Positions 1 through 64,000 of a stretch of 64,000 nucleotides of DNA are shown here, in pieces. The notes beneath the pieces were generated by a model. That model was given only the letters and a program-made list of their open reading frames with translations. It searched no databases and had not been told where the DNA came from. The position numbers and the translations under genes were made by a program. The stretch is from Pyrococcus furiosus DSM 3638 (GTDB lineage: Archaea; Methanobacteriota_B; Thermococci; Thermococcales; Thermococcaceae), in assembly GCF_000007305.1 (NCBI RefSeq), contig NC_003413.1, positions 1,235,318 to 1,299,317 on the forward strand. Direction: 5' to 3'. Positions within the stretch are counted from its first letter, which is position 1. Every line of letters begins with the position of its first letter.

Positions 1-2
1 AA

Positions 3-1487
3 TACAAGGATATTAATACACTAAATTACAAAAATTTACAAGACATGGAGTACATTGCAGCCTTGACAGGTAAAGTACCGTACTACGACTTTGAAACAAA
101 AGAGTCAAAATTTATTGAGAAGAACAAAATTCAACAGCTAATTTCAGAGCTCGTAAAGGAGGAAAAGTTTGCTGAGGCAAAAGAGCTGATGGAGTCCTCG
201 AAAAAAGACTACCTTAAAGAGCTTGAGAAAAACCTCACTCCAAAACTCCTCTCCCTCAGGATTTCGTTTCCATTGTGGGTGAAGCTTTACGCTTTGGCAC
301 TCAAGCATGAGACTTCCCCATCAGCAATTCTCAGGAGGCTTTTGATCAATGCAACTAAAAGCCTCATTGATGAATTGAACGAGGCAGGGATAATCACTCC
401 AAGGGCTTACTTGCTGATTAAGGAGTCCCTTGACAGCTTGGAGAAACTGCAGGAGAGGAGGACGTTTAATGAGGATGAAGTAGGCAGGAAGTACATACTA
501 ATTTATGAACATGAGGAACCGATAAGTGTTTCTGACTTAAAGCACATCCATTATTTCTTGAAGCGTCTTGTGAAAGCCTACGTCAAGCAGGATAACATTC
601 CAGAAGAAATCGTGAACTTGCTTTTTGAGAAAACCGTCGCTAGCGATTTTGAAACCCCTGAGGCGTTCTTTTACACATACGTGGGTGTTTTCAAAGAGAA
701 TAATGAGATATTCCTAAGGTTAGGTCCAGAAGTGAATACTCTCGACTTTTACTATGTTGTGTTTGAGTACCCAATAAGAGCAATTCAAGAATTTCCACCA
801 GAAATTGTACTGAAATTTCACAAGAAGATTCTCTTTAATGCCTTCGTGGATTGTCCTCATGTTATTGAAAAGATAAAGGCAAAGCTTGAAGGGGATGAAG
901 CTTTGACTCTTGATGATTACAAGAGCATTTTCTGCCATAACTTTGACAAAGAGATAGAGATATTATTCAGAGAAGGCACCAAGCCGTTTATTTATCCTGA
1001 AGGGGGTCAAGAATTCATGCATGTTGAATTTCTGCCCTACTGTTTTGAGGACTATCCCCTACCCCTATTTGGGATGGAGTTTTCAGAAAGAGAGCTTAAG
1101 ATAGATGGAATAGCTCTCAAGAGAAGGCCAAGCAAAAATGAAGTTAAGGAGAATCTTGAAAGATTAAGGAGCATTGCTAAAAAAGCATACTATGAAGCTG
1201 TAGGGTTAAGTGATGAAAAGGTTACTGAAGCGAGGGCAAAAGTCGAGAAAGGAGAAATTGATGAGGAAGTGTTAGAGATTCTCAGTGTTGCTAAGGGTGT
1301 CGATGCATTTCTTGACTATCTGCTTGTAAGGCAAGAGGGGGGTAAGGATTTGCTCTCAGCGTTTTCAAAGCCCTCTGAAGTGTTCACAACAACATTTCCA
1401 AAGCCTCTCGTCAGAATACTGGAGCTGTTCTATGGAAAGAAAGTAAAAGAGATCTTGGAAGAACTTATTCTCAAAGAACAGCTTTAA
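3..1487 (+). CDS. Uncharacterised protein with an internal ribbon-helix-helix-like segment, probably 5'-truncated by the window edge
   Basis: The family is not recognised. The first ATG is at 45, but the frame stays open upstream to the window edge and no ribosome binding site precedes that ATG, so the real start probably lies outside. Counting from the ATG, residues about 67-107 have the pattern of a ribbon-helix-helix DNA-binding unit: a short strand (LLSLRIS), a helix (PLWVKLYALALKH), a turn (TSPS) and a second helix (AILRRLLINA). The remaining roughly 370 residues are mixed alpha/beta and acidic-basic, with no signal peptide or membrane segment. An RHH motif inside a large protein could mean DNA binding coupled to another activity; that is inference. 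It lies just upstream of two operons that share an unusual operator, so it is a candidate regulator or partner. Confidence is high that it is a gene and low for any function. Confidence 0.75.
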   Translation, partial: YKDINTLNYKNLQDMEYIAALTGKVPYYDFETKESKFIEKNKIQQLISELVKEEKFAEAKELMESSKKDYLKELEKNLTPKLLSLRISFPLWVKLYALALKHETSPSAILRRLLINATKSLIDELNEAGIITPRAYLLIKESLDSLEKLQERRTFNEDEVGRKYILIYEHEEPISVSDLKHIHYFLKRLVKAYVKQDNIPEEIVNLLFEKTVASDFETPEAFFYTYVGVFKENNEIFLRLGPEVNTLDFYYVVFEYPIRAIQEFPPEIVLKFHKKILFNAFVDCPHVIEKIKAKLEGDEALTLDDYKSIFCHNFDKEIEILFREGTKPFIYPEGGQEFMHVEFLPYCFEDYPLPLFGMEFSERELKIDGIALKRRPSKNEVKENLERLRSIAKKAYYEAVGLSDEKVTEARAKVEKGEIDEEVLEILSVAKGVDAFLDYLLVRQEGGKDLLSAFSKPSEVFTTTFPKPLVRILELFYGKKVKEILEELILKEQL

Positions 1488-1544
1488 CTTTTCTTCTTTT
1501 TGTCTCCTAATTCTAGTACTTGAAGAGGCATGCACTATGAAAAA

Positions 1545-1619
1545 CCGAAAAATTTAAAATACAACAATATTACAAAATGCAAAAATTTTATATTACGGAA
1601 GTTTCTAGTATAATATTAC
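1545..1619 (+). promoter_or_regulatory. Promoter with three TATTAC operator boxes at exact 23-bp spacing
   Basis: A BRE-like ccgaaaaa (1545-1552) runs into an A/T-rich TATA element (about 1552-1560). It is followed by TATTAC at 1568, 1591 and 1614, exactly 23 bp apart. The transcript should start near 1580, so the boxes straddle the start site, as repressor sites often do in archaea. The same architecture recurs at 3511-3590 in front of the NYN gene. The operator function is inferred from the repetition. Confidence 0.6.
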
Positions 1620-1634
1620 GGAAGAGGTGATAGG

Positions 1635-2017
1635 GTGGAGACATTGGTAGTTTTACTGAGCCAAGGTTAATTGTTGGGAGTAAGGATCTTGTACATGAGA
1701 AAAATGAAAGAACAAGAGTGTATTCCACAGCTAGGGGAATGAGAGGCCGTGAAAATGGACAAGTATTATTTGAAGCGTTGATTGATTACCTCGTAGCTGA
1801 TTGTTGGGAATGCACTAAGAAATTAGCAAGTGAAGAATTCGAGAAGACTACTCAAGAACACTGCTTTAAAGTGTTGGCAAAAGAAATTGAATGGGATGTC
1901 TCAAAAGCAAGAGTTCTGCTTGAATATGTTGAAATTTTCAAAAATGATTCTTTAATGAAAGGACTTGAAGAGGGTTTTGATTGGTTAAAAATTGATTTGA
2001 ACTGTTTATCTCCTTAA
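1635..2017 (+). pseudogene. Small uncharacterised protein gene, apparently frameshifted near its 5' end
   Basis: A good ribosome binding site (gaggtgatagg) is followed by GTG at 1635, placed like the start of the NYN gene relative to its operator, but that frame ends after 11 codons at a TAA. A second frame then stays open from 1634 to 2017 and reads as plausible protein throughout (SFTEPRLIVGSKDLVHEK onward). Its only conventional start is a GTG at 1718 with no ribosome binding site. The simplest reading is one gene with a single-base shift around 1645-1665. The alternative is initiation at an unusual codon such as ATT 1643. The product is about 120 residues, helical, with cysteines in the pattern DCWEC, and is not recognised. 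It is first in a run with the ComF-like and DprA-like genes. Confidence 0.45.
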
Positions 2018-2039
2018 TTTAAAGCCTTGAGGTGACTAC

Positions 2040-2747
2040 ATGATGAAGTTCTGTCCTAATTGTGGGAGTTTGATGACGTCCAGAGAAACTCCCAGAGGTA
2101 CTATTTTTGTTTGCAGAGGCTGCGAAATGGAAATCCTCAGGACTGAAGACATTGAAACGATAATAAAGCTCCCACTTTATGATCCTAAAAAAGTTCCGGA
2201 GTTTCATTCTGAGGACTTGTGGATTAACGGTAAGAGAGTCCCTTACTATTTCTTGGGCTATTATCTACCACAAAATAAGACGCAACAAGATGAGTTTTCC
2301 AAAAGCGTTTTAGATTTTAAGAAGGGGTACTTAAATGTAATTTCAAAATTTGCAGAGGATGTTGTTAACTTAATCCGCTTTAAAAAGCTGAAACCTGACA
2401 TAATAATCCCAATACCCAGTAGCAAGAAAGGCGAGATTAGTCTTGGGCACAAATTACTAGTAGACTATGTCTCCAATGAATTGAAAATCAAAAATGGTAC
2501 TAGAATCTTGCAAAGATGGTATTCTGTTCAAAAATCCCATTTAGCATCCCCAAACAAACGTCCTATAGAAAGAGATCATTACCTTTCAATTACCTGCAAA
2601 CAAAGGTTAGAGAATATGAAAGTCGTGCTCTTTGATGACATACTCACCACAGGCGATACCGCAAGAGCATGTGTAAGAATAATTTTTGAATGTGGGGCAT
2701 CGAAAGTGTATTTAATTACTTTGGCAAGGACAAAATTGGTGAGGTAA
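2040..2747 (+). CDS. ComF-like phosphoribosyltransferase with N-terminal zinc ribbon
   Basis: The N-terminus carries a zinc ribbon (CPNCG at residues about 5-9, CRGC at about 26-29). The C-terminal half has the type I phosphoribosyltransferase signature VVLFDDILTTGDTA (residues about 197-210), whose acidic pair and TTGDT loop bind PRPP, and an upstream IIPIPSS strand. This matches the ComFC/GntX layout: zinc ribbon plus PRTase without an obvious purine or pyrimidine hood. In bacteria ComFC acts in natural DNA uptake; the reaction is not established. The start at 2040 follows gaggtgacta; a second ATG sits at 2043. The stop is one base before the DprA-like gene, so the two are co-transcribed and probably act together. 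PRTase fold confidence is high; the precise role is unknown. Confidence 0.8.
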   Translation: MMKFCPNCGSLMTSRETPRGTIFVCRGCEMEILRTEDIETIIKLPLYDPKKVPEFHSEDLWINGKRVPYYFLGYYLPQNKTQQDEFSKSVLDFKKGYLNVISKFAEDVVNLIRFKKLKPDIIIPIPSSKKGEISLGHKLLVDYVSNELKIKNGTRILQRWYSVQKSHLASPNKRPIERDHYLSITCKQRLENMKVVLFDDILTTGDTARACVRIIFECGASKVYLITLARTKLVR

Positions 2748-2748
2748 C

Positions 2749-3402
2749 TTGACTCAAAAAAAGCTTATCGAATACACCAACCCAAGCACCTCTAGAAGGA
2801 AGATCACCAGGATACCAATTGATTCCCCCGATTATCCCCCTCTTTTAAAACAGATAAAAGATCCTCCGAAGATAATTTATGCTATTGGCAACGTTAGATT
2901 ACTAAACAAACCAGCAGTTGCAATTGTAGGCACAAGACAGCCTAGTGAGAGGGGAGAGTATTATGCTGAAAAAGTAGCCGAATTTTATGCAAAACAAGGA
3001 TTTGTTATTGTTTCTGGCCTCGCTTTGGGTATTGATTCAATTGTCATAAAGACTGCTTTGAAGACTGGGGCCCATGTAATTGGCGTTCTTCCGTCTCCTG
3101 TAAACGATATTGTGCCAAAAAGCAACGAAAAACTTGCTGAGAAGATAATTAGAAGTGGAGGTCTTCTTATTTCGGAGCTACCTGAAGGTACTAAACCGAA
3201 AAAGTATCATTTTGTCCGCAGGAATAGGATAATTAGTGGGATTTCATTTGCTGTAGTGGTCATTGAATCTGAGTTGAAAGACGGGACAATGCACACAGTG
3301 AAATTTGCCAAACAACAGAGGAGGATTATTCTGGTAACTAATCTTCCAGCTAGTGGGAATGCAAAGCTCAAAAATGAGGGCTTTCCAATTTTAGACTTCT
3401 AA
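2749..3402 (+). CDS. DprA/Smf-like Rossmann (SLOG) protein
   Basis: The protein shows the DprA core: PDYPPLLKQIKDPP at the N-terminus, AVAIVGTRQPSERG (residues about 60-75), VIVSGLALGIDSI (about 86-98), a GGLLISELPEG strand-loop and RRNRIISGIS (about 154-165). In bacteria DprA binds incoming single-stranded DNA and loads RecA; SLOG relatives in defence systems bind nucleotides. At 217 residues it is essentially the Rossmann core, without the C-terminal winged helix of many bacterial DprA proteins. Translation starts at TTG 2749, with gaggt immediately after the stop of the ComF-like gene, a very tight coupling. No other competence genes lie nearby, so a role in conflict or nucleotide signalling is as likely as DNA uptake. 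Confidence 0.8.
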   Translation: MTQKKLIEYTNPSTSRRKITRIPIDSPDYPPLLKQIKDPPKIIYAIGNVRLLNKPAVAIVGTRQPSERGEYYAEKVAEFYAKQGFVIVSGLALGIDSIVIKTALKTGAHVIGVLPSPVNDIVPKSNEKLAEKIIRSGGLLISELPEGTKPKKYHFVRRNRIISGISFAVVVIESELKDGTMHTVKFAKQQRRIILVTNLPASGNAKLKNEGFPILDF

Positions 3403-3510
3403 AGGCTTTGCAAGGCAGTAGTGTTGTGAGAGCATTACCTCCTGATGTCCTCAAAGGTAACATCCTCTAAGTCAGTTGAAATCATAACCATGATCGCTCA
3501 AATTATTAAA

Positions 3511-3590
3511 CCGAAAAACTTAAATATGACAACAACAATATTACATAATGAAGAAGATTAACATTACAAAAACTGCTTGCATAATATTAC
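3511..3590 (+). promoter_or_regulatory. Second copy of the 23-bp-phased triple-box operator promoter
   Basis: BRE ccgaaaa (3511-3517) and TATA cttaaata (about 3519-3526) are followed by TATTAC at 3539, CATTAC at 3562 and TATTAC at 3585, again exactly 23 bp apart. The last box ends 16 bp before the ATG of the NYN gene, matching the distance from the last box to the GTG at 1635 in the other copy. Transcription should begin near 3547, so two boxes lie in the leader. The rest of the gap (3403-3510) shows no coding potential. Confidence 0.6.
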
Positions 3591-3606
3591 GGAAAAGGTG
3601 GGGAGG

Positions 3607-4164
3607 ATGAAGGCGGCTGTGTTGATTGATGGTGAAAATGTTGTGATGTGCCTTAAGAATGCCCTCGGTGGAAAAGTGCAACTTGATAGAGATATTGACT
3701 GGAGGAAATTCTTTGAGTATCTCAAATCTCTTGGTTATGAAGTCACAATAGCCAGAATTTATGCAAACCCGTTCATATTCCTAAAAAATCCTCACATTGC
3801 CAACAACTTAGAAAAAATGGGTATCAAAGTCGTCTTAGCGGAGTCTACTATGAAGGAAAATGGACCAAAAAGCACGACTGATGCAACCATGATAGTTGAT
3901 GGGATGAGCATACTTTATGAGAGGCCCGCAATTGATGCTCTCATAATCGTTTCAGGTGACAGAGACTTTCTGCCCCTTGCAGAAAAAGCGAGAGAACTTG
4001 GCAGGACAGTACTTTTTGTAGCTTTTCCAGACTCTACCGCAAATGTCATCAAGAACAGGTATCAAGTAATTAACCTCCTTGAGTTCAGTGGACTCAACGA
4101 AACTTTTAATAGGAAAATGATTTCAAAAGAAACTAATTTTACTACCATCCATACATTTTCTTAG
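3607..4164 (+). CDS. NYN (LabA/DUF88-like PIN-fold) domain protein
   Basis: The NYN domain pattern is clear: AVLIDGENV at the N-terminus (first acidic residue), a long middle with TTDATMIVDGMSI (residues about 96-108), LIIVSGDRDFLPLA (about 117-130) and the closing strand INLLEF. NYN proteins are PIN-fold, metal-dependent and usually act on RNA. The four acidic positions expected for metal binding appear present. The start ATG 3607 follows ggtggggagg; an upstream in-frame ATG at 3577 lies inside the operator and is rejected. The last 25 or so residues are low-complexity. It is the first gene of an operon that continues into the broken DUF262 gene and the nuclease gene, so a defence role is likely by context. 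Fold confidence is high; the target is unknown. Confidence 0.8.
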   Translation: MKAAVLIDGENVVMCLKNALGGKVQLDRDIDWRKFFEYLKSLGYEVTIARIYANPFIFLKNPHIANNLEKMGIKVVLAESTMKENGPKSTTDATMIVDGMSILYERPAIDALIIVSGDRDFLPLAEKARELGRTVLFVAFPDSTANVIKNRYQVINLLEFSGLNETFNRKMISKETNFTTIHTFS

Positions 4165-4192
4165 ATCAACATTCGCTGAAGAGGTGTGAGGC

Positions 4193-4824
4193 ATGAGTTT
4201 CTTCAACCTCAGAGTCGAAAAATGAGAGTGTTTGACCTCTGGAAGAGTCTTAAGGAAAGAAACAACTACTATCTTCCAGCATTCCAGCGTGATTATGTCT
4301 GGGACGAAGACGACATAAAGTCCATGATAGACTCTATCATTCATGGTTATCCAATAGGATCCACACTCTTCTGGAAGCCATCAAGGGAGGAGTTCATAAC
4401 GGACGATCCATTCTCAGCACCTTTAGCAGACTTTACAGTAGGTCACGGAGGCGACAGCTACTACGTGCTTGACGGATAACAGAGGTTAACTTCATTGCTT
4501 CTGCTCTTCAATGGCTGGAAAATAACAAGAAAAGGTAGAGAATTCTCTTTGAAGATTCCCATCTCTATCCACCCAACTGGAGATGGATACAGGCTTTACA
4601 AGAGCCAAACAGGAGGTATTGATCTATCAAACTTCATAAAAGAGATAGTTGAATTTAGGATAGACAAGGAACTAGTGAGAACGATTGATGAAATTGATCT
4701 AGACTACGTCATTCCCGTTCGTACGGAAAATCCTGAATGGTCTAGTGAAATGTGGGAAAATAAAGCAATACTTCTAAAAATGGAGAAAGCTGGGAGATTT
4801 AAAGGTAGGAGGGAGGTGGTTAAT
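4193..4824 (+). pseudogene. DUF262 (GmrSD/ParB-like) gene broken by a frameshift and a nonsense codon
   Basis: The DUF262 hallmarks are visible: NNYYLPAFQRDYVWDEDDI, IIHGYPIGSTLFW and the catalytic-loop motif DGQQRLTSL. Two lesions break it. The natural start, ATG 4193 after gaggtgtgag, reads 10 codons (MSFFNLRVEK) and hits TGA, because the run of A at 4218-4222 is one base short of joining the next frame. Later TAA at 4477-4479 replaces the first glutamine codon of DGQQRLTSL; the frame then resumes as QRLTSL. The sequence remains readable to about 4824 but is much shorter than intact family members (often 500 or more residues), so the C-terminal part is lost. DUF262 proteins are NTPase/nuclease subunits of modification-dependent (type IV) restriction such as GmrS. 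Confidence 0.8.
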
Positions 4825-5865
4825 ATGCCAATTTCCAAAAATATTTCCCAGGAACATGTGTTAAAGGCTATCGAAGAAATTGATAAGAATGGAGTCTCAG
4901 GAAAATTCAAAGGAAAAAGTTACTCTCTGATATATAATGGCAAGAGGTATCCCCCAAAGTATGTGGTATCTCTAGCAAACAAATATGCCAATGGTGAGTT
5001 TTTGGATCCAGCCGAGTTTAATACCCATGCAGCCGTAAGGTATCTAAGAAGGCTTGGATTTAGGGTAGCCAAAATAACACCAGAAACAGGAGAGGATTCA
5101 ACAGAAGGGGGTTCTGGTAGCAACATTATCGAACTCCCAATACTACAATTTCCACCTAATGAATTTGACAAAAAGATGTACAGTGTTTTTGAGAGATTTG
5201 CTTCTCTCGTAGAAGAGAGACTCAGAGCAATAGTTGAGAAGTGTTCTGAGCTTGAAAAAATTCACCAAGAAAGCGAGGACACAATTAGATACATGATGTT
5301 CCATGCATTGACAACTGTTGGAGGAATAGATCCTCTCGACGTTTATCTCGAATATCCTCATCCAGAAGTTCCCAACCGAAAATATGCAAAGCTTGACACA
5401 TTTGTAGCTGCTAAAGAGAACAGGCCGGCATTAGCATTCGAGATGAAATTTAAAACAAAAATCCCTAGTAGAAATAATATTCCAAGGTCACAAATAGCTG
5501 GTTCAGCCTTTGCGGATTTATTAAGGTTGGCATCATTCAGAGTAAAGTCAAGTGAAAAAACAAAGAGATACTTTGTTTATGTAGTAGATGATGAGATGAT
5601 AGGATATTACCGCAACCCAAGAAACTGTCTAGAGGAGTTCTTTGATTTAGAAACTAATAAGGGATTCAAACTAACCAAAGACTACATCCTCTTTAAAAAC
5701 AAAACAAAAACAGAAAAACGAGCTAAGTGGCTAATTAGAGGAGTAGAATCTAGTATGGGAGAGCCCACCAATTGGCCAGAGCCTACAGTAATCTGCAGAT
5801 TTAGGAGAGACTTTGACTTCGGAAGCAATAGGATAGTAATTAGGATTTACGAAGTAGTACCGTGA
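4825..5865 (+). CDS. Probable modification-dependent endonuclease: McrA-type head domain plus PD-(D/E)xK nuclease
   Basis: The start ATG 4825 follows a strong site (gggaggtggtt); the reading frame before it belongs to the broken DUF262 gene. Residues 1-75 (ISQEHVLKAIEEID, YNGKRYPPKYVVSLA, LRRLGF) resemble the N-terminal head domain found in ScoMcrA-like restriction enzymes. The C-terminal part (about 135-346) has an acidic-strand pattern KLDTFV followed by ALAFEMKFK, fitting motif II/III of a PD-(D/E)xK nuclease (D...ExK). In between is an acidic, Ser/Gly-rich linker (GEDSTEGGSGS). The 346-residue frame is intact, unlike its upstream neighbour. By domain content and location it is probably the effector of a type IV-like restriction module that has lost its DUF262 partner. 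The nuclease assignment is from the motif pattern only. Confidence 0.6.
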   Translation: MPISKNISQEHVLKAIEEIDKNGVSGKFKGKSYSLIYNGKRYPPKYVVSLANKYANGEFLDPAEFNTHAAVRYLRRLGFRVAKITPETGEDSTEGGSGSNIIELPILQFPPNEFDKKMYSVFERFASLVEERLRAIVEKCSELEKIHQESEDTIRYMMFHALTTVGGIDPLDVYLEYPHPEVPNRKYAKLDTFVAAKENRPALAFEMKFKTKIPSRNNIPRSQIAGSAFADLLRLASFRVKSSEKTKRYFVYVVDDEMIGYYRNPRNCLEEFFDLETNKGFKLTKDYILFKNKTKTEKRAKWLIRGVESSMGEPTNWPEPTVICRFRRDFDFGSNRIVIRIYEVVP

Positions 5866-5876
5866 GGGACGGGGAT

Positions 5877-6843
5877 ATGTGTGAGCTCTTCGACGTTAAC
5901 GCAAACAAAGGGGTGAGCGTAAACTTCACGTGGCGGGGCTTTGTAAGGAAAGGCGAGCTTAACCCCCACGGCTGGGGCATTAGCTGGTATCTAACAGCTG
6001 TCAACGGAAAGAGAGCCGCTTCACTGATAAAACAACCTATCCCGGCTTACGAAAGTATGATTGCCCTCACACTTCCAAGACTTAACATAAGGAGCCAAAT
6101 TATCATAAGCCACGTAAGATTCGCCACCAGTGAAATCAACTACCTGGACACTCATCCTTTTGTGAGGAGAATTAAAAGCATTGGACAGTATGATGAGTGG
6201 ATTTTCGCCCACAATGGAGTACTGAACGGTGTTAAAGAACTGCCCAAACGCTTCAAGCCTTTAGGAACGACGGACTCAGAAGCAGCATTCTGCTACATAA
6301 TGGAGAACTTGGAGGGGATAGGAACCATGAGAGCTCTTCACTAAACTATATCAGCTTTTAAGCCAACTCAGCGATTACGGGACACTAAACGTTCTGATGA
6401 GCAATGGAAGATATCTCTTTGCATATAGTCATTATCCGAGTAAAGGAAAGTGGCTGCTGAAGCGTCACCCGCCGCACAAAGGTCGTGCAAGGCTCCTTGG
6501 CGAGGACTTTGAAGTCTCAATTGGAGAGGCGAAAGCTGAGGACGAGTATGCATACCTCGTAGCCACAAGAAGACTCACCGATGAAAACTGGGAAAAATTA
6601 GAAAAAAGAATCTCCTACATTTTCAGGGACGACGCTTTGCTACTCAAGATTGGCAGGAAAATCGAGCCAATGCTTGACAGGGAAGCCATACAAGTCCTCA
6701 GAGCAGTTTTGAACGGGGAGAACGTCGAGCTCGACGAGACCGTTAAACGGCTCGTAGAATTAAAACTCCTGAAAATAACCAAGAATAGGGTTGCAATAAA
6801 CAATTACGGGAGAGCGATAGTTAAACTGATTATGGGAGCATGA
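5877..6843 (+). pseudogene. Class II glutamine amidotransferase (YafJ-like), frameshifted
   Basis: ATG 5877 is followed directly by Cys (MCELF), the N-terminal nucleophile of class II amidotransferases. NPHGWGISWY, ISHVRFATS, FAHNGVL and TTDSEAAF are the expected glutaminase-domain motifs. The first frame ends at TAA 6342-6344. Removing one T there (cactaaa to cacaaa) joins it to the frame containing LYQLLSQLSDYGTLNVLMSN and running to 6843, which supplies the missing C-terminal half (GRYLFAYSHYPS). So a single-base insertion splits an otherwise well-preserved gene of about 320 codons. It starts 11 bp after the nuclease stop and overlaps the next broken gene by a few bases, suggesting a former operon. 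The substrate of the family is usually unknown. Confidence 0.75.
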
Positions 6844-7122
6844 TGATAACAGTTTACGGCACCCTGAGGAAAAGTAAGCCGCTGCATGGCTACCTAAAGA
6901 ACAGTAGATTCTTCGGCGAGGACTGGATTGAGGGCTATGACCTTTTACGTTGACGTTCTTCCTTATGCTGTCAAGGGCAGAGGAAGGTTGAGGGTTTAGG
7001 TGTATGAGGTTGATAAGGAAACATTCGAGGAAATCAATCGCATGGAAGTAAATGCCGGCTACAAGCTAGTTGAAACGGATACAAAGTTCGGAAAGGCTAT
7101 TCTTTGGGAGTGGGTTCATTAA
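6840..7122 (+). pseudogene. Gamma-glutamylcyclotransferase-like gene, frameshift plus nonsense
   Basis: ATG 6840 (or 6843) overlaps the stop of the amidotransferase gene. MITVYGTLRKSKPLHGYL is the typical N-terminus (YGTLR substrate loop) of the GGCT/AIG2-like fold. The frame breaks at a run of four T near 6951 (GYDLLR then TGA). With one T removed it reads GYDLYVDVLPYAVKGRGRLRV, then TAG where most relatives have an acidic codon (GAG to TAG), and continues as VYEVDKETFEEINRME to TAA at 7120-7122. The total is about 93 codons, shorter than usual but with both ends present. Family members cleave gamma-glutamyl amines or amides; pairing with a glutamine amidotransferase is chemically suggestive. 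Confidence 0.7.
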
Positions 7123-7184
7123 CCAAGTGGAGAAAGGGTAGAGAGCGGGGATTTTAATGATGGCAAGTTTGAAAGGTGGTGAGT

Positions 7185-7371
7185 GTGCTCCGCTCAAGGC
7201 TTGAGGGCGGTCTCTGAGGAATCCTTATTGGAGATGCCTTCAGCCTTGACCTTCCAGTTCACCAGCAGGCTTGAGATGGAACTGAACTATCCAAAACCCA
7301 AGGAAATTTCAATTCTTGACGGCTTGTGGAGTGACGACTCCTCTTTGACCTTGGCAACTAAAAGCTCCTAA
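7185..7371 (+). pseudogene. ADP-ribosylglycohydrolase-like fragment, multiply disrupted
   Basis: GTG 7185 after ggtggtga begins LRSRLEGGL, then TGA at 7215, then GILIGDA in the same frame; this fits the conserved N-terminus RLEGALLGxxxGDALG of ADP-ribosylglycohydrolases. The reading then shifts to a second frame with FQFTSRLEMEL and GLWSDDSSLTLA, matching the family's metal-binding motif (G-W-(S/T)-D-D-(S/T)). The sequence stops at 7371, so only the first 60 or so of about 300 residues survive. This is recognised from motif order, not from a search. Nothing coding is evident in 7372-7530. Confidence 0.6.
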
Positions 7372-7529
7372 AGATTTACATACTCAATCTGCTGGAGTTA
7401 TGAAATAGAGTCTTGTTCGAGGCGTGACTTTTCTCAGCAGAGCAAAGGACATAGGTGACATCTCCGCTAGCGAGTTGAGAAAAACAGAAAAACTGGAGAT
7501 TCTTCACACTTAGTTTGCACTTAATATCA

Positions 7530-7568
7530 ATTGTATAGTATAAAACGATAGGTTTTTATCCTATTGCA
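7530..7568 (+). promoter_or_regulatory. Promoter of the AAA ATPase gene, leaderless, with a small palindrome at the start site
   Basis: TATA element gtataaaac (about 7538-7546) lies 25 bp upstream of the ATG at 7569, which has no ribosome binding site, so the mRNA is probably leaderless. An inverted repeat ATAGG-7-CCTAT (7548-7552 and 7560-7564) sits between TATA and start, a plausible operator. The preceding 7372-7529 holds no feature I can support. Confidence 0.4.
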
Positions 7569-8975
7569 ATGAACTACACTAAGATGAGAGGCGTGGAGGA
7601 AAAACTTGTAGAAAGCATCGTGAGGAGGACAATTGATACAGCCGAGGCCAGGCTTAGAAAGTACGTTTTTACCCCAACTGGGGAAAAACGACCTGAAAGG
7701 AAACCTCTCGCAAAGCTTAAAGAGGAAATTGAATCATTCCTCAGAACACGGGAGAATAAACTCCTCGTCCTTTATGGTCTCCGGGGTGTCGGAAAAACCA
7801 CCATGCTCGCTCAGATATACTTCAAACTTCTTCCTCAAATCCCAAGAGAAAGACTTGTTTACGTTTCCCTCGACAAGCTTCGTCCACTGGGAATAAGCCT
7901 AAATTACTTTGTTCAAGCATACGAACGTCTCCTCGGTGAAAGAATTGAAGAGTTCAGTCAGCCTACCTTCCTATTCATTGACGAAGCCCACTATGATGAG
8001 AACTTTGGCATCACAGTAAAAGACCTTTACGACTCCGCAAGCAATCTCATGATTGTAGTTACTGGATCCTCTTCACTCCCTCTTAAGCTCGATCCTGACT
8101 TGATGAGAAGAGCCAAGAAGCTTAGAGTGCCGCCTCTTACCTTCACCGAGTATCTGCTCCTCAAGCGTGGCCTTCAAATCCCTGAGGAACTTAGTGCAGC
8201 TCTAAAACATGCATTCCTCAACTGTGATTTCTCCGGAGTCGAAGAGAAGCTTGATGGAGTCCTACTGAAGTTCACTGAAAAGGATGTTGAGGATTACCTC
8301 ATTCAAGGCTCGCTACCCATTTATCTTACTTCCAAGAATCCGCTTGAAGATGCTTATGAAATACTGAGAAAGATTGTCGAAGTTGATTTAGTGCTCGAGG
8401 GACTTTCTGAGACGACACGGGAAAAGGCTCTTGGCCTGTTACTTCTTCTTGCTTCCGGTGAGAGCTTAGCATATGATGAATTAAGTTCAACGCTGGGGCT
8501 TGCTAAGGGAACGGTAGAGAAGCTGATTGAGAAGCTCGAGGATCTTGAGGTTATCTTCCCAGTAAGGGCTTACGGTTCTTTAGGTAAAGTTGCTCGAAAG
8601 ACTCCAAAGTACAAGTTTTTGGCACCAATGCTTAGGAGTGCAGTGCTTTACGAGTTTGGACTCTTTGAAAGGGATTCAAAAACGCTTGGCATGCTTCTTG
8701 AGGATGCCGTAGCACTTTATCTCCACTTACTCGCTAAGGAGAAGAAGTTGGGGCTTCACTATGATGCCCAAAAAGGAGGTGCAGATTTTATCCTGAAAGG
8801 GCAATCCAGAGGAATTGTAATTGAGGTTGGCTGGGGAAAGAAGGGTCTCCGCCAAGTTATTAAGACTATGAAGAAGACGGGATTAAATTGTGGTGTGGTG
8901 ATCTACAATGGTCCTTTGAAAAAGAAAGGAGAAGTATGGTTTGTACCAAGGGAGCTCTTTTTACTGATGCTATGA
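7569..8975 (+). CDS. Archaeal AAA-type ATPase (ATPase_2/DUF4143-like)
   Basis: Walker A is GLRGVGKTT (residues about 71-79), Walker B is FLFIDEAH (about 137-144), and sensor I is the VVTGSSS strand (about 160-166). A winged-helix segment follows (LAYDELSSTLGLAKGTVEKLIEKL, about 300-323), then a C-terminal nuclease-like domain with HYDAQKGGADFIL and GIVIEVGWG (about 397-420), as in the archaeal ATPase/DUF4143 families. These are soluble, abundant in Thermococcales accessory regions, often next to toxin-antitoxin genes, and of unresolved function. The start is ATG 7569 from promoter spacing; a second in-frame ATG is at 7584. It is the first intact gene after the stretch of pseudogenes. Confidence 0.75.
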   Translation: MNYTKMRGVEEKLVESIVRRTIDTAEARLRKYVFTPTGEKRPERKPLAKLKEEIESFLRTRENKLLVLYGLRGVGKTTMLAQIYFKLLPQIPRERLVYVSLDKLRPLGISLNYFVQAYERLLGERIEEFSQPTFLFIDEAHYDENFGITVKDLYDSASNLMIVVTGSSSLPLKLDPDLMRRAKKLRVPPLTFTEYLLLKRGLQIPEELSAALKHAFLNCDFSGVEEKLDGVLLKFTEKDVEDYLIQGSLPIYLTSKNPLEDAYEILRKIVEVDLVLEGLSETTREKALGLLLLLASGESLAYDELSSTLGLAKGTVEKLIEKLEDLEVIFPVRAYGSLGKVARKTPKYKFLAPMLRSAVLYEFGLFERDSKTLGMLLEDAVALYLHLLAKEKKLGLHYDAQKGGADFILKGQSRGIVIEVGWGKKGLRQVIKTMKKTGLNCGVVIYNGPLKKKGEVWFVPRELFLLML

Positions 8976-9200
8976 AAATTATCTCCCAGAGCTTTAAACA
9001 TTTGAAAGTGATAGCCTGTCACTAGTGCTGGGGTGTTCACTTTGTTCAGCACAATACCCATAAGAAACGAGAGAGATTTGCCTGGAAATCTTTGATATGT
9101 TGTGTATATCTAAGCTTTGCTTAACTTAGATTTAGATAAGCCCAAGGTAAGGTAAAAGTTCAGAATCCAAGAGTACTATACAGTGCACAACAACATATAA

Positions 9201-9234
9201 ACAAGAGGTGGGAAAGATATTTAACCCCACTTGT
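9201..9234 (+). promoter_or_regulatory. hicBA promoter with imperfect inverted repeat
   Basis: ACAAGAGGTGGG (9201-9212) and CCCCACTTGT (9225-9234) form an imperfect inverted repeat around the TATA-like gatatttaa (9216-9224). Its placement over the core promoter of a HicB gene fits autorepression by the antitoxin or toxin-antitoxin complex; this is inferred. The rest of 8976-9200 has only a weak hairpin (9108-9131) and no gene. Confidence 0.45.
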
Positions 9235-9257
9235 GCAGAATACAAATTGGTGGGAAA

Positions 9258-9488
9258 ATGAAGTTCAAGGTCATTCTCGAGCCGCAACCAGAAGGGGGAT
9301 ATGTGGCATATGTTCCTGCACTTCCCGGTTGCATGAGCCAAGGGGAAACTAAAGAGGAAGCTCTAAAAAACATAAAGGAGGCTATTGAGCTTTATCTCGA
9401 AGTACTCGAGGAGAGACGAATGGGCAAGACCTTGAAGAAGTTTGTCAAGCACTCAGACAAGACTCAAATTGTCGAGGTTTCATTATGA
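9258..9488 (+). CDS. hicB: HicB-family antitoxin
   Basis: A 76-residue protein with the partially degraded RNase H-like HicB fold: MKFKVILEPQPEGGYVAYVP, then ALPGCMSQGETKEEAL, then a helix NIKEAIELYLE. HicB neutralises the HicA mRNA interferase and often represses its own operon. The start at ATG 9258 follows attggtggg; an upstream in-frame ATG at 9231 lies in the promoter repeat and would add nine unlikely residues. No C-terminal DNA-binding domain is obvious, so any operator binding would need the complex or the short basic tail. It overlaps hicA by four bases (ATGA). Confidence 0.85.
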   Translation: MKFKVILEPQPEGGYVAYVPALPGCMSQGETKEEALKNIKEAIELYLEVLEERRMGKTLKKFVKHSDKTQIVEVSL

Positions 9489-9712
9489 AGCTTCCGAGAG
9501 ACGTTTCTGGTGAAGACGTTATCAAAGCCCTTCGAAAGCTGGGTTATGTGCCTGCAAGGCAAAAGGGTTCTCATGTTGTGCTCACGGGACCTAGTGGAAA
9601 AATCATTGTTATCCCATTGCACAAGAGGATAAAGACTGGTCTTCTCAGGGCCATCATTCGAGAGGTTGGGGTTTCAGTAAAGATTTTTATTAAGCTTCTT
9701 GAAGATCCCTAA
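9485..9712 (+). CDS. hicA: HicA-family mRNA interferase toxin
   Basis: A 75-residue double-stranded RNA-binding-like protein with the HicA pattern SGEDVIKALRKLGYVPARQKGSH, whose GSH histidine (about residue 33) is the catalytic residue in characterised HicA toxins, followed by HVVLTGPSGKIIVIPLHKR and a C-terminal helix. It overlaps the end of hicB, so it is translationally coupled. The key histidine and the whole fold are present, so the toxin looks functional. It lies at the end of the defence-like island. Confidence 0.85.
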   Translation: MKLPRDVSGEDVIKALRKLGYVPARQKGSHVVLTGPSGKIIVIPLHKRIKTGLLRAIIREVGVSVKIFIKLLEDP

Positions 9713-9934
9713 GATCCTAATAATTTTTGCAAGCGTCGGTGGTAAGTTGACTTTCTACCGATATCGGACATACTACTTCCGCTGGTGATGGCATGAAGAG
9801 AGTGGCATATATTACGGGTCTCGACTTAAGAACAAGTGTGAAGAAATTTCTTCAGGAAAATTTACATGCTCAAACACGAAAATACACGGGGTAGAGGTAC
9901 AGATGGAGAGTCATGAAGAAAAGAAATTTGAACA

Positions 9935-10121
9935 GTAACCGATGACGTATAACAATTACTGGTGATATTGGTATGTTTGAGAAAACAAAAAAGATTATTA
10001 AGTCTCTCTACGGATTACTTCATAAAGTTGAGATGAAAGGTGAGTTGTAACCGATGACAACATCTCCAACTGTTTGGGAAATAAAGCCTAAAGAAGGGAG
10101 TTTGATGTTAGTAACCGATGA
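9935..10121 (+). repeat. Three copies of GTAACCGATGA
   Basis: Identical 11-mers start at 9935, 10047 and 10111. After each GATGA a CTG follows within 12-15 bases (CTGG, CTGT, CTGA), reminiscent of a C box and D' box, but only the third copy has the complete pattern. Confidence 0.5.
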
Positions 10122-10175
10122 AGAGTGTCATCCCTGCTGAAACGGGGTCGATGATGAGGTATAGTCCCCACCTGA
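10118..10175 (+). ncRNA. Possible C/D-box-like RNA overlapping a gene start
   Basis: C-like ATGAAGA (10118-10124), 12-nt guide, D' CTGA (10137-10140), 10-nt linker, C' ATGATGA (10151-10157), 14 nt, D CTGA (10172-10175). The linker and second guide are longer than in the clean guide RNAs at 52.8 and 54.6 kb. The D box merges with the ribosome binding site (gaggtg) of the next gene. Confidence 0.3.
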
Positions 10176-10185
10176 GGTGTTTCCA

Positions 10186-10659
10186 ATGTTCAGCTTCCTA
10201 AAAAGAAGAAAGAAGGAGAAAAAAGGACCATTAGTATACTTAAGTGAGCCTGTCTTGTTGTACCACACAAGGACTGAGAAAGCCATACTAGAAATAATAG
10301 AGGAAAAGCTCAGCTCAACAAACGTTATCATCCCCTCGGATTATGGAATTAAAGATACGAGCCACATGATTGAGGATGCTGAATGCTTTGTGGCAGTTGC
10401 AATCCTAGGAAAGTTCTCCTCTTTAGTCTGCAGAGAAGTTAGAAAGGCCCAAGAGCTTGGAAAGAAGATTTACACTCTTGATATAGTCAAGAGAAGTTCA
10501 GATGAGCTCATTTATTACTTTGAAGAAGGAATTCCCGAACACATAGAGTGGTTGAGCGAAGAGGAAACTAGAGAGTTTTTTGATGGATTTCTGGCTGAAG
10601 AATTTATGGGCATGGCATTTAGGGGGATGTTCATAGGGTATAGAGGAAACAAGTGGTGA
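10186..10659 (+). CDS. Uncharacterised protein, possible nucleoside deoxyribosyltransferase/SLOG-like fold
   Basis: Start ATG 10186 follows gaggtgtttcca; a GTG nine bases upstream is part of the ribosome binding site. The N-terminus is strongly basic (FLKRRKKEKKG), followed by VYLSEPVLLYHTRTEKAILEIIEEKL, NVIIPSDYGIKD, a DAECFVAVAILGKFSS strand-loop and VRKAQELGKKIYTLDI. This Rossmann-like order with an acidic strand and a final strand after a helix resembles nucleoside 2-deoxyribosyltransferase-like proteins, but I cannot name the family. The C-terminus is acidic, then F/G/M-rich. Its stop lies only five bases before the start of the ferritin-like/CCC1 protein, so the pair is probably co-transcribed and may share a role in metal or stress response. 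Confidence 0.65.
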   Translation: MFSFLKRRKKEKKGPLVYLSEPVLLYHTRTEKAILEIIEEKLSSTNVIIPSDYGIKDTSHMIEDAECFVAVAILGKFSSLVCREVRKAQELGKKIYTLDIVKRSSDELIYYFEEGIPEHIEWLSEEETREFFDGFLAEEFMGMAFRGMFIGYRGNKW

Positions 10660-10664
10660 GGCAA

Positions 10665-11753
10665 ATGGAGGAGATGCTAAATCTTGCCACCAAATTTTAC
10701 GAGGACGAGTACAAAGACTCTATCCTTTACACTTACCTGGGAAACAGTGAAAAAGATCCCAAATTAAGAGAAGAATTTCTGAGGCTCTCTAAAATTGAGT
10801 CAAATCATGCAAGATTTTGGCATGAGTTTTTAATTAAAAGGGGAAGAACGCCCAAAAAGCCAAAAATCAACAAGATTAACCTCTTTTTTGTAAAGCTCCT
10901 TAGGAAACTTCTTGGCCCGGGAATTATTGTTTCTCTGCTTGAAATGGGCGAAAATTCGGCCATTCAAAAGTACTTCAACTTTCTGACCAAATATCAGCTT
11001 AGCGAGGAAGAGAGAAAGATTTTATCAAAGGTAATTTTAGATGAACTTGAGCATGAACGCTTCTTCCATGAGAGCAAAAAACGCTTTCATACAGAAAACA
11101 TAAGGGATTTTGTTCTTGGAATGAATGATGGCCTCGTGGAGCTTTTGGGAGCTGTCACTGGACTTTCAGCAGTTTACCTTCACAATCCCAGGGTAGTAGG
11201 GATTAGTGGCTTAATAGTTGGTGTTGCGGGAGCACTTTCTATGGGAATTGGGGCTTTCATCTCAGTTAGATCACAGAGGCAAGTGAACGAGAGCGTTAGG
11301 CAGAGGATGGAAGTTCTCTTTAAAGTTTCACCAGAAAAGGCAAAGGAAGAGTTATCAAGAAAGCTTTTAGAGACGGGAATCCCTGAGGAGGTTGTTGAAG
11401 AGGTCGTTGAAAAGCTGTCCTCAAATGAGGATGCACTCATAAACCTTCTCGTTCAAGAGAGTGGGGAAAATGAGTTGCGCTCTGCCCTCTACACGGGCTT
11501 GGCCTATCTAACGGGTGTTGCTTTCCCAGTTTTACCATACTTCATTGCTTCATCGTCTTTGACAGCGTTGCCCTTTTCAATTCTCTTAGCTGGTACTGCT
11601 CTTGCAATAGTTGCCAGTGTAATATCAGCAATTTCGGGAATTTCAATAAAGAAGAAAGTCGTCGAGATGATATCCACGGGTTTAGGAGCGGCCTTTCTGA
11701 GCTATCTCTTCGGAAGGTTAATGGAGAGCCTCTTTCACATATCCACACTTTAA
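10665..11753 (+). CDS. Ferritin-like domain fused to a VIT1/CCC1-type membrane transporter
   Basis: The N-terminal 140 residues form a rubrerythrin/ferritin-like four-helix unit with the diiron-type motifs ESNHARFWHEF and DELEHERFFHE. The C-terminal part is a VIT1/CCC1 iron or manganese transporter: FVLGMNDGLVELLGAVTGL, GLIVGVAGALSMGIGAFIS, a cytosolic helical stretch (about 210-260), then three more membrane segments (AYLTGVAFPVLPYFIA, LLAGTALAIVAS, LGAAFLSYLFGRL). Fusions of this kind (erythrin-vacuolar iron transport proteins) are thought to sense or oxidise iron and export it across the cytoplasmic membrane. The start chosen is ATG 10665 after ggtgaggc. Transport direction is inferred from the family. 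Confidence 0.85.
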   Translation: MEEMLNLATKFYEDEYKDSILYTYLGNSEKDPKLREEFLRLSKIESNHARFWHEFLIKRGRTPKKPKINKINLFFVKLLRKLLGPGIIVSLLEMGENSAIQKYFNFLTKYQLSEEERKILSKVILDELEHERFFHESKKRFHTENIRDFVLGMNDGLVELLGAVTGLSAVYLHNPRVVGISGLIVGVAGALSMGIGAFISVRSQRQVNESVRQRMEVLFKVSPEKAKEELSRKLLETGIPEEVVEEVVEKLSSNEDALINLLVQESGENELRSALYTGLAYLTGVAFPVLPYFIASSSLTALPFSILLAGTALAIVASVISAISGISIKKKVVEMISTGLGAAFLSYLFGRLMESLFHISTL

Positions 11754-12250
11754 ATTCCCAAATTTTTGAGGGATATTTTGAAAGTTTCTAATCCTCTCTC
11801 TATAATCTCATAATCCCTCCCAAGCTTTCTAAATGAAGTATTTCCAGCAAGCATAATCAAGTCCGTTCTAATATTACCCTTGGAGATAAATTCATCGGAA
11901 CTAGGGTTATATTTGAAATACTTCACGTATCCCTTTCCCTTGATGGCAAGAGTTCTTCCTTTCTTTCCCATAAAGTTCCCAATTCCCCATTCGGTGACTC
12001 TAAAGGTTGAAGGAATCTCAATCATGACCATCCAATCCTTTTCAAAATCCCCTTTCATCAATCCAAGAAACTTGTTCTCTCTCTTCATTGCCAAAACTCC
12101 AATATTCATAATGAGCTCGTCTATGTCTATTATCGCTTGAAATACCATCTTTTCGTCGTCTGGATCCTTGATTAGTGCCTCCTTGTCCCCTATCTTGATT
12201 CCAACGATTTCAATAGGTTTAGTTCTAACAGCTCTGCCCAATATGTCCAC
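11750..12250 (-). CDS. Uncharacterised conserved protein
   Basis: A 166-residue protein, not recognised. It begins MDILGRAVRTKPIEIVGIKIG and is rich in beta strands alternating with charged loops (MVFQAIIDIDELI, DWMVMIEIPSTFRV, TLAIKGKGYVKYF), with a helical C-terminus. There is no signal peptide, membrane segment or cysteine motif. It ends convergently with the CCC1-like gene, overlapping by four bases, and starts about 30 bp downstream of the NfnI operon on the same strand, so it could be read through from that operon. The upstream gap is A-rich with no clear ribosome binding site. Confidence 0.65.
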   Translation of the reverse strand: MDILGRAVRTKPIEIVGIKIGDKEALIKDPDDEKMVFQAIIDIDELIMNIGVLAMKRENKFLGLMKGDFEKDWMVMIEIPSTFRVTEWGIGNFMGKKGRTLAIKGKGYVKYFKYNPSSDEFISKGNIRTDLIMLAGNTSFRKLGRDYEIIERGLETFKISLKNLGI

Positions 12251-12283
12251 CTAAAAAAGAGAATGAAAGCGGGAATAAAAACG

Positions 12284-14545
<2,262 letters not shown>

Positions 14546-14615
14546 TATGCACATCACCCTACAAGATTTAAATTCCTAAGGTAATAAAAATTTCTTTCGG
14601 AGTTCTTTACCTTTT

Positions 14616-14632
14616 GTTCAAAACCTAAGGTT
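14616..14632 (+). promoter_or_regulatory. SurR-type site GTTn3AACn5GTT between nfnI and hydrogenase II
   Basis: GTT (14616-14618), three bases, AAC (14622-14624), five bases, GTT (14630-14632): an exact match to the extended recognition pattern described for the Pyrococcus sulfur-response regulator SurR. It lies 72 bp upstream of the hydrogenase start and about 70 bp upstream of the divergent sudB start. SurR is known to activate hydrogenase genes in the absence of elemental sulfur and loses DNA binding when oxidised. Confidence 0.75.
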
Positions 14633-14703
14633 GTCAAAATGACGTTTTGGAAATTCTTATCATGAGTTTTATGTAACAAAAATAATAAAGGAGGTGAGAA
14701 AAG

Positions 14704-15708
14704 TTGAGATATGTAAAGCTACATTCTGAATATTTCCCAGAATTCTTTAACAGGCTAAAAGAGGTTGGCAGGGTCTATGGGCCTGTTAGACATAATTCAA
14801 CTTATAGATTTGAAGAAGTAAACAGCATTGACGAGCTAAGTCTTGACTATACGAGAACAATACTTCCCCCAAAGAAGTTCTTCATAAGGCCAAGGGATGC
14901 TATGTTCAAAATTCAGAAAAATGAAGTTACTGAAGTTGATGGGGATGGAAAGTTTGTCCTCTTTGGTGTTCATTCCTGCGATATTCACGGTATAAAGATC
15001 CTCGACAAAGTCTATCTCTCAAATCCGCCAGACCCATACTACGAAAGAAGGAGAAAAAATGCCTTTATCGTGGGAATAAGCTGCATGCCCGATGAATACT
15101 GCTTTTGCAAGAGCCTTGGAACAGATTTTGCAATGGATGGGTTTGACATCTTTCTCCATGAATTGCCCGATGGATGGCTCGTTAGGGTTGGGAGTGTAAA
15201 GGGTCACGAGTTCGTATGGGAGAATCAAGATATTTTTGACGATGTGACTGAAGAAGACCTAAGAAACTTTAAGGAGTTTGAAGAGAAAAGAGCCAAGGCA
15301 TTCAAGAAGTCCTTAAACAAGGAAGGACTTGCAGATATTCTTGACTTGGCGTTTACAAGTAAGGTATGGAAGAAATATGCTGAAAAATGCTTGGGCTGTG
15401 GGAATTGTACCATTGTTTGCCCCACCTGTAGGTGCTACGAAGTTTGTGACACCTGGGTAAGGGCTTATGAGGCCCTGAGAATGAGGAGGTACGATTCTTG
15501 CTTTATGCCCACCCACGGCCTAGTTGCTGGGGGTCATAACTTTAGGCCCACGAGGCTTGACAGATTTAGGCATAGATACTACTGCAAGAACTACTTTGAT
15601 CCTGAGGCAGGCTTCAATTGCGTTGGCTGTGGAAGGTGTGATGAGTTCTGTCCGGCTAGAATAGAGCACGTTAAGGTTCTCGACGAGGTTAGGGAGGGGT
15701 TGATATGA
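14704..15708 (+). CDS. shyB: Hydrogenase II beta subunit (iron-sulfur, sulfite reductase subunit A-like)
   Basis: The first gene of the cytoplasmic NAD(P)-dependent [NiFe] hydrogenase II operon. It starts at TTG 14704 behind a strong ggaggtgag. Length 334 residues. It carries two clustered ferredoxin motifs near the C-terminus, CLGCGNCTIVCPTC and CVGCGRCDEFCPAR, for [4Fe-4S] clusters, plus extra cysteines upstream (HSCDIHG, CMPDEYCFC) typical of this SHI/anaerobic sulfite reductase A-like subunit. It passes electrons between the flavoprotein gamma subunit and the delta/alpha hydrogenase module. It overlaps the gamma gene by four bases. Expression is probably controlled by the SurR-type site upstream. 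Confidence 0.93.
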   Translation: MRYVKLHSEYFPEFFNRLKEVGRVYGPVRHNSTYRFEEVNSIDELSLDYTRTILPPKKFFIRPRDAMFKIQKNEVTEVDGDGKFVLFGVHSCDIHGIKILDKVYLSNPPDPYYERRRKNAFIVGISCMPDEYCFCKSLGTDFAMDGFDIFLHELPDGWLVRVGSVKGHEFVWENQDIFDDVTEEDLRNFKEFEEKRAKAFKKSLNKEGLADILDLAFTSKVWKKYAEKCLGCGNCTIVCPTCRCYEVCDTWVRAYEALRMRRYDSCFMPTHGLVAGGHNFRPTRLDRFRHRYYCKNYFDPEAGFNCVGCGRCDEFCPARIEHVKVLDEVREGLI

Positions 15709-16571
15709 ACCCCTACAGGAGTTATGATGCAAGAATTATTGAGGTGAAGGAACTCACCTCTCGGGAAAAGTTGTTCTCGTTAAAATTCCTTGACAACGAA
15801 ATTGAGGAAAACTTTACATTCAAACCTGGGCAGTTCGTAATAGTTGACATAAGGGGGTTTGGAGAATTTCCCATAAGCCTCTGTTCCTCTCCAACAAGAA
15901 GGCCAATACAGCTTTGCATCAGAAGAGTGGGGAGAATGACAAAGTTCATACACAAAATGAACGAGGGAGATATTATCGGAATAAGGGGGCCGTATGGAAA
16001 TGGATTTCCCATGGATCTCATGGAGGGATCAAACTTAATCCTAATAGCGGGTGGACTTGGAATGGCTCCGTTAAGGAGCGTTCTTTGGTATGCAATAGAC
16101 AGCGGAAAGTATGAGAAGATATACCTCTTCTACGGTACAAAAAGCTACGAGGATATCCTCTTTAGGGATGAAATAATTCACCTCCTAAAGCATGGGGAAA
16201 AGTTGAACTGCCACGTAAAGCTTGCTTACGAAGTAGAGACTCCTTCTTGTATCTACTTAGAAAGGGGCTTTTCGGAGAAGGTGTGCAAAGGAGTCGTAAC
16301 TGACCTCTTCAGGGGAGAGGAGTTCGACGTTGAAAACTCTTACGCTTTAATCTGTGGCCCTCCTGTTATGTACAAGTATGTGATAAGGGAACTGCTAGAT
16401 AGGGGATTGTCTCCAGGGAGAATATACATGACACTGGAGAGAAGAATGAGGTGTGGAGTTGGAAAGTGTGGTCACTGCATAGTTGGAACGAGTGTATCCA
16501 TTAAGTACATCTGTAAGGATGGTCCCGTTTTCACTTATTGGGATGCTCTTTCCACAAGGGGGTTGATATGA
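15705..16571 (+). CDS. shyC: Hydrogenase II gamma subunit (FAD, NAD(P) reductase)
   Basis: A 288-residue ferredoxin reductase-family flavoprotein. The FAD-binding FPISLCSSP (about 59-67), the nucleotide-binding glycine-rich LILIAGGLGMAPLRSV (about 109-124) and a C-terminal [2Fe-2S] motif CGVGKCGHCIVGT...CKDGP are present in order. It is the site where NAD(P)H exchanges electrons with the hydrogenase. Its ATG overlaps the end of the beta gene (ATGA), and its own TGA overlaps the delta start, so all four subunits are translationally coupled. It is homologous to SudB, though the [2Fe-2S] site here is all-cysteine. Confidence 0.93.
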   Translation: MNPYRSYDARIIEVKELTSREKLFSLKFLDNEIEENFTFKPGQFVIVDIRGFGEFPISLCSSPTRRPIQLCIRRVGRMTKFIHKMNEGDIIGIRGPYGNGFPMDLMEGSNLILIAGGLGMAPLRSVLWYAIDSGKYEKIYLFYGTKSYEDILFRDEIIHLLKHGEKLNCHVKLAYEVETPSCIYLERGFSEKVCKGVVTDLFRGEEFDVENSYALICGPPVMYKYVIRELLDRGLSPGRIYMTLERRMRCGVGKCGHCIVGTSVSIKYICKDGPVFTYWDALSTRGLI

Positions 16572-17284
16572 TGAAGTTGGGTGTTTTTGAACTTACGGAC
16601 TGTGGTGGATGTGCGCTCAACCTACTATTCCTCTATGATAAGCTTCTCGACCTCCTCGAGTTCTATGAAATAGCTGAATTCCACATGGCAACTTCCAAAA
16701 AGAGCAGGGAAAAAATTGATGTTGCTTTGGTAACTGGAACTGTATCGACACAGAGGGATTTGGAGGTTTTAAGAGATGCAAGGAATAGGAGCGAATATCT
16801 GATAGCTTTGGGGACTTGTGCAACTCATGGAAGCGTTCAAGGAGTAATTGAAAACTCGAAAGAGGCTTACAGAAGAGTTTATGGGAATGGAAAGCCCCCA
16901 GTAAAACTCTTGAATCCAAAACCAGTGACGGACTATGTTCCCGTAGACTTTGCTATTCCAGGATGTCCATATGATAAAGAAGAGGTTTTCCAAGTTTTGA
17001 TAGATATAGCAAAAGGTATAGAGCCTGTAGCTAAGGATTATCCCGTCTGCTTGGAGTGTAAGTTGAATGAATATGAGTGCGTTCTTCTAAAGAAGAGAAT
17101 TCCCTGCTTAGGTCCAGTAACTGCTGGAGGGTGCAATGCGAAGTGCCCATCTTATGGACTGGGATGCATTGGGTGTAGGGGGCCTTCTTTGGACAACAAC
17201 GTTCCTGGAATGTTCGAAGTTCTTAAGGAAATTCTTCCTGATGAGGAGATTGCTAGGAAACTAAGGACTTTTGCGAGGTGGTAG
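16568..17284 (+). CDS. shyD: Hydrogenase II delta (small) subunit
   Basis: Small [NiFe]-hydrogenase subunit of about 238 residues. The proximal-cluster motif TDCGGCALNLL sits near the N-terminus, GTCATHGSVQG (about 80-90) and PGCPYDKEEV (about 136-145) follow, and the C-terminal ferredoxin-type cysteines are in CNAKCPSYGLGCIGCRGP. It carries electrons from the Ni-Fe site to the beta subunit. There is no Tat signal peptide, in line with a cytoplasmic enzyme. The start is ATG 16568 or the adjacent ATG 16571; upstream in-frame codons belong to the gamma gene. It is followed after two bases by the alpha subunit gene. Confidence 0.92.
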   Translation: MMKLGVFELTDCGGCALNLLFLYDKLLDLLEFYEIAEFHMATSKKSREKIDVALVTGTVSTQRDLEVLRDARNRSEYLIALGTCATHGSVQGVIENSKEAYRRVYGNGKPPVKLLNPKPVTDYVPVDFAIPGCPYDKEEVFQVLIDIAKGIEPVAKDYPVCLECKLNEYECVLLKKRIPCLGPVTAGGCNAKCPSYGLGCIGCRGPSLDNNVPGMFEVLKEILPDEEIARKLRTFARW

Positions 17285-17286
17285 TT

Positions 17287-18525
17287 ATGATAATCGAGCT
17301 TGATGAGTTTACTAGGGTAGAGGGGAATGGAAAGGCAGAGATAGTAATTGAAAACGGTGAGGTTAAGGATGCTAGGGTAAAAATCGTAGAAGGCCCAAGG
17401 TTTTTTGAGATTTTGACCTTGGGAAGAGATTATTGGGATGTTCCAGATTTAGAGGCCAGAATATGCGCCATCTGTTACATAGCTCATTCGGTGGCCTCTG
17501 TTAGAGCAATAGAAAAGGCCCTAGGAATAGATGTTCCCGAGAGCGTGGAAAAGCTTAGGGAATTAGCTCTTTGGGGAGAGATAATTGAGAGCCATGCACT
17601 CCACCTCTACCTCCTTGCCCTCCCAGATGTCTTTGGCTACCCAGATGCTATTTCCATGATACCGAGGCATGGAGAGTTAGTTAAGGAAGGTTTGACAATA
17701 AAAGCGTTTGGAAATGCCATCAGAGAGCTAATTGGTGGGAGGGAAATTCACGGAATAAACATAAAGCCTGGAGGTTTTGGAAGGTATCCGAGTGAAGAGG
17801 AACTTGAAAAGATTGCCGAGCATTCAAAATCTTTAATAAAGTTTGCCAGGAGGATAGTTGGAATCTTCGCTTCCCAGGAGGCGGGAGGAGCTGTTGGTGA
17901 AGTTCTAATGGCTACTTCAGACTACTTGTGGGGTGATGAACTAATCATTAATGGAGAGAGAGTCCAATATTATGAAGTGGACGAGGTTCCAGTCGGATAC
18001 AGCTTTGCAAAGCACTCTTACTACAAAGGAAACCCCGTGTTTGTCGGTGCTCTTCCCAGGTTGCTCTTAAAGGGAGAGTCAATAGAAGGAGAAGCGGCGA
18101 GAATGTTGGAGGAGTATAGGGATAAGTTGGAGAGCAAGTATGTAATCTACAACAATCTGGCCCAGGCCATAGAACTTCTCTATGCCTTGGAGAGAGTTCC
18201 CCAATTAGTTGAAGAAATACTCAGTGAAGGCATTGAAAGAGGAAATGGTGAGATTTCCCAGGAGAGCGGAGAAGGAGTTGGATATGTGGAGGCCCCAAGG
18301 GGAGTCTTAGTTCACCACTACAGAATTGAGAACGGTAAAGTTGTGTGGTCAAATACAATAACTCCAACGGCATTCAACCAGCGCTTAATGGAGTTAAGCC
18401 TTCTAGAGGAGGCAAAGAGGCTTTATGGCTCTGAGTCTGAAGAAAATATGAAGAAGAGACTTGAGGTAATTGTAAGGGCCTTTGACCCGTGTATCTCCTG
18501 TTCAGTGCACTTCGTCAAGCTTTAA
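17287..18525 (+). CDS. shyA: Hydrogenase II alpha (large, Ni-Fe) subunit
   Basis: The catalytic subunit. The N-terminal L1 motif RICAICYIAHSVAS and the C-terminal L2 motif DPCISCSVHFVKL provide the four cysteines that bind Ni and Fe; further motifs are FTRVEGNGKAEI and GREIHGINIKPGGFGRYP. The residues after the last cysteine pair would be removed by a maturation protease in many homologues; here only SVHFVKL follows. Length 412 residues from ATG 17287, chosen because gaggtggtagtt precedes it. It reversibly reduces protons or oxidises H2 using NAD(P)(H), in the cytoplasm. The operon ends here; the converging thi operon overlaps by four bases. Confidence 0.94.
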   Translation: MIIELDEFTRVEGNGKAEIVIENGEVKDARVKIVEGPRFFEILTLGRDYWDVPDLEARICAICYIAHSVASVRAIEKALGIDVPESVEKLRELALWGEIIESHALHLYLLALPDVFGYPDAISMIPRHGELVKEGLTIKAFGNAIRELIGGREIHGINIKPGGFGRYPSEEELEKIAEHSKSLIKFARRIVGIFASQEAGGAVGEVLMATSDYLWGDELIINGERVQYYEVDEVPVGYSFAKHSYYKGNPVFVGALPRLLLKGESIEGEAARMLEEYRDKLESKYVIYNNLAQAIELLYALERVPQLVEEILSEGIERGNGEISQESGEGVGYVEAPRGVLVHHYRIENGKVVWSNTITPTAFNQRLMELSLLEEAKRLYGSESEENMKKRLEVIVRAFDPCISCSVHFVKL

Positions 18526-19877
18526 ATTAACATCTTTATTTTTTCAAGGACTTCCCTTGGATTTCTACCAAACACCAATATCATTGGCTCCTTTCCTACA
18601 TCCCCTAGGTGATAGATGATGTCGGGCCTTTCTTTTATCCTCTTTATCGCGGTCTCTATTCCCCAAGGTATCGTTGCTCCTTCTTTGGCCTTTATCTCCT
18701 CTGGTTCCTCTCTTCTATCGTAGAATGAAACTTTGAATCCCCTCTCCTGGGCTATCTCTATTATTTCTTCTATTATTTCTCTGGAGTATCTAATGTTTAT
18801 GGCACTCCTGTACTCTGGGTAGAATCTCATGTAAGTGAGGACAGCCCTAGCTAGGTGGTCGCTTGCTCCAAACTCAACAGGGCCCACGGCCTTTACTGAG
18901 TTTCCGTACTTGACGATTCTCCCCTTAACCCCCGCAACGTCTTTAGTGCTTCTGGCGTAGGGAAGTGGAAGTGAGTAGACGAAGTTAGTTCCCACCTCTG
19001 GAATTAGCCTTACTGGATTAATGCTTTCGAATTCTCTCACTGCATTCGTTAACTCTTCATAAATTCTCCACTTCTCTGCAGGAATCTCTATCCAAGCTGA
19101 TTGATTCACTGGGCAATGACCATGTCCTATCCTGTGGCCCATAGCTATGCCCAAGGTTATGAACTTCTTCGCAACTTCTATTGCCTCTTCTAATCCCAAA
19201 CCTTTCGCTAGGTTTGCTGTTATGGCAGCGGAGAAGCTACATCCAGTACCGTGAGTGCAACCTTCAACTTTTGGGGCTCTATACTCCCTAAAAGTTCCAT
19301 TGTGGTAGAGAACGTCAACTGCCTCCTCTCCCTCAATGTGTCCTCCCTTAACTATCACTGCCTCTGCTCCAGTTTCCTCTGCGATTTTCTTCGCAACTAT
19401 CTTTGCATCCTCAACGCTTCTAATTTTCATCCCGCTCAGCTTTTCTGCCTCGAACCTGTTTGGGGTTACAAGCGTTGCCAAGGGGAGAATGTACTTGATT
19501 AAAGCATCTACCGCGTCCTCTCTAAGGAGGGGAGCTCCGCTCTTAGCTATCATTACTGGATCAACTACGAGTGGAAAGTCGTAGTTTTTCACGGTCTTTG
19601 CCACTGCTTTAATTATCTCAGCATTGCTTAGCATTCCTGTCTTTGCGGCATCAACCCCTATATCTTCGGCCACGGCCCTTATCTGCTCTGCCACAACTTC
19701 TGGAGGAATATCGTGGATTGCCGTAACTGCTTGGGTGTTTTGGGCAGTAACTGAGGTTATGGCAACTAGGCCGTGGACTCCAAAGGCTGTAAAGGTTTTT
19801 AGATCCGCCTCAATTCCCGCTCCTCCACCACTATCGCTCCCAGCAATTGTGAGGGCAGTCTTCACTAACCTTTTCAT
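18522..19877 (-). CDS. thiDN: Bifunctional HMP/HMP-P kinase and thiamine phosphate synthase (ThiD-ThiN fusion)
   Basis: Residues 1-265 are ThiD: LTIAGSDSGGGAGIEADLKTF binds substrate, with VDPVMIAKSGAPLL and the phosphate-binding GCTHGTGCSFSAAITANLA. It phosphorylates hydroxymethylpyrimidine to HMP-PP. Residues about 270-451 are ThiN, a thiamine-phosphate synthase unrelated to ThiE in fold (SINPVRLIPEVGTNFVYSLP, GPVEFGASDHLARAVLTYMR). The fused form is typical of archaea. ThiE is also encoded next door, so two routes for joining HMP-PP and HET-P coexist or ThiN has a regulatory or salvage role. It is the last gene of the thi operon and overlaps thiE by four bases. Confidence 0.93.
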   Translation of the reverse strand: MKRLVKTALTIAGSDSGGGAGIEADLKTFTAFGVHGLVAITSVTAQNTQAVTAIHDIPPEVVAEQIRAVAEDIGVDAAKTGMLSNAEIIKAVAKTVKNYDFPLVVDPVMIAKSGAPLLREDAVDALIKYILPLATLVTPNRFEAEKLSGMKIRSVEDAKIVAKKIAEETGAEAVIVKGGHIEGEEAVDVLYHNGTFREYRAPKVEGCTHGTGCSFSAAITANLAKGLGLEEAIEVAKKFITLGIAMGHRIGHGHCPVNQSAWIEIPAEKWRIYEELTNAVREFESINPVRLIPEVGTNFVYSLPLPYARSTKDVAGVKGRIVKYGNSVKAVGPVEFGASDHLARAVLTYMRFYPEYRSAINIRYSREIIEEIIEIAQERGFKVSFYDRREEPEEIKAKEGATIPWGIETAIKRIKERPDIIYHLGDVGKEPMILVFGRNPREVLEKIKMLI

Positions 19878-20497
19878 CCTAAAACCTCCTCTACGATTTT
19901 TCTTAACTCCTCTGTAGCCTTTCTAACATCTTCAGCACCCATAACAGCGGATATTACGGCTATTCCGTCAACTCCAGTCTTGAGAACTTCTCTCGCATTA
20001 TCTTTATTTATTCCTCCTATTGCAACTACGGGAATTTTAACGCTCTCAACTATCTTTCTCAATCCCTCTAGGCCTATAACTCTCGCATCTTCCTTTGTCT
20101 TAGTTGGAAAGACGGAGCCAGCTCCTAAGTAGTCAGCTCCCTTTTTCTCAGCTTCCAGGGCCTCTTCAAGGGAGTATACAGATGCTCCTATAATTAGATT
20201 GGGTGCTATTTCCTTAGCTACTTCTATTGGCATGTCCTCGGGCCCCAGCTGAACTCCATCGGCATCGACAGCTAAAGCTACATCTACCCTATCATCGACG
20301 AAGAAAAGGGCGTCGTATTCCCTGGTTAATTGTCTTAAAGTCTTTCCAATCTCATACATTTCTCTTGTTGGGGCGTTCTTTATCCTCATCTGAATTGCAG
20401 TAGCCCCTCCTTCCAGGGCTTCCCTTACACTCTCAACTTCGGGCTTGAGTCTTCTGTCTGTTATAACGTAGAGCTTCAGCTTGTTCCTTAGGTTCAT
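19874..20497 (-). CDS. thiE: Thiamine phosphate synthase ThiE
   Basis: A 207-residue TIM barrel. KLKLYVITDRRL at the N-terminus, AIQMRIKNAPTREM, FFVDDRVDVALAVDADGVQLGPEDMP (pyrophosphate-Mg site) and the C-terminal VVAIGGINKDN phosphate grip are all standard for ThiE, which joins HMP-PP with HET-P to give thiamine monophosphate. The start ATG 20497 is behind ggtggtaaaagt and overlaps the thiM stop. All six genes of this leftward operon overlap or nearly overlap, showing a single transcript. Confidence 0.94.
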   Translation of the reverse strand: MNLRNKLKLYVITDRRLKPEVESVREALEGGATAIQMRIKNAPTREMYEIGKTLRQLTREYDALFFVDDRVDVALAVDADGVQLGPEDMPIEVAKEIAPNLIIGASVYSLEEALEAEKKGADYLGAGSVFPTKTKEDARVIGLEGLRKIVESVKIPVVAIGGINKDNAREVLKTGVDGIAVISAVMGAEDVRKATEELRKIVEEVLG

Positions 20498-21291
20498 ACT
20501 TTTACCACCTCAATTTTCTTTAGCCTTTCTACATCCTCTGGGGTTAGCAAGTAGAGCCAGTCGTAGAGCTTAGCATGGAAAGTTCCAGGGGCTTTTGCCT
20601 CTTCAGCTGCTTTTTCAGCTGCTACTTCAAAGACAACCAAGGATGAGACAGCTGAAGTTAGCGGATCATTTACTGCAACGAAGGCTCCAGTAAGTGCCGC
20701 TACTATACATCCTGTTCCCGTAACCCTTCCAAGAAGCTCGTGGCCATTATAGACTGCATAAACTCTTTTACCATCGCTTACATAGTCTACTTTACCAGTA
20801 ACGGCAACAATTGTGGAAAATTCCTCAGCTACAGCCAATGCCAATTCTTTTGCTCTCTCTGGGTCATATGTGGAGGAGTCCACTCCCCTAGTTTTTCCTT
20901 CCTCTCCTAGCAGAGCGGATATCTCTCCAAAGTTCCCCTTGACTATGGTAGCTCCTATTTTTAGTACCTCTAGAGCTGTCTTCGTCCTAAGTCTCGTTGC
21001 ACCGGCTCCTACTGGATCTAGTACAAGGGGTTTCCCATATTCTTTGGCTAGTTTTGCTGCTTTGATCATAGAATTTATCCAGAATTTGTCGAGAGTTCCG
21101 ATGTTCACGACTACTGAATCAGCAATCCTTACCATCTCTTCGAGCTCTTCTTCTGCATGTGCCATGACTGGAGATGCTCCAAGGGCAAGGAGAGCGTTCG
21201 CTGTGGTGTTCATAACTACGAAGTTTGTAATGTTGTGGACTAGGGGCTTTCTTTCCCTAACCTTAGCTAAGGCCTCCCCGACGCTAATCAT
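20494..21291 (-). CDS. thiM: Hydroxyethylthiazole kinase ThiM
   Basis: Ribokinase-fold enzyme of 265 residues that phosphorylates hydroxyethylthiazole. Motifs: PLVHNITNFVVMNTTANALLA near the N-terminus (thiazole site), PLVLDPVGAGATRLRT, and the anion-hole GRVTGTGCIVAALTGAF near the C-terminus with the catalytic cysteine position of the family. The ATG at 21291 follows gaggtggggaga; a GTG nine bases upstream lies within that ribosome binding site. Together with the transporter and TenA genes it indicates salvage of thiamine precursors rather than only de novo synthesis. Confidence 0.94.
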   Translation of the reverse strand: MISVGEALAKVRERKPLVHNITNFVVMNTTANALLALGASPVMAHAEEELEEMVRIADSVVVNIGTLDKFWINSMIKAAKLAKEYGKPLVLDPVGAGATRLRTKTALEVLKIGATIVKGNFGEISALLGEEGKTRGVDSSTYDPERAKELALAVAEEFSTIVAVTGKVDYVSDGKRVYAVYNGHELLGRVTGTGCIVAALTGAFVAVNDPLTSAVSSLVVFEVAAEKAAEEAKAPGTFHAKLYDWLYLLTPEDVERLKKIEVVKV

Positions 21292-22541
21292 TCTCCCCAC
21301 CTCTCAAGGAGGTAATATATTATGGCAGAGATCAAAAAGACTGGAATGCTTGCTCCTATTGAGTTGCCTAAATCGCTTAAGACTGGTACTTTCACTCCAA
21401 TTAAGGCCTCCATTGTGAGTCCCAGGTAGAGGAGGAACCCAATTAGCCAACTGATTATTCCTCTTACCTTGACTTTCCTATCTTCGAGGAGTGACTCAAC
21501 TTCATACCTTCCCTTATTTACAAGGAAGAAGTCCGTTATCATTATTGCAGCTAATGGGACGAATGCTCCTCCTATTAGCAGAAGGAAGGACTCGTACTTA
21601 TCTACTGGGAACACTAAGGCTAGCAGAGTTCCCAGGACACCAACCAATATTACCTGGGTTTTTGCGTTTGCTCTCGGGTTTATATTCTTCCACGTTATTG
21701 CTGCAGAATATATGTCCATGAAGGTTGTGTTCAATGTTGAGACAAGGACCATTAGCATAGCTGGAATTCCAAGGCCGTAAGTGGCTATTATGCTTATTGG
21801 ATCTGGTTGCTTAACAGCTATGTTGCTCAAGGCTCCCAGGAAGTAACAGAAGGCTGAACCGGCTAAGTGGCCGAGGTAAGTTCCCCAGGCTGCATCTCTC
21901 TCACTCTTCGCCATTCTTGAATAATCTGCTATCGTTGGAGCCCAGCTTAGGGGCATCGCTATTACAAGGTCGAGGGCTATTAACAATGGCAACCCTCCCT
22001 CTCCTGGCCTGTTCCAAAGTTCTGAGAATGAGTATTTGGAGAATATCACATAGAGAAGCCAAACGCTCAATATTCCCAGGAGGACTACTGAAAGCTTTTC
22101 AAGCCATCTCCATCTCTCAGGTCCAGAAAGGGTCCACAGTGTAACCAATATACCCAGTATCAATATCCATAACCTGTAAGTCCCTGGGAATATTACATCT
22201 AAGGCCTTTCCACCCACTATCAACATTATCGCTGTCCATCCTATGAGCTGGAGATAGTTCAAGATAGACGGTAGAACTGAACCTTTACCACCTAAGGGAG
22301 CCCTCGAGAGAACCATGGTTGGAAGTCCTGTTCTTTGCCCCTCTACAGCTATTAAGCTCATTACTGCATTTCCCAGGAGGTGGCCAAGGATTATAACAAG
22401 GAGGGCCTCTTTAAGCGAGAGATATGGGGTTAACAGTGCTCCGGCCCATATTACTGCTATTCCAAAATCAGCGCCAAACCATATTGAAAAGTTGCTCCAG
22501 AAGTCGAATATTCTCTCCTTAACAGGTTTAATATCATACAT
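21288..22541 (-). CDS. NCS1-family (cytosine permease-like) transporter, probably for a thiamine precursor
   Basis: A 417-residue integral membrane protein with about twelve hydrophobic segments: FSIWFGADFGIAVIWAGALL, LVIILGHLLGNAVMSLIAVEG, LLIALDLVIAMPLSW, FLLLIGGAFVPLAAIMITDFF and others. The sequence pattern (GADFG near the N-terminus, GLPTMVLSRAPLG loop) fits NCS1 permeases such as CodB/CytX. Because it sits between tenA and thiM in the thi operon, hydroxymethylpyrimidine or a related pyrimidine is the likely substrate; that is inferred from context. The start is ATG 22541 with ggaggtgaaggga; a start at 22556 lies upstream of that site. It overlaps both neighbours by a few bases. Confidence 0.85.
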   Translation of the reverse strand: MYDIKPVKERIFDFWSNFSIWFGADFGIAVIWAGALLTPYLSLKEALLVIILGHLLGNAVMSLIAVEGQRTGLPTMVLSRAPLGGKGSVLPSILNYLQLIGWTAIMLIVGGKALDVIFPGTYRLWILILGILVTLWTLSGPERWRWLEKLSVVLLGILSVWLLYVIFSKYSFSELWNRPGEGGLPLLIALDLVIAMPLSWAPTIADYSRMAKSERDAAWGTYLGHLAGSAFCYFLGALSNIAVKQPDPISIIATYGLGIPAMLMVLVSTLNTTFMDIYSAAITWKNINPRANAKTQVILVGVLGTLLALVFPVDKYESFLLLIGGAFVPLAAIMITDFFLVNKGRYEVESLLEDRKVKVRGIISWLIGFLLYLGLTMEALIGVKVPVLSDLGNSIGASIPVFLISAIIYYLLERWGE

Positions 22542-23172
22542 TCCCTTCACCTCCATAGGCTATATCCCAGAATATCAACTCGAACTTTGAAACCTCTTTA
22601 AACACTTCTCTTGCCCTCTCTTTCTCAAATTCTCCGTGCTTTTCGGCCAAAGAATTGAGAATTTTCTCAATCCTTTTTACATATTCTCCGAACTCCTGGG
22701 AACTCCAGTGGTTTATAAACTCTTGATATGGGCTTCTTTCCTTTAAATTTTCTCTGACCCATTTCCATGCTTCGTAATAAGCTTTTTCTTCGCAGTAAAG
22801 GGCTGTGAAGCCTTCTAGAAAGCTTCCCAGGGAGGCAACACTGAGGAGATAGTTTACATAGGATTTAGCCCTCCAGTCAATCTCTCCATTTAAAGAAATT
22901 CCCAATTCCTGGGCCTTTTTCTCAAACATCTCCAGCTCTTTTGAAATGTAGTATATTGACTCCGCGAAAAAGGGAAGAAGGTCATCGGGAGCTTTTGCCA
23001 TTAACAGTGCCATGAACCTTAGAGCATTCTTCACAAAATAGTAATCGTTGACCAGCCATTTCTCGAAATTCTCCTTTTTTATGGTATTTTCTGCCATCTC
23101 TATGAGAAATTTGTGAGGGAGGAACCTCCTCCATATATTCTCATTCTCTTTAATGAGCTCTTCAGAAAACAT
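22534..23172 (-). CDS. TenA-family thiaminase-like protein, TenA_E type
   Basis: An all-helical heme oxygenase-like fold protein of 212 residues, FSEELIKENENIWRRFLPH at the N-terminus and FELIFWDIAY at the C-terminus (the conserved acidic-Trp end of TenA). Where classical TenA has the catalytic cysteine in LLPCxW, this protein reads FTALYCEEKAYYEAW, so the nucleophile context differs and it belongs with the cysteine-shifted (TenA_E-like) group. TenA proteins hydrolyse degraded thiamine pyrimidines such as aminomethyl-HMP to HMP. Start ATG 23172 after ggaggggtggcg. It overlaps the first tenA by 11 bases. I recall a crystal structure of the P. furiosus protein PF1337. Confidence 0.88.
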   Translation of the reverse strand: MFSEELIKENENIWRRFLPHKFLIEMAENTIKKENFEKWLVNDYYFVKNALRFMALLMAKAPDDLLPFFAESIYYISKELEMFEKKAQELGISLNGEIDWRAKSYVNYLLSVASLGSFLEGFTALYCEEKAYYEAWKWVRENLKERSPYQEFINHWSSQEFGEYVKRIEKILNSLAEKHGEFEKERAREVFKEVSKFELIFWDIAYGGEGNV

Positions 23173-23806
23173 CGCCACCCCTCCAGGCCATATCCCAGAA
23201 CGCGAGCTCAAACTTGCTTCCAGTGATGAAGATTCTTTTAAGCTTCTCGTATTCTCCTCCCTGGGAATCTATTATTTCCCTCAGCCTTTTGACTAACTTC
23301 AGATATTCTTCGCTAAGGTAAACCTCCCCCCACTCGCGATAAATCTTTACTGGGTTTCTCTCCAGCTTTTCTCTATGGTATTCGGCAATCTCTGCATAAC
23401 TCCAAAAGCATGGAAGAAGAGCTGTCAACCCTTCAACCACACTTCCCCTGTAAGCAGTTGAGAGCATGAAGTCCATGTAGGCGGAGTTCACTAGGGTAGG
23501 CTCAACCTTAATCGCATCTTTGAGTGTAAAGCCAAGTTTATTTAGCAAGTCCTCATAGTTTTTCATCTCAGTTGTTATCTCAGCCCTTGCTAGCTCGAGT
23601 ATTTCTGCCATAAGGGGATATTCGGCTTTTGAGGCTATTACTGCCAAGGCTCTTGAGAGACCAACCAAATAGTTGAAGTCTTGAAGGATGTAGAACTTGA
23701 ACTTGTCAAGGGGAAGTGTTCCCTCGTAAAGCTGAGCTACAAAATCGTGCTTAAATATCTTTTCCCATATTTCAGTGGCCTCTTCTCTAAGCCTAGCCGT
23801 TATCAT
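23162..23806 (-). CDS. tenA: TenA-family aminopyrimidine aminohydrolase (cysteine type)
   Basis: 214 residues, first gene of the thi operon. It carries the classical TenA signature ALLPCFWSYAEIAEYH, whose cysteine is the nucleophile, and a C-terminal FELAFWDMAWRGG. It should hydrolyse aminomethyl-HMP or related pyrimidine breakdown products to HMP, feeding ThiD. ATG 23806 (MITARLREEATEIW) is chosen over an upstream ATG at 23869 because the extra 21 residues would cross the promoter TATA. The two different TenA types side by side suggest they handle different thiamine-derived compounds. Confidence 0.88.
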   Translation of the reverse strand: MITARLREEATEIWEKIFKHDFVAQLYEGTLPLDKFKFYILQDFNYLVGLSRALAVIASKAEYPLMAEILELARAEITTEMKNYEDLLNKLGFTLKDAIKVEPTLVNSAYMDFMLSTAYRGSVVEGLTALLPCFWSYAEIAEYHREKLERNPVKIYREWGEVYLSEEYLKLVKRLREIIDSQGGEYEKLKRIFITGSKFELAFWDMAWRGGDVF

Positions 23807-23834
23807 GTTTCTCCCTGTAATGTATCTTCCCCAA

Positions 23835-23880
23835 GTTTTTATAACTTTTTTGTTATATCCAAAAACCAAGTTATAAAAAC
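23835..23880 (-). promoter_or_regulatory. thi operon promoter with perfect 11-bp inverted repeats
   Basis: GTTTTTATAAC (23835-23845) and its exact reverse complement GTTATAAAAAC (23870-23880) flank 24 bp; a shorter ATAAC-6-GTTAT palindrome begins at 23841. On the minus strand the inner copy (gttataaaaac) doubles as the TATA element about 30 bp before the tenA start. The arrangement looks like paired operator half-sites of a thiamine-responsive repressor; the regulator is not identified. Confidence 0.5.
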
Positions 23881-23898
23881 GTGTAAAAAATAAAGAAT

Positions 23899-24570
23899 TT
23901 ACAAAGTTTCTCTGAAGAGGTCTCCAAAAGAAATTGAAATCTGGTTAATCTTGTTCCTTACGCTCCAAATGTCCTTAACTGGCTCAAATGTTAGTATATT
24001 CTTTTCTTGGTTTATCCTAACTACTGAGGTAGCAATATCCTCTAAGTAGTATAGGATTATTGGTTTTGTTGCTTTCAAGAGATTAGCTTCAATAAAGTAG
24101 AAGGCTGTCCTGTTCTCATTGTGTATGTAATTTTTAATTGAGTTAAGAAGCTTTGCTGTATCAATTAAATTATCAATTAAGATAAAAAATCTATCCAAAC
24201 CAAAGACTAAGTCTATAAATTTTTCCTTTGGTGACACATCCTCAAAACTTTTGCCATATTCTAGAAGATACCTTGAAATGTCGAAGTCAAATGGGATTCT
24301 CTTAACAACTCCCTTTCCTTCTTCACTTCCCCCAATTTTCAAAATTTTGATGTTCTCAGGCGTTTTTAATCCCAGCATCTCTAAGTGTTTTTTGTATATG
24401 GAGAACGTGTCAAGAACATCTTCGACAAGTATTGGTACATTTAGCTCTTCCCCAAGTTTGAATATTACGAAAAGAAGGGTCTCAACCCCAAGGTAAGAAT
24501 TGTTCTCTACCAATACTGTTTCCCCAAAAAGCTTATCCTTAACAAAATCATTAAGAAGTCGGAGTGTCAT
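23899..24570 (-). CDS. DUF257-family protein
   Basis: A 223-residue protein with the layout of DUF257, a family known mainly from Thermococcales: a first strand-loop region FGETVLVENNSYLGVETLLFVIFKLGEE, an acidic strand PILVEDVLDTFSIYKKHLEMLG, then a middle INLIDTAKLLNSIKN region and AFYFIEANLL. The overall alpha/beta pattern resembles a RecA-type P-loop fold without a Walker A lysine (GGSEEGKG is the closest glycine-rich stretch). The function is unknown. It is paralogous to the adjacent gene at 24567-25232 and overlaps it by four bases, so the two are probably expressed together and may form a heteromer. Confidence 0.75.
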   Translation of the reverse strand: MTLRLLNDFVKDKLFGETVLVENNSYLGVETLLFVIFKLGEELNVPILVEDVLDTFSIYKKHLEMLGLKTPENIKILKIGGSEEGKGVVKRIPFDFDISRYLLEYGKSFEDVSPKEKFIDLVFGLDRFFILIDNLIDTAKLLNSIKNYIHNENRTAFYFIEANLLKATKPIILYYLEDIATSVVRINQEKNILTFEPVKDIWSVRNKINQISISFGDLFRETL

Positions 24571-25232
24571 AGCTCATCCCCCACGTCAACTGTTATTTCA
24601 TTTCCCACTAACCTGGGATTCATGCACTTGAGAATCTTAACGTAGGCCGTTGAGTGAACCACTCTAACCTCTCCTATTAAGCTTGCAACTCTTTCAAATT
24701 CAAACTTGAGTAGTGGGTTTATGGAGTTAAGAAGGTTGACATTCATTATATAAAAGGCCTTTCTTTTCTTGTTTCCAAGGTACTTTTGAATGTCCATAAT
24801 GGAAAGATAAACTTCGAGAGGGTTTTTCATTATCATAAACAGCTTCTCGAGACCAAGTACAACGTTTATAAACTTTTCAATGTTTGAAAGTTGTTGAAGT
24901 CCTTTTTTGTACTCCTGGATATATATCCTGGGCTCCTCAACATCCTTTATGTGGGCTATAACGTTCCCAACCTTCTTCTTTCCTCCCGTCTTTATCACGT
25001 AAACATTTTTAGAATTTAGAATGTCCTCTCTTATCCCAAGAACTTTTAGGTGAGTTATTATAAGTGGGAACGTGTCAAAGTTATCATCTATAATTAGTGG
25101 GAGGTTTTTGGCCCTTGCATATTCGGCTATCTTTAGGAGAGCAAATTCGGGAATGAAGGAAGAGCTGTACTCTATAAGAGCTGTTTCGCCGAACCTTATT
25201 GAATCCATAAGTTCAAAAATAGTATCATTCAT
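24567..25232 (-). CDS. DUF257-family protein (paralogue of the next gene)
   Basis: 221 residues, with the same order of motifs as its downstream neighbour: FGETALIEYSSSFIPEFALLKIAEYA, PLIIDDNFDTFPLIITHLKVLGI, YVIKTGGKKKVGNVIAHI, GLEKLFMIMKNPLEVYLSI and KAFYIMNVNLLNSINPLLK. Overall identity with the neighbour is low, but segments align end to end, so this is an old tandem duplication. There is no signal peptide or membrane segment. The start at 25232 is followed upstream by an A/T-rich gap (25233-25328) containing a likely TATA. The function is not known for any family member. Confidence 0.75.
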   Translation of the reverse strand: MNDTIFELMDSIRFGETALIEYSSSFIPEFALLKIAEYARAKNLPLIIDDNFDTFPLIITHLKVLGIREDILNSKNVYVIKTGGKKKVGNVIAHIKDVEEPRIYIQEYKKGLQQLSNIEKFINVVLGLEKLFMIMKNPLEVYLSIMDIQKYLGNKKRKAFYIMNVNLLNSINPLLKFEFERVASLIGEVRVVHSTAYVKILKCMNPRLVGNEITVDVGDEL

Positions 25233-25328
25233 TACAATCCCCCAAGTAGAAGATTAAAGGAACTAGTATATATTCTTTATTATGTTTTAGCAAAAAGACA
25301 AAAGCGAGAGCAAGAAAAAAACAAAAGC

Positions 25329-26525
25329 TCACTCCTCTCTAAACAGCCCATACTTCTTTGGATCATAGAAAGGAGGAGTTACCGTTATGGCTTTCTTTCT
25401 TGTTCCTCTTATGTCGATTTCAATCTCAACTCCTGGTTTTGCATACTCCTCCTTAACAAATGCTATCCCTATTCCAATGTTCAGAAGAGGAGACAATGTT
25501 CCGCTGGTTACCTCTCCTATGAGCTCTCCATTTGCATAAACCTTGTATCCTTCTCTTGGCACGCTTTTTTCAAGCATCTTAAAGTGGACGAGCTTCCTCC
25601 CTAGGCCTTTCTCCTTCTGCTTAAGGAGGGCATCCTTTCCAATGAAGTCCTTGTCCCAGTAGATAGCAAATTCCAAGTTTGCTTGTAGGGGGGTTACCTC
25701 ATCTATGTCAGTGCTTAGAAGTTGGAGCTCCTTTGTGTCGTTTCCATAAAGAGTGTATCCCGCCTCAAGTCTCAGAGTGTCTCTAGCTCCTAGTCCAGCA
25801 GGTTTTATTCCGTATTTTTGTCCCTCTTCAAGTATCCTCTCCCAGACATGAAGAGCCTTTTCGGGCTTACCTCTCTTCTCCTCATCTGGGTGGTAGGGGT
25901 TCAAGTCCTCTATGTAAACCTCAAATCCATTCTCTCCCGTATATCCACTCCTTGAGAGGAGCATCTTTATTCCATCAAGCTCAACCCATCTCCCCTGGAA
26001 CCACCACATCTCGTTTATATCTATGCCAAAGAGATCCATTGCTAAATCTCTAGCTTTGGGCCCCTGAACTGCGAACATGGCTATATCATAGGTCTTGAGC
26101 TCTATCTCGAGATCAAGCTTTGTAAACTGCTCTATAGTCTTCTTTAGATAGGTAAACCAGGCGTAAAGCTTTTCGAATGCGTCTGCGTCACAAATCATTA
26201 GGTATTCATTGTTGCCCATGTTAAACACTAGGGTCTCATCCTTTATTGCTCCCCTCTCATTTAGAACTAAGGTGTAAGTCCCACTTATTGCGGGAGGCTT
26301 ACTAATATCGTTTGTTGTGGTATATTGTAGGAACTTAAGGGCATCTTTGCCCTTGAATAGTATTTCTCCCATATGAGAAACGTCAAAAACTCCCACCGCA
26401 TTTCTCACAGCTAAATGCTCCTCCTTTATGCTTGAATACCATATTGGCATTTCCCAACCTGCAAACTCTTCTATCTTCTTTGCATGCTCCTTGTGCCAAT
26501 CAAACAGGTGAACCCTTTTTGCCAT
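25329..26525 (-). CDS. gcvT: Glycine cleavage system T protein (aminomethyltransferase)
   Basis: 398 residues. N-terminal [40 protein letters not shown], an internal [12 protein letters not shown] and the C-terminal [19 protein letters not shown] are characteristic of GcvT, which transfers the methylene group of aminomethylated H protein to tetrahydrofolate or its archaeal counterpart and releases ammonia. It stands alone; no gcvH or gcvP is nearby. The ribosome binding site gggggtgatt precedes ATG 26525, and an A/T-rich promoter element (aattatattatg on the minus strand) lies about 25-40 bp upstream. Similar length to the P. horikoshii enzyme of known structure. Confidence 0.94.
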
Positions 26526-26649
26526 GTAATCACCCCCCTTGGAAGTTTTACTTTCATAATATAATTTTTGTGCTTTAAATTTGCTTTTTGTTTCGACAAT
26601 CTGACAAGAAAGAAAGGGATATAAACAGTTTTTTTAAACAAAGGATTTG

Positions 26650-27192
26650 ATGAAAGGAATACTCCCCTATGTGATCTTTAGGTCAAAGAAAGGAACATTC
26701 GCTTTAGATGCCTACTTAGCTTTAAGGGTTGAGAAAGTTGAAAGAATAGCTACATTAATCAGAAAGGCTGAAGTTGTTAAAAGAGCTTTTGATATCCCTC
26801 CAAATGCCGACTTAACTCTTGAGGAGTTATCGGAGTTTTTGGAGTCTTCTATGGAAAAAATAAGGAAAAATGCTGGCGAATCTTTTGATAGAAGGTTAAA
26901 GAAAATTAGGAGATGGAACTTAGCGAGACTATTTGGAATTCCTACAGGTCACACAAGGCACATTGCCGAGGATGAGCACTTGTCAAGAGAGCATAGAGAG
27001 TCTTTACTCGCCTTAAGCATACTGGAGAACGTATGCCGAGGAGGGATAGAGCCCATAGGTTATGGAGTTGTTGATGTGGAGGTTAAAGAAGGGAAAGTCT
27101 ACATAAATGGAAAACTCGACCCAGTGTACACGGAGCTGATAAAAATTGATATGAAAGCAGCTCTAGCTCTACTTGAAATACTCTCAGAGTAG
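26650..27192 (+). CDS. Uncharacterised conserved protein
   Basis: 180 residues from ATG 26650; a TTG directly before it is in frame and could also initiate. Not recognised. The N-terminus is a strand-rich MKGILPYVIFRSKKGTFAL followed by helices with many charges (VEKVERIATLIRKAEVVKRAF, LTLEELSEFLESSMEKI). The centre contains IPTGHTRHIAEDEHLSREHRE, with several histidines and acids close together that could bind metal, then a final strand-turn VKEGKVYINGKLDP and helix. It converges on the prolidase gene with a nine-base overlap. The combination of a conserved His-rich centre and compact size suggests an enzyme, but this is a guess. Confidence 0.6.
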   Translation: MKGILPYVIFRSKKGTFALDAYLALRVEKVERIATLIRKAEVVKRAFDIPPNADLTLEELSEFLESSMEKIRKNAGESFDRRLKKIRRWNLARLFGIPTGHTRHIAEDEHLSREHRESLLALSILENVCRGGIEPIGYGVVDVEVKEGKVYINGKLDPVYTELIKIDMKAALALLEILSE

Positions 27193-28230
27193 CTCTCTTT
27201 CGGTTTTTGTTAACCTCTTGGCTCCGTTTTCTGTTATGAGAACCGTGTCCTCAATTCTAACTCCACCAAGCTTCGGAATGTATATGCCAGGCTCTATCGT
27301 TATGACCATGCCCTCCTTTAGCACGGTCTCGTCGTACTGGCTAATCCTCGGCCACTCATGAATCTCAAGTCCAACACCATGGCCTAGACTGTGGATGAAG
27401 TAATCTCCGTAGCCATATTCCTTGATTATTTCTCTAGCTATAGAGTCGAGCTCCTTTGCAGTCATTCCAGGCTTTGCAGCTTCAACTGCTCTCTTCTGTG
27501 CCTCTAAAACTATCTCATAAATTTCCCGCTGCTTTTCGTTGGGGGAGCCTACAACAATTGTTCTAGTAATGTCTGAATTGTAGTGGTTGTAGAGTGCTCC
27601 AAGATCAATAACAACTAAATCGCCCCTCTCTATCCTCTTGTCACTTGCGACTCCATGGGGGAGGGCTGATCTATGGCCGCTTGCAATTATTGTGTCAAAT
27701 GCGGGCTTCTCTGCCCCATTCATCTTCATTAGATATTCCACCTTTGCCGCAACTTCCCTCTCCCTCTTCCCCTCTGTTATCTCCTCAATGGCAGCCATAA
27801 CTGCTTTGTCAGCAATTTCACAGGCCTTCTCTATGATCTCTATCTCCTCTTTTGTCTTGATGATCCTAAGATCCTTTATCACGTCATCAATCTTCTTAAA
27901 TTCCTTAACATTGGACTTCTCCTTAAAGTTCTCCACCATAGAATAGGAGAGCGTTCCCTCAATTCCAAGAGTCTCAGTATTTTTTAGGATTTCATAAATC
28001 TCATCAAACTTCTTGAACTTTACAACTGGCAACTTACTTTCCTCTTTTGCCATCTCATATTCTAATTCTGGAACGTAAAGAGTGGCTTCATCACCGTCAA
28101 CTATTATGTATCCCCCTCCCAGGGGAGAAGTTCCAGAGAAGTAGTAAACGTTCACGGGCTTTGCTATGAAAACTCTATCGATTGAGTTTTCGTCCATAAA
28201 CTTAACTAATTTTTCAAGTCTTTCTTTCAT
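27184..28230 (-). CDS. pepQ: Xaa-Pro dipeptidase (prolidase)
   Basis: 348 residues, the length of the well-studied P. furiosus prolidase (PF1343). The C-terminal pita-bread metallopeptidase domain shows VIDLGALYNHYNSDITRTI with the first two metal-binding aspartates, HSLGHGVGLEIHEWPRI with the histidine, TIEPGIYIP with the first glutamate and GVRIEDTVLI with the last. It cleaves dipeptides with C-terminal proline and is a dimer with a dinuclear Co/Mn/Fe centre. The N-terminal 120 residues form the dimerisation domain. The upstream region shared with the divergent maleate isomerase-like gene contains a 24-bp palindrome. Confidence 0.95.
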   Translation of the reverse strand: MKERLEKLVKFMDENSIDRVFIAKPVNVYYFSGTSPLGGGYIIVDGDEATLYVPELEYEMAKEESKLPVVKFKKFDEIYEILKNTETLGIEGTLSYSMVENFKEKSNVKEFKKIDDVIKDLRIIKTKEEIEIIEKACEIADKAVMAAIEEITEGKREREVAAKVEYLMKMNGAEKPAFDTIIASGHRSALPHGVASDKRIERGDLVVIDLGALYNHYNSDITRTIVVGSPNEKQREIYEIVLEAQKRAVEAAKPGMTAKELDSIAREIIKEYGYGDYFIHSLGHGVGLEIHEWPRISQYDETVLKEGMVITIEPGIYIPKLGGVRIEDTVLITENGAKRLTKTERELL

Positions 28231-28287
28231 ACAACCACCACACCCCCTAAGGGAGAAAACAATAAAAATTTTGCCAAAATTAACTGC

Positions 28288-28311
28288 ATAATTATGTAAT
28301 TACATAATTAT
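28288..28311. promoter_or_regulatory. 24-bp perfect palindrome in the prolidase/maleate isomerase-like divergent promoter
   Basis: ATAATTATGTAA-TTACATAATTAT is a perfect inverted repeat at 28288-28311. It lies 58 bp upstream of the prolidase start and 54 bp upstream of the rightward gene, whose TATA (ttaatataag) is about 20 bp further on. Perfect symmetry and the divergent location suggest a dimeric regulator. It could also be chance in an A/T-rich gap, but 24 bp makes that unlikely. Confidence 0.55.
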
Positions 28312-28365
28312 TTTGTTGATGGCAAACTTAATATAAGCCCTCGACAACCAAGAACGGGTGTTTCG

Positions 28366-29076
28366 ATGTTTGGATGGAGGGGAAGAATTGGGCTTTTAGT
28401 CCCATCATCAAACACTACAATGGAGATGGAGCTGCACTCTTACTTACCCGAAGGAGTATCCCTTCACACCTCACGAATTCCGTTAAAGAAGGTCAATGAG
28501 GAGGAGCTAACCAAGATGGTTGGCTATTCGATTGAAGGGGCCAAACTTCTAGCAGACGCTGGAGTTGAGGTTATAGCCTTTGGTTGCACAAGCGGCTCTT
28601 TCATTGGAGGGAAAGACTTCGAGAAGGAGCTAGAAATGAAGATAGAGGAGGAAGTGAAAATTGAAACGTTCACGACAAGTACGGCAGTTTTAGAGGCTTT
28701 GAACGTTCTCGACATTCAGTCCTTAGTTGTTGTAACTCCGTACATAGATGAAATAAATCAGAGGGAGAAGGAGTTCCTGGAGGAGAACGGCTTCACAGTT
28801 TTAGACATAAGGGGATTGGGAATAGAAGACAACTTAGAGATTGGTAGGTTAAGTCCTTACATTCCCTACATGTTGGCCAAGTCGATGTTCATGGAGGAAG
28901 CTGACGGAGTGTTCATAAGTTGCACAAACCTGAGGACTTTTGAAATAATTGAGAAGCTTGAGAGGGACTTGGGAATTCCAGTGGTGACAAGCAACCAAGC
29001 AACGCTTTGGTATGCCCTGAGAGAGATAGACGTTAGGGAGAGCTTACCCCTCGGAAAGCTCCTAAGGGAGTTCTAA
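28366..29076 (+). CDS. Asp/Glu racemase-superfamily protein, maleate isomerase-like
   Basis: 236 residues with the two-domain Asp/Glu racemase fold. N-terminal GRIGLLVPSSNTTMEMELHSYLP matches maleate cis-trans isomerase/arylmalonate decarboxylase relatives. The two nucleophile-region cysteines are in AFGCTSGSFIGG (about 73-84) and FISCTNLRTFEII (about 184-196). Enzymes of this group isomerise or racemise acidic substrates through a cysteine pair. The natural substrate here is unknown. The start ATG 28366 follows gtgtttcg with no strong ribosome binding site, so a short leader is likely. It directly abuts the RNase Z start (overlapping one base), so the genes form one transcript. Confidence 0.75.
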   Translation: MFGWRGRIGLLVPSSNTTMEMELHSYLPEGVSLHTSRIPLKKVNEEELTKMVGYSIEGAKLLADAGVEVIAFGCTSGSFIGGKDFEKELEMKIEEEVKIETFTTSTAVLEALNVLDIQSLVVVTPYIDEINQREKEFLEENGFTVLDIRGLGIEDNLEIGRLSPYIPYMLAKSMFMEEADGVFISCTNLRTFEIIEKLERDLGIPVVTSNQATLWYALREIDVRESLPLGKLLREF

Positions 29077-29999
29077 TGATTGAGGTAATCTTCCTGGGAA
29101 CTGGGGGAATAAAGCCCACTCCCGAGAGAAATGTTCCCTCAATAGCGATTAGGATAGGGAGTGAGATAGTCCTCTTCGATGTGGGAGAGGGAACTCTCAG
29201 GCAGATGGAAATAGCTGGGCTTAATCCGATGAGGATAAAGAGAATTTTCATCACCCACTTCCACGGAGACCACTACTTGGGGTTAGCAGCAATAATCCAA
29301 ACGATGAACTTGTGGGATAGGAGAGAGACCCTCCACATCTATGGCCCAGAGAATAGCGGCGAATTCATCTCCAACTTTCTTAAGAGTGGCTACTTTGCCC
29401 CTGGGTTTGATGTTGTTGTCCACGAGATAACCGGAAAGGCTAGGCTTCAGTTCGAAAACTACGAAATTTGGACGTTTGAAGTTTCTCACGGCATTCCTGC
29501 GTTGGGGTATGTTTTCAAGGAGAAAGATCGAAGGGGCAACTTTGACCTTGAAAAAATAAAGTCTTTAGGCCTAACCCCTGGGCCTTGGATGAAGGAGCTT
29601 GAAAAGAGGAAGATAATAAAAATTGGGGAGAGAGTTATAAGGCTGAGCGAGGTTACGGGGCCAAAGAAGAGGGGAGCTAAGGTAGTTTACACTGGAGACA
29701 CTGAGCCAATTGACGACATAGTTGAGTTTTCGAAGAGAGCGGATTTGTTAATACACGAGGCAACTTACATATCTAGTGAGCACAGGAAGGACAGCTATCA
29801 CACAACCATTGAGGAGGCTTATGAGATGTTCAAGAGCTCTAAGGCGAGGCACTTGGCCTTGTTCCATAGGGCTCCAAGGTATTCCTATCAAGAGTACGCC
29901 GTTGCAGCTAAGGAGTTGTGCCCAGAGGCTTACGTTCCCAGGGACTTCGACAGGGTTTTTGTGGGAGGTATGGGCAATGTCATATTTAAGGTACGTTAA
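29076..29999 (+). CDS. rnz: Ribonuclease Z (tRNA 3' processing endonuclease)
   Basis: 307 residues of metallo-beta-lactamase fold. FLGTGGIKPTPERNVPS is the N-terminal RNase Z signature; ITHFHGDHYLGL is the metal-binding HxHxDH motif; further ligands are in VSHGIPALGY, VYTGDTEPID and ALFHRAPRY. It cuts pre-tRNA after the discriminator base and so matures the tRNAs without encoded CCA. In this window all four tRNA genes do encode CCA, so its use here would be for other substrates or trailers. It is co-transcribed with the preceding racemase-like gene and the following TraB-like gene. Confidence 0.93.
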   Translation: MIEVIFLGTGGIKPTPERNVPSIAIRIGSEIVLFDVGEGTLRQMEIAGLNPMRIKRIFITHFHGDHYLGLAAIIQTMNLWDRRETLHIYGPENSGEFISNFLKSGYFAPGFDVVVHEITGKARLQFENYEIWTFEVSHGIPALGYVFKEKDRRGNFDLEKIKSLGLTPGPWMKELEKRKIIKIGERVIRLSEVTGPKKRGAKVVYTGDTEPIDDIVEFSKRADLLIHEATYISSEHRKDSYHTTIEEAYEMFKSSKARHLALFHRAPRYSYQEYAVAAKELCPEAYVPRDFDRVFVGGMGNVIFKVR

Positions 30000-30645
30000 G
30001 ATCATTGGAACAGTTCACGTCTCCCCTGAAAGCGTGAGAGAAGTTAGGGAGACTATAATTAGGGAAAAACCCGATGCTATAGCATTAGAGTTAGATTATC
30101 CCAGGCTATTGGCATTGCTTAGGAGGGAAAGGCTAACCCTCCCCCAGGCCCTAAAGCTTGGTAAGATGGGCATCTTTGGATTCATACTCCAAGAGCTTGA
30201 AATGTTCTTTGGAAGGAGCTTTGGAGAGTCCCCAGGGGAGGAGATGATTGAAGCTTACAAAGCCGCAGCCTCCCTGGGAATTCCAGTTTACCTAATAGAT
30301 AAGCCCGTGAACGAGACTTTAGCTGGAATGCTTTCTTCTCCACCGATAGAAAAGCTTAGATTTGGGATTGAGGTTTTGGCAAGCCTGCTCCCAGGAAAGC
30401 TGAAAGAGTTGGACTATTCGTACCTAATGAAGGAGTTCAGGGAAAAGTTTCCGCACATGTATAAGGTGTTGGTTGAGGAGAGGAACCTCTACATGGCGAT
30501 TAACCTAATGAGGATAGTTGACTCTCTGCTTGAAAAAAAGAAGAAGGTGAAGGTTGTTGCCGTAGTTGGACTGGGGCATAAGAAAGGAATAGAGAGAATA
30601 CTAAATGCTCACAAGCCAAGGGCCGTTAAAATCAACTCCCTATAG
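29977..30645 (+). CDS. TraB/PrgY-family protein
   Basis: 222 residues from ATG 29977, which follows gggaggtatgg and overlaps the end of the RNase Z gene by 23 bases in another frame. Motifs: IIGTVHVSPESVREVRETI at the N-terminus (the conserved GTxH of TraB), EKPDAIALELDYPRLLALL, ASLGIPVYLIDKPVNET and a closing VVAVVGLGHKKGIERIL (second glycine-histidine motif). TraB-like proteins are erythromycin esterase/ChaN-related and may be metal-dependent peptidases; bacterial members inhibit pheromones. No membrane tail is present here, unlike many archaeal TraB proteins. It ends in a convergent overlap with the following gene. Confidence 0.8.
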   Translation: MSYLRYVKIIGTVHVSPESVREVRETIIREKPDAIALELDYPRLLALLRRERLTLPQALKLGKMGIFGFILQELEMFFGRSFGESPGEEMIEAYKAAASLGIPVYLIDKPVNETLAGMLSSPPIEKLRFGIEVLASLLPGKLKELDYSYLMKEFREKFPHMYKVLVEERNLYMAINLMRIVDSLLEKKKKVKVVAVVGLGHKKGIERILNAHKPRAVKINSL

Positions 30646-30875
30646 ACTTTTAGCTTTCTGAACTCCCTGTCCCCAATGCTGTCCTTCTTGCTAACCTCCT
30701 CGTAGAACTTCTCTAGCTCGCTGAGAACATCCTCCAGAACCTCAAAGGAGCCATTTGCAAGCGCTTTCAACTTCCCCTTCAGAAAAGGCATAACCTCCTT
30801 TGGCCTCCCCAAATAGGCCCAATAGAGGCCTTCAACTAGAACTGCCTCAAGCAACTCAACGTTCGGTTTCTCCAT
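30609..30875 (-). CDS. Small uncharacterised helical protein
   Basis: 88 residues, begins MEKPNVELLEAVLVEGLYWAYLG, almost entirely helical with leucine/valine-rich amphipathic stretches (VMPFLKGKLKALANGSFEVLEDVLSEL cut by short turns). There is no recognisable family, cysteine or metal motif. It overlaps the convergent TraB-like gene by 37 bases, which is unusual but both frames look genuine. Its start is within a short A/T-rich gap with no clear ribosome binding site. It could be a small adaptor or toxin-antitoxin component. Confidence 0.55.
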   Translation of the reverse strand: MEKPNVELLEAVLVEGLYWAYLGRPKEVMPFLKGKLKALANGSFEVLEDVLSELEKFYEEVSKKDSIGDREFRKLKVYRELILTALGL

Positions 30876-30959
30876 CCCTCCTCATCATTTGAACCACCTT
30901 CTCCAAATCAAAATTGGACATATAAAAGTATTTTGGTAGAAAATTTGAAAAAATGACAA

Positions 30960-31166
30960 TCAGCTAGAATCGTCGTAAACTACGCCAGCGAACTCGCCAT
31001 CGTCGAGGTAAATGAAGCTGACCTTGACCTTCTTTCCGCTCTTGGGATCAACGACCACGAAGTTTGGCTTCTTGAGGTACTCGCTTGAGGGCATCTTTAC
31101 AACAACGTCATAGTGCTTTTTGAGATCCCTTAGGAATACTTCGGGGTTCTTCTTTATAACCACCAT
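30960..31166 (-). CDS. Small uncharacterised protein, possibly DUF-type basic-acidic two-strand
   Basis: 68 residues from ATG 31166, behind a strong ggggtgaaaag; a longer frame starting at 31223 would precede that ribosome binding site and run through the promoter. The sequence has a basic first half (VVIKKNPEVFLRDLKKHYDVVVKMPSS) and a beta-rich second half (FVVVDPKSGKKVKVSFIYLDDGEFAGVVY) ending DDSS. It is not recognised. The TATA element is likely in ttttatacttgg on the minus strand. It could be a small RNA- or DNA-associated protein. Confidence 0.6.
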   Translation of the reverse strand: MVVIKKNPEVFLRDLKKHYDVVVKMPSSEYLKKPNFVVVDPKSGKKVKVSFIYLDDGEFAGVVYDDSS

Positions 31167-31301
31167 CTTTTCACCCCCAATAATATGTACTACTTCCAAG
31201 TATAAAAGGATTTCTATTAACATTTGTTAAAATTGGACTCGACGATTGTCGATGTCACAAAGTGATTTAAAGATTCCCCGCGAAGCTTAATCGGTGGTAT
31301 C

Positions 31302-32372
31302 ATGGAGATAAAGTACAGGCCTGAAGAGCTGACAAAACTTCCAAGGAGCGTTGAGTATAGGGAAGGAAAGGTCTACATGATAAACCAGAGGCTCCTTCCC
31401 AGGGAATTCAAGGTTGAGGAATTCACAACGGTTGAGGCCGTTGCTGAGGCAATTAAGAACATGACGGTGAGAGGGGCCCCAGCAATTGGAGCTGCTGCAG
31501 CCTTTGGCTTGGCTTTATATGCCGAAACATCAAAAGCAAAGACCAAAGATGAGTTCTTCGATGGGTTTTATAGAGCATATGAAACTCTAAAGAACACAAG
31601 GCCGACGGCCGTAAATCTATTCTGGGCCCTTAACAGGATAAAGAAGTTAGTCGAGGAGCATAGGGAGGACAGTTTGGATGAGATTAAGAGGTTGATAGTC
31701 GAGGAGGCACAGAAGATTGCGGATGAGGACGTGGAGGCAAATTTGAGAATGGGCCACTACGGAGCTGAAGTCCTCCCAGAGGGAAACATACTAACCCACT
31801 GCAACGCTGGTAGCTTAGCAACGGTTCACCTGGGAACCGTTGGGGCTGTGGTTAGGGTCATGCACAAGGAGGGAACACTAAAGCTTTTATGGCTCGACGA
31901 AACTAGGCCAGTCCTTCAAGGGGCCAGACTCTCCGCCTGGGAGTATAGTTACGATGGGCTAAATGTTAAGTTGATAGCTGATAATGCTGCAGCCTTCGTG
32001 ATGCAGCAAGGAAAGGTTGATGCAATAATAGTTGGTGCAGACAGGATAGTTGCCAATGGAGACTTCGCAAATAAAATAGGTACTTACATGCTAGCAGTGT
32101 TGGCCAAGGAGCACGGGATACCCTTCTTTACCGTAGCTCCGCTTTCAAGCATTGACATGAGCTTGAGTAGCGGGAAGGAGATTCCAATTGAGGAGAGATC
32201 ACCAGAGGAGGTGTTGACTTGTGGAGGGTGCAGAATTGCCCCAGATGTTCCAGTGTATAACCCAGCTTTCGACGTTACCCCCCACAAGTATCTGACAGGA
32301 ATAATAACAGATAGAGGTGTAGTTTGGCCACCATTCAAGAGGAACCTCAAGAAGCTCTTTGAAACCCTCTAA
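31302..32372 (+). CDS. mtnA: MtnA-like aldose-phosphate isomerase (methylthioribose-1-phosphate isomerase family)
   Basis: 356 residues. TVRGAPAIGAAAAFGLALYA (about 55-74), HCNAGSLATVHLGT (catalytic cysteine, about 166-179), ETRPVLQGARLSAWE and VGADRIVANGDFANKIGTY (catalytic aspartate, about 249-267) identify the eIF2B-like isomerase family branch of MtnA. It converts methylthioribose-1-phosphate to methylthioribulose-1-phosphate in methionine salvage. Related archaeal enzymes act on ribose-1,5-bisphosphate, but those lack the long N-terminal region seen here. Start ATG 31302 follows ggtggtatc. There is no other salvage gene adjacent. Confidence 0.88.
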   Translation: MEIKYRPEELTKLPRSVEYREGKVYMINQRLLPREFKVEEFTTVEAVAEAIKNMTVRGAPAIGAAAAFGLALYAETSKAKTKDEFFDGFYRAYETLKNTRPTAVNLFWALNRIKKLVEEHREDSLDEIKRLIVEEAQKIADEDVEANLRMGHYGAEVLPEGNILTHCNAGSLATVHLGTVGAVVRVMHKEGTLKLLWLDETRPVLQGARLSAWEYSYDGLNVKLIADNAAAFVMQQGKVDAIIVGADRIVANGDFANKIGTYMLAVLAKEHGIPFFTVAPLSSIDMSLSSGKEIPIEERSPEEVLTCGGCRIAPDVPVYNPAFDVTPHKYLTGIITDRGVVWPPFKRNLKKLFETL

Positions 32373-32393
32373 TTTCTTTTTCCACTTCTTTGG

Positions 32394-32446
32394 GAGTTTA
32401 TAAGTAAATGAGACTTATAAACCCCTTTCGAAGAGTTTATAAACTC
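32394..32446. promoter_or_regulatory. Clustered GTTTATAA inverted repeats at the MFS promoter
   Basis: GAGTTTATAAG (32394-32404), acttataaacc about 20 bp later in inverted orientation, and the perfect 14-bp palindrome GAGTTTATAAACTC (32433-32446). The last overlaps the core promoter TATA of the MFS gene (start 32470). Three copies of one half-site in 53 bp suggest binding by a repressor. Confidence 0.5.
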
Positions 32447-32469
32447 CATGCCTTCTTTCACCACCCTCG

Positions 32470-33765
32470 ATGAAAGCGATGAAAAACACGAAGAGAAGGG
32501 ATTTAATGGTCCAAAGCAAGAAGAGGGTAAAGAAAGAAACATATCCCAGGCTTAGAGGCTCCTGGTTTTACTCCTTCATACCATTTAAGATAGCCACGGG
32601 GGGAATAACTCCCCTAATTCCAACTTTGGCATTGGAGGTTAATGCAACCCCTCTAGATTTGAGCTACCTCTCGGGAACCGGAAGCTTGTCCTCAATGATC
32701 GGGGGTTTACTATGGGGAGCCCTAAGCGACAGGTTCAAGAGGAGAAAAGTGTTCTTAATCCTTGGGCTAATTGGAGCGTCGCTCTTCATCCTTGCATTGG
32801 GATTGTCCTCTTCCATTAAGGAGTTGATAGTTGTGAATGCCCTCTACACATTCTTCCTCGCAGCAACGATTCCTCTCCCTGCCGCGTTGATTGCCAGGGA
32901 GTTTAGGAAGAGCGAGATAGGCAAGGCCACTGGGAGGTTCAACGAGATCGGCGGCTGGGCCTGGGTCGCTGGATTGATCTTAGGCCTACTCCTACTCACC
33001 TTAACCCCTCTAAAGTTTATCCCAATAATCCTGGGTTTGATAGGAGCAATCTCTGTAGTTTCAGCGATGAAGAGGATTAGAGAGGTTCCAGTGTACATTA
33101 ATGGAAGGCCTCAGCTGTCACTCTTCATGTTCTCTCCCAGGAGAATATCCATTCCCAGGATTGAAGATGAGGTAATTAAAGCCCTCTCTGCTTCCACCCT
33201 AATAATGTGGATAGGCTCAATGCTGATCCTAACTCAATATCCAATGGTAGTGAGGGAGAAAGGATTTGATGGGGAGGTTCTCTATGGACTAAGCATAGCC
33301 AGCTCAACGATTTCAGCATTAACCTACAAAAAAGTTGGAGAGCTGTTTAAGGGGATAACAACTTACCTCCTGGGCCTTGAAGTTAGAATTGTTGGAATGC
33401 TCCTACTATTGATTTCCACAATGCTCTCCGGGTACTCATTTATAGCCCTTGCAATATTAGGATACCTAACCCTGGGATACAGCTGGTCAATGATAAGCGT
33501 ATCATCCTCCGCGATAATAACTGAAAGAGCTCCAGAAAAGAAGAAAGGAGCAGTGATGGGTTCTTACAACTTCATATCCTCAACGGGCGCAATAGTTGGA
33601 AGCTTTACTAGCGGATACATAGTTAACTCCTTCAGTGCCACCACGGACTTCGTGCTCGGCTTAACCCTAACTGGACTTTCAATGGTTCCAATAATGATGG
33701 GAAGAGGTCAGCCCCTGAACTTTGGCCTCTGGCTGAGTAAGAGAGGTAAGGGCCTTGGCTTGTAG
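32470..33765 (+). CDS. Major facilitator superfamily transporter
   Basis: 431 residues with about twelve transmembrane segments: [104 protein letters not shown] and others. The loop motif [17 protein letters not shown] between TM2 and TM3 is the MFS signature. The N-terminus (about residues 1-30) is a basic cytoplasmic extension ([22 protein letters not shown]), so the true start could also be ATG 32479 or 32506. The substrate is unknown. Its promoter contains operator-like repeats, so it may be a drug or metabolite exporter under local control. The 3' end overlaps the convergent thrS by 58 bases. Confidence 0.82.
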
Positions 33766-35585
33766 GGGAAGCCCTCCGTCTTCTGCTTTATCTCCTTTAT
33801 GAGCTCCTCAATCCTTGTCTCGTATTGTTTGCCGTCCTCTCTCCTCCTTACTGTTATCGTTCCAGTCTCTTTCTCCTTCTCTCCCACAACCACTATGTAG
33901 GGTATCCACTCCTTCTCCGCCCTCCTGATCTTCTTGCTCAGCCTTTCGTCTTCATCGTCCACATCAACCCTTATTCTTGCCCCTTCTATCTTTCCAGCAA
34001 CGTACAGTGCATAGTCCAAGTATTCTTTGCTCACCGGGATTACCCTTACTTGAATTGGGCTGAGCCAGAGCGGGAACATTGGCTTCTTTCCTTCCTGCAT
34101 CAGCTTAGCCTGCTTTTCGAGAATAGCGTACATAACCCTTTCAATTGCACCGCTAGGCGAACAATGGAGGATCAGTGGGTACTTCTCTTCTCCGTTCTCA
34201 TCGTAGTACGTAATTCCAAACCTCTCGGCGTTCTCAACGTCAATTTGAACTGTGCTTAATGCTGCCGCTTTGTCAAGGTTGTCGACGAAGTTGAACTCGA
34301 ACTTGAGTATAAAGTAGAAGAACCTCTGCTTCCACATCTCAATGAGCACGGGCTTTCCTATTAGCTTTACCAATTCAATTATGAAGTCCTTGTGCTCGTT
34401 CCAGAAGTCCTCCGTAAATCTTATGGCCACTTCATAGTCATCTGGGGTTAACCCAACACCCCCAAGTACCTCCATGCTCAGCTTGAACTGCTTCTTGAAC
34501 TCATCCTTCGCCTGCTCTATGTCTTTGGCTAATGTATGCATATCCGGCATTGTAAATGCTCTGAGCCTCCTCAAACCTGAGAGCTCCCCCCTCTTCTCTC
34601 TCCTGAATGAATAGCGGGTGAGCTCGTACATCCTCAGCGGCAAGTTCCTATAGCTTATAGTTGCATCCTTACTTATCATGAACTGGCCAAAGCAAGCTGC
34701 AAACCTCAAGAAGTACCTCTTATCCCCGCTCAGCACTATGTACTGCCTTGCAGGGAATCTGTTTAAGTACTTCTCCAATGCTGGGTGCTCGAAGTCGTAC
34801 ATTATCGGGGTCTCAACCTCCATTGCCCCGTACTCGATGACCTTCTCACTTACGTACTGCTCGAGGAGCGATTTGATTAGCCTACCCTTTGGATAATAGC
34901 GAAGGTTTCCTGGGTCACTCCCAGGTTCATAATCAACGAGCTCATGCTCGAGCATTAACCTAACGTGCGGAGGTTCCTTATCGGCAATTCTACTCTTAGC
35001 TATCTCATAGTTGGCGAACTTCCTTAGGTTTTCATGGCCCGTGAAGTCGAATTTATCAACCTCCACTAACTCTCCCTCGGGGGTTAAGATGTACCAATAG
35101 CTTACCAACTCGGTTTCTTCTTTCTTGAGGGCCTCTGGAACTTCCTCCACCTTTGCCTCTTCTGGGACTATTGTTCTGCTCAGCTCTGCCAATGGGTGTC
35201 CCTTACAACTTATCCTGAAGGCCTTATAGTAGCCGAACGGTGCCTTTCCAACGTTGTAACCCCTCTCTTTAAGTCCTTCGTATATTCTTCTAAGGACTTC
35301 CTGAGCAACTGAGGGCTTTGCAAGCTCACTGCTTAAGTGGGCGAAGGGATAAACGAAGAGGTTCTCAGCTTTTACCTGCTTTGCAACCTCTATTATCTCG
35401 TTGATTGCCTTCTCAACAACCTCATCTGGATTCTTTTCATCAACTTTCTCGACGCTTATGAATGCGACGAGAACTTCGTCCATTCTTCCTTTCTTTTCCT
35501 CCTCACTTATCGGTTCTGGGTTTTTAATGGCCTTGTCCTTGACTTCGTACTCGATATAGTCGCTGTGAATTAGAAGCATTCTCAT
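33708..35585 (-). CDS. thrS: Threonyl-tRNA synthetase, archaeal type
   Basis: 625 residues. Archaeal ThrRS with an N-terminal editing domain related to D-aminoacyl-tRNA deacylase ([53 protein letters not shown]), then class II catalytic motifs: motif 2 with [20 protein letters not shown], the zinc-binding AACFGQFM, and a C-terminal anticodon-binding domain ([49 protein letters not shown]). It charges tRNA-Thr and removes mischarged serine. The start ATG 35585 agrees with the P. abyssi protein as I recall it. It is the only gene on its transcript. Confidence 0.95.
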
Positions 35586-35656
35586 ATTATCACCACCTTT
35601 AACCTAAAAGCGTGGATTTTTAAATATCTTTGCATTTGGGTTTGGAGATCTTACTA

Positions 35657-36061
35657 TTACTCCACGTATTCCACTTTAATTCCAAGCTTTTTTGCAATCT
35701 TCCATTGCTCTTTGTCGCTTGTTAAAAGCTTGCCATACTTTTTTGCTTGAGCCAAATAGAGGGCATCATAAATTGGAATTCCCCAGCTGATGGCTATGTT
35801 CATAGCATCCCAAAGATAATTTTCAAGAGGTTCAAAAGTTATAACGTCCTCTTCAAGCCTCTTTAATGCTTCATACATTAACTTAGCTTCCTCAATTGAT
35901 ATAGCTTTGTACAGCACGTAATGTTTCCAGATGGCATTTGACACTTCAGCTAAAGCTAGTGTTAGAGAGTATGGTTTGTCTAGTAGGTATTTTCTTACTT
36001 TCTCCCAATTTTCTTCCCTTAGGATGTATTTGGCGATGGAGGATGCGTCAATTACTATCAC
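35657..36061 (-). CDS. vapC: VapC-type PIN-domain toxin
   Basis: 134 residues. PIN motifs: VIDASSIAKYIL (first Asp), LALAEVSNAIWKHY (Glu), IPIYDALYLAQAKKYGKLLTSDKE with the two later aspartates. VapC toxins are Mg-dependent RNases, most cutting tRNA or the sarcin-ricin loop. The vapB gene overlaps its start by 14 to 22 bases depending on the start, giving coupled translation. It lies alone between thrS and the glycan cluster. All four acidic positions are present, so it is presumably active. Confidence 0.88.
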   Translation of the reverse strand: MIVIDASSIAKYILREENWEKVRKYLLDKPYSLTLALAEVSNAIWKHYVLYKAISIEEAKLMYEALKRLEEDVITFEPLENYLWDAMNIAISWGIPIYDALYLAQAKKYGKLLTSDKEQWKIAKKLGIKVEYVE

Positions 36062-36269
36062 GATCCTCCCTCACGTATTTTCTTGCAGTTCCCTTTTCAG
36101 CTTTTGGTAAATTTGCCAACATAGCATCGATTTCCTCTAAGGCTTTCTTCCTTTTGTACTCTTTTACTTTTTCTTCAATGAATTTTCTGACTTCTTCGCT
36201 CCAATTTATGTCAATTTTTTTCATTTCCTTCTTAAGTTCCCTGGGAATTCTAAAGCTAACGACTTCCAT
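36048..36269 (-). CDS. vapB: VapB-like antitoxin (ribbon-helix-helix type)
   Basis: 73 residues from ATG 36269 (VVSFRIPRELKKEMKKIDIN), preceded by aaggtgatatgg; an upstream ATG at 36278 lies in that site. The N-terminus is a short strand plus helix typical of RHH antitoxins, followed by a long charged helix (WSEEVRKFIEEKVKEYKRKKA) and a tail DAMLANLPKAEKGTARKYV that would wrap the VapC active site. The promoter just upstream contains two ATTACG half-sites in direct orientation (around 36283-36301), a likely autoregulatory operator. Confidence 0.82.
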   Translation of the reverse strand: MEVVSFRIPRELKKEMKKIDINWSEEVRKFIEEKVKEYKRKKALEEIDAMLANLPKAEKGTARKYVREDRDSN

Positions 36270-36492
36270 CCATATCACCTTGATTACGGTATTGTATTAC
36301 GAATATATAAACTTTAGTGTCATTCCAAGGTTAGACAGAAGATTTTTATATTAGGCAAAATCTTGATAATCAGCTTTTCTTGTGAGCTGTCAGAACATTA
36401 AGAGTTAGTTTCTGGAGCACTTAGCTAAACTTATTGAGCTTGATTAGCCTTGCATTAAGTTTTTAATCTCTCCTCCTCATTAGGTAGTTGTC

Positions 36493-37749
36493 ATGACTGA
36501 GAGTTTAAAGCTTAAACTTATTAAGAATGCAGCTTGGCTTTTTAGTGCTGATGTTATTTCAAAGTTATTAGCTTATGGTGTAATAGTTATCTTGAGTAGA
36601 ACTCTTGGTCCTGAAGGATTAGGGCAGTACTCTTTTATCTTCTACTATGTTGGGCTTCTTAGCATATTTTCCGACTTTGGGGTGAGCTATTATTTCATGA
36701 GGGAGGTTGCTAGGGATAGGAATAAAGCTGAAGAACTTTTGCCAGATATTTTGGGTCTTAAAATTGTTCTTGCTTTGGTTAATTTTGGTGTTATAGCTGT
36801 TTTAACGGTTTTCCTTCCAAAGCCTATATGGATGAAAGTCCTGATATTATTAGTTGGAGCTGAAGCTGTTCTTATGTGGGTTTCCTATGTGTTTGTAAAT
36901 CTTATGTATGCCCACGAGGTCACGAAGTACGAAGCCATAGCGAGAACGATTGAAAGAGTTTGGGCATTTTTTGTTGGGGGAGCTGTTCTTTACCTTTATA
37001 AGTCTTTGTCGCCCTTTATAATTGCTCTTCTTGTTGGTTATACGATAAGAGAATCCCTTAGAGTAAAATGGGGGAGTAATTTCATTAAAAACGTTAAGAT
37101 ATACTTTAGGCCAAAAATGTGGATTTTTCTTTTGAAAAAGAGTTATCCATTTTGGCTAATTGGTATCTTTACTATGATTTACTATCGTACTGATATGGTA
37201 ATGCTTAGCTTGATGAAGGGAGATTATGAAACTGGAATCTATAGAGTGGCCTATACTTTAATTGAGGTCTCTCTATTTGTGCCGAATATTGTTGTCTCTA
37301 CAACGATGCCTTCAATGGCCAGGTTATGGAAAGAAGATAGAAGAACCCTAAATACTCTCCTGAAAAGGAGTATACAGATGCTTGTAGGATTGGGAGTTTT
37401 AGCTTTGGCAGGATATTATATTTTTGCTCGTTTGGGAATTCTTATTATATTTGGCAAAAAGTTTCTTACAAGTGTTCCAGTACTTAGAATTCTTGCTTTT
37501 GCAGTACCTTTTATGTTTTTAAGTTCTCTTTTTGGGAGCTTTTTAAATGCAACCGGGAATGAATTAGTATTTACTAAAATAACAGGTTTAACGGCTTTAT
37601 TAAATGTTCTACTTAATTATGTTCTGATTCTAAACTATGGTGCTGAAGGAGCAGCCATAGCAACAGTGTGCACACAAGGGCTTGCAGTTCTCTTTTCGAT
37701 TTTCTCTGTAAAAAATACTTTTAAGCAAGAAAGTTATCAAGTGTTCTGA
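36493..37749 (+). CDS. Wzx-like polysaccharide flippase
   Basis: 418 residues with about twelve membrane segments (LLAYGVIVILSRTLGPEGLGQY, ALVNFGVIAVLTVFLP, LIGIFTMIYYRTDMVMLSLM, ILAFAVPFMFLSSLFGSFLNATG, and others), of the MATE/MVF polysaccharide exporter type. It moves a lipid-linked oligosaccharide across the cytoplasmic membrane. It is the first of a set of same-strand genes continuing through nucleotide-sugar synthesis and glycosyltransferases (36.5 to 44.1 kb), so it probably exports the glycan they build. Preceded by a TATA-like aagtttttaa at about 36457 and a short A/T gap (36279-36492) with no other feature. Confidence 0.85.
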   Translation: MTESLKLKLIKNAAWLFSADVISKLLAYGVIVILSRTLGPEGLGQYSFIFYYVGLLSIFSDFGVSYYFMREVARDRNKAEELLPDILGLKIVLALVNFGVIAVLTVFLPKPIWMKVLILLVGAEAVLMWVSYVFVNLMYAHEVTKYEAIARTIERVWAFFVGGAVLYLYKSLSPFIIALLVGYTIRESLRVKWGSNFIKNVKIYFRPKMWIFLLKKSYPFWLIGIFTMIYYRTDMVMLSLMKGDYETGIYRVAYTLIEVSLFVPNIVVSTTMPSMARLWKEDRRTLNTLLKRSIQMLVGLGVLALAGYYIFARLGILIIFGKKFLTSVPVLRILAFAVPFMFLSSLFGSFLNATGNELVFTKITGLTALLNVLLNYVLILNYGAEGAAIATVCTQGLAVLFSIFSVKNTFKQESYQVF

Positions 37750-37758
37750 GGTGGTTTG

Positions 37759-39042
37759 ATGAGAGTTTCGGTTGTTGGCTCTGGTTATGTTGGGCTTGTC
37801 ACAGGGATAGGTTTTGTCAAGCTTGGGAATAGCGTTATCTTCGTTGATGTTGATGAGAGGAAGATCCAAATGATTAATAATGCTCAACCTCCAATTTATG
37901 AGGAGGGTTTGGAAGAATTAATGCAAGAATTTAGAGGTAAATATTACGCTACTAACGATTATAGAGATGCAATTCTCAATTCTGACATTACGTTCATAGC
38001 CGTTGGAACTCCCTCAAGAGAAGACGGTTCGATTGACCTTACATACGTTAAAGAAGCCAGCAGAGCTATTGGAAAGGCACTAAGAGAAAAGGAAGATTAT
38101 CATGTTGTCGTAGTTAAGAGCACTGTCCTCCCAGGAACTACCGAGGAAGTTGTAAGACCAATCCTTGAAAAGTATTCTGGTAAGAAGGCAATCCAAGACT
38201 TTGGCCTTGCAATGAATCCAGAGTTTTTGAGAGAAGGTACTGCATTGAAGGACTTCCTCAACCCGGATAGAATAGTCATTGGTGTTCAAGATGAGAGGAC
38301 TAAGAAAGTCCTCGAAGAGCTTTATGCTCCCATTAATGCACCAAAGTTAATTGTGGACATTAAGACTGCTGAAATGATAAAGTACGCCTCAAACGCTTTC
38401 CTAGCAACAAAGATAAGCTTTGCAAACGAGATTGGGAATATTTGTAAAAAACTCGGAATAGATTCTTGGAAAGTTTTTGAAGGAGTTGGCCTAGATCATA
38501 GGATAAGCCCCTACTTCTTCAGGACTGGAATTGGCTGGGGTGGCTCATGCTTTCCAAAAGATGTCAGAGCCTTAATTAGGAAGGCGGAAGAACTGGGAGA
38601 GGACCCAATAATCCTAAAGGCAGTTGTTGAGGTCAATGAGAGGCAACCTCTCAAGCTTATTGAATTGCTAAAGAAGCATGTTCCAGACCTTAAGGGAAAA
38701 ACTGTCGGAGTGTTAGGATTAGCATTCAAGCCAAACACTGATGACGTGAGAGAGACTAGGGCTTATATTATAGTCAGAAAACTTCTGGAAAAAGGAGCTC
38801 ACATTATAGCTTACGATCCAAAAGCCATGGAGAATTTCAAGCGCTTTTATCCGGATGTTGGGGAAAAGATAGAATACGCTAACTCGCCTGAAGAAGTTCT
38901 TGAAAAATCTGATGTTATTTTGATAGTTACAGAGTGGAATGAATTTGAGAAGGTAGATTACTCTGGGAAAATTGTTATTGACGGTAGGAGAATTAGAGCT
39001 GCCGAGAAAACAGCGAGAATTTACGAGGGGGTGTGCTGGTGA
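37759..39042 (+). CDS. UDP-glucose/UDP-hexose 6-dehydrogenase
   Basis: 427 residues. N-terminal NAD motif VVGSGYVGLVTGIGFVKLG, then NPEFLREG, and the catalytic cysteine in GIGWGGSCFPKDVRALI, plus the C-terminal GLAFKPNTDDVRETRA domain. It oxidises UDP-glucose to UDP-glucuronate with two NAD+. The start used is ATG 37759 after gaggtggtttg; a TTG directly before it is in frame. It sits between the flippase and galU, in the order expected for making UDP-glucuronate from glucose-1-phosphate. UDP-ManNAc dehydrogenases look similar, so the sugar specificity is not certain from sequence. Confidence 0.85.
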   Translation: MRVSVVGSGYVGLVTGIGFVKLGNSVIFVDVDERKIQMINNAQPPIYEEGLEELMQEFRGKYYATNDYRDAILNSDITFIAVGTPSREDGSIDLTYVKEASRAIGKALREKEDYHVVVVKSTVLPGTTEEVVRPILEKYSGKKAIQDFGLAMNPEFLREGTALKDFLNPDRIVIGVQDERTKKVLEELYAPINAPKLIVDIKTAEMIKYASNAFLATKISFANEIGNICKKLGIDSWKVFEGVGLDHRISPYFFRTGIGWGGSCFPKDVRALIRKAEELGEDPIILKAVVEVNERQPLKLIELLKKHVPDLKGKTVGVLGLAFKPNTDDVRETRAYIIVRKLLEKGAHIIAYDPKAMENFKRFYPDVGEKIEYANSPEEVLEKSDVILIVTEWNEFEKVDYSGKIVIDGRRIRAAEKTARIYEGVCW

Positions 39043-39890
39043 AAGTGAGAAAAGCGGTAATTCCAGCAGCAGGCCTTGGAACAAGAATGTTACCACTGAC
39101 TAAAGCACAACCAAAAGAAATGCTCCCTGTTGTGAGAAAGCCAACTATCCAATATGTTCTCGAAGAAGCTTATGAGGCTGGGATACGAGAAGTTTTGATA
39201 ATAACGGGAAAACATAAGAGGGCAATCGAAGATCATTTCGATAGATATGAGCATGAAGTGAAAAATCCACATCTTGACAAATTGGATAAAATCCTCGATG
39301 ATATAAATATCTACTATGCTAGACAGAGAGTACAAAGGGGATTGGGGGATGCTATCAAATATGCAGAGGCTTTCGTTGGCGATGAACCCTTTGCTCTCCT
39401 CTTGGGGGATACTATTACACTCCCTTCTTGTACTGCTGGAATAATAGAATCCTATGAAGAATTAAAGGCCCCGGTAATCGCTGTGGAAGAAGTTCAAGAG
39501 GAGAAAATTTCTCTCTATGGAGTTGTTGGGATAGGGAGATATATTAATGAAAGAATATTTGAGATAAACAAGCTAGTTGAAAAGCCAGAAATTCACGAAG
39601 CTCCATCAAATTTGGCCATTTTAGGAAGGTACATTTTAACCCCCGAAATCTTTGAGTATTTGGAGGAGGTAAAGCCTGATAAAAAGGGAGAAATACAGCT
39701 CACAGATGCTCTAGAGTTAATGGTTCAGAATGGGAAGAAAATTTACGGCTATGTGTTTAAGGGCAGGCGTTATGACATTGGTAACATTTTTGATTGGCTA
39801 CGGGCAAATATTGAATTAGGATTAGAAGATGAAGAACTTAGTGAAAAGCTAAGAGAACTTATCAAATCGTTAGTGGGGGAAAGAATATGA
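39039..39890 (+). CDS. galU: UTP-glucose-1-phosphate uridylyltransferase
   Basis: About 283 residues. KAVIPAAGLGTRMLPLTKAQPKEMLPV is the nucleotide-binding N-terminal signature (given in parts: AAGLGTRM and TKAQPKEMLP), with GLGDAIKYAEAFVGDEPFALLLGD and KGRRYDIGNIFDWL further on. It makes UDP-glucose from glucose-1-phosphate and UTP. The start GTG 39039 follows gagggggtg and overlaps the dehydrogenase stop; GTG 39033 is an alternative. It supplies the dehydrogenase next to it. It may also be a dTDP-glucose pyrophosphorylase, but the GalU-like QPKEML pattern is more likely. Confidence 0.85.
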   Translation: MKVRKAVIPAAGLGTRMLPLTKAQPKEMLPVVRKPTIQYVLEEAYEAGIREVLIITGKHKRAIEDHFDRYEHEVKNPHLDKLDKILDDINIYYARQRVQRGLGDAIKYAEAFVGDEPFALLLGDTITLPSCTAGIIESYEELKAPVIAVEEVQEEKISLYGVVGIGRYINERIFEINKLVEKPEIHEAPSNLAILGRYILTPEIFEYLEEVKPDKKGEIQLTDALELMVQNGKKIYGYVFKGRRYDIGNIFDWLRANIELGLEDEELSEKLRELIKSLVGERI

Positions 39891-40897
39891 TGGACCCGAT
39901 AAAGTCAGATGTAAGAGAAATTGTAAGAGCATTAGATAGTGCTAATTTTGAGGGTAAGACTGCTCTGGTTACAGGTGGTGCTGGTTTTTTGGGATCTTGG
40001 CTTTGTGATGTGTTAATCGAGTTGGGAGCAAAGGTTTATTGTGTTGATAACTTTGCCAGTGGTCGTTGGGAAAACATCTCTCATCTAACAAGTGAGGAGA
40101 ATTTTGTATTTATAGAGCACGATGTTTCGAAACCCTTGGAAATCAGAGAAAAACTTGATTTTATCTTTCATTTCGCCTCAAGGGCATCACCTTTTGAATT
40201 CGAGCACTATCCTCTAGAGATAATAGATGCAAACACCCTTGGAACTAGGAATATGCTTGAATTGGCTAAAAAGAATAATGCGAGATTTATCTTTGCCTCA
40301 ACGAGCGAAATTTATGGTCATCCTGAAGTTGTCCCAACTCCTGAAACGTATTGGGGTTACGTGAATCCAATTGGCATTAGAAGTTGCTATGATGAGTCAA
40401 AGAGACTTGGAGAGGCTCTCACGATGGCTTATTATAGGCAGTTCAATGTTGATGTGAGAATAGTTAGGATTTTTAATACGTATGGGCCAAGAATGCGAGC
40501 TGATGGAGTTTATGGTAGGGTAGTCCCAAGGTTTATAAGTCAAGCCTTGAATGAAGAGCCAATTACTGTTTTTGGAGATGGGAGCCAGACAAGGAGTTTT
40601 TGTTATGTAACTGATCTCATAACGGGAGTATTGAAGTTTGCCGCTGTGGAGAACGGTAGAGGGGAAGTTGTGAATTTGGGCAATCCCCGGGAGATTAGTA
40701 TTCTTGAGCTTGCTTATCTCATAAAGAAGCTTACTAATTCTGATTCGCCAATAGAATTTCATCCACTACCTCCTGATGATCCTCCTAGGAGGTGTCCAGA
40801 CATAAGTAAAGCACAAAAACTGCTAAACTGGAAACCAAAGGTCGAACTCGAAGAAGGGCTCAAAAAGACAATAAAATGGTTTGGGGGGAAAATTTAA
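39887..40897 (+). CDS. NAD-dependent epimerase/decarboxylase, UDP-glucuronate decarboxylase-like
   Basis: 336 residues of the extended SDR family. ALVTGGAGFLGSWLCDVLIELGA (in parts: TGGAGFLGSW) binds NAD; SSEIYGHP equivalent FASTSEIYGHPEV and the catalytic SCYDESKRLGEAL (Y-x3-K), then RIFNTYGPRMRADGVYGRVVP and VFGDGSQTRSFCYVTDLI. The YGP-RM, DGR and YDESKR patterns match UDP-xylose synthase/UDP-glucuronate decarboxylase relatives. With UDP-glucose and UDP-glucuronate made next door, it plausibly makes UDP-xylose. Specificity is inferred from sequence patterns and context, not proven. Confidence 0.78.
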   Translation: MMDPIKSDVREIVRALDSANFEGKTALVTGGAGFLGSWLCDVLIELGAKVYCVDNFASGRWENISHLTSEENFVFIEHDVSKPLEIREKLDFIFHFASRASPFEFEHYPLEIIDANTLGTRNMLELAKKNNARFIFASTSEIYGHPEVVPTPETYWGYVNPIGIRSCYDESKRLGEALTMAYYRQFNVDVRIVRIFNTYGPRMRADGVYGRVVPRFISQALNEEPITVFGDGSQTRSFCYVTDLITGVLKFAAVENGRGEVVNLGNPREISILELAYLIKKLTNSDSPIEFHPLPPDDPPRRCPDISKAQKLLNWKPKVELEEGLKKTIKWFGGKI

Positions 40898-42049
40898 TTG
40901 TCTGAAGTTATTTATACAATAGGAGCTGTTCTTTTTGGGGGAGGGATAGGGAACACTGCATATTATGAAGTAGAAGGATTGCATCGAAATGGGAGCTTAA
41001 GGTATGCAATAGCCTATGATTATAAGGAGAATAAGGTTCCAAGCTCGAAAATCAAAAAATTAAAATACCTAAAGTACCTGGACATGCCTCTTGGTTTTAC
41101 AAGAGCAAGGATACTTCCAGTATTGCCCTAGTACGAGATTATGAATAATTTGTTTGACAGGATTGCATCCCGCTATGTAGATGGGGCTGAAGTGTTTTAC
41201 GGATGGATGAATATGAGTCTCAATCAGATTAAAAGAGCCAAAAAGTTAGGGATTAAGACAATTGTAGAGTGTGCTTCTTCCCATCCTCTCTATCAGCTAA
41301 AGATATTGGAGGAGGAATATCAAAAATGGAACATCCCCTTTAAGGTTGGAAGTCAAAAAATTTATCTGAAAGCCCTAAAAGAAATCAAAGAGGCAGATTT
41401 TATAAAAATACCTTCGGATTTTGTTCAAGAGACTTTCATAAAGAACGGGATCCCAGAAGAGAAGCTTATTAAGATACCTTTTGGTGTGGATTTAGAAAAG
41501 TTTCAACCTAAAGACAATTATAACAATGAGATTTTTAGAGCAGTATTTGTTGGTACTGTTAGCATAAGAAAAGGTATTCCTTATCTTTTAAAAGCTTGGA
41601 GTGAGCTTAATTTAAAAGACGCTCAATTATATGTTGTTGGAGCGATTTCTCCAGACGTTAAAATAATTATTGCGAAGTACAGCAAACTTAAAAACATTAT
41701 ATTTACTGGCAGGGTTAAGGATATTGTCCCTATACTTAGAGAGTCTAATGTGTTTGTATTTCCCTCTATCGAGGAAGGATCTGCATTAGTTACCTACGAG
41801 GCAATGGCTTCGGGATTACCAAGCATAGTTACATACAACAGTGGTTCAATAGTTCGACATGGAAAAGATGGATTTGTGATACCGATTAGAGATATCAAAA
41901 GCCTAAAAGACGGAATTCAATACTTTTATGAGAACCCGTCTGAGGTCAAAAGAATGGGGAAAAATGCAAGAAAACATGTAGAAAAGTATACTTGGTATAA
42001 TTATGGGGAGAATTTATATAATGAACTTAAAAGGCTTGGCCTGCTTTAA
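40898..42049 (+). pseudogene. Glycosyltransferase (GT4-type) interrupted by an in-frame amber codon
   Basis: The TTG 40898 start follows the epimerase stop directly and the frame reads MSEVIYTIGAVLFGGGIGNT through ARILPVLP, then TAG at 41129-41131, then YEIMNNLFDRIASRYVDG onward, still in the same frame, to 42049. So this is one 383-codon gene with one nonsense codon (probably from CAG). The second part, which could begin at ATG 41141, carries the GT4 donor domain (PFGVDLEKFQPKD, FVGTVSIRKGIPYLLKAW, FVFPSIEEGSALVTYEAMASGLP). The N-terminal acceptor domain is cut off by the stop. Either the gene is newly inactivated, or two polypeptides reassemble. Confidence 0.75.
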
Positions 42050-42072
42050 ATTAACAGTTATGGAGGGTTTAG

Positions 42073-42978
42073 ATGAAGGCGCATGTGTCAATTGTTGTTC
42101 CAACTTATAACCGCAAGAAAAAGTTACAGCAGTGTTTAAAGGCTCTTATAAATCAAAATTACCCCAAGGAAAGATATGAGATAGTTGTAGTAGATGATGG
42201 CTCTACAGATGGCACTTATGAGTTTCTTCAAGAGACAAGAAAAGAAATTCAAAACCTAAGAGTATTAAGGCAACGAAATAAAGGCCCAGCAGCAGCTAGG
42301 AACCTGGGCATTAAAAATGCCCAGGGAGAAATCGTATTTTTTGTTGATGATGATGTAATTGTTCCTAATAATTGGATTAAAGAGTTCTTGAATGTGTTTA
42401 GAAAATATCCCGAAGTTGCGGCTGTAAGTGGCTATGTAGAAGCTTCTGAAGAAGTTCTAAGAAAAAATATTTTTGCACAGTATGAGGCTTATATGTCCAG
42501 ACTTGCTTACAATATGCCAAGGACCATTTATATTGGAAGTTTTGAAACTTTTGGAGGAGCAACTTGTAACGTTGCATATAAAAGGGAAGTTCTTGAGGAG
42601 GTGGGTGGATTTGATGAAACATTTCCAGTAGCTGCTGGAGAAGATGCCGATTTAAAACTCAGAGTAGCTCTAAAAGGTTACAAATTTGCATTTATTCCAC
42701 TAAAGGCTATTCACATCCAAGACTACACTCTTAAAGGATTTTGGAAACAGCAAGTTAATAGGGGGATAGGAAATTACTATTTTAGAAAAAAGTGGCAGTC
42801 GTTTTTTAACAAAGACGAACTGAAAAACATTAGAGCGGCGCCTAACTACAACATCCCCCGTATGATATTAAAAGATGGGAAACTATTAATGCTTGCTTTG
42901 TTTTTAATTGCAGTAATTGCAAACAGATATGGGCAAATAAAGGCAAGGAAGATTCTTAAAAAGGAGGAAGAAAAATGA
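42073..42978 (+). CDS. Family 2 glycosyltransferase
   Basis: 301 residues, GT-A fold. VSIVVPTYNRKKKLQQCLKAL at the N-terminus, VVDDGSTDGTYEFL, NKGPAAARNLGIKNA, FVDDDVIVP (the DxD metal motif) and FGGATCNVAYKREVLEEVGGFDETF with the catalytic AGEDADLKLRV are all clear. It adds a sugar from a nucleotide donor to a lipid-linked glycan. A C-terminal hydrophobic segment (LLMLALFLIAVIAN) could anchor it at the membrane. Start ATG 42073 after ggagggttta; its stop overlaps the next gene by four bases. Confidence 0.85.
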   Translation: MKAHVSIVVPTYNRKKKLQQCLKALINQNYPKERYEIVVVDDGSTDGTYEFLQETRKEIQNLRVLRQRNKGPAAARNLGIKNAQGEIVFFVDDDVIVPNNWIKEFLNVFRKYPEVAAVSGYVEASEEVLRKNIFAQYEAYMSRLAYNMPRTIYIGSFETFGGATCNVAYKREVLEEVGGFDETFPVAAGEDADLKLRVALKGYKFAFIPLKAIHIQDYTLKGFWKQQVNRGIGNYYFRKKWQSFFNKDELKNIRAAPNYNIPRMILKDGKLLMLALFLIAVIANRYGQIKARKILKKEEEK

Positions 42979-44072
42979 GAAGTATTGTAGTTGTATACGG
43001 GTTGCCCGAGAAGTATGCAACTTCTATCCGACTAAAGAAATTACTGGGCGATACAAAAGACAAAAATATCAGAACACGTCAAATTATTCCAATTGAATGG
43101 GAAGGCTCAATTGTTAAGAAGGTCTCTATAATCCTCAGGAACATAATAGCTGTATTAGATCCAAGATTTGAGGTTGATATCCTCTATGTCTCCGCCCCCT
43201 TAATAGCAAGTTCAATCCCAGGAATTATTGCAAAGTTATTAAAGAAAACTCTATTAGTAGTGGACTGGGACGATGCATTTGTGGATTTTAGAAAGAAGAA
43301 ACCTAGACCCTGGGAAATTTCATTTTGGGAATATTTAGCTATAAAATTTGCAGATAAAGTCGTCGTTGTAAGCCCAGAGCTCAAGAAGATAGCTCTTCAT
43401 CTAGGGAAAAATAGGGATGACGTGATTTATGTTCCAAATGGCATAGATATGGAAATTTCTAAGCAAAAGTATGGCGAAGAAAGAGAAAAGATGAGAAAAA
43501 AGTTAGGAATTCGGGATGATGAAATAGTCGTAGGATTTGTTGGTAGAATAAGCAGGAGAAAAAACACCTTTGTTGGAAAAGAGTTGGTTGACTGTGCTGG
43601 ACAGTTAAAAACATCGAACATGCTTGAATACTTCAGATTTCTAATTATTGGGTTTGGAGAAGGCCTTGAAACATTAAAGAGATATGCAGAAGAAAAAGGG
43701 GTATCCAATAAGTTCATATTTACTGGGTATGTTGAGCACTCAGAGATTCCCTTTTATATTAGTGCTATGGATATCTGCGTAGTTCCAGTAGGTAAAAAAT
43801 TTACAGATACTGTTAGGAGCTCGTTCAAATTGAAGGAATTTATTGCAATGGGCAAACCTGTAATTACCGTACACTATGGGTCATTCAGCTATGAGACGAG
43901 AAACGGGAAATTTGCTGTTCTCATTGATGATAATTCAGAGCTTCCAAACGTGCTCCTAACTCTCGATGCAAAAATTCTACGAAAGAAAGCTGTTTCTGGA
44001 AGAAAATTCATTAGAACTTATTATAGTTGGGAATATTTGAAAGATAAGTTAGTAGAGTTCCTCAATAGTTAG
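42975..44072 (+). CDS. Glycosyltransferase, GT4-like
   Basis: 365 residues of GT-B fold. N-terminal VVVYGLPEKYATSIRLKKLL, middle LLVVDWDDAFVDF, VVVSPELKKIALHLG, IYVPNGIDMEISKQKYG, then VGFVGRISRRKNTFVGKEL and FIFTGYVEHSEIPFYISAMDICVVP with PFKLKEFIAMGKPVITV. The donor-binding domain is typical of GT4. It is translationally coupled to the preceding GT2 gene (ATGA overlap) and ends in an 11-base convergent overlap with the minus-strand glycosyltransferase. Substrates are unknown. Confidence 0.83.
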   Translation: MRSIVVVYGLPEKYATSIRLKKLLGDTKDKNIRTRQIIPIEWEGSIVKKVSIILRNIIAVLDPRFEVDILYVSAPLIASSIPGIIAKLLKKTLLVVDWDDAFVDFRKKKPRPWEISFWEYLAIKFADKVVVVSPELKKIALHLGKNRDDVIYVPNGIDMEISKQKYGEEREKMRKKLGIRDDEIVVGFVGRISRRKNTFVGKELVDCAGQLKTSNMLEYFRFLIIGFGEGLETLKRYAEEKGVSNKFIFTGYVEHSEIPFYISAMDICVVPVGKKFTDTVRSSFKLKEFIAMGKPVITVHYGSFSYETRNGKFAVLIDDNSELPNVLLTLDAKILRKKAVSGRKFIRTYYSWEYLKDKLVEFLNS

Positions 44073-45213
44073 ATAAAACATCTTCATACACCTTAAAAAT
44101 TTGCCTTGCTATGTTCCTCCAATCAAACTGCTCAGCATATTTTCTTATTTTTTCTCTGTCCCATTCTTTGTTTAGGGCCATTAAAATTTTCTCTGCCAAG
44201 CATTCAGGGTCTCTAGGCGGGCATAGTAAGCCATATTCTTCCGATGTTATTACTTCTTCACTTCCCCCATTGATTGTTGAAATAACGGGTTTTCCACAAG
44301 CTAGTGCTTCAATATTTACAACTCCAAAATTTTCTACTAAACTGGGAAGTACAAATAAATCTCCTGCATTAATCCACAATGGAATGTCTCTATGGGGTTT
44401 TGGACCAACAAGGAATACATGCTCCTCCAGCTTTAGTTCTCTTGTTATATTTTCAAGTCTTTTTCTAAGTGGTCCTTCTCCAATTATATATAGCAAAACA
44501 TCATCTCTTGCATGCAATATTATTTTCATAGCCCTAATCAAGTATTCAAACCCCTTTTTTTCCACAAGATTTCCAACACTAATTAATATTTTTTTATCAA
44601 TAGGGATATTTAATTCCTTTCGAATTAGTGCAGTCTCCTGGGGATAAAATAAAGATGTATCGACACCATTTGGGATATAATACAATTTATCTTCTGGGAT
44701 ACCCACTCTCATTAATAGCTTCACACATTTTCTTGAAACATTGATAATAGCATCTGCGGATTTCCAAACCTCCATGGCTCCATTTTTTAGAAGAAAGTTC
44801 ATTCTTGTATCGTGAAGTCCATGAGTTGTTACTACAAATGGTATTTTGTGTGTTCTTTTTAAGATGTGAGTTGCATATCCACTCGGCCATGTGAAATGAG
44901 CATGAGCAATCTTAAATTTCAGATTCTCTCTTTTTATTACCTTTAGAATAGTCTTGTAATAATTCTCTCCAAGTCTTCTTCTAAAATACCCTATGGGAAA
45001 GTGAATAAACCTAGGATAATATACGTAAACGTTCTCGTAGGAATAATCTTTAAGAAACATTTTATATCCATAGGGCCAGGGACTTATAACATACACATTA
45101 TCAAAATAATTCTTCAGAAATTTTATCTGTTCTTTTACAAATACTCCTTGATAATAGGAGCCATCCTTATTTGGGAATATGTTTGTGACAACCAAGAGGT
45201 TGTTTTCATCCAT
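44062..45213 (-). CDS. Glycosyltransferase, GT4 family
   Basis: 383 residues, GT-B. VVTNIFPNKDGSYYQGVFVKEQI at the N-terminus, IAHAHFTWPSGYATHIL, IYYIPNGVDTSLFYP, then the donor domain ISVGNLVEKKGFEYLIRAM, YIIGEGPLRKRLENI, LFVLPSLVENFGVVNIEALACGKPVI. The EX7E pattern (ENFGVVNIEALACGK) is present. It is the last gene of a four-gene leftward block of glycosyltransferases (48.5 to 44.1 kb) and meets the rightward block head on. Confidence 0.87.
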   Translation of the reverse strand: MDENNLLVVTNIFPNKDGSYYQGVFVKEQIKFLKNYFDNVYVISPWPYGYKMFLKDYSYENVYVYYPRFIHFPIGYFRRRLGENYYKTILKVIKRENLKFKIAHAHFTWPSGYATHILKRTHKIPFVVTTHGLHDTRMNFLLKNGAMEVWKSADAIINVSRKCVKLLMRVGIPEDKLYYIPNGVDTSLFYPQETALIRKELNIPIDKKILISVGNLVEKKGFEYLIRAMKIILHARDDVLLYIIGEGPLRKRLENITRELKLEEHVFLVGPKPHRDIPLWINAGDLFVLPSLVENFGVVNIEALACGKPVISTINGGSEEVITSEEYGLLCPPRDPECLAEKILMALNKEWDREKIRKYAEQFDWRNIARQIFKVYEDVLSNY

Positions 45214-45221
45214 ACAAACTC

Positions 45222-46460
45222 TTATTCCATGATTGCCTTTATAAACTTCTCTGCGTATTTATGGGAATAGTTAATTATTTTTATTTTTAACTTCTCATGC
45301 TTGGTGGTTTGGGGAGCATTCTTTATTGCTTCCACAAAATACTTGCTTTGAGGGGGTACAGATGTTCCGTATCCTATCCAGTGAATAATCTCAGGAATGG
45401 CACCTTTATCACTTCCAACAACGTAACAACCATTGGCTGCTCCCTCTATGATAACCCTCCCAAAGGGCTCGTGCCACAGAGAGGGCACGAGAAGAATGTC
45501 AGAGGCTTTGTAATAGTGTCTTAGTATCTCCATTGGTTGATATCCCACATAGAGGACGTTTTCTAATGGGAATTCAGTAAACATCTTTCTTAGGGGTCCA
45601 TCTCCTACAACAACAAACAAATGTTCGGGTAACTCTTTTGCTATCTTTGGTATTAAATGGGCTCCTTTTAGTTCTGTAAGGGTTCCAACAAATAAAACAA
45701 TTGTCTTATCTTCTGGAAGATTTAAGTATTGTCGAGCTTCTTCTTTTGAAATATTTGAGACTATCTCTTGAGTTATTGGATTGTAAAGTACAGAGATTTT
45801 TTCAGTAGGGATATTTAGTCTTTTCACGAATTCCATTTTTACAAAATTGCTAATTGCAAGAATCTTATCAAATTTCCCTAGCACATTTTTTCTTTTGTTT
45901 ATTTCGTGCACTAAAGCTGAACCCAATATGTAATTTGCTCCCATACACTGCCGTATGTTTGTTAAACTGCATCCTTCGCATAGTTTCCCATTATTGTTCA
46001 ACCCACGATTCCAACAGAGTAGTGCAAAATCCCTCAAATGTGCAACTTTTGTATTAACTTGAAGTTTTGAAAGGCCTAGAATTGATTCCAAGTTATTTGC
46101 ATGGATAACGTCAAAGTCTTCCTTCTGGAGGAGTTCTTTTACAACCTTCATAATTTCAAAAGAGGATAACTTGATATACCCGTTTAATTGGAAGTAGTAT
46201 GAACTTTTTTTTCGCAGATAAATTTCAGAAGAGATCTTGCGCAACTGTTTCTTAAATAAAAAGTACCGCCAGGATTTAAATCTTATTACTCTCAAATTTT
46301 TGGAAATCTCAGTTTCGGTTTTATACTTAGTATAATTGGGAGTAATAACAGTGACTTCGTGTCCTAGCTTAGCTAGCTTGTTTACTAAAATTTTTAGGCT
46401 AATTTCAGCCCCACCCATATGTATTGGGGGGTAATACTCAGTGACAAATAGAATTCTCAT
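45222..46460 (-). CDS. Glycosyltransferase, GT4 family
   Basis: 412 residues. FVTEYYPPIHMGGAEISLKILVNKLA at the N-terminus (MGGAEIS acceptor-side loop), FDVIHANNLESILG, a cysteine-rich stretch CWNRGLNNNGKLCEGCSLTNIRQC (residues about 170-193) not typical of the family and possibly metal-binding, then VLFVGTLTELKGAHLIPKI, VVVGDGPLRKMF, ILLVPSLWHEPFGRVIIEGAANG. The cysteine cluster is found in some GT4 enzymes of archaeal and bacterial surface-glycan loci. It overlaps the next gene upstream by 23 bases. Confidence 0.86.
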   Translation of the reverse strand: MRILFVTEYYPPIHMGGAEISLKILVNKLAKLGHEVTVITPNYTKYKTETEISKNLRVIRFKSWRYFLFKKQLRKISSEIYLRKKSSYYFQLNGYIKLSSFEIMKVVKELLQKEDFDVIHANNLESILGLSKLQVNTKVAHLRDFALLCWNRGLNNNGKLCEGCSLTNIRQCMGANYILGSALVHEINKRKNVLGKFDKILAISNFVKMEFVKRLNIPTEKISVLYNPITQEIVSNISKEEARQYLNLPEDKTIVLFVGTLTELKGAHLIPKIAKELPEHLFVVVGDGPLRKMFTEFPLENVLYVGYQPMEILRHYYKASDILLVPSLWHEPFGRVIIEGAANGCYVVGSDKGAIPEIIHWIGYGTSVPPQSKYFVEAIKNAPQTTKHEKLKIKIINYSHKYAEKFIKAIME

Positions 46461-47415
46461 ATATACGCCTCCAAGCTTTGTTCTTGATCACTCCTACTTT
46501 TTTTAGGTATTTTAGATTAGAAATAAGTGGATTTATGATATTAAAATCAATACTTAGGCATAAGTACTTGACCTCCCTTGGTATCTCGGCATCTTCAAAG
46601 ATTATCACGGGCTTTTTCCTAGCGGTTGCCTCAACTATGGGCAAACCCCAGCCTTCATACTTTGAGGGATGGATATACACATCAAGCATGTCGTAAAACT
46701 CAACTATCTTATCGTCTGGTACGAATCCCAGGAGAATTATTCTCTTGTCTTCCTCTGCTAGTTTTTGTATTTTTTTAAACAGGGGTCCAGTTCCAGCCAA
46801 GTAAAGCCGGGCATTTGGATTTTTGTACTTCATAAACAGTTTGATCAAAAGTTCATGCCGCTTGTATGCTTCCATTCTTGAAATGTATCCAATATTGAAG
46901 GTTTTGTGCCTCTTCCCACTAGTGGGGGTTTTTAAGAATTTATCATCAATAGGTTGATAAACTACCTCTATTTTATTCTCATCAATGCCTCCAAATCTAA
47001 TAACGTCGAGTTTTGTTAGATGAGAGACCGCAAAGATTTTGTCGTAGAATCTTGCTGAAAACAGTCCTAATCTAACTAAGAACCGCTCCAAAATTTTTCT
47101 AAATCCTCTTCCTTTATATTTCAAGGGTATTAAATCGTGAACTGTAAGGTATTTTTTCGCTCTTGGCTTTATAAACGGTAAAAGTATGCCCTCTATAATT
47201 CCAATTGCATGATAAACATCTGCATCTGTTTTTAGTATGAAAATTGGAACATCAAAAAGAAGCCACTTAAAGTATGAAAATTTTTCCTTAGGAGATATTA
47301 TAACATCTATTCCCTTAGCTTCTAACTTTTTGATTAAATTTCTTCCATAAACACTAATTCCTCCTGCCTTCGAGTCTAAATTCCTTGCCAAAATAACGTA
47401 CCTCATGCTATCCAC
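46438..47415 (-). CDS. Glycosyltransferase, GT4 family
   Basis: 325 residues. GGISVYGRNLIKKLEAKGIDV at the N-terminus, DADVYHAIGIIEGILLPFI, KKYLTVHDLIPLKYKGRGF, FAVSHLTKLDVIRFGG, then the donor domain NIGYISRMEAYKRHELLIKLF, LYLAGTGPLFKKIQKLAE, ILLGFVPDDKIVEFYDMLDVYIHPSKYEGWGLPIVEATARKKP in segments (EGWGLPIVEATA is the EX7E motif). It overlaps both neighbours and is part of the leftward block. The substrate is unknown. Confidence 0.85.
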   Translation of the reverse strand: MDSMRYVILARNLDSKAGGISVYGRNLIKKLEAKGIDVIISPKEKFSYFKWLLFDVPIFILKTDADVYHAIGIIEGILLPFIKPRAKKYLTVHDLIPLKYKGRGFRKILERFLVRLGLFSARFYDKIFAVSHLTKLDVIRFGGIDENKIEVVYQPIDDKFLKTPTSGKRHKTFNIGYISRMEAYKRHELLIKLFMKYKNPNARLYLAGTGPLFKKIQKLAEEDKRIILLGFVPDDKIVEFYDMLDVYIHPSKYEGWGLPIVEATARKKPVIIFEDAEIPREVKYLCLSIDFNIINPLISNLKYLKKVGVIKNKAWRRIYENSICH

Positions 47416-48524
47416 CTGTAGTATCTCTCCAGCTTTTTTACAATTTCATTCCAGTTATATTTCCTTGCTATTTCTGTACTCAGTTTCTTCATTTTCTTTC
47501 TTTTTTCTAATGCGATTAAAATCTTTTCCGCAAAGTCTTTCTCATTAACTTTTGCGATAAATCCGTTTTTCCATTCTAGTATGAGATCCTTAGAGGCGTT
47601 CATCTCATGTTCAACTGTGACCACAGGTAGGCCACTTGCATTGGCCTCAATGACAACAATCCCAAATCCCTCTCTAAGAGAAGGAAAGGCAAATACCTTG
47701 GAGGCCTTCATTAGTGCCACAACATCCTCATATCTATTTAGGAACCCCAAAAATTTTACATTATCCTGAAGATTAAGCTTAAAAGATAACTTTTCTAGAT
47801 ATTCTCTTTCAGGACCATCCCCCACTACAACAGCTTTAACATCCGGGATATCCTGTTTTATTATGGTGAGAGCTTTTAGGAGTAAAGGAACATTCTTCTC
47901 CTTAATTAACCTTCCAACGAAGATTATGTCTGAGGTGTAGCTGGAAGGCTTTATCTCTTGAATCTTTTCAAAGTCTATCCCATTGGGAACCACGTAAATA
48001 TTCTTTCTGAGACCTGCTTTGTAGAGGTCTTTTTTTGTTTTTAGAGATACTGCTATATGGTTGTCAGTTAAAACAAATAACCCTCTTTCAATTATTTTTC
48101 CGAAGAAACCTGCCCTTCCAAGATATTTTAGCCAGTAATTTCCCCAGAACTCGTGCCACGTGATTACTAAGTTTGAGTTACTAACCCTGGAAGCATAGCA
48201 TGGAAAGTATGGAGTTGCTTGACAATCGATAATGTCTAAATGTTGACCCTTTAGAAGGAAAAGCAAATTTATTGAATGAAAAATTGGAGGGAGTATTGCT
48301 CTCCTATTGCCGTGATAAATCTTTTTTGGCTTAATGGTTCCATGATAAAATATTCCATTCATTTCTTGTATCTTTTTCCCGTCCCAATGCTTGTACCCAT
48401 AAATGTGAACTTCGTGTTTCTCAGCTAATCGCTTAGCTATCTCGTAAAGTCTTCTTTCAACTCCTCCTTTTACCCAAGGGTAAATTACATCATAGATAAA
48501 GGCAATTCTTAGTGTTTCTCCCAT
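47403..48524 (-). CDS. Glycosyltransferase, GT4 family
   Basis: 373 residues; first gene of the leftward glycosyltransferase block. RIAFIYDVIYPWVKGGVERRLYEIAKRLAE, IDCQATPYFPCYASRV, VITWHEFWGNYWLKYLG, VVPNGIDFEKIQE, IIFVGRLIKEKNVPLLLKAL, AVVVGDGPEREYLEKLSF and VFAFPSLREGFGIVVIEANASGLPVV (given as separate motifs) are characteristic of GT4. The promoter is in the 48525-48637 gap shared with the divergent HEPN fragment. Acceptor and sugar are unknown. Confidence 0.86.
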   Translation of the reverse strand: MGETLRIAFIYDVIYPWVKGGVERRLYEIAKRLAEKHEVHIYGYKHWDGKKIQEMNGIFYHGTIKPKKIYHGNRRAILPPIFHSINLLFLLKGQHLDIIDCQATPYFPCYASRVSNSNLVITWHEFWGNYWLKYLGRAGFFGKIIERGLFVLTDNHIAVSLKTKKDLYKAGLRKNIYVVPNGIDFEKIQEIKPSSYTSDIIFVGRLIKEKNVPLLLKALTIIKQDIPDVKAVVVGDGPEREYLEKLSFKLNLQDNVKFLGFLNRYEDVVALMKASKVFAFPSLREGFGIVVIEANASGLPVVTVEHEMNASKDLILEWKNGFIAKVNEKDFAEKILIALEKRKKMKKLSTEIARKYNWNEIVKKLERYYRWIA

Positions 48525-48637
48525 ACTTATCGAGTCCTTATCCCCTTTACCTTATTAACCTTATGTTAATGGAATGTCCACCAGACATCTATTCTTTTTC
48601 AACCCAAAACTCTAATAATCAATTGAAGGGATTATTC

Positions 48638-48993
48638 ATGTTCAAGAAAAAAGAATATGATCGGTGGATGGTAGAGGCAAAGAGAACTCTTGCTTCTGCG
48701 TATTCCGATTTGAGAGAAGGGTATTATGAATGGGCAAGTTTTAAAGCCCAACAAGCAGCAGAATTAGCTGTGAAAGCTATTCTAAGAGGGTTGAGCTTTG
48801 CTCCCATAGGACACTCAATAACGAAGCTCTTAAGAGAGCTAGCTGAAAACAACATAAAGGGTCCTAAGAAGATTCTTTATTTTGCAATGAAGCTAGACAG
48901 GAACTATATAGCACTGAGGTATCCTGATGCGTATCCGGAAGGTCCCCATTAGAATATTATTCAGATGATGTAGCCAAAGAACTTATCGATTAG
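48638..48993 (+). pseudogene. HEPN-domain protein, frameshifted and truncated at an insertion sequence
   Basis: ATG 48638 reads FKKKEYDRWMVEAKRTLASAY, YYEWASFKAQQAAELAVKAIL, FAPIGHSITKLL and RYPDAYPEGPH, a typical small HEPN domain, then TAG at 48950-48952. Shifting by one base there continues the expected C-terminus, EYYSDDVAKELID, straight into TAG at 48991-48993, where the left inverted repeat of an IS begins. So one base has been lost and the last few codons are replaced by IS sequence. HEPN proteins usually pair with an MNT nucleotidyltransferase in toxin-antitoxin modules; none is present here. Confidence 0.7.
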
Positions 48994-49008
48994 ATACTGT
49001 TAGGATAA
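48993..49008 (+). repeat. IS left terminal inverted repeat
   Basis: GATACTGTTAGGATAA; the transposase stop codon (minus strand TAA, 49000-49002) lies inside it. Confidence 0.8.
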
Positions 49009-49701
49009 CTGGGGCATCACCTCCTGAAGCCATTCAGTAACATCACCAGGCGGATCACCAAAACTAGAATGAATTCTGACAAAATTATACCAGAAGGCAA
49101 ACAGAAAAACAAACCTATGAACCCTCCTCCAGTCTTTACCCCTGAAATTATTCCAGAAACGCTTCGTCCTCTCCTTCAACGTCCTAAACCAGCGCTCAAC
49201 ACTGTTCCTCGGCCCGAAAGTCACATGCAGATAACCCAACCTCAAACTCTTAAAAGCAGACTTATACCAGCTCGCCCTGTCAACCAGAAAGACAGGCTGC
49301 CCTTCACACGACTTTAAAACAACCAGAATGAAATCCCTGGCAACCCACCAGTTTCTAACAGTCGTAATCCAGACTGCTAAAACTTCCTTGCTCTCAACGT
49401 CAATTGCAGCCCAGAGGTATCTTTTCTTCCCGTTGATTTTTATTACTGTTTCGTCAACTGCGATGAAGTTTCGCTGTTTTTTGACTGCGAGGATTTTTGG
49501 CTTGTAAACTGCTTCTGCGAGTTTTTGGACTGCCTCCCAGACTGTTACGTGACTGATTTTGAGTATTCTGGCGGTTTGCCGGTAACTGAGGCCTCGCAGG
49601 TATAATTCTACTCCCCTGATTTTCTTTTCTGGTGGGATTTTGTTGCGACGAAAGGGTTTTAAGGCTGAAACCACCCAGTAAATAATGGTTTCAGACTTCA
49701 T
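49000..49701 (-). CDS. IS6-family transposase
   Basis: 233 residues from ATG 49701, which fits the known length of P. furiosus IS6 transposases; an upstream extension to 49779 would start outside the element. An N-terminal helix-turn-helix (YLRGLSYRQTARILKISHVTVWEAVQKL, in segments) precedes the catalytic core: FIAVDETVIKI (first Asp), VFLVDRASWYKSAF (second Asp), and NSVERWFRTLKERTKRF (Glu). It catalyses replicative transposition and cointegrate formation. The frame is intact, so the element looks functional. Confidence 0.92.
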   Translation of the reverse strand: MKSETIIYWVVSALKPFRRNKIPPEKKIRGVELYLRGLSYRQTARILKISHVTVWEAVQKLAEAVYKPKILAVKKQRNFIAVDETVIKINGKKRYLWAAIDVESKEVLAVWITTVRNWWVARDFILVVLKSCEGQPVFLVDRASWYKSAFKSLRLGYLHVTFGPRNSVERWFRTLKERTKRFWNNFRGKDWRRVHRFVFLFAFWYNFVRIHSSFGDPPGDVTEWLQEVMPQLS

Positions 49702-49757
49702 GTTCCCCCTTCTTTTTCTAAAGTACTGCCAGTAACTTAAACCTGACACCCCACAGC

Positions 49758-49773
49758 TTATCCTAACAGTATC
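49758..49773 (-). repeat. IS right terminal inverted repeat
   Basis: Exact reverse complement of the left repeat over 16 bp. Its outer edge is about 10 bp from the BRE of the L7Ae promoter. Confidence 0.8.
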
Positions 49774-49782
49774 CTGCATCTA

Positions 49783-49820
49783 ACCAAAATCCTTTTAAAG
49801 CAGAGTTTTCAACCAACCTC
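49783..49820 (+). promoter_or_regulatory. L7Ae operon promoter next to the IS end
   Basis: BRE accaaaat (49783-49790) and TATA ccttttaaa (49791-49799) place transcription start near 49820, about 35 bp before the ATG. Only nine bases separate the BRE from the IS right repeat. Confidence 0.5.
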
Positions 49821-49854
49821 GACAGATGAACGATGACTAAAGGAGGGATGGATG

Positions 49855-50226
49855 ATGGCCAAACCAAGTTACGTGAAGTTTGAAGTCCCAAAGGAGCTTG
49901 CTGAGAAGGCTCTACAAGCAGTAGAAATAGCCAGAGACACAGGAAAGATTAGAAAGGGAACAAATGAAACCACAAAGGCTGTAGAGAGAGGCCAAGCAAA
50001 GCTCGTCATAATTGCCGAGGATGTTGATCCAGAAGAGATTGTAGCACACCTTCCACCACTCTGTGAGGAGAAGGAGATTCCCTACATCTATGTTCCAAGT
50101 AAAAAGGAGCTTGGAGCTGCAGCTGGCATTGAAGTTGCAGCCGCAAGTGTTGCCATAATTGAACCAGGTAAAGCGAGAGATTTAGTTGAAGAGATAGCCA
50201 TGAAAGTTAAGGAATTAATGAAGTGA
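49855..50226 (+). CDS. rpl7ae: Ribosomal protein L7Ae / kink-turn binding protein
   Basis: 123 residues. [49 protein letters not shown] (in segments: KGTNETTK is the RNA-contacting loop) and [23 protein letters not shown] are the L7Ae hallmarks. It binds kink-turns in 23S rRNA, in C/D and H/ACA guide RNPs and in archaeal RNase P; the window also encodes C/D RNAs and Pop5. ATG 49852 precedes the chosen ATG 49855. It is co-transcribed with S28e and L24e. Confidence 0.95.
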
Positions 50227-50272
50227 TTTCCTCCCCTTTATTATTTATCACTCTCATCGTGAGGTGTGAGAG

Positions 50273-50488
50273 ATGGCTGAGGATGAGGGGTACCCAGCTG
50301 AGGTTATCGAAATCATTGGGAGAACAGGTACTACTGGAGACGTAACCCAGGTAAAAGTTAGGATACTCGAGGGTAGAGATAAGGGTAGAGTCATCAGGAG
50401 AAATGTCAGAGGGCCAGTAAGGATTGGAGATATACTAATTCTAAGAGAGACAGAAAGAGAGGCCAGAGAGATTAAGAGCAGGAGGTGA
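50273..50488 (+). CDS. rps28e: Ribosomal protein S28e
   Basis: 71 residues: [27 protein letters not shown] and [25 protein letters not shown] (in segments) are diagnostic of S28e, a small OB-fold protein of the small-subunit head. It is part of the L7Ae-S28e-L24e operon common in archaea. The ribosome binding site gtgaggtgtgag precedes ATG 50273, and the stop is six bases before the L24e start. Confidence 0.95.
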
Positions 50489-50493
50489 ACTTT

Positions 50494-50694
50494 ATGGCAA
50501 GGTGGAACGTCTGCTCTTACTGTGGAAAGCCTTTCGAGCCTGGGACTGGAAAAATGTATGTAAGGAACGATGGCAGAGTCTTGTTCTTCTGCTCAAGGAA
50601 GTGCGAAAGATACTACTTTATGGGAAGGAACCCCAGGAAGCTTAAGTGGACCAAGGCATATCAAGAGGCCAGATTACAGAGAGGAGGAGAGTAA
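50494..50694 (+). CDS. rpl24e: Ribosomal protein L24e
   Basis: 66 residues, a zinc-finger protein: [23 protein letters not shown] and [23 protein letters not shown] give the CxxC...CxxxC ligands. It binds the large subunit. The start ATG 50494 follows ggaggtgaactt; an in-frame start at 50485 would overlap the S28e stop. The gene pair that often follows (nucleoside diphosphate kinase) is absent here. Confidence 0.94.
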
Positions 50695-50774
50695 TCTTTT
50701 AATTTTTATTCTAACTGTTTCTTTTTTAGTGTTCTAATTCAAGACCTGTATTTTAGACACTTATCCATAATTAA

Positions 50775-51110
50775 GACCCAATTAACACAAAAGTCAAACA
50801 TCTTTTATCTTATAACATAATCAAAAAGCTTTTATTGGAAATTTCCGAAAGGATTCTAGCCTTATCAGGAGAGAATAAAGTAGTAATATTGGACGAACCT
50901 TTCTCGGGACTTGAAACTTTTGGAATTTCAACTGTTTCTGAAGTAATTATGGAAAAAGCCGAAGAGGGTACTAATATGATAATAGTTTCTCATCTATGGA
51001 AGCCAATTTACCATGTGGTCAACAAAATAGTGATTCTCGCTGGAGGTAAAGTTGCATTTGTTGGAAAAAGAGAAGAGGGATTAGATTATCTTCAGAGAAT
51101 TGGCATTTAG
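50775..51110 (+). pseudogene. C-terminal half of an ABC transporter ATPase
   Basis: The frame reads from about 50775 with SERILALSGENKVVILDEPFSGLETF (Walker B) and MIIVSHLWKPIYHVVNKIVILAGGKVAF, the end of an ABC ATPase domain. Walker A and the Q-loop are missing, and upstream of the TTG at 50835 there is no ribosome binding site or start. So about 120 N-terminal residues are lost. It is a remnant rather than a working transporter subunit; no permease gene is adjacent. Confidence 0.7.
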
Positions 51111-51144
51111 CAAAATTCTTAAAGGATAAGTATTAGGGTAGCAC

Positions 51145-51975
51145 ATGAACAAATATGCTATCCTTGCTATACTATTGTGGTCAACTGTTGCCTCAGCATT
51201 CAAGCTAACATTATCCAGGCTAGATCCCCTAAGCATGCTATTTTATGCATCTCTCACATCAATGATGATATTCCTCGTAGCAAATTTAAGAGGGGAAAGA
51301 GACTTTTCTATAAAAAGAAATATTAATTCAGCTCTTCTTGGTTTCATAAATCCCTTCCTATATTATTTAGTTCTTTTCAGTGCATATTCCCTCCTACCTG
51401 CCCAGGAGGCCCAAGCTCTTAATTACACCTGGCCGATTATTCTAGTAATATTTTCCTCAGTGTTTTTGGGCCAAAGGCTTACAGGAAGAGAAGTTCTTGG
51501 AGTCTTAATTGGGTTCTTTGGGGCTTTAATAATTGGAACTAGAGGAAATTTAGCCTCATTAAAATTTGCGAATCCAACGGGAGATTTTTTGGCCCTAAGC
51601 AGTGCCATAATATGGGCCACGTACTGGATACTTAATCTTAGGGATACAAGAAAAGCTGAGACAAAGATGTTTTGGAACTTTGTTTTTGGATTCATTTACA
51701 TCTCACTCCTGGGAATATTTAGGGGGATTAAATTTGATATTGTTGGAATCCTGGGAGCAATATACGTGGGAAGTTTTGAGATGGGATTAACCTTCTTGTT
51801 GTGGCTTAAGGCTTTGGAAAGTGAAAAAGCAGGAGAAGTAGCCTCTTTGGTTTATTTAACTCCAGTCCTATCCTTAGTATTCATTTCAATCTTAGTTGGG
51901 GAGAAAATTATGAAATCAACTATTTTAGGCTTAGCTCTAATTCTCCTGGGAATAATAATGTCCAGAAGAGAATGA
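51145..51975 (+). CDS. EamA/DMT-family transporter
   Basis: 276 residues with ten hydrophobic segments in two EamA repeats: YAILAILLWSTVASAFKLTL, MLFYASLTSMMIFLVANL, NPFLYYLVLFSAYSLLPAQEAQALNYTWPIILVIF (in segments: YTWPIILVIFSSVFLG), LGVLIGFFGALIIGTRGNL, then the second repeat with ALSSAIIWATYWILNL and LVYLTPVLSLVFISILVGEKI. The substrate is unknown. The start ATG 51145 is preceded by gggtagcac, not a strong site. It lies immediately before the tRNA pair on the opposite strand. Confidence 0.82.
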   Translation: MNKYAILAILLWSTVASAFKLTLSRLDPLSMLFYASLTSMMIFLVANLRGERDFSIKRNINSALLGFINPFLYYLVLFSAYSLLPAQEAQALNYTWPIILVIFSSVFLGQRLTGREVLGVLIGFFGALIIGTRGNLASLKFANPTGDFLALSSAIIWATYWILNLRDTRKAETKMFWNFVFGFIYISLLGIFRGIKFDIVGILGAIYVGSFEMGLTFLLWLKALESEKAGEVASLVYLTPVLSLVFISILVGEKIMKSTILGLALILLGIIMSRRE

Positions 51976-52053
51976 TGGTGGGCCCGCGGGGATTTGAACC
52001 CCGGACCACGCGGTTATGAGCCGCGCGCTCTGACCAGGCTGAGCTACGGGCCC
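51976..52053 (-). tRNA. tRNA with CAU anticodon, probably Ile2 (CCA encoded)
   Basis: GGGCCCGUAGCUCAG acceptor/D arm, anticodon loop CUCAUAA, and GGUUCAAAUCC T arm, ending in an encoded CCA (51976-51978). The CAU anticodon means Met or Ile2. The GGGCCCG acceptor stem resembles Ile tRNAs, and a different, intron-containing CAU tRNA at 62609-62718 looks like elongator Met, so this is more likely Ile2, needing agmatidine at C34. Confidence 0.85.
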
Positions 52054-52059
52054 ACTTAC

Positions 52060-52135
52060 TGGCGCCGCCGCCCGGATTCGAACCGGGGACCGCCGGATTA
52101 ACAGTCCGGCGCTCCACCAGCTAAGCTACGGCGGC
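52060..52135 (-). tRNA. tRNA-Asn (GUU)
   Basis: GCCGCCGUAGCUUAGCU acceptor/D arm, anticodon loop CUGUUAA, GGUUCGAAUCC T arm, and encoded CCA at 52060-52062. It lies seven bases from the CAU tRNA, same strand, probably one primary transcript. Confidence 0.92.
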
Positions 52136-52218
52136 TCGCCCAAAAGATATCCATTGCTATCAATTTATAAATGTTACGGTTCACTTTAAAACTCTTCGTG
52201 ATAGAGGCACGCCACTTC

Positions 52219-52362
52219 CTAAAGTAGTTGAGTAAAAAAACAAATTTGCTTCCCCATATGTACAACCAATTCAGCATTAATCCTCCCAACTTTTCTTGCG
52301 ATATCAATTAATTCACCTTTGTCTATAGGCCTTAGAGCTACTCCCACACCCTTGTTTCCAAG
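52219..52362 (-). pseudogene. Short open segment of unknown protein (about 47 codons)
   Basis: On the minus strand 52362-52219 reads LGNKGVGVALRPIDKG, ELIDIARKVGRINAEL, VVHMGKQICFFTQLL and then a stop, with a stop also directly upstream (52365-52363). The composition and length without stops suggest a coding remnant, perhaps of a nucleic-acid- or cofactor-binding protein. It is not recognised and has no start codon with a ribosome binding site. The rest of 52136-52481 holds nothing else I can support. Confidence 0.3.
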
Positions 52363-52481
52363 TTAATGAGATTATTTTTGCGATACTAAAACAATCTACC
52401 TAAGAAAATTAGCTTTCTCGAAATGTTTATAATCTTTCCTTTCGTAATTAAAATATGAAGAATCTTTAAGGGGGAGAAAAG

Positions 52482-52715
52482 ATGACAGAGATAAGATACT
52501 ATAAAATAGGTGAGGATAGGTTTAAGATCAGTGAAGATGAGGTAGCAAGAAGAGAGCTAAGAGTTGCAAAAGTCAGCGACGATGTTATCCAAATTCAAGA
52601 AGAAGTTCACGGAATAATAGCACTTGTTGGAGCAACAAGCAGTGTAAACATAAAGAAAGAGGAATTAAAAGAGTTAGTCAAGCTAGTGAGAGAAGAGTTT
52701 GGTTGGGATATTTGA
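52482..52715 (+). CDS. Small uncharacterised conserved protein
   Basis: 77 residues from ATG 52482 after gggggagaaaag: TEIRYYKIGEDRFKISEDEV, RVAKVSDDVIQIQEEVHGIIALVGATSSVNIKKEELKEL (in segments), ending FGWDI. A strand-rich half is followed by a final helix. No cysteines, no membrane segment; the family is not recognised but small proteins of this type recur in Thermococcales. It has its own strong ribosome binding site and TATA-like aattaaaatat upstream. Confidence 0.65.
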   Translation: MTEIRYYKIGEDRFKISEDEVARRELRVAKVSDDVIQIQEEVHGIIALVGATSSVNIKKEELKELVKLVREEFGWDI

Positions 52716-52794
52716 TGGATCTCTAACTTTTTTCTTTATTAAATTCTGCTAACAGCAATAATATTTTTAGTGCAGTAGATAGTTTTAAAAGAGG

Positions 52795-52850
52795 CAATGA
52801 TGAGTGATGGGCGAACTGAAATAGTGATGACGGTAGGTGATCTCTGAGCC
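52795..52850 (+). ncRNA. C/D-box guide RNA
   Basis: C box ATGATGA (52797-52803), 12-nt guide, D' CTGA (52816-52819), 4-nt linker, C' GTGATGA (52824-52830), 13-nt guide, D CTGA (52844-52847). All four boxes are canonical. The first guide (gtgatgggcgaa) can pair with TTCGCCCAT, a sequence I recall from archaeal 23S rRNA; this needs checking. Confidence 0.85.
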
Positions 52851-52858
52851 AACTTACC

Positions 52859-52913
52859 GGGATGAGGAATTCAGCCTAAGCTGAAGTATGATGAGGGAGT
52901 GACGGACTGACCG
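52859..52913 (+). ncRNA. C/D-box guide RNA, tandem with the preceding one
   Basis: C box ATGAGGA (52862-52868, one mismatch), 12-nt guide (attcagcctaag), D' CTGA (52881-52884), 3-nt linker, C' ATGATGA (52888-52894), 12-nt guide (gggagtgacgga), D CTGA (52907-52910). The perfect 12/3/12 geometry strongly supports it. It begins about 10 bp after the first guide RNA, so both may be cut from one transcript. Confidence 0.85.
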
Positions 52914-52951
52914 CAAAGAGAAATTTAATAAGTTGCATACCCCCTCTTCAT

Positions 52952-53809
52952 ATGATGGAAGAAGAGATAAAGCCGATATTTCTCAGCATAATTGGAAATA
53001 CCTTGCTTGGAATAATAAAAATAGTTGTTGGAGTTATTAATTCAAGTATAGCTCTTATTTCAGATGGTGTTCACTCCCTAAGCGACACTATTACAAGCCT
53101 TATAGGTCTAATAGGAATTAAAATTTCTAGAAAGCCTCCTGACAGTAGCCACCCATTTGGCCACTCAAGATTTGAGCCATTATTTGCATTCTTTATGGGT
53201 GAGCTCTTAATAGTAATAGCTTATGAAATTGCAAGAGACTCAATAACTCGAATCTTCATGAAAAAGCTGACCTCACCAACGCTACTAATGATTTCCGTTG
53301 CAATTTTTTCAATGGTAACTAAGGAAGTCATGGCCCAATACACCCTTCACGTGGGTAGAAAGCTTAACAATCAAATTTTAATAGCTGATGCATACCACCA
53401 TAGAAGTGACGTTTTAACAACAATTGCTGTTTTAATAGGGCTTATTGCTCAAAAGTATGGGGTTTGGTTTGGTGATGCTTTAGCTGGACTAATAGTTTCT
53501 CTCTTCATAGCCAAAGTAGCTATAAAAGTAATACTCGAAAATGTTGGTTACTTAACGGGGAGAGCTCCCCCCTATGAAGTGTGCAAGAAAATTGAAGAAG
53601 TGGCAAAAAGTGTGAAAGGGGTGGTAGGTGTGCATGATTTAAAAGCCCATTATGTCGGACCTAAGCTTCACGTTGAGCTACACGTTGAAGTTCCTCCTAA
53701 TATTCCTTTAAAGAAAGCTCACGACATCAGTGAAGAAGTTAAAAGAAAAGTTGAAGAACTCCCTGAAGTTGAACAAGCCTTCATTCACGTTGACTTAGCC
53801 CTTAAATGA
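52952..53809 (+). CDS. Cation diffusion facilitator transporter
   Basis: 285 residues. Six membrane segments with the metal-binding motifs of CDF proteins: ALISDGVHSLSDTITSL in TM2 (H/D-x3-D) and LIADAYHHRSDVLTTI in TM5, followed by a cytoplasmic C-terminal domain (VVGVHDLKAHYVGPKLHVELHVEV, in segments). It exports Zn, Mn, Fe or Co from the cytoplasm in exchange for protons. The metal is not decidable from sequence. ATG 52952 or 52955 starts. It converges with the lipoyl ligase-like gene. Confidence 0.88.
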   Translation: MMEEEIKPIFLSIIGNTLLGIIKIVVGVINSSIALISDGVHSLSDTITSLIGLIGIKISRKPPDSSHPFGHSRFEPLFAFFMGELLIVIAYEIARDSITRIFMKKLTSPTLLMISVAIFSMVTKEVMAQYTLHVGRKLNNQILIADAYHHRSDVLTTIAVLIGLIAQKYGVWFGDALAGLIVSLFIAKVAIKVILENVGYLTGRAPPYEVCKKIEEVAKSVKGVVGVHDLKAHYVGPKLHVELHVEVPPNIPLKKAHDISEEVKRKVEELPEVEQAFIHVDLALK

Positions 53810-53810
53810 T

Positions 53811-54560
53811 CTATCTCTGAAAGTTCCATTCTTTTCTCCCATATTTCTCTTCTATAAGCTTTTCAGCTAGTTCAAGTTCATACTTTGTAAGTTCCCCCTC
53901 TTCTAGCGGGAAAGCCCTAAAGAAGGAATTTTTCAAAAGATTATAAGCTTCTTCTCTGCTCATTTCAATTCCTTCTTTTTCCAATGTGGTCACTCTCTCA
54001 AAGATGCTTTTAATGCCCTTATCCTTAAGCTTCTCTTTAGAGACCTTCAATACACTTCCCAAAACTTCAAGTCTTGTTGCATACATAAATGTTCCATGCT
54101 GAAGAATTACTCCCCTTTTTCTCGTCTGAGCTGACCCGCTTATCTTCTTGCCATTAACTACAATATCATTCAGTCCAGAGAACTCAGCTTTAACTCCAAG
54201 ATCTTGTAGAGCATCAACCAAGGGGCCAGCCAAAAATCTGTAACTTTCGTAGATATTCTTAAGGCTCGGATGATAGTTCTCGTCAATTATAACTGAATAC
54301 GTTATCTCCCCATATTCGTCATGGAATACACTTCCTCCCCCAGTAATTCTCCTCACTATAGGTATTCCAAGTTCTTCTGCTTTCTCCACATTAACATCGT
54401 GTCTAACGCTCTGAAACCTCCCAATAGTCACTGAACTCGGCTTGAAAACATATAATCTTACAGTATCAGGAACTTTTCCCTCACTTCTAGCTATTAGAAT
54501 CGCCTCATCAATCGCCATCTGCACTTCAGGTCTAGCAACTATTAGAGGAATAAACCTCAT
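53811..54560 (-). CDS. Lipoate-protein ligase A-family protein
   Basis: 249 residues from ATG 54560 (RFIPLIVARPEVQMAIDEAIL) behind ggtggagttt. RRITGGGSVFHDEYGEITYSVI is the lipoyl/biotinyl ligase signature (RRxxGGGxVxHD), GLNDIVVNGKKISGSAQTRKRGVILQHGTFMYA carries the catalytic lysine region. It attaches lipoate (or octanoate) to carrier proteins such as H protein or 2-oxoacid dehydrogenase E2. A glycine cleavage T protein is encoded elsewhere in this window, giving a possible target pathway. The C-terminal domain present in bacterial LplA is short or missing here. Confidence 0.85.
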   Translation of the reverse strand: MRFIPLIVARPEVQMAIDEAILIARSEGKVPDTVRLYVFKPSSVTIGRFQSVRHDVNVEKAEELGIPIVRRITGGGSVFHDEYGEITYSVIIDENYHPSLKNIYESYRFLAGPLVDALQDLGVKAEFSGLNDIVVNGKKISGSAQTRKRGVILQHGTFMYATRLEVLGSVLKVSKEKLKDKGIKSIFERVTTLEKEGIEMSREEAYNLLKNSFFRAFPLEEGELTKYELELAEKLIEEKYGRKEWNFQR

Positions 54561-54607
54561 AAACTCCACCATATTACAATCCGCTAACATAGCTTAATAA
54601 AATTTGG

Positions 54608-54662
54608 CTATGAGGAAATCGGTCTTAGCTGAGCTTATGATGAAAGTGGTCACCGCCGAGCC
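54608..54662 (+). ncRNA. C/D-box guide RNA upstream of the EF-1alpha gene
   Basis: C box ATGAGGA (54610-54616), 12-nt guide (aatcggtcttag), D' CTGA (54629-54632), 4-nt linker, C' ATGATGA (54637-54643), 12-nt guide (aagtggtcaccg), D CCGA (54656-54659, one mismatch to CTGA). The geometry 12/4/12 is ideal. It uses the same C-box variant as the RNA at 52859. Confidence 0.78.
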
Positions 54663-54710
54663 AAGTATATAAGGACATTAAATTTTTAAACTTCCTTCGT
54701 AATTTCACAC

Positions 54711-54770
54711 CGAGCTCAATGAAGCCCCCTCAACTAAAGGCGGGTTTCCCGCCTGAGGGGGCTGATGTGC
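54711..54770 (+). ncRNA. GC-rich hairpin RNA candidate upstream of the EF-1alpha promoter
   Basis: AGCCCCCTCA (54723-54732) pairs perfectly with TGAGGGGGCT (54754-54763); inside it a six-base one-sided bulge (ACTAAA, 54733-54738) and a second stem GGCGGG/CCCGCC (54739-54744, 54748-54753) with a TTT loop. A TATA-like aaatttttaaa at about 54680-54690 could start a transcript near 54711. It lies upstream of the EF-1alpha TATA, so it is not its leader. In a 40% GC genome such a stem is a strong sign of structured RNA; class unknown. Confidence 0.55.
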
Positions 54771-54800
54771 GAAAGCTTTAAAAAGTAAGTTCAAAAGTAG
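54768..54800 (+). promoter_or_regulatory. EF-1alpha promoter
   Basis: BRE tgcgaaag (54768-54775) and TATA ctttaaaaa (54776-54784) are followed by a likely start near 54805, then the leader with ggaggtgaatgaaa before ATG 54831. Confidence 0.7.
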
Positions 54801-54830
54801 GGTTAGGCAAGAAATTGGAGGTGAATGAAA

Positions 54831-56117
54831 ATGCCAAAGGACAAGCCCCACGTTAACATTGTATTTATTGGACACGTAGACCACGGAAAGAGCACAACAA
54901 TTGGAAGGTTACTCTACGACACAGGAAACATTCCAGAGCAGATCATCAAGAAGTTCGAGGAAATGGGTGAAAAAGGTAAATCCTTCAAGTTCGCTTGGGT
55001 CATGGACAGACTTAAGGAAGAGAGAGAAAGAGGTATTACCATTGACGTTGCACACACAAAGTTCGAGACCCCACACAGGTACATCACAATTATCGATGCC
55101 CCTGGTCACAGGGACTTCGTAAAGAACATGATTACCGGTGCCTCACAGGCTGATGCTGCAGTTCTCGTAGTTGCAGCTACAGATGGAGTCATGCCACAGA
55201 CCAAGGAGCACGCCTTCCTTGCAAGGACACTCGGTATTAAGCATATCATTGTAGCTATCAACAAGATGGATATGGTTAACTACAACCAGAAGAGATTCGA
55301 AGAAGTTAAGGCCCAGGTAGAGAAGCTCTTGAAGATGCTCGGTTACAAGGACTTCCCAGTCATCCCAATCAGCGCTTGGGAAGGTGAGAACGTAGTTAAG
55401 AAGAGCGACAAGATGCCATGGTACAACGGCCCAACCCTAATCGAGGCTCTTGATCAGATTCCAGAGCCAGAGAAGCCAGTTGACAAGCCACTCAGAATAC
55501 CCATCCAGGATGTCTACTCAATCAAGGGTGTCGGTACAGTTCCAGTCGGTAGAGTCGAGACTGGAAAGCTTAGGGTTGGAGAAGTAGTAATATTTGAACC
55601 AGCATCCACCATATTCCACAAGCCCATCCAGGGTGAAGTTAAGAGCATCGAGATGCACCACGAGCCACTTGAAGAAGCTCTTCCAGGTGACAACATCGGA
55701 TTCAACGTCAGAGGTGTTAGCAAGAACGACATCAAGAGAGGCGACGTTGCTGGACACACAACCAACCCACCGACAGTAGTTAGGACAAAGGACACATTCA
55801 AGGCTCAAATTATCGTACTCAACCACCCAACTGCAATTACTGTTGGATATAGCCCAGTACTACACGCTCACACTGCCCAGGTTCCAGTAAGATTCGAGCA
55901 ACTCCTAGCAAAGCTTGATCCAAAGACCGGTAACATTGTTGAGGAGAACCCACAATTCATCAAGACTGGTGATGCTGCAATCGTAATCCTAAGGCCAATG
56001 AAGCCTGTGGTTCTTGAACCAGTCAAAGAGATTCCACAGCTCGGTAGATTCGCTATCAGAGACATGGGTATGACAATTGCTGCCGGTATGGTCATCTCAA
56101 TCCAGAGAGGAGAGTGA
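54831..56117 (+). CDS. tuf: Translation elongation factor EF-1alpha
   Basis: 428 residues. GTPase motifs [16 protein letters not shown] (G1), [16 protein letters not shown] (G2), [11 protein letters not shown] (G3), VAINKMDMV (G4) and PISAW (G5), then domains II and III ([33 protein letters not shown]). It delivers aminoacyl-tRNA to the ribosome. The ATG at 54831 (MPKDKPH) is preferred over 54825, since ggaggtga gives the right spacing and relatives begin MPKDKPHVN. It forms an operon with S10 and, presumably by read-through, precedes tRNA-Ser. Confidence 0.96.
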
Positions 56118-56156
56118 TTTCTCTCCCAAATTCTTTTTCTTTTGAGGTGATCAATT

Positions 56157-56465
56157 ATGCAAAAAGCGAGAATCAAGATAGCGAGCACAAATGTTCGTTC
56201 TCTTGATGAAGTTGCAAACCAAATAAAGCAAATTGCAGAGAGAACAGGAGTTAGAATGAGTGGGCCTATACCACTCCCAACAAAGAGAATAAGGATTACA
56301 ACAAGAAAGAGCCCCGACGGAGAAGGCTCTGCCACATTTGACAGATGGGAATTAAGAGTTCACAAGAGGTTAATTGATATTGAAGCGGACGAGAGAGCAA
56401 TGAGGCAGATTATGAGAATTAGAGTTCCTGAAGATGTTACAATCGAAATTGAATTGATATCATGA
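56157..56465 (+). CDS. rps10: Ribosomal protein S10
   Basis: 102 residues: [47 protein letters not shown] and [21 protein letters not shown] (in segments) are diagnostic of archaeal S10. It sits in the small-subunit head near the A site. It follows the EF-1alpha gene by 39 bp with gaggtgatcaatt before ATG 56157, the usual archaeal EF-1alpha/S10 operon. Confidence 0.95.
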
Positions 56466-56502
56466 TAAATGCTTATTAATCCCCTTACCTATATTTAATT
56501 GT

Positions 56503-56589
56503 GCCGGGGTAGCCTAGCCAGGGAAGGCGCGGGCCTGGAGAGCCCGTGGGCGTTCGCCCACCGGGGTTCAAATCCCCGCCCCGGCGCCA
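56503..56589 (+). tRNA. tRNA-Ser (GGA), type II with long variable arm
   Basis: GCCGGGGUAGCCUAGCCAG acceptor/D arm, anticodon loop CUGGAGA (GGA), a long variable arm with GUGGGCGUUCGCCCAC, T arm GGUUCAAAUCC, and encoded CCA at 56587-56589. TATA-like tatatttaatt lies just upstream at about 56491. Confidence 0.94.
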
Positions 56590-56680
56590 TACTTCTCCTT
56601 TCTGATAAAAAAGATTCTACAGGTAAAAAATGTGACTTATTCTGCCCTGAATGGCGAAGGTTTTCAGAAAAAATATAAAA

Positions 56681-57583
56681 TCATGCTATAGGAACTTTAA
56701 TCTTCAACTTCTCTACGAGCTCCTTGTATCTATTTCTCACAGTCACTTCAGTTACTCTAGCAACTTCGGCAACTTCTCTTTGTGTTCTCTTCTCTCCCTC
56801 CAATAAAGAAGCTATGTATAGGGCTGCTGCTACTAAACCAGCTGGACTCTTACCACTAGTTAACCCCCTTTTATAAGCCTCATCAAGAATTTCAATAGCT
56901 CTTCTCCTAACTTTTTCACTTAATCCGAGCTCATCCGCAAATTTATTTACATAATCAGTTGGCTTGACAAATAGTTTTTTGGGAGTTAAATTGAGATTTC
57001 TCGCAATGAATCTGTAACTTCTTCCAATTTCCTTTTTATCAACTCTAGCAATATCAGCAATCTCATCCAGAGTCCTGGGAACTTTTAATAACCTACAAGC
57101 AGCGTAAACACATGCCGCCATAACGCTCTCAATAGATCTACCTCTAATAAGTCCCTTTCTCACTGCCTCTCTGTACAGCCTTGCAGCTTCTTCCTCTACA
57201 TGTCTTGGAAGTTTTAACTGAGCAGTAATTCTATCCAACTCACTTAGGGCAAAAGCTAGGTTCCTCTCTGCTGCATCACTAACTCTTAATCTGGACTGCC
57301 ACTTCCTCAAACGGTACATCTTCTCTCTCATTAATCCGGAAAGCGATCTGTCAATTCCAATTTCAGTTGAAAGCCCCTTGTCATGAAGAAGAATACTTTC
57401 TGGTGCACCAGTTCTAGACCTGCGTTCCCTTTGAGAAGCATCAAAAGCACGCCACTCAGGACCCATATCAATTATGTTCTCTTCTATTACATAACCGCAC
57501 TTGGCACAGACTATTTCCCCCCTCTCTGGATCATAAATAAGTTCCGCAGATTCACAAGCAGGACAAACCTTTTGCTTATTCAC
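56681..57583 (-). CDS. tfb1: Transcription initiation factor B (TFB)
   Basis: 300 residues. N-terminal zinc ribbon CPACESAELIYDPERGEIVCAKCG (CxxC...CxxC, in part), the B-finger region with DMGPEWRAFDASQRERRSRTG, then two cyclin repeats including the C-terminal helix-turn-helix TQREVAEVARVTEVTVRNRYKEL that reads the BRE. It recruits RNA polymerase to TBP-bound promoters, so it acts at all BRE/TATA sites noted here. It corresponds to TFB1 (PF1377) as I recall. Its own promoter on the minus strand is aggtttatatacc (about 57640-57660). Confidence 0.94.
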   Translation of the reverse strand: MNKQKVCPACESAELIYDPERGEIVCAKCGYVIEENIIDMGPEWRAFDASQRERRSRTGAPESILLHDKGLSTEIGIDRSLSGLMREKMYRLRKWQSRLRVSDAAERNLAFALSELDRITAQLKLPRHVEEEAARLYREAVRKGLIRGRSIESVMAACVYAACRLLKVPRTLDEIADIARVDKKEIGRSYRFIARNLNLTPKKLFVKPTDYVNKFADELGLSEKVRRRAIEILDEAYKRGLTSGKSPAGLVAAALYIASLLEGEKRTQREVAEVARVTEVTVRNRYKELVEKLKIKVPIA

Positions 57584-57730
57584 ATCAACACCCCCACAGT
57601 CTGCAAACCCCCTCTCTCCAATATAACTGCTAGTTCCAAAAGGTATATAAACCTTTTGTGTTACTATGGCGGGTAGTACCTTAAAAAGATTTCGGTACTT
57701 TTAAATGTATGTTGTGTGCACTTTCAAGGG

Positions 57731-58093
57731 ATGAGTGAGAGGCCAAAAACCTTACCTCCTACTTTGAGAGACAAGAAAAGGTACATAGCATTTAAGGTTA
57801 TTTCAGAAAATCAGTTTAACAAGGATGAAATAAAGGAAGCCATTTGGAATGCATGTCTTAGAACACTTGGAGAACTGGGAACAGCAAAAGCCAAGCCATG
57901 GTTAATCAAGTTCGATGAAACTACTCAAACTGGGATAATTAGGTGTGACAGAAACCATGTCTATGATGTCATATTTTCCCTAACACTAGTGTCAGACATC
58001 AATGGGAACAAGGCAATTATAAAAGTTCTTGGGGTTTCTGGAACAATCAAAAGACTCAAAAGAAAATTTCTGTCTCAATTCGGGTGGAGGTGA
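57731..58093 (+). CDS. rnp2: RNase P protein component 2 (Pop5)
   Basis: 120 residues from ATG 57731: [54 protein letters not shown] (in segments) and [20 protein letters not shown]. It is the archaeal Pop5 homologue, a ferredoxin-like RNase P protein that with Rpp30 organises the catalytic RNA for cutting 5' leaders from pre-tRNA. An ATG 15 bases upstream is rejected for lack of conservation. Its promoter is tacttttaaat near 57700. It overlaps nothing and is followed 5 bp later by Pelota. Confidence 0.9.
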
Positions 58094-58098
58094 TAAAA

Positions 58099-61069
<2,971 letters not shown>

Positions 61070-61073
61070 TGCT

Positions 61074-61508
61074 CTATTTTTGTGTATTTTCCCTTATTAC
61101 CTTTGCAATCTTATATTTTCTTCCATTACACTCAATGTCTCCAATTATCTCCAGTATTTTCACAACGTCCCCTTCAAATAGTCCTTCTGGCCTTACTAGA
61201 TCAACTTTTTCGGGATCATCGCATTCAACAAACTTTAATGTTATTTTGCTCCCAGCAACTGCATACCTGGGCTCTATAATCACATCAATTGCTGGTTCTA
61301 CAACTTCAACTACCCTTACCTTTCCTTCATGAAGTAGGCAAGGATACTCCATATTTCTTACCTTGATTATTTTGTATCTCCTTCCAGGTTCGAGGTTTCC
61401 TGTACATACTCTTGCCAATCTACATGATTTACAAGGCTCAGCTGGTCCATAATAAATGAACTCAACACCTGGTTTAGCCAACTTTTCTCCAACCAGTGTG
61501 ATAACCAT
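61074..61508 (-). CDS. UPF0179-family protein
   Basis: 144 residues. [10 protein letters not shown] (CxxC-x5-C), [17 protein letters not shown], and [12 protein letters not shown] place it in UPF0179, a family of archaeal proteins of unknown function with conserved cysteines that may bind metal. Start ATG 61508 ([14 protein letters not shown]) follows ggaggtgggaaag; a longer start at 61517 lies inside that site. It is probably expressed from the 61522-62562 gene upstream on the same strand, with three bases between stop and ribosome binding site. Confidence 0.8.
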
Positions 61509-61521
61509 CTTTCCCACCTCC

Positions 61522-62562
61522 TCAAATTACACCAGTGATTTTAGCAGCCCTTTCAGCGGCCTCCCTAGTCAGACCATCCCTCCCCAGGATAGTGTATCTC
61601 TCTGGTCTTATAGTATGAGCTATAGTAAGGGCCTCTATTATTATTTCTGGATCTACTCCTAGCTCATAAGCTGTAGTTGGAGCGCCTACCTTTTGGAGAG
61701 TTTCCTTTATTTTTCTCCAGTTTATTCCGTGGAGATAAGCCATAATTATTGTTCCAATTCCTGTTTGCTCTCCATGAAGAGCAGGTTTTTCAAGCAAAAG
61801 GTCTAATGCATGGCTGAAAAGATGCTCCGCTCCACTAGCTGGTCTTGAAGAGCCAGCGATACTCATAGCAACTCCGCTGGAAATTAAGGCCTTCACTACT
61901 TTTCTAACCCCTTCATCGTCTCCTATTCTTATGATTTCCGCATCCCTCATGACCATTTTTGCACTCATTAAACTTAAAGCTGCAGCGTATTCACTGAAAT
62001 ATTCGCCTTTAATTTTATGAGCAAGTTTCCAGTCCCGCACAGCAGTGATATTGCTGATAACATCTCCTACTCCTGCAGCTAAGTACCTCCTGGGAGCGGA
62101 TTTTATTATTCTAATGTCTGCAATAACTGCCACCGGAGGCCTGGCCTTGATTGAGGTCTTAGTTCCAAGCCCCTTTATGGAAGCATTTGCGCTTGCTATT
62201 CCATCGTGGGATGCGGTAGTTGGAAAACTGACAAATGGTATTCCTGCTCTATAACTGGCCAACTTGGTAACGTCTATAATTGTTCCTCCTCCAACTGCAA
62301 TAGCCCATTTTACCTTATTGTCTCTTATTATACCTTCAACCTTTTCAACTTCATTAATTGTTGCTTCCTTAACAATTACAGAATGAACGTCAAATTCTTC
62401 TTTAAGAACTCTTTCCACATCCTTCCCAGCTATTTCTTTTGTTTTCGGTCCATAAACCACAAGAACAGGTGAAGAAAAACTCAACCTTTTTGCAACGTTA
62501 ACAGTCTCACTAATAACATTCTTACCTAAAATTACCTCTCGCGGGAACTCCATTATGTGCAT
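61522..62562 (-). CDS. egsA: sn-glycerol-1-phosphate dehydrogenase
   Basis: 346 residues. [66 protein letters not shown] (in segments: [10 protein letters not shown] binds NAD(P), PTTASHDG carries a metal ligand), and [18 protein letters not shown] (further ligands). It sets the sn-1 stereochemistry of archaeal lipids by reducing dihydroxyacetone phosphate. Start ATG 62562 after gaggggataca; an upstream extension to 62592 is rejected. Archaea-specific, so a firm taxonomic marker. Confidence 0.94.
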
Positions 62563-62608
62563 TTGTATCCCCTCATTTCTAATACGGTACATGGAGTCAT
62601 AAGAATAG

Positions 62609-62718
62609 TGGTGCCGGGGCGGGGCTTCGAACCCCGGATCTCCCGGTTTCTCAGGCTCCCCCTTAACGGGGGAGGGCCCTATGAGCCGGGCGCTTTGACC
62701 AGGCTAAGCTACCCCGGC
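62609..62718 (-). tRNA. tRNA-Met elongator (CAU) with intron
   Basis: GCCGGGGUAGCUUAGCCUGG acceptor/D arm, anticodon stem CCCGG/CCGGG, loop CUCAUA-intron-A, T arm GGUUCGAAGCC and encoded CCA at 62609-62611. The predicted intron is about 32 nt (62648-62679) between positions 37 and 38, containing a CUCCCCC/GGGGGAG stem; this fits a bulge-helix-bulge splicing site. Introns in elongator tRNA-Met are known in Pyrococcus. The exact cut positions may differ by a base or two. Confidence 0.88.
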
Positions 62719-62801
62719 ACTACCCGAGTTATCCTCATCCACGGAAGACTTTTAAGTCTTTCGCTTGATGAAAATCTCAGAAAAAAGTGAGGTGAATAAT
62801 A

Positions 62802-63605
62802 ATGAAAGTTGGAGTTAGCATATATCCCCACTTTTTAAATGAAAGAAAAACCCTTGCCTCAATTTTAGCAGATATCAAAGTAAAAAATTATGATTTCGTC
62901 CAGATATTCCCCCACGCTTTGGGAGTTATTAAAAACGGAACCGTGATAGAAGAAAAGTTGAAAGAAATAGAGACAATACTAAAGGGTGTTGAAATAGATT
63001 ACATAGTTAGAATGCCAGTTTCGTTGAATTTAAGGGACAACGTCTACTACTCAAGACATTTTAAAGTTGCCAAGGCGGTCTTGGATGTTGCTATTAAGCT
63101 TGGAGCAAAAACAATAGTTATGCAAAGTGGAAAAACTGGAAGGTTAGACTTAGAGATTGACTCAATAAAAGCTTTGGCTGATATAGCAGAAAACTTTGGA
63201 ATAAATATTGCACTTGAAAACACGTTTAGTGTTAAGGATACTCTCTACGTAATAGACAACGTGAATAAGGACAACGTTGGATTTGCTCTGGATGTAGCTC
63301 ATGCATTCTTAAGTGCCCAGGGGGATGAAAATAGGCTCTTAGAAGATGTTAGACTAGGAGTCGAGAAAACAATAATCCTTTTAGTCCACGATAATTTTGG
63401 AAAAATGTTCCCCCAGGTAGAGCCAGAAGATGCCCTAGCTTACGGGGTGGGAGATCTACACCTTCTCCCAGGGGAAGGAAAGATACCATTTGGAAAGATA
63501 ATAAGACTCTTCAAAGATATACCAATTCTCCTAAAGGTAAAAGACGTTAAGACTTTTGAAAACCTCCCCTCAAAATCTGATCTGCTTCAGAGATTGATGA
63601 GGTGA
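62802..63605 (+). CDS. Sugar phosphate isomerase/epimerase-like TIM barrel
   Basis: 267 residues. VSIYPHFLNERKTLASILADIK, GAKTIVMQSGKTGRLDLEIDSI, INIALENTFSVKDTLYVI (Glu ligand), VGFALDVAHAFLSAQG (Asp/His) and ILLVHDNFGKMFPQVEPEDA show the AP-endonuclease-2/xylose isomerase-like barrel with metal-binding Glu, Asp and His. The reaction is unknown; it could act on sugar phosphates or inositol-type substrates. ATG 62802 follows gtgaggtgaataa. It overlaps nothing and is followed by a co-transcribed small gene. Confidence 0.72.
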   Translation: MKVGVSIYPHFLNERKTLASILADIKVKNYDFVQIFPHALGVIKNGTVIEEKLKEIETILKGVEIDYIVRMPVSLNLRDNVYYSRHFKVAKAVLDVAIKLGAKTIVMQSGKTGRLDLEIDSIKALADIAENFGINIALENTFSVKDTLYVIDNVNKDNVGFALDVAHAFLSAQGDENRLLEDVRLGVEKTIILLVHDNFGKMFPQVEPEDALAYGVGDLHLLPGEGKIPFGKIIRLFKDIPILLKVKDVKTFENLPSKSDLLQRLMR

Positions 63606-63610
63606 GAAAC

Positions 63611-63985
63611 ATGCCAGCCAGAGAAATGCGCATGGAAATGTTTCTCAGGGCTCTCTTAAGGAGAGATTTTGATAAAGCGAAATCACACTTAGATAAACTC
63701 CAAAAGCTAGTGAAAGAAGAAGATGAATGGGGAAGAGGATATCTAAAGGCCTTAAATGGCTTCATGAGCGCAATAAAGGATAATGACACCGATTCACTCA
63801 TTATAATGCTTCTAAATAATCCAGACGAAGAGAGAATAAAAGAGTTTCTTAGGAACTTTGAAGAAATAAAGAATCAGGAATTTCGAGATGACTATGAGAA
63901 AGGCTACTACACTGCCTGGGTAGAATTACTGCAAGCTTATCTCTCTCAAGCACGGCTACAACTCAAAGAGAGAAAAGGTGATTAA
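63611..63985 (+). CDS. Small uncharacterised helical protein
   Basis: 124 residues from ATG 63611, behind gaggtgagaaa which overlaps the previous stop. The sequence PAREMRMEMFLRALLRRDFDKAKSHLDKL, EEDEWGRGYLKALNGFMSAI, MLLNNPDEERIKEFLRNFEEI and DYEKGYYTAWVELLQAYLSQA (in segments) is a tetratricopeptide-like helical repeat pattern. No catalytic motif. It is coupled to the sugar isomerase-like gene and is followed directly by another gene at 63986, so it may be an adaptor in that operon. Confidence 0.65.
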   Translation: MPAREMRMEMFLRALLRRDFDKAKSHLDKLQKLVKEEDEWGRGYLKALNGFMSAIKDNDTDSLIIMLLNNPDEERIKEFLRNFEEIKNQEFRDDYEKGYYTAWVELLQAYLSQARLQLKERKGD

Positions 63986-64000
63986 ATGTCAAAGCATGAG
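63986..64000 (+). CDS. Start of a further gene, cut by the window end
   Basis: ATG 63986 directly after the previous stop, preceded by aaaggtgatta; reads MSKHE to the edge. Only five codons are visible, so no product can be named. Confidence 0.5.

Follow-up and report, generated by a model that had tools for sequence, protein, structure and literature searches.

Genes and promoter arrays in the window

The window analysed here is a stretch of 64,000 nucleotides from Pyrococcus furiosus DSM 3638. Its left end carries a gene for a 494-aa protein of an orphan family, followed by two operons in the same orientation, each of which is preceded by an array of three short boxes (Table 1).

Table 1. 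Features at the left end of the window
Feature	Position	Strand	Remark
Candidate regulator, 494 aa, orphan family	3-1487	+	N-terminus cut by window edge
Promoter 1 BRE/TATA (ccgaaaaa tttaaaat)	1545-1560	+	from the sequence
Promoter 1 box 1, TATTAC	1568-1573	+	between TATA and predicted start site
Promoter 1 box 2, TATTAC	1591-1596	+	from the sequence
Promoter 1 box 3, TATTAC	1614-1619	+	abuts a Shine-Dalgarno-like stretch on its 5' side
First gene of the promoter 1 operon	1635-2017	+	resembles TERMP_RS11085 (130 aa) by reading
ShosT-like phosphoribosyltransferase, N-terminal zinc ribbon	2040-2747	+	PADLOC ShosT 6.3e-20; ComF in the initial annotation
ShosA-like DprA-family protein	2749-3402	+	PADLOC ShosA 1.1e-67; Pfam DNA_processg_A 1.2e-66
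Promoter 2 BRE/TATA (ccgaaaaa cttaaata)	3511-3526	+	from the sequence
Promoter 2 box 1, TATTAC	3539-3544	+	from the sequence
Promoter 2 box 2, CATTAC	3562-3567	+	TATTAC in G001 and G088
Promoter 2 box 3, TATTAC	3585-3590	+	from the sequence
NYN-domain nuclease gene	3607-4164	+	Pfam NYN 2e-25
DUF262/GmrSD_N gene with in-frame TAA (4477-4479), then ORF 4495-5865 of unknown family	4186-5865	+	

The operon behind promoter 1 had been described as ComF/DprA. The two genes are indeed adjacent, as in ShosTA, and the PADLOC profiles identify the pair as a homologue of that system. The phosphoribosyltransferase also matches NCBIfam comF (1.1e-14, below the cut-off of that model), Zn_ribbon_RPB9 (1.5e-6) and, below cut-off, Pribosyltran (4.2e-5) of Pfam. 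The GTG at 1635 lies 15 bp behind the first set of boxes, as annotated, but opens a frame of 11 codons only; it is not in the frame of the gene body (ORF 1718-2017), and the T. barophilus MP gene TERMP_RS11085 is single-frame. Further downstream, the island seems to have decayed. The in-frame TAA of the DUF262 gene sits inside its DG-QRLTSL motif, and a stretch near 4690 resembles, by eye, the RNase J tail of locus L001. Two small adjacent ORFs at 9231-9712 look like a HicB/HicA pair. Split ORFs at 5862-7371 look by eye like the class II glutamine amidotransferase, gamma-glutamylcyclotransferase and ADP-ribosylglycohydrolase genes of pTBMP1/PYG1 module III (PMC5126054).

The box positions and the BRE-like and TATA-like elements 5' of both sets, as initially annotated, were read directly from the sequence, and all four steps are exactly 23 bp. 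The pattern ATTAC-23-ATTAC-23-ATTAC, with up to two mismatches, was found at two places in the 64 kb, which are these two promoters, both exact. By chance, 0.11 occurrences are expected; one of 100 shuffles reached two, and the exact triple appeared in none of 200 dinucleotide shuffles of the window. A chance match was therefore rejected. The two promoters are 78% identical over 69 nt; an alignment anchored on the boxes shows 17 identical nucleotides out of 18 within the boxes and 21 out of 34 in the spacers. Being related in sequence, they are not independent and count as one observation plus a copy. The distance from the TATA element to box 1 is unequal, with 14-15 nt (depending on how the TATA is drawn) in promoter 1 and 20 nt in promoter 2. 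The proposal that a regulator would contact the same face of the DNA at each box is loose, as 23 bp correspond to 2.19 turns at 10.5 bp per turn, so that each box is turned by about 70 degrees relative to the one before, and the arrays of relatives use steps of 24 or 25 bp besides 23.

Arrays in related genomes

The recurrence of the array at homologous promoters, suggested as a check in the initial annotation, was searched for in 94 Thermococcales genomes with one mismatch allowed. The only genomes with exact triples were G001, which has one, and G088, which has two; the seven one-mismatch triples elsewhere, versus three for the reversed control, were taken as background. The array does recur, and it tracks the gene at 3-1487. 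Relatives of the 494-aa protein, 57-93% identical (alignment A2), are present in six of the 94 Thermococcales genomes, and the count remains six among 115 genomes of the phylum. Intact copies are carried by G001, G088, G012 (two loci, C6 and C3), G011 and G013; compared with the G001 protein, those of G012:C6, G012:C3, G011 and G013 are 77%, 57%, 57% and 62% identical, respectively. G088 matches Thermococcus barophilus MP, in which the locus lies on plasmid pTBMP1, the only plasmid found to carry a relative, and the protein has the accession WP_013747440.1; none was found in phages and viral contigs. In G006, there are two fragments of the C-terminal half only (L056, 7135-7756).

At each of the seven loci where the regulator gene is intact, the window included, an array of two or three boxes at 23-25 bp was found before a nearby gene. 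The steps are 23+23 in the window, in G001 and in both pTBMP1 promoters. The G012:C6 array reads TATTAT, TATTAC and TATTGC at 24+24, that of G012:C3 GATTAC, TATTAC and AGTTAC at 24+24, and that of G011 GAATAC, TATTAC and AGTTAC at 23+24 with a weak first box, while G013 has two TATTAC boxes at 25 bp and no convincing third one. All nine aligned sequences share the ATTAC of the middle box. A box matrix, trained on the five 23-bp arrays only, was used to score equal-spaced triples against dinucleotide shuffles: the G012:C6 triple and the G013 pair were each matched by 0 of 5000, and p values of 0.0024 and 0.017 were obtained for G012:C3 and G011, the best-scoring triple of G011 being different from the triple read by eye. 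The diverged arrays are thus unlikely to have arisen by chance. The regulator locus of G011 is nearly the same as that of G012:C3, so that the loci represent about four independent lineages.

The 494-aa gene is the only gene seen at all seven loci. A divergent 120-aa gene is present in four of the seven stretches (absent from G012:C6, G013 and the cut window); in G012:C3 and G011, where the regulator gene is divergent, it is separated from the array by this 120-aa gene. What follows the array also varies. In G013 it is not a NYN gene but a TFB gene, coding for two TFIIB repeats and a zinc ribbon, which is an extra copy, as another TFB gene is found elsewhere in the same genome. Conversely, a ShosTA pair in G019 (ShosA 66% and ShosT 57% identical to those of the window) has no array within three mismatches in its 3.7-kb locus, and the stretch just before a distant NYN gene in G017 (42%) contains a TATA-like element but, on the coding strand, no ATTAC. 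Neither genome has a relative of the regulator; these are the two effector loci without the regulator gene whose sequence was read. Other genomes gave weak NYN matches (E 1e-6 to 1e-3, 20-30% identical) and, in G050, a partial ShosT match. The G013, G017 and G019 loci thus speak against the array being there on account of NYN or ShosTA; in every locus examined, the arrays follow the regulator gene. At the level of the sequences compared, every intact copy of this gene is accompanied by the array, irrespective of which gene comes next.

As a separate observation in L113 (900-1500), the G019 ShosTA pair lies directly behind an ORF whose C-terminus resembles, by eye, the HSDR_N-type gene after the NYN gene in L001.

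The candidate regulator

Database searches with the 494-aa protein gave little. Only sub-cut-off matches were obtained in Pfam (UPF0158, DUF562, SeqA_N) and none up to E 0.1 in NCBIfam and PADLOC; the best PHROGs match had an E value of 0.041, and matches to transcription regulators reached only 0.17-0.18. The Pfam and PDB-sequence searches revealed no convincing DNA-binding domain. A ribbon-helix-helix (RHH) domain was not detected by profile either, with no RHH family in Pfam and an Arc-like PHROG at E 0.17. When 49 overlapping windows of 55 columns were aligned to archaeal RHH_1 with hhalign, residues ~41-79 scored highest, at 34%. In a 495-aa AlphaFold model of low confidence (pLDDT 45, two sequences), this region reads as a strand (35-40) and helices at 41-53, 57-66 and 68-77; a 62-aa model (pLDDT 65, one sequence), also poor, is all helix. 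A conserved stretch at residues 87-115 (helix-helix, 80-125) was favoured by eye as an RHH domain, but it was not supported by Pfam, PDB-sequence searches or hhalign (2%), and the 495-aa model has helices without a strand there. As no domain is established, we infer DNA binding from linkage and not from the fold. In literature searches, no published work on the array or the regulator was recognised, and NYN and TFB do not occur in the one pTBMP1 paper searched (PMC5126054).

Position of the boxes and proposed control

Box 1 begins 14-22 nt after the start of a TATA-like element in eight of nine arrays; no clear TATA precedes that of G012:C6, and the TATA of G013 is weak (6/8). The regulator's own promoter carries a single AAATTAC, 19 nt after the TATA start in five of six loci and 17 nt in the sixth, the count covering the six intact relatives as the upstream region of the window copy is cut off. 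With the usual archaeal distance from TATA to start, box 1 and the own-promoter box lie upstream of the predicted start site. From this position between TATA and predicted start, box 1 is expected to block polymerase. The own-promoter box was scored with the matrix in three of the six promoters (p 0.155, 0.153 and 0.005); as two of these values are not significant, the case for autoregulation is one of position and conservation.

These data are best explained if a single local regulator, most likely the 494-aa protein, uses the arrays as tandem operators and probably also represses its own gene; on balance we consider this explanation probable. A dedicated repressor, with the protein encoded at 3-1487 as the first candidate, had been proposed initially. 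Since the array tracks this gene and is absent from two effector loci without it, a dedicated local regulator is well motivated, and the repeated operator in target promoters linked to a regulator gene, as expected for a local repressor, is found at all seven loci. That it acts as a repressor is likely from the position of the boxes. The 494-aa protein would bind each (T/A)AATATTACR-like box, and bound units would probably cooperate along the array. Occupancy of box 1 would block transcription, and the single box in the regulator's own promoter would allow autoregulation. Release of the repressor, perhaps upon infection or loss of the protein, would then switch on the neighbouring cargo.

Alternatively, the boxes may be read by some other DNA-binding protein, either a host-wide one or one with its gene at another place, the 494-aa gene being merely linked to them, for instance as defence cargo. 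The 494-aa protein has no recognisable DNA-binding domain and linkage is in itself no proof of binding, which would fit such a protein, but a host-wide factor should have other targets, and exact triples are confined to G001 and G088 among the 94 genomes. A search of the six carrier genomes for the pair AATATTAC with a step of 23-25 bp returned four matches, all in the NYN arrays of G001 and G088, so that paired 8-mers occur only at regulator loci. The shorter TATTAC pairs at 23-25 bp gave 27 matches in 20 of the 94 genomes, seven of them within these arrays, and were outnumbered by the reversed-pattern control (about 88); a genome-wide regulon was thus not seen at the motif strength used. Given also that the 494-aa gene alone is seen at all seven loci, we regard another binder as unlikely.

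The boxes might also act in RNA, as boxes 2 and 3 lie in the 5' leader, where a leader-binding protein or a fold could control translation. In the NYN arrays, box 3 is next to a GG-rich Shine-Dalgarno-like stretch, and the folds predicted for G012:C3 and G011 include hairpins that have most of the middle box in the loop. However, folding z-scores of nine 80-nt segments ranged from -1.70 to +0.65, none being significant, and box 1, like the regulator's own box, would lie outside the transcript by the usual TATA-to-start distance. Control at the RNA level therefore seems improbable.

Relation between the two arrays

In G001, the ShosTA stretch is missing and there is a single array, whose spacers match promoter 2 at 28 of 34 positions versus 20 of 34 for promoter 1, while its upstream flank is promoter 1-like by eye. 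Such a mixed array would fit recombination between copies as well as an ancestor that had one array. In the more distant G012:C6 locus there is one array too, between the regulator and NYN genes, and T. barophilus MP has only remnants of ShosTA. For these reasons, the NYN array is read as the older one. The ShosTA array would be a copy, through which an inserted operon came to be controlled in the same way; the direction of copying is our inference. It is very unlikely that promoter 1 is simply a recent copy of promoter 2 with functionless identical boxes since, despite the likeness of the promoters and a G001 array that is mixed as if repeats had recombined, the boxes are conserved more than the spacers and the array is kept, with altered but regular spacing, where the regulators are only 57-62% identical. 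We thus return to tandem operators of a local regulator, in which case the array copied in the window would have made the inserted ShosTA operon subject to the switch that already controlled the older NYN operon.

The idea that both operons are two arms of one system, put forward in the initial annotation, is not supported. Searches of G001, G012 and G011 revealed no relative of ShosA, and only the ShosTA remnants lie between the T. barophilus MP arrays. ShosTA occurs without the regulator in G019, and in G013 the regulator gene stands beside TFB instead of NYN.

Comparison with known systems

TrmB-family regulators of Thermococcales control promoters through boxes near the TATA element, but their motif, TGM, is an inverted repeat, whereas the arrays described here are direct repeats of another sequence. 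In VapBC-like toxin-antitoxin systems, the antitoxin is co-transcribed with the nuclease. A pair of this kind, formed by the regulator and a PIN/NYN protein, was considered and rejected, as the regulator and NYN genes are on opposite strands in G012:C3 and G011, and G013 has TFB instead. The ShosTA pair of the window is recognised from its genes, which match the profiles of both the DprA-type antitoxin and the phosphoribosyltransferase; it differs in being archaeal, in lying behind a triple operator common to a NYN operon, and in the N-terminal zinc ribbon of its phosphoribosyltransferase.

A close parallel is the RHH repressor F55 of Sulfolobus virus SSV1, which, according to PMC5569661, has two sites at T5, T6 and Tind and one at its own promoter, Tlys. 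F55 is a mobile-element regulator acting on tandem promoter repeats, and its several sites at targets and one at its own gene match the pattern of boxes in the present loci. It differs by its RHH domain and demonstrated binding, whereas the ~495-aa protein is a candidate binder proposed from linkage, and motif and spacing are unlike those of the arrays. According to the same source, SvtR, another RHH protein of an archaeal virus, represses its own gene, and dimers of the AvtR/SvtR type bind cooperatively to several operators and oligomerise along DNA toward promoter elements. These viral proteins recognise other consensus sites, and a sequence relation to the 494-aa protein was not found.

To our knowledge, how archaeal defence genes stay off until needed has been little studied. 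Here, a candidate regulator, a motif and several natural targets can be named, one locus being on a plasmid of T. barophilus MP, and an operator array has apparently been copied, recruiting a newly inserted toxin-antitoxin defence operon. If the binding is true, it would add a family of regulators in which no DNA-binding domain is recognised, and tie an accessory TFB gene to the same switch. Far more tentatively, the 494-aa proteins could be a new archaeal family of DNA-binding regulators, so far restricted to Thermococcales, that forms a portable switch, a copied operator array being enough to place any cargo under one infection- or stress-sensing repressor. The cargo of such a switch would include toxin-antitoxin defence, NYN/restriction genes and even an alternative TFB that could retune transcription.

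Plasmid pTBMP1 also carries an extra TFB gene near the regulator gene, on its other side (L084, 13629-14522), whose product shares 84% identity, over 291 aa, with the TFB encoded next to the regulator gene in G013.
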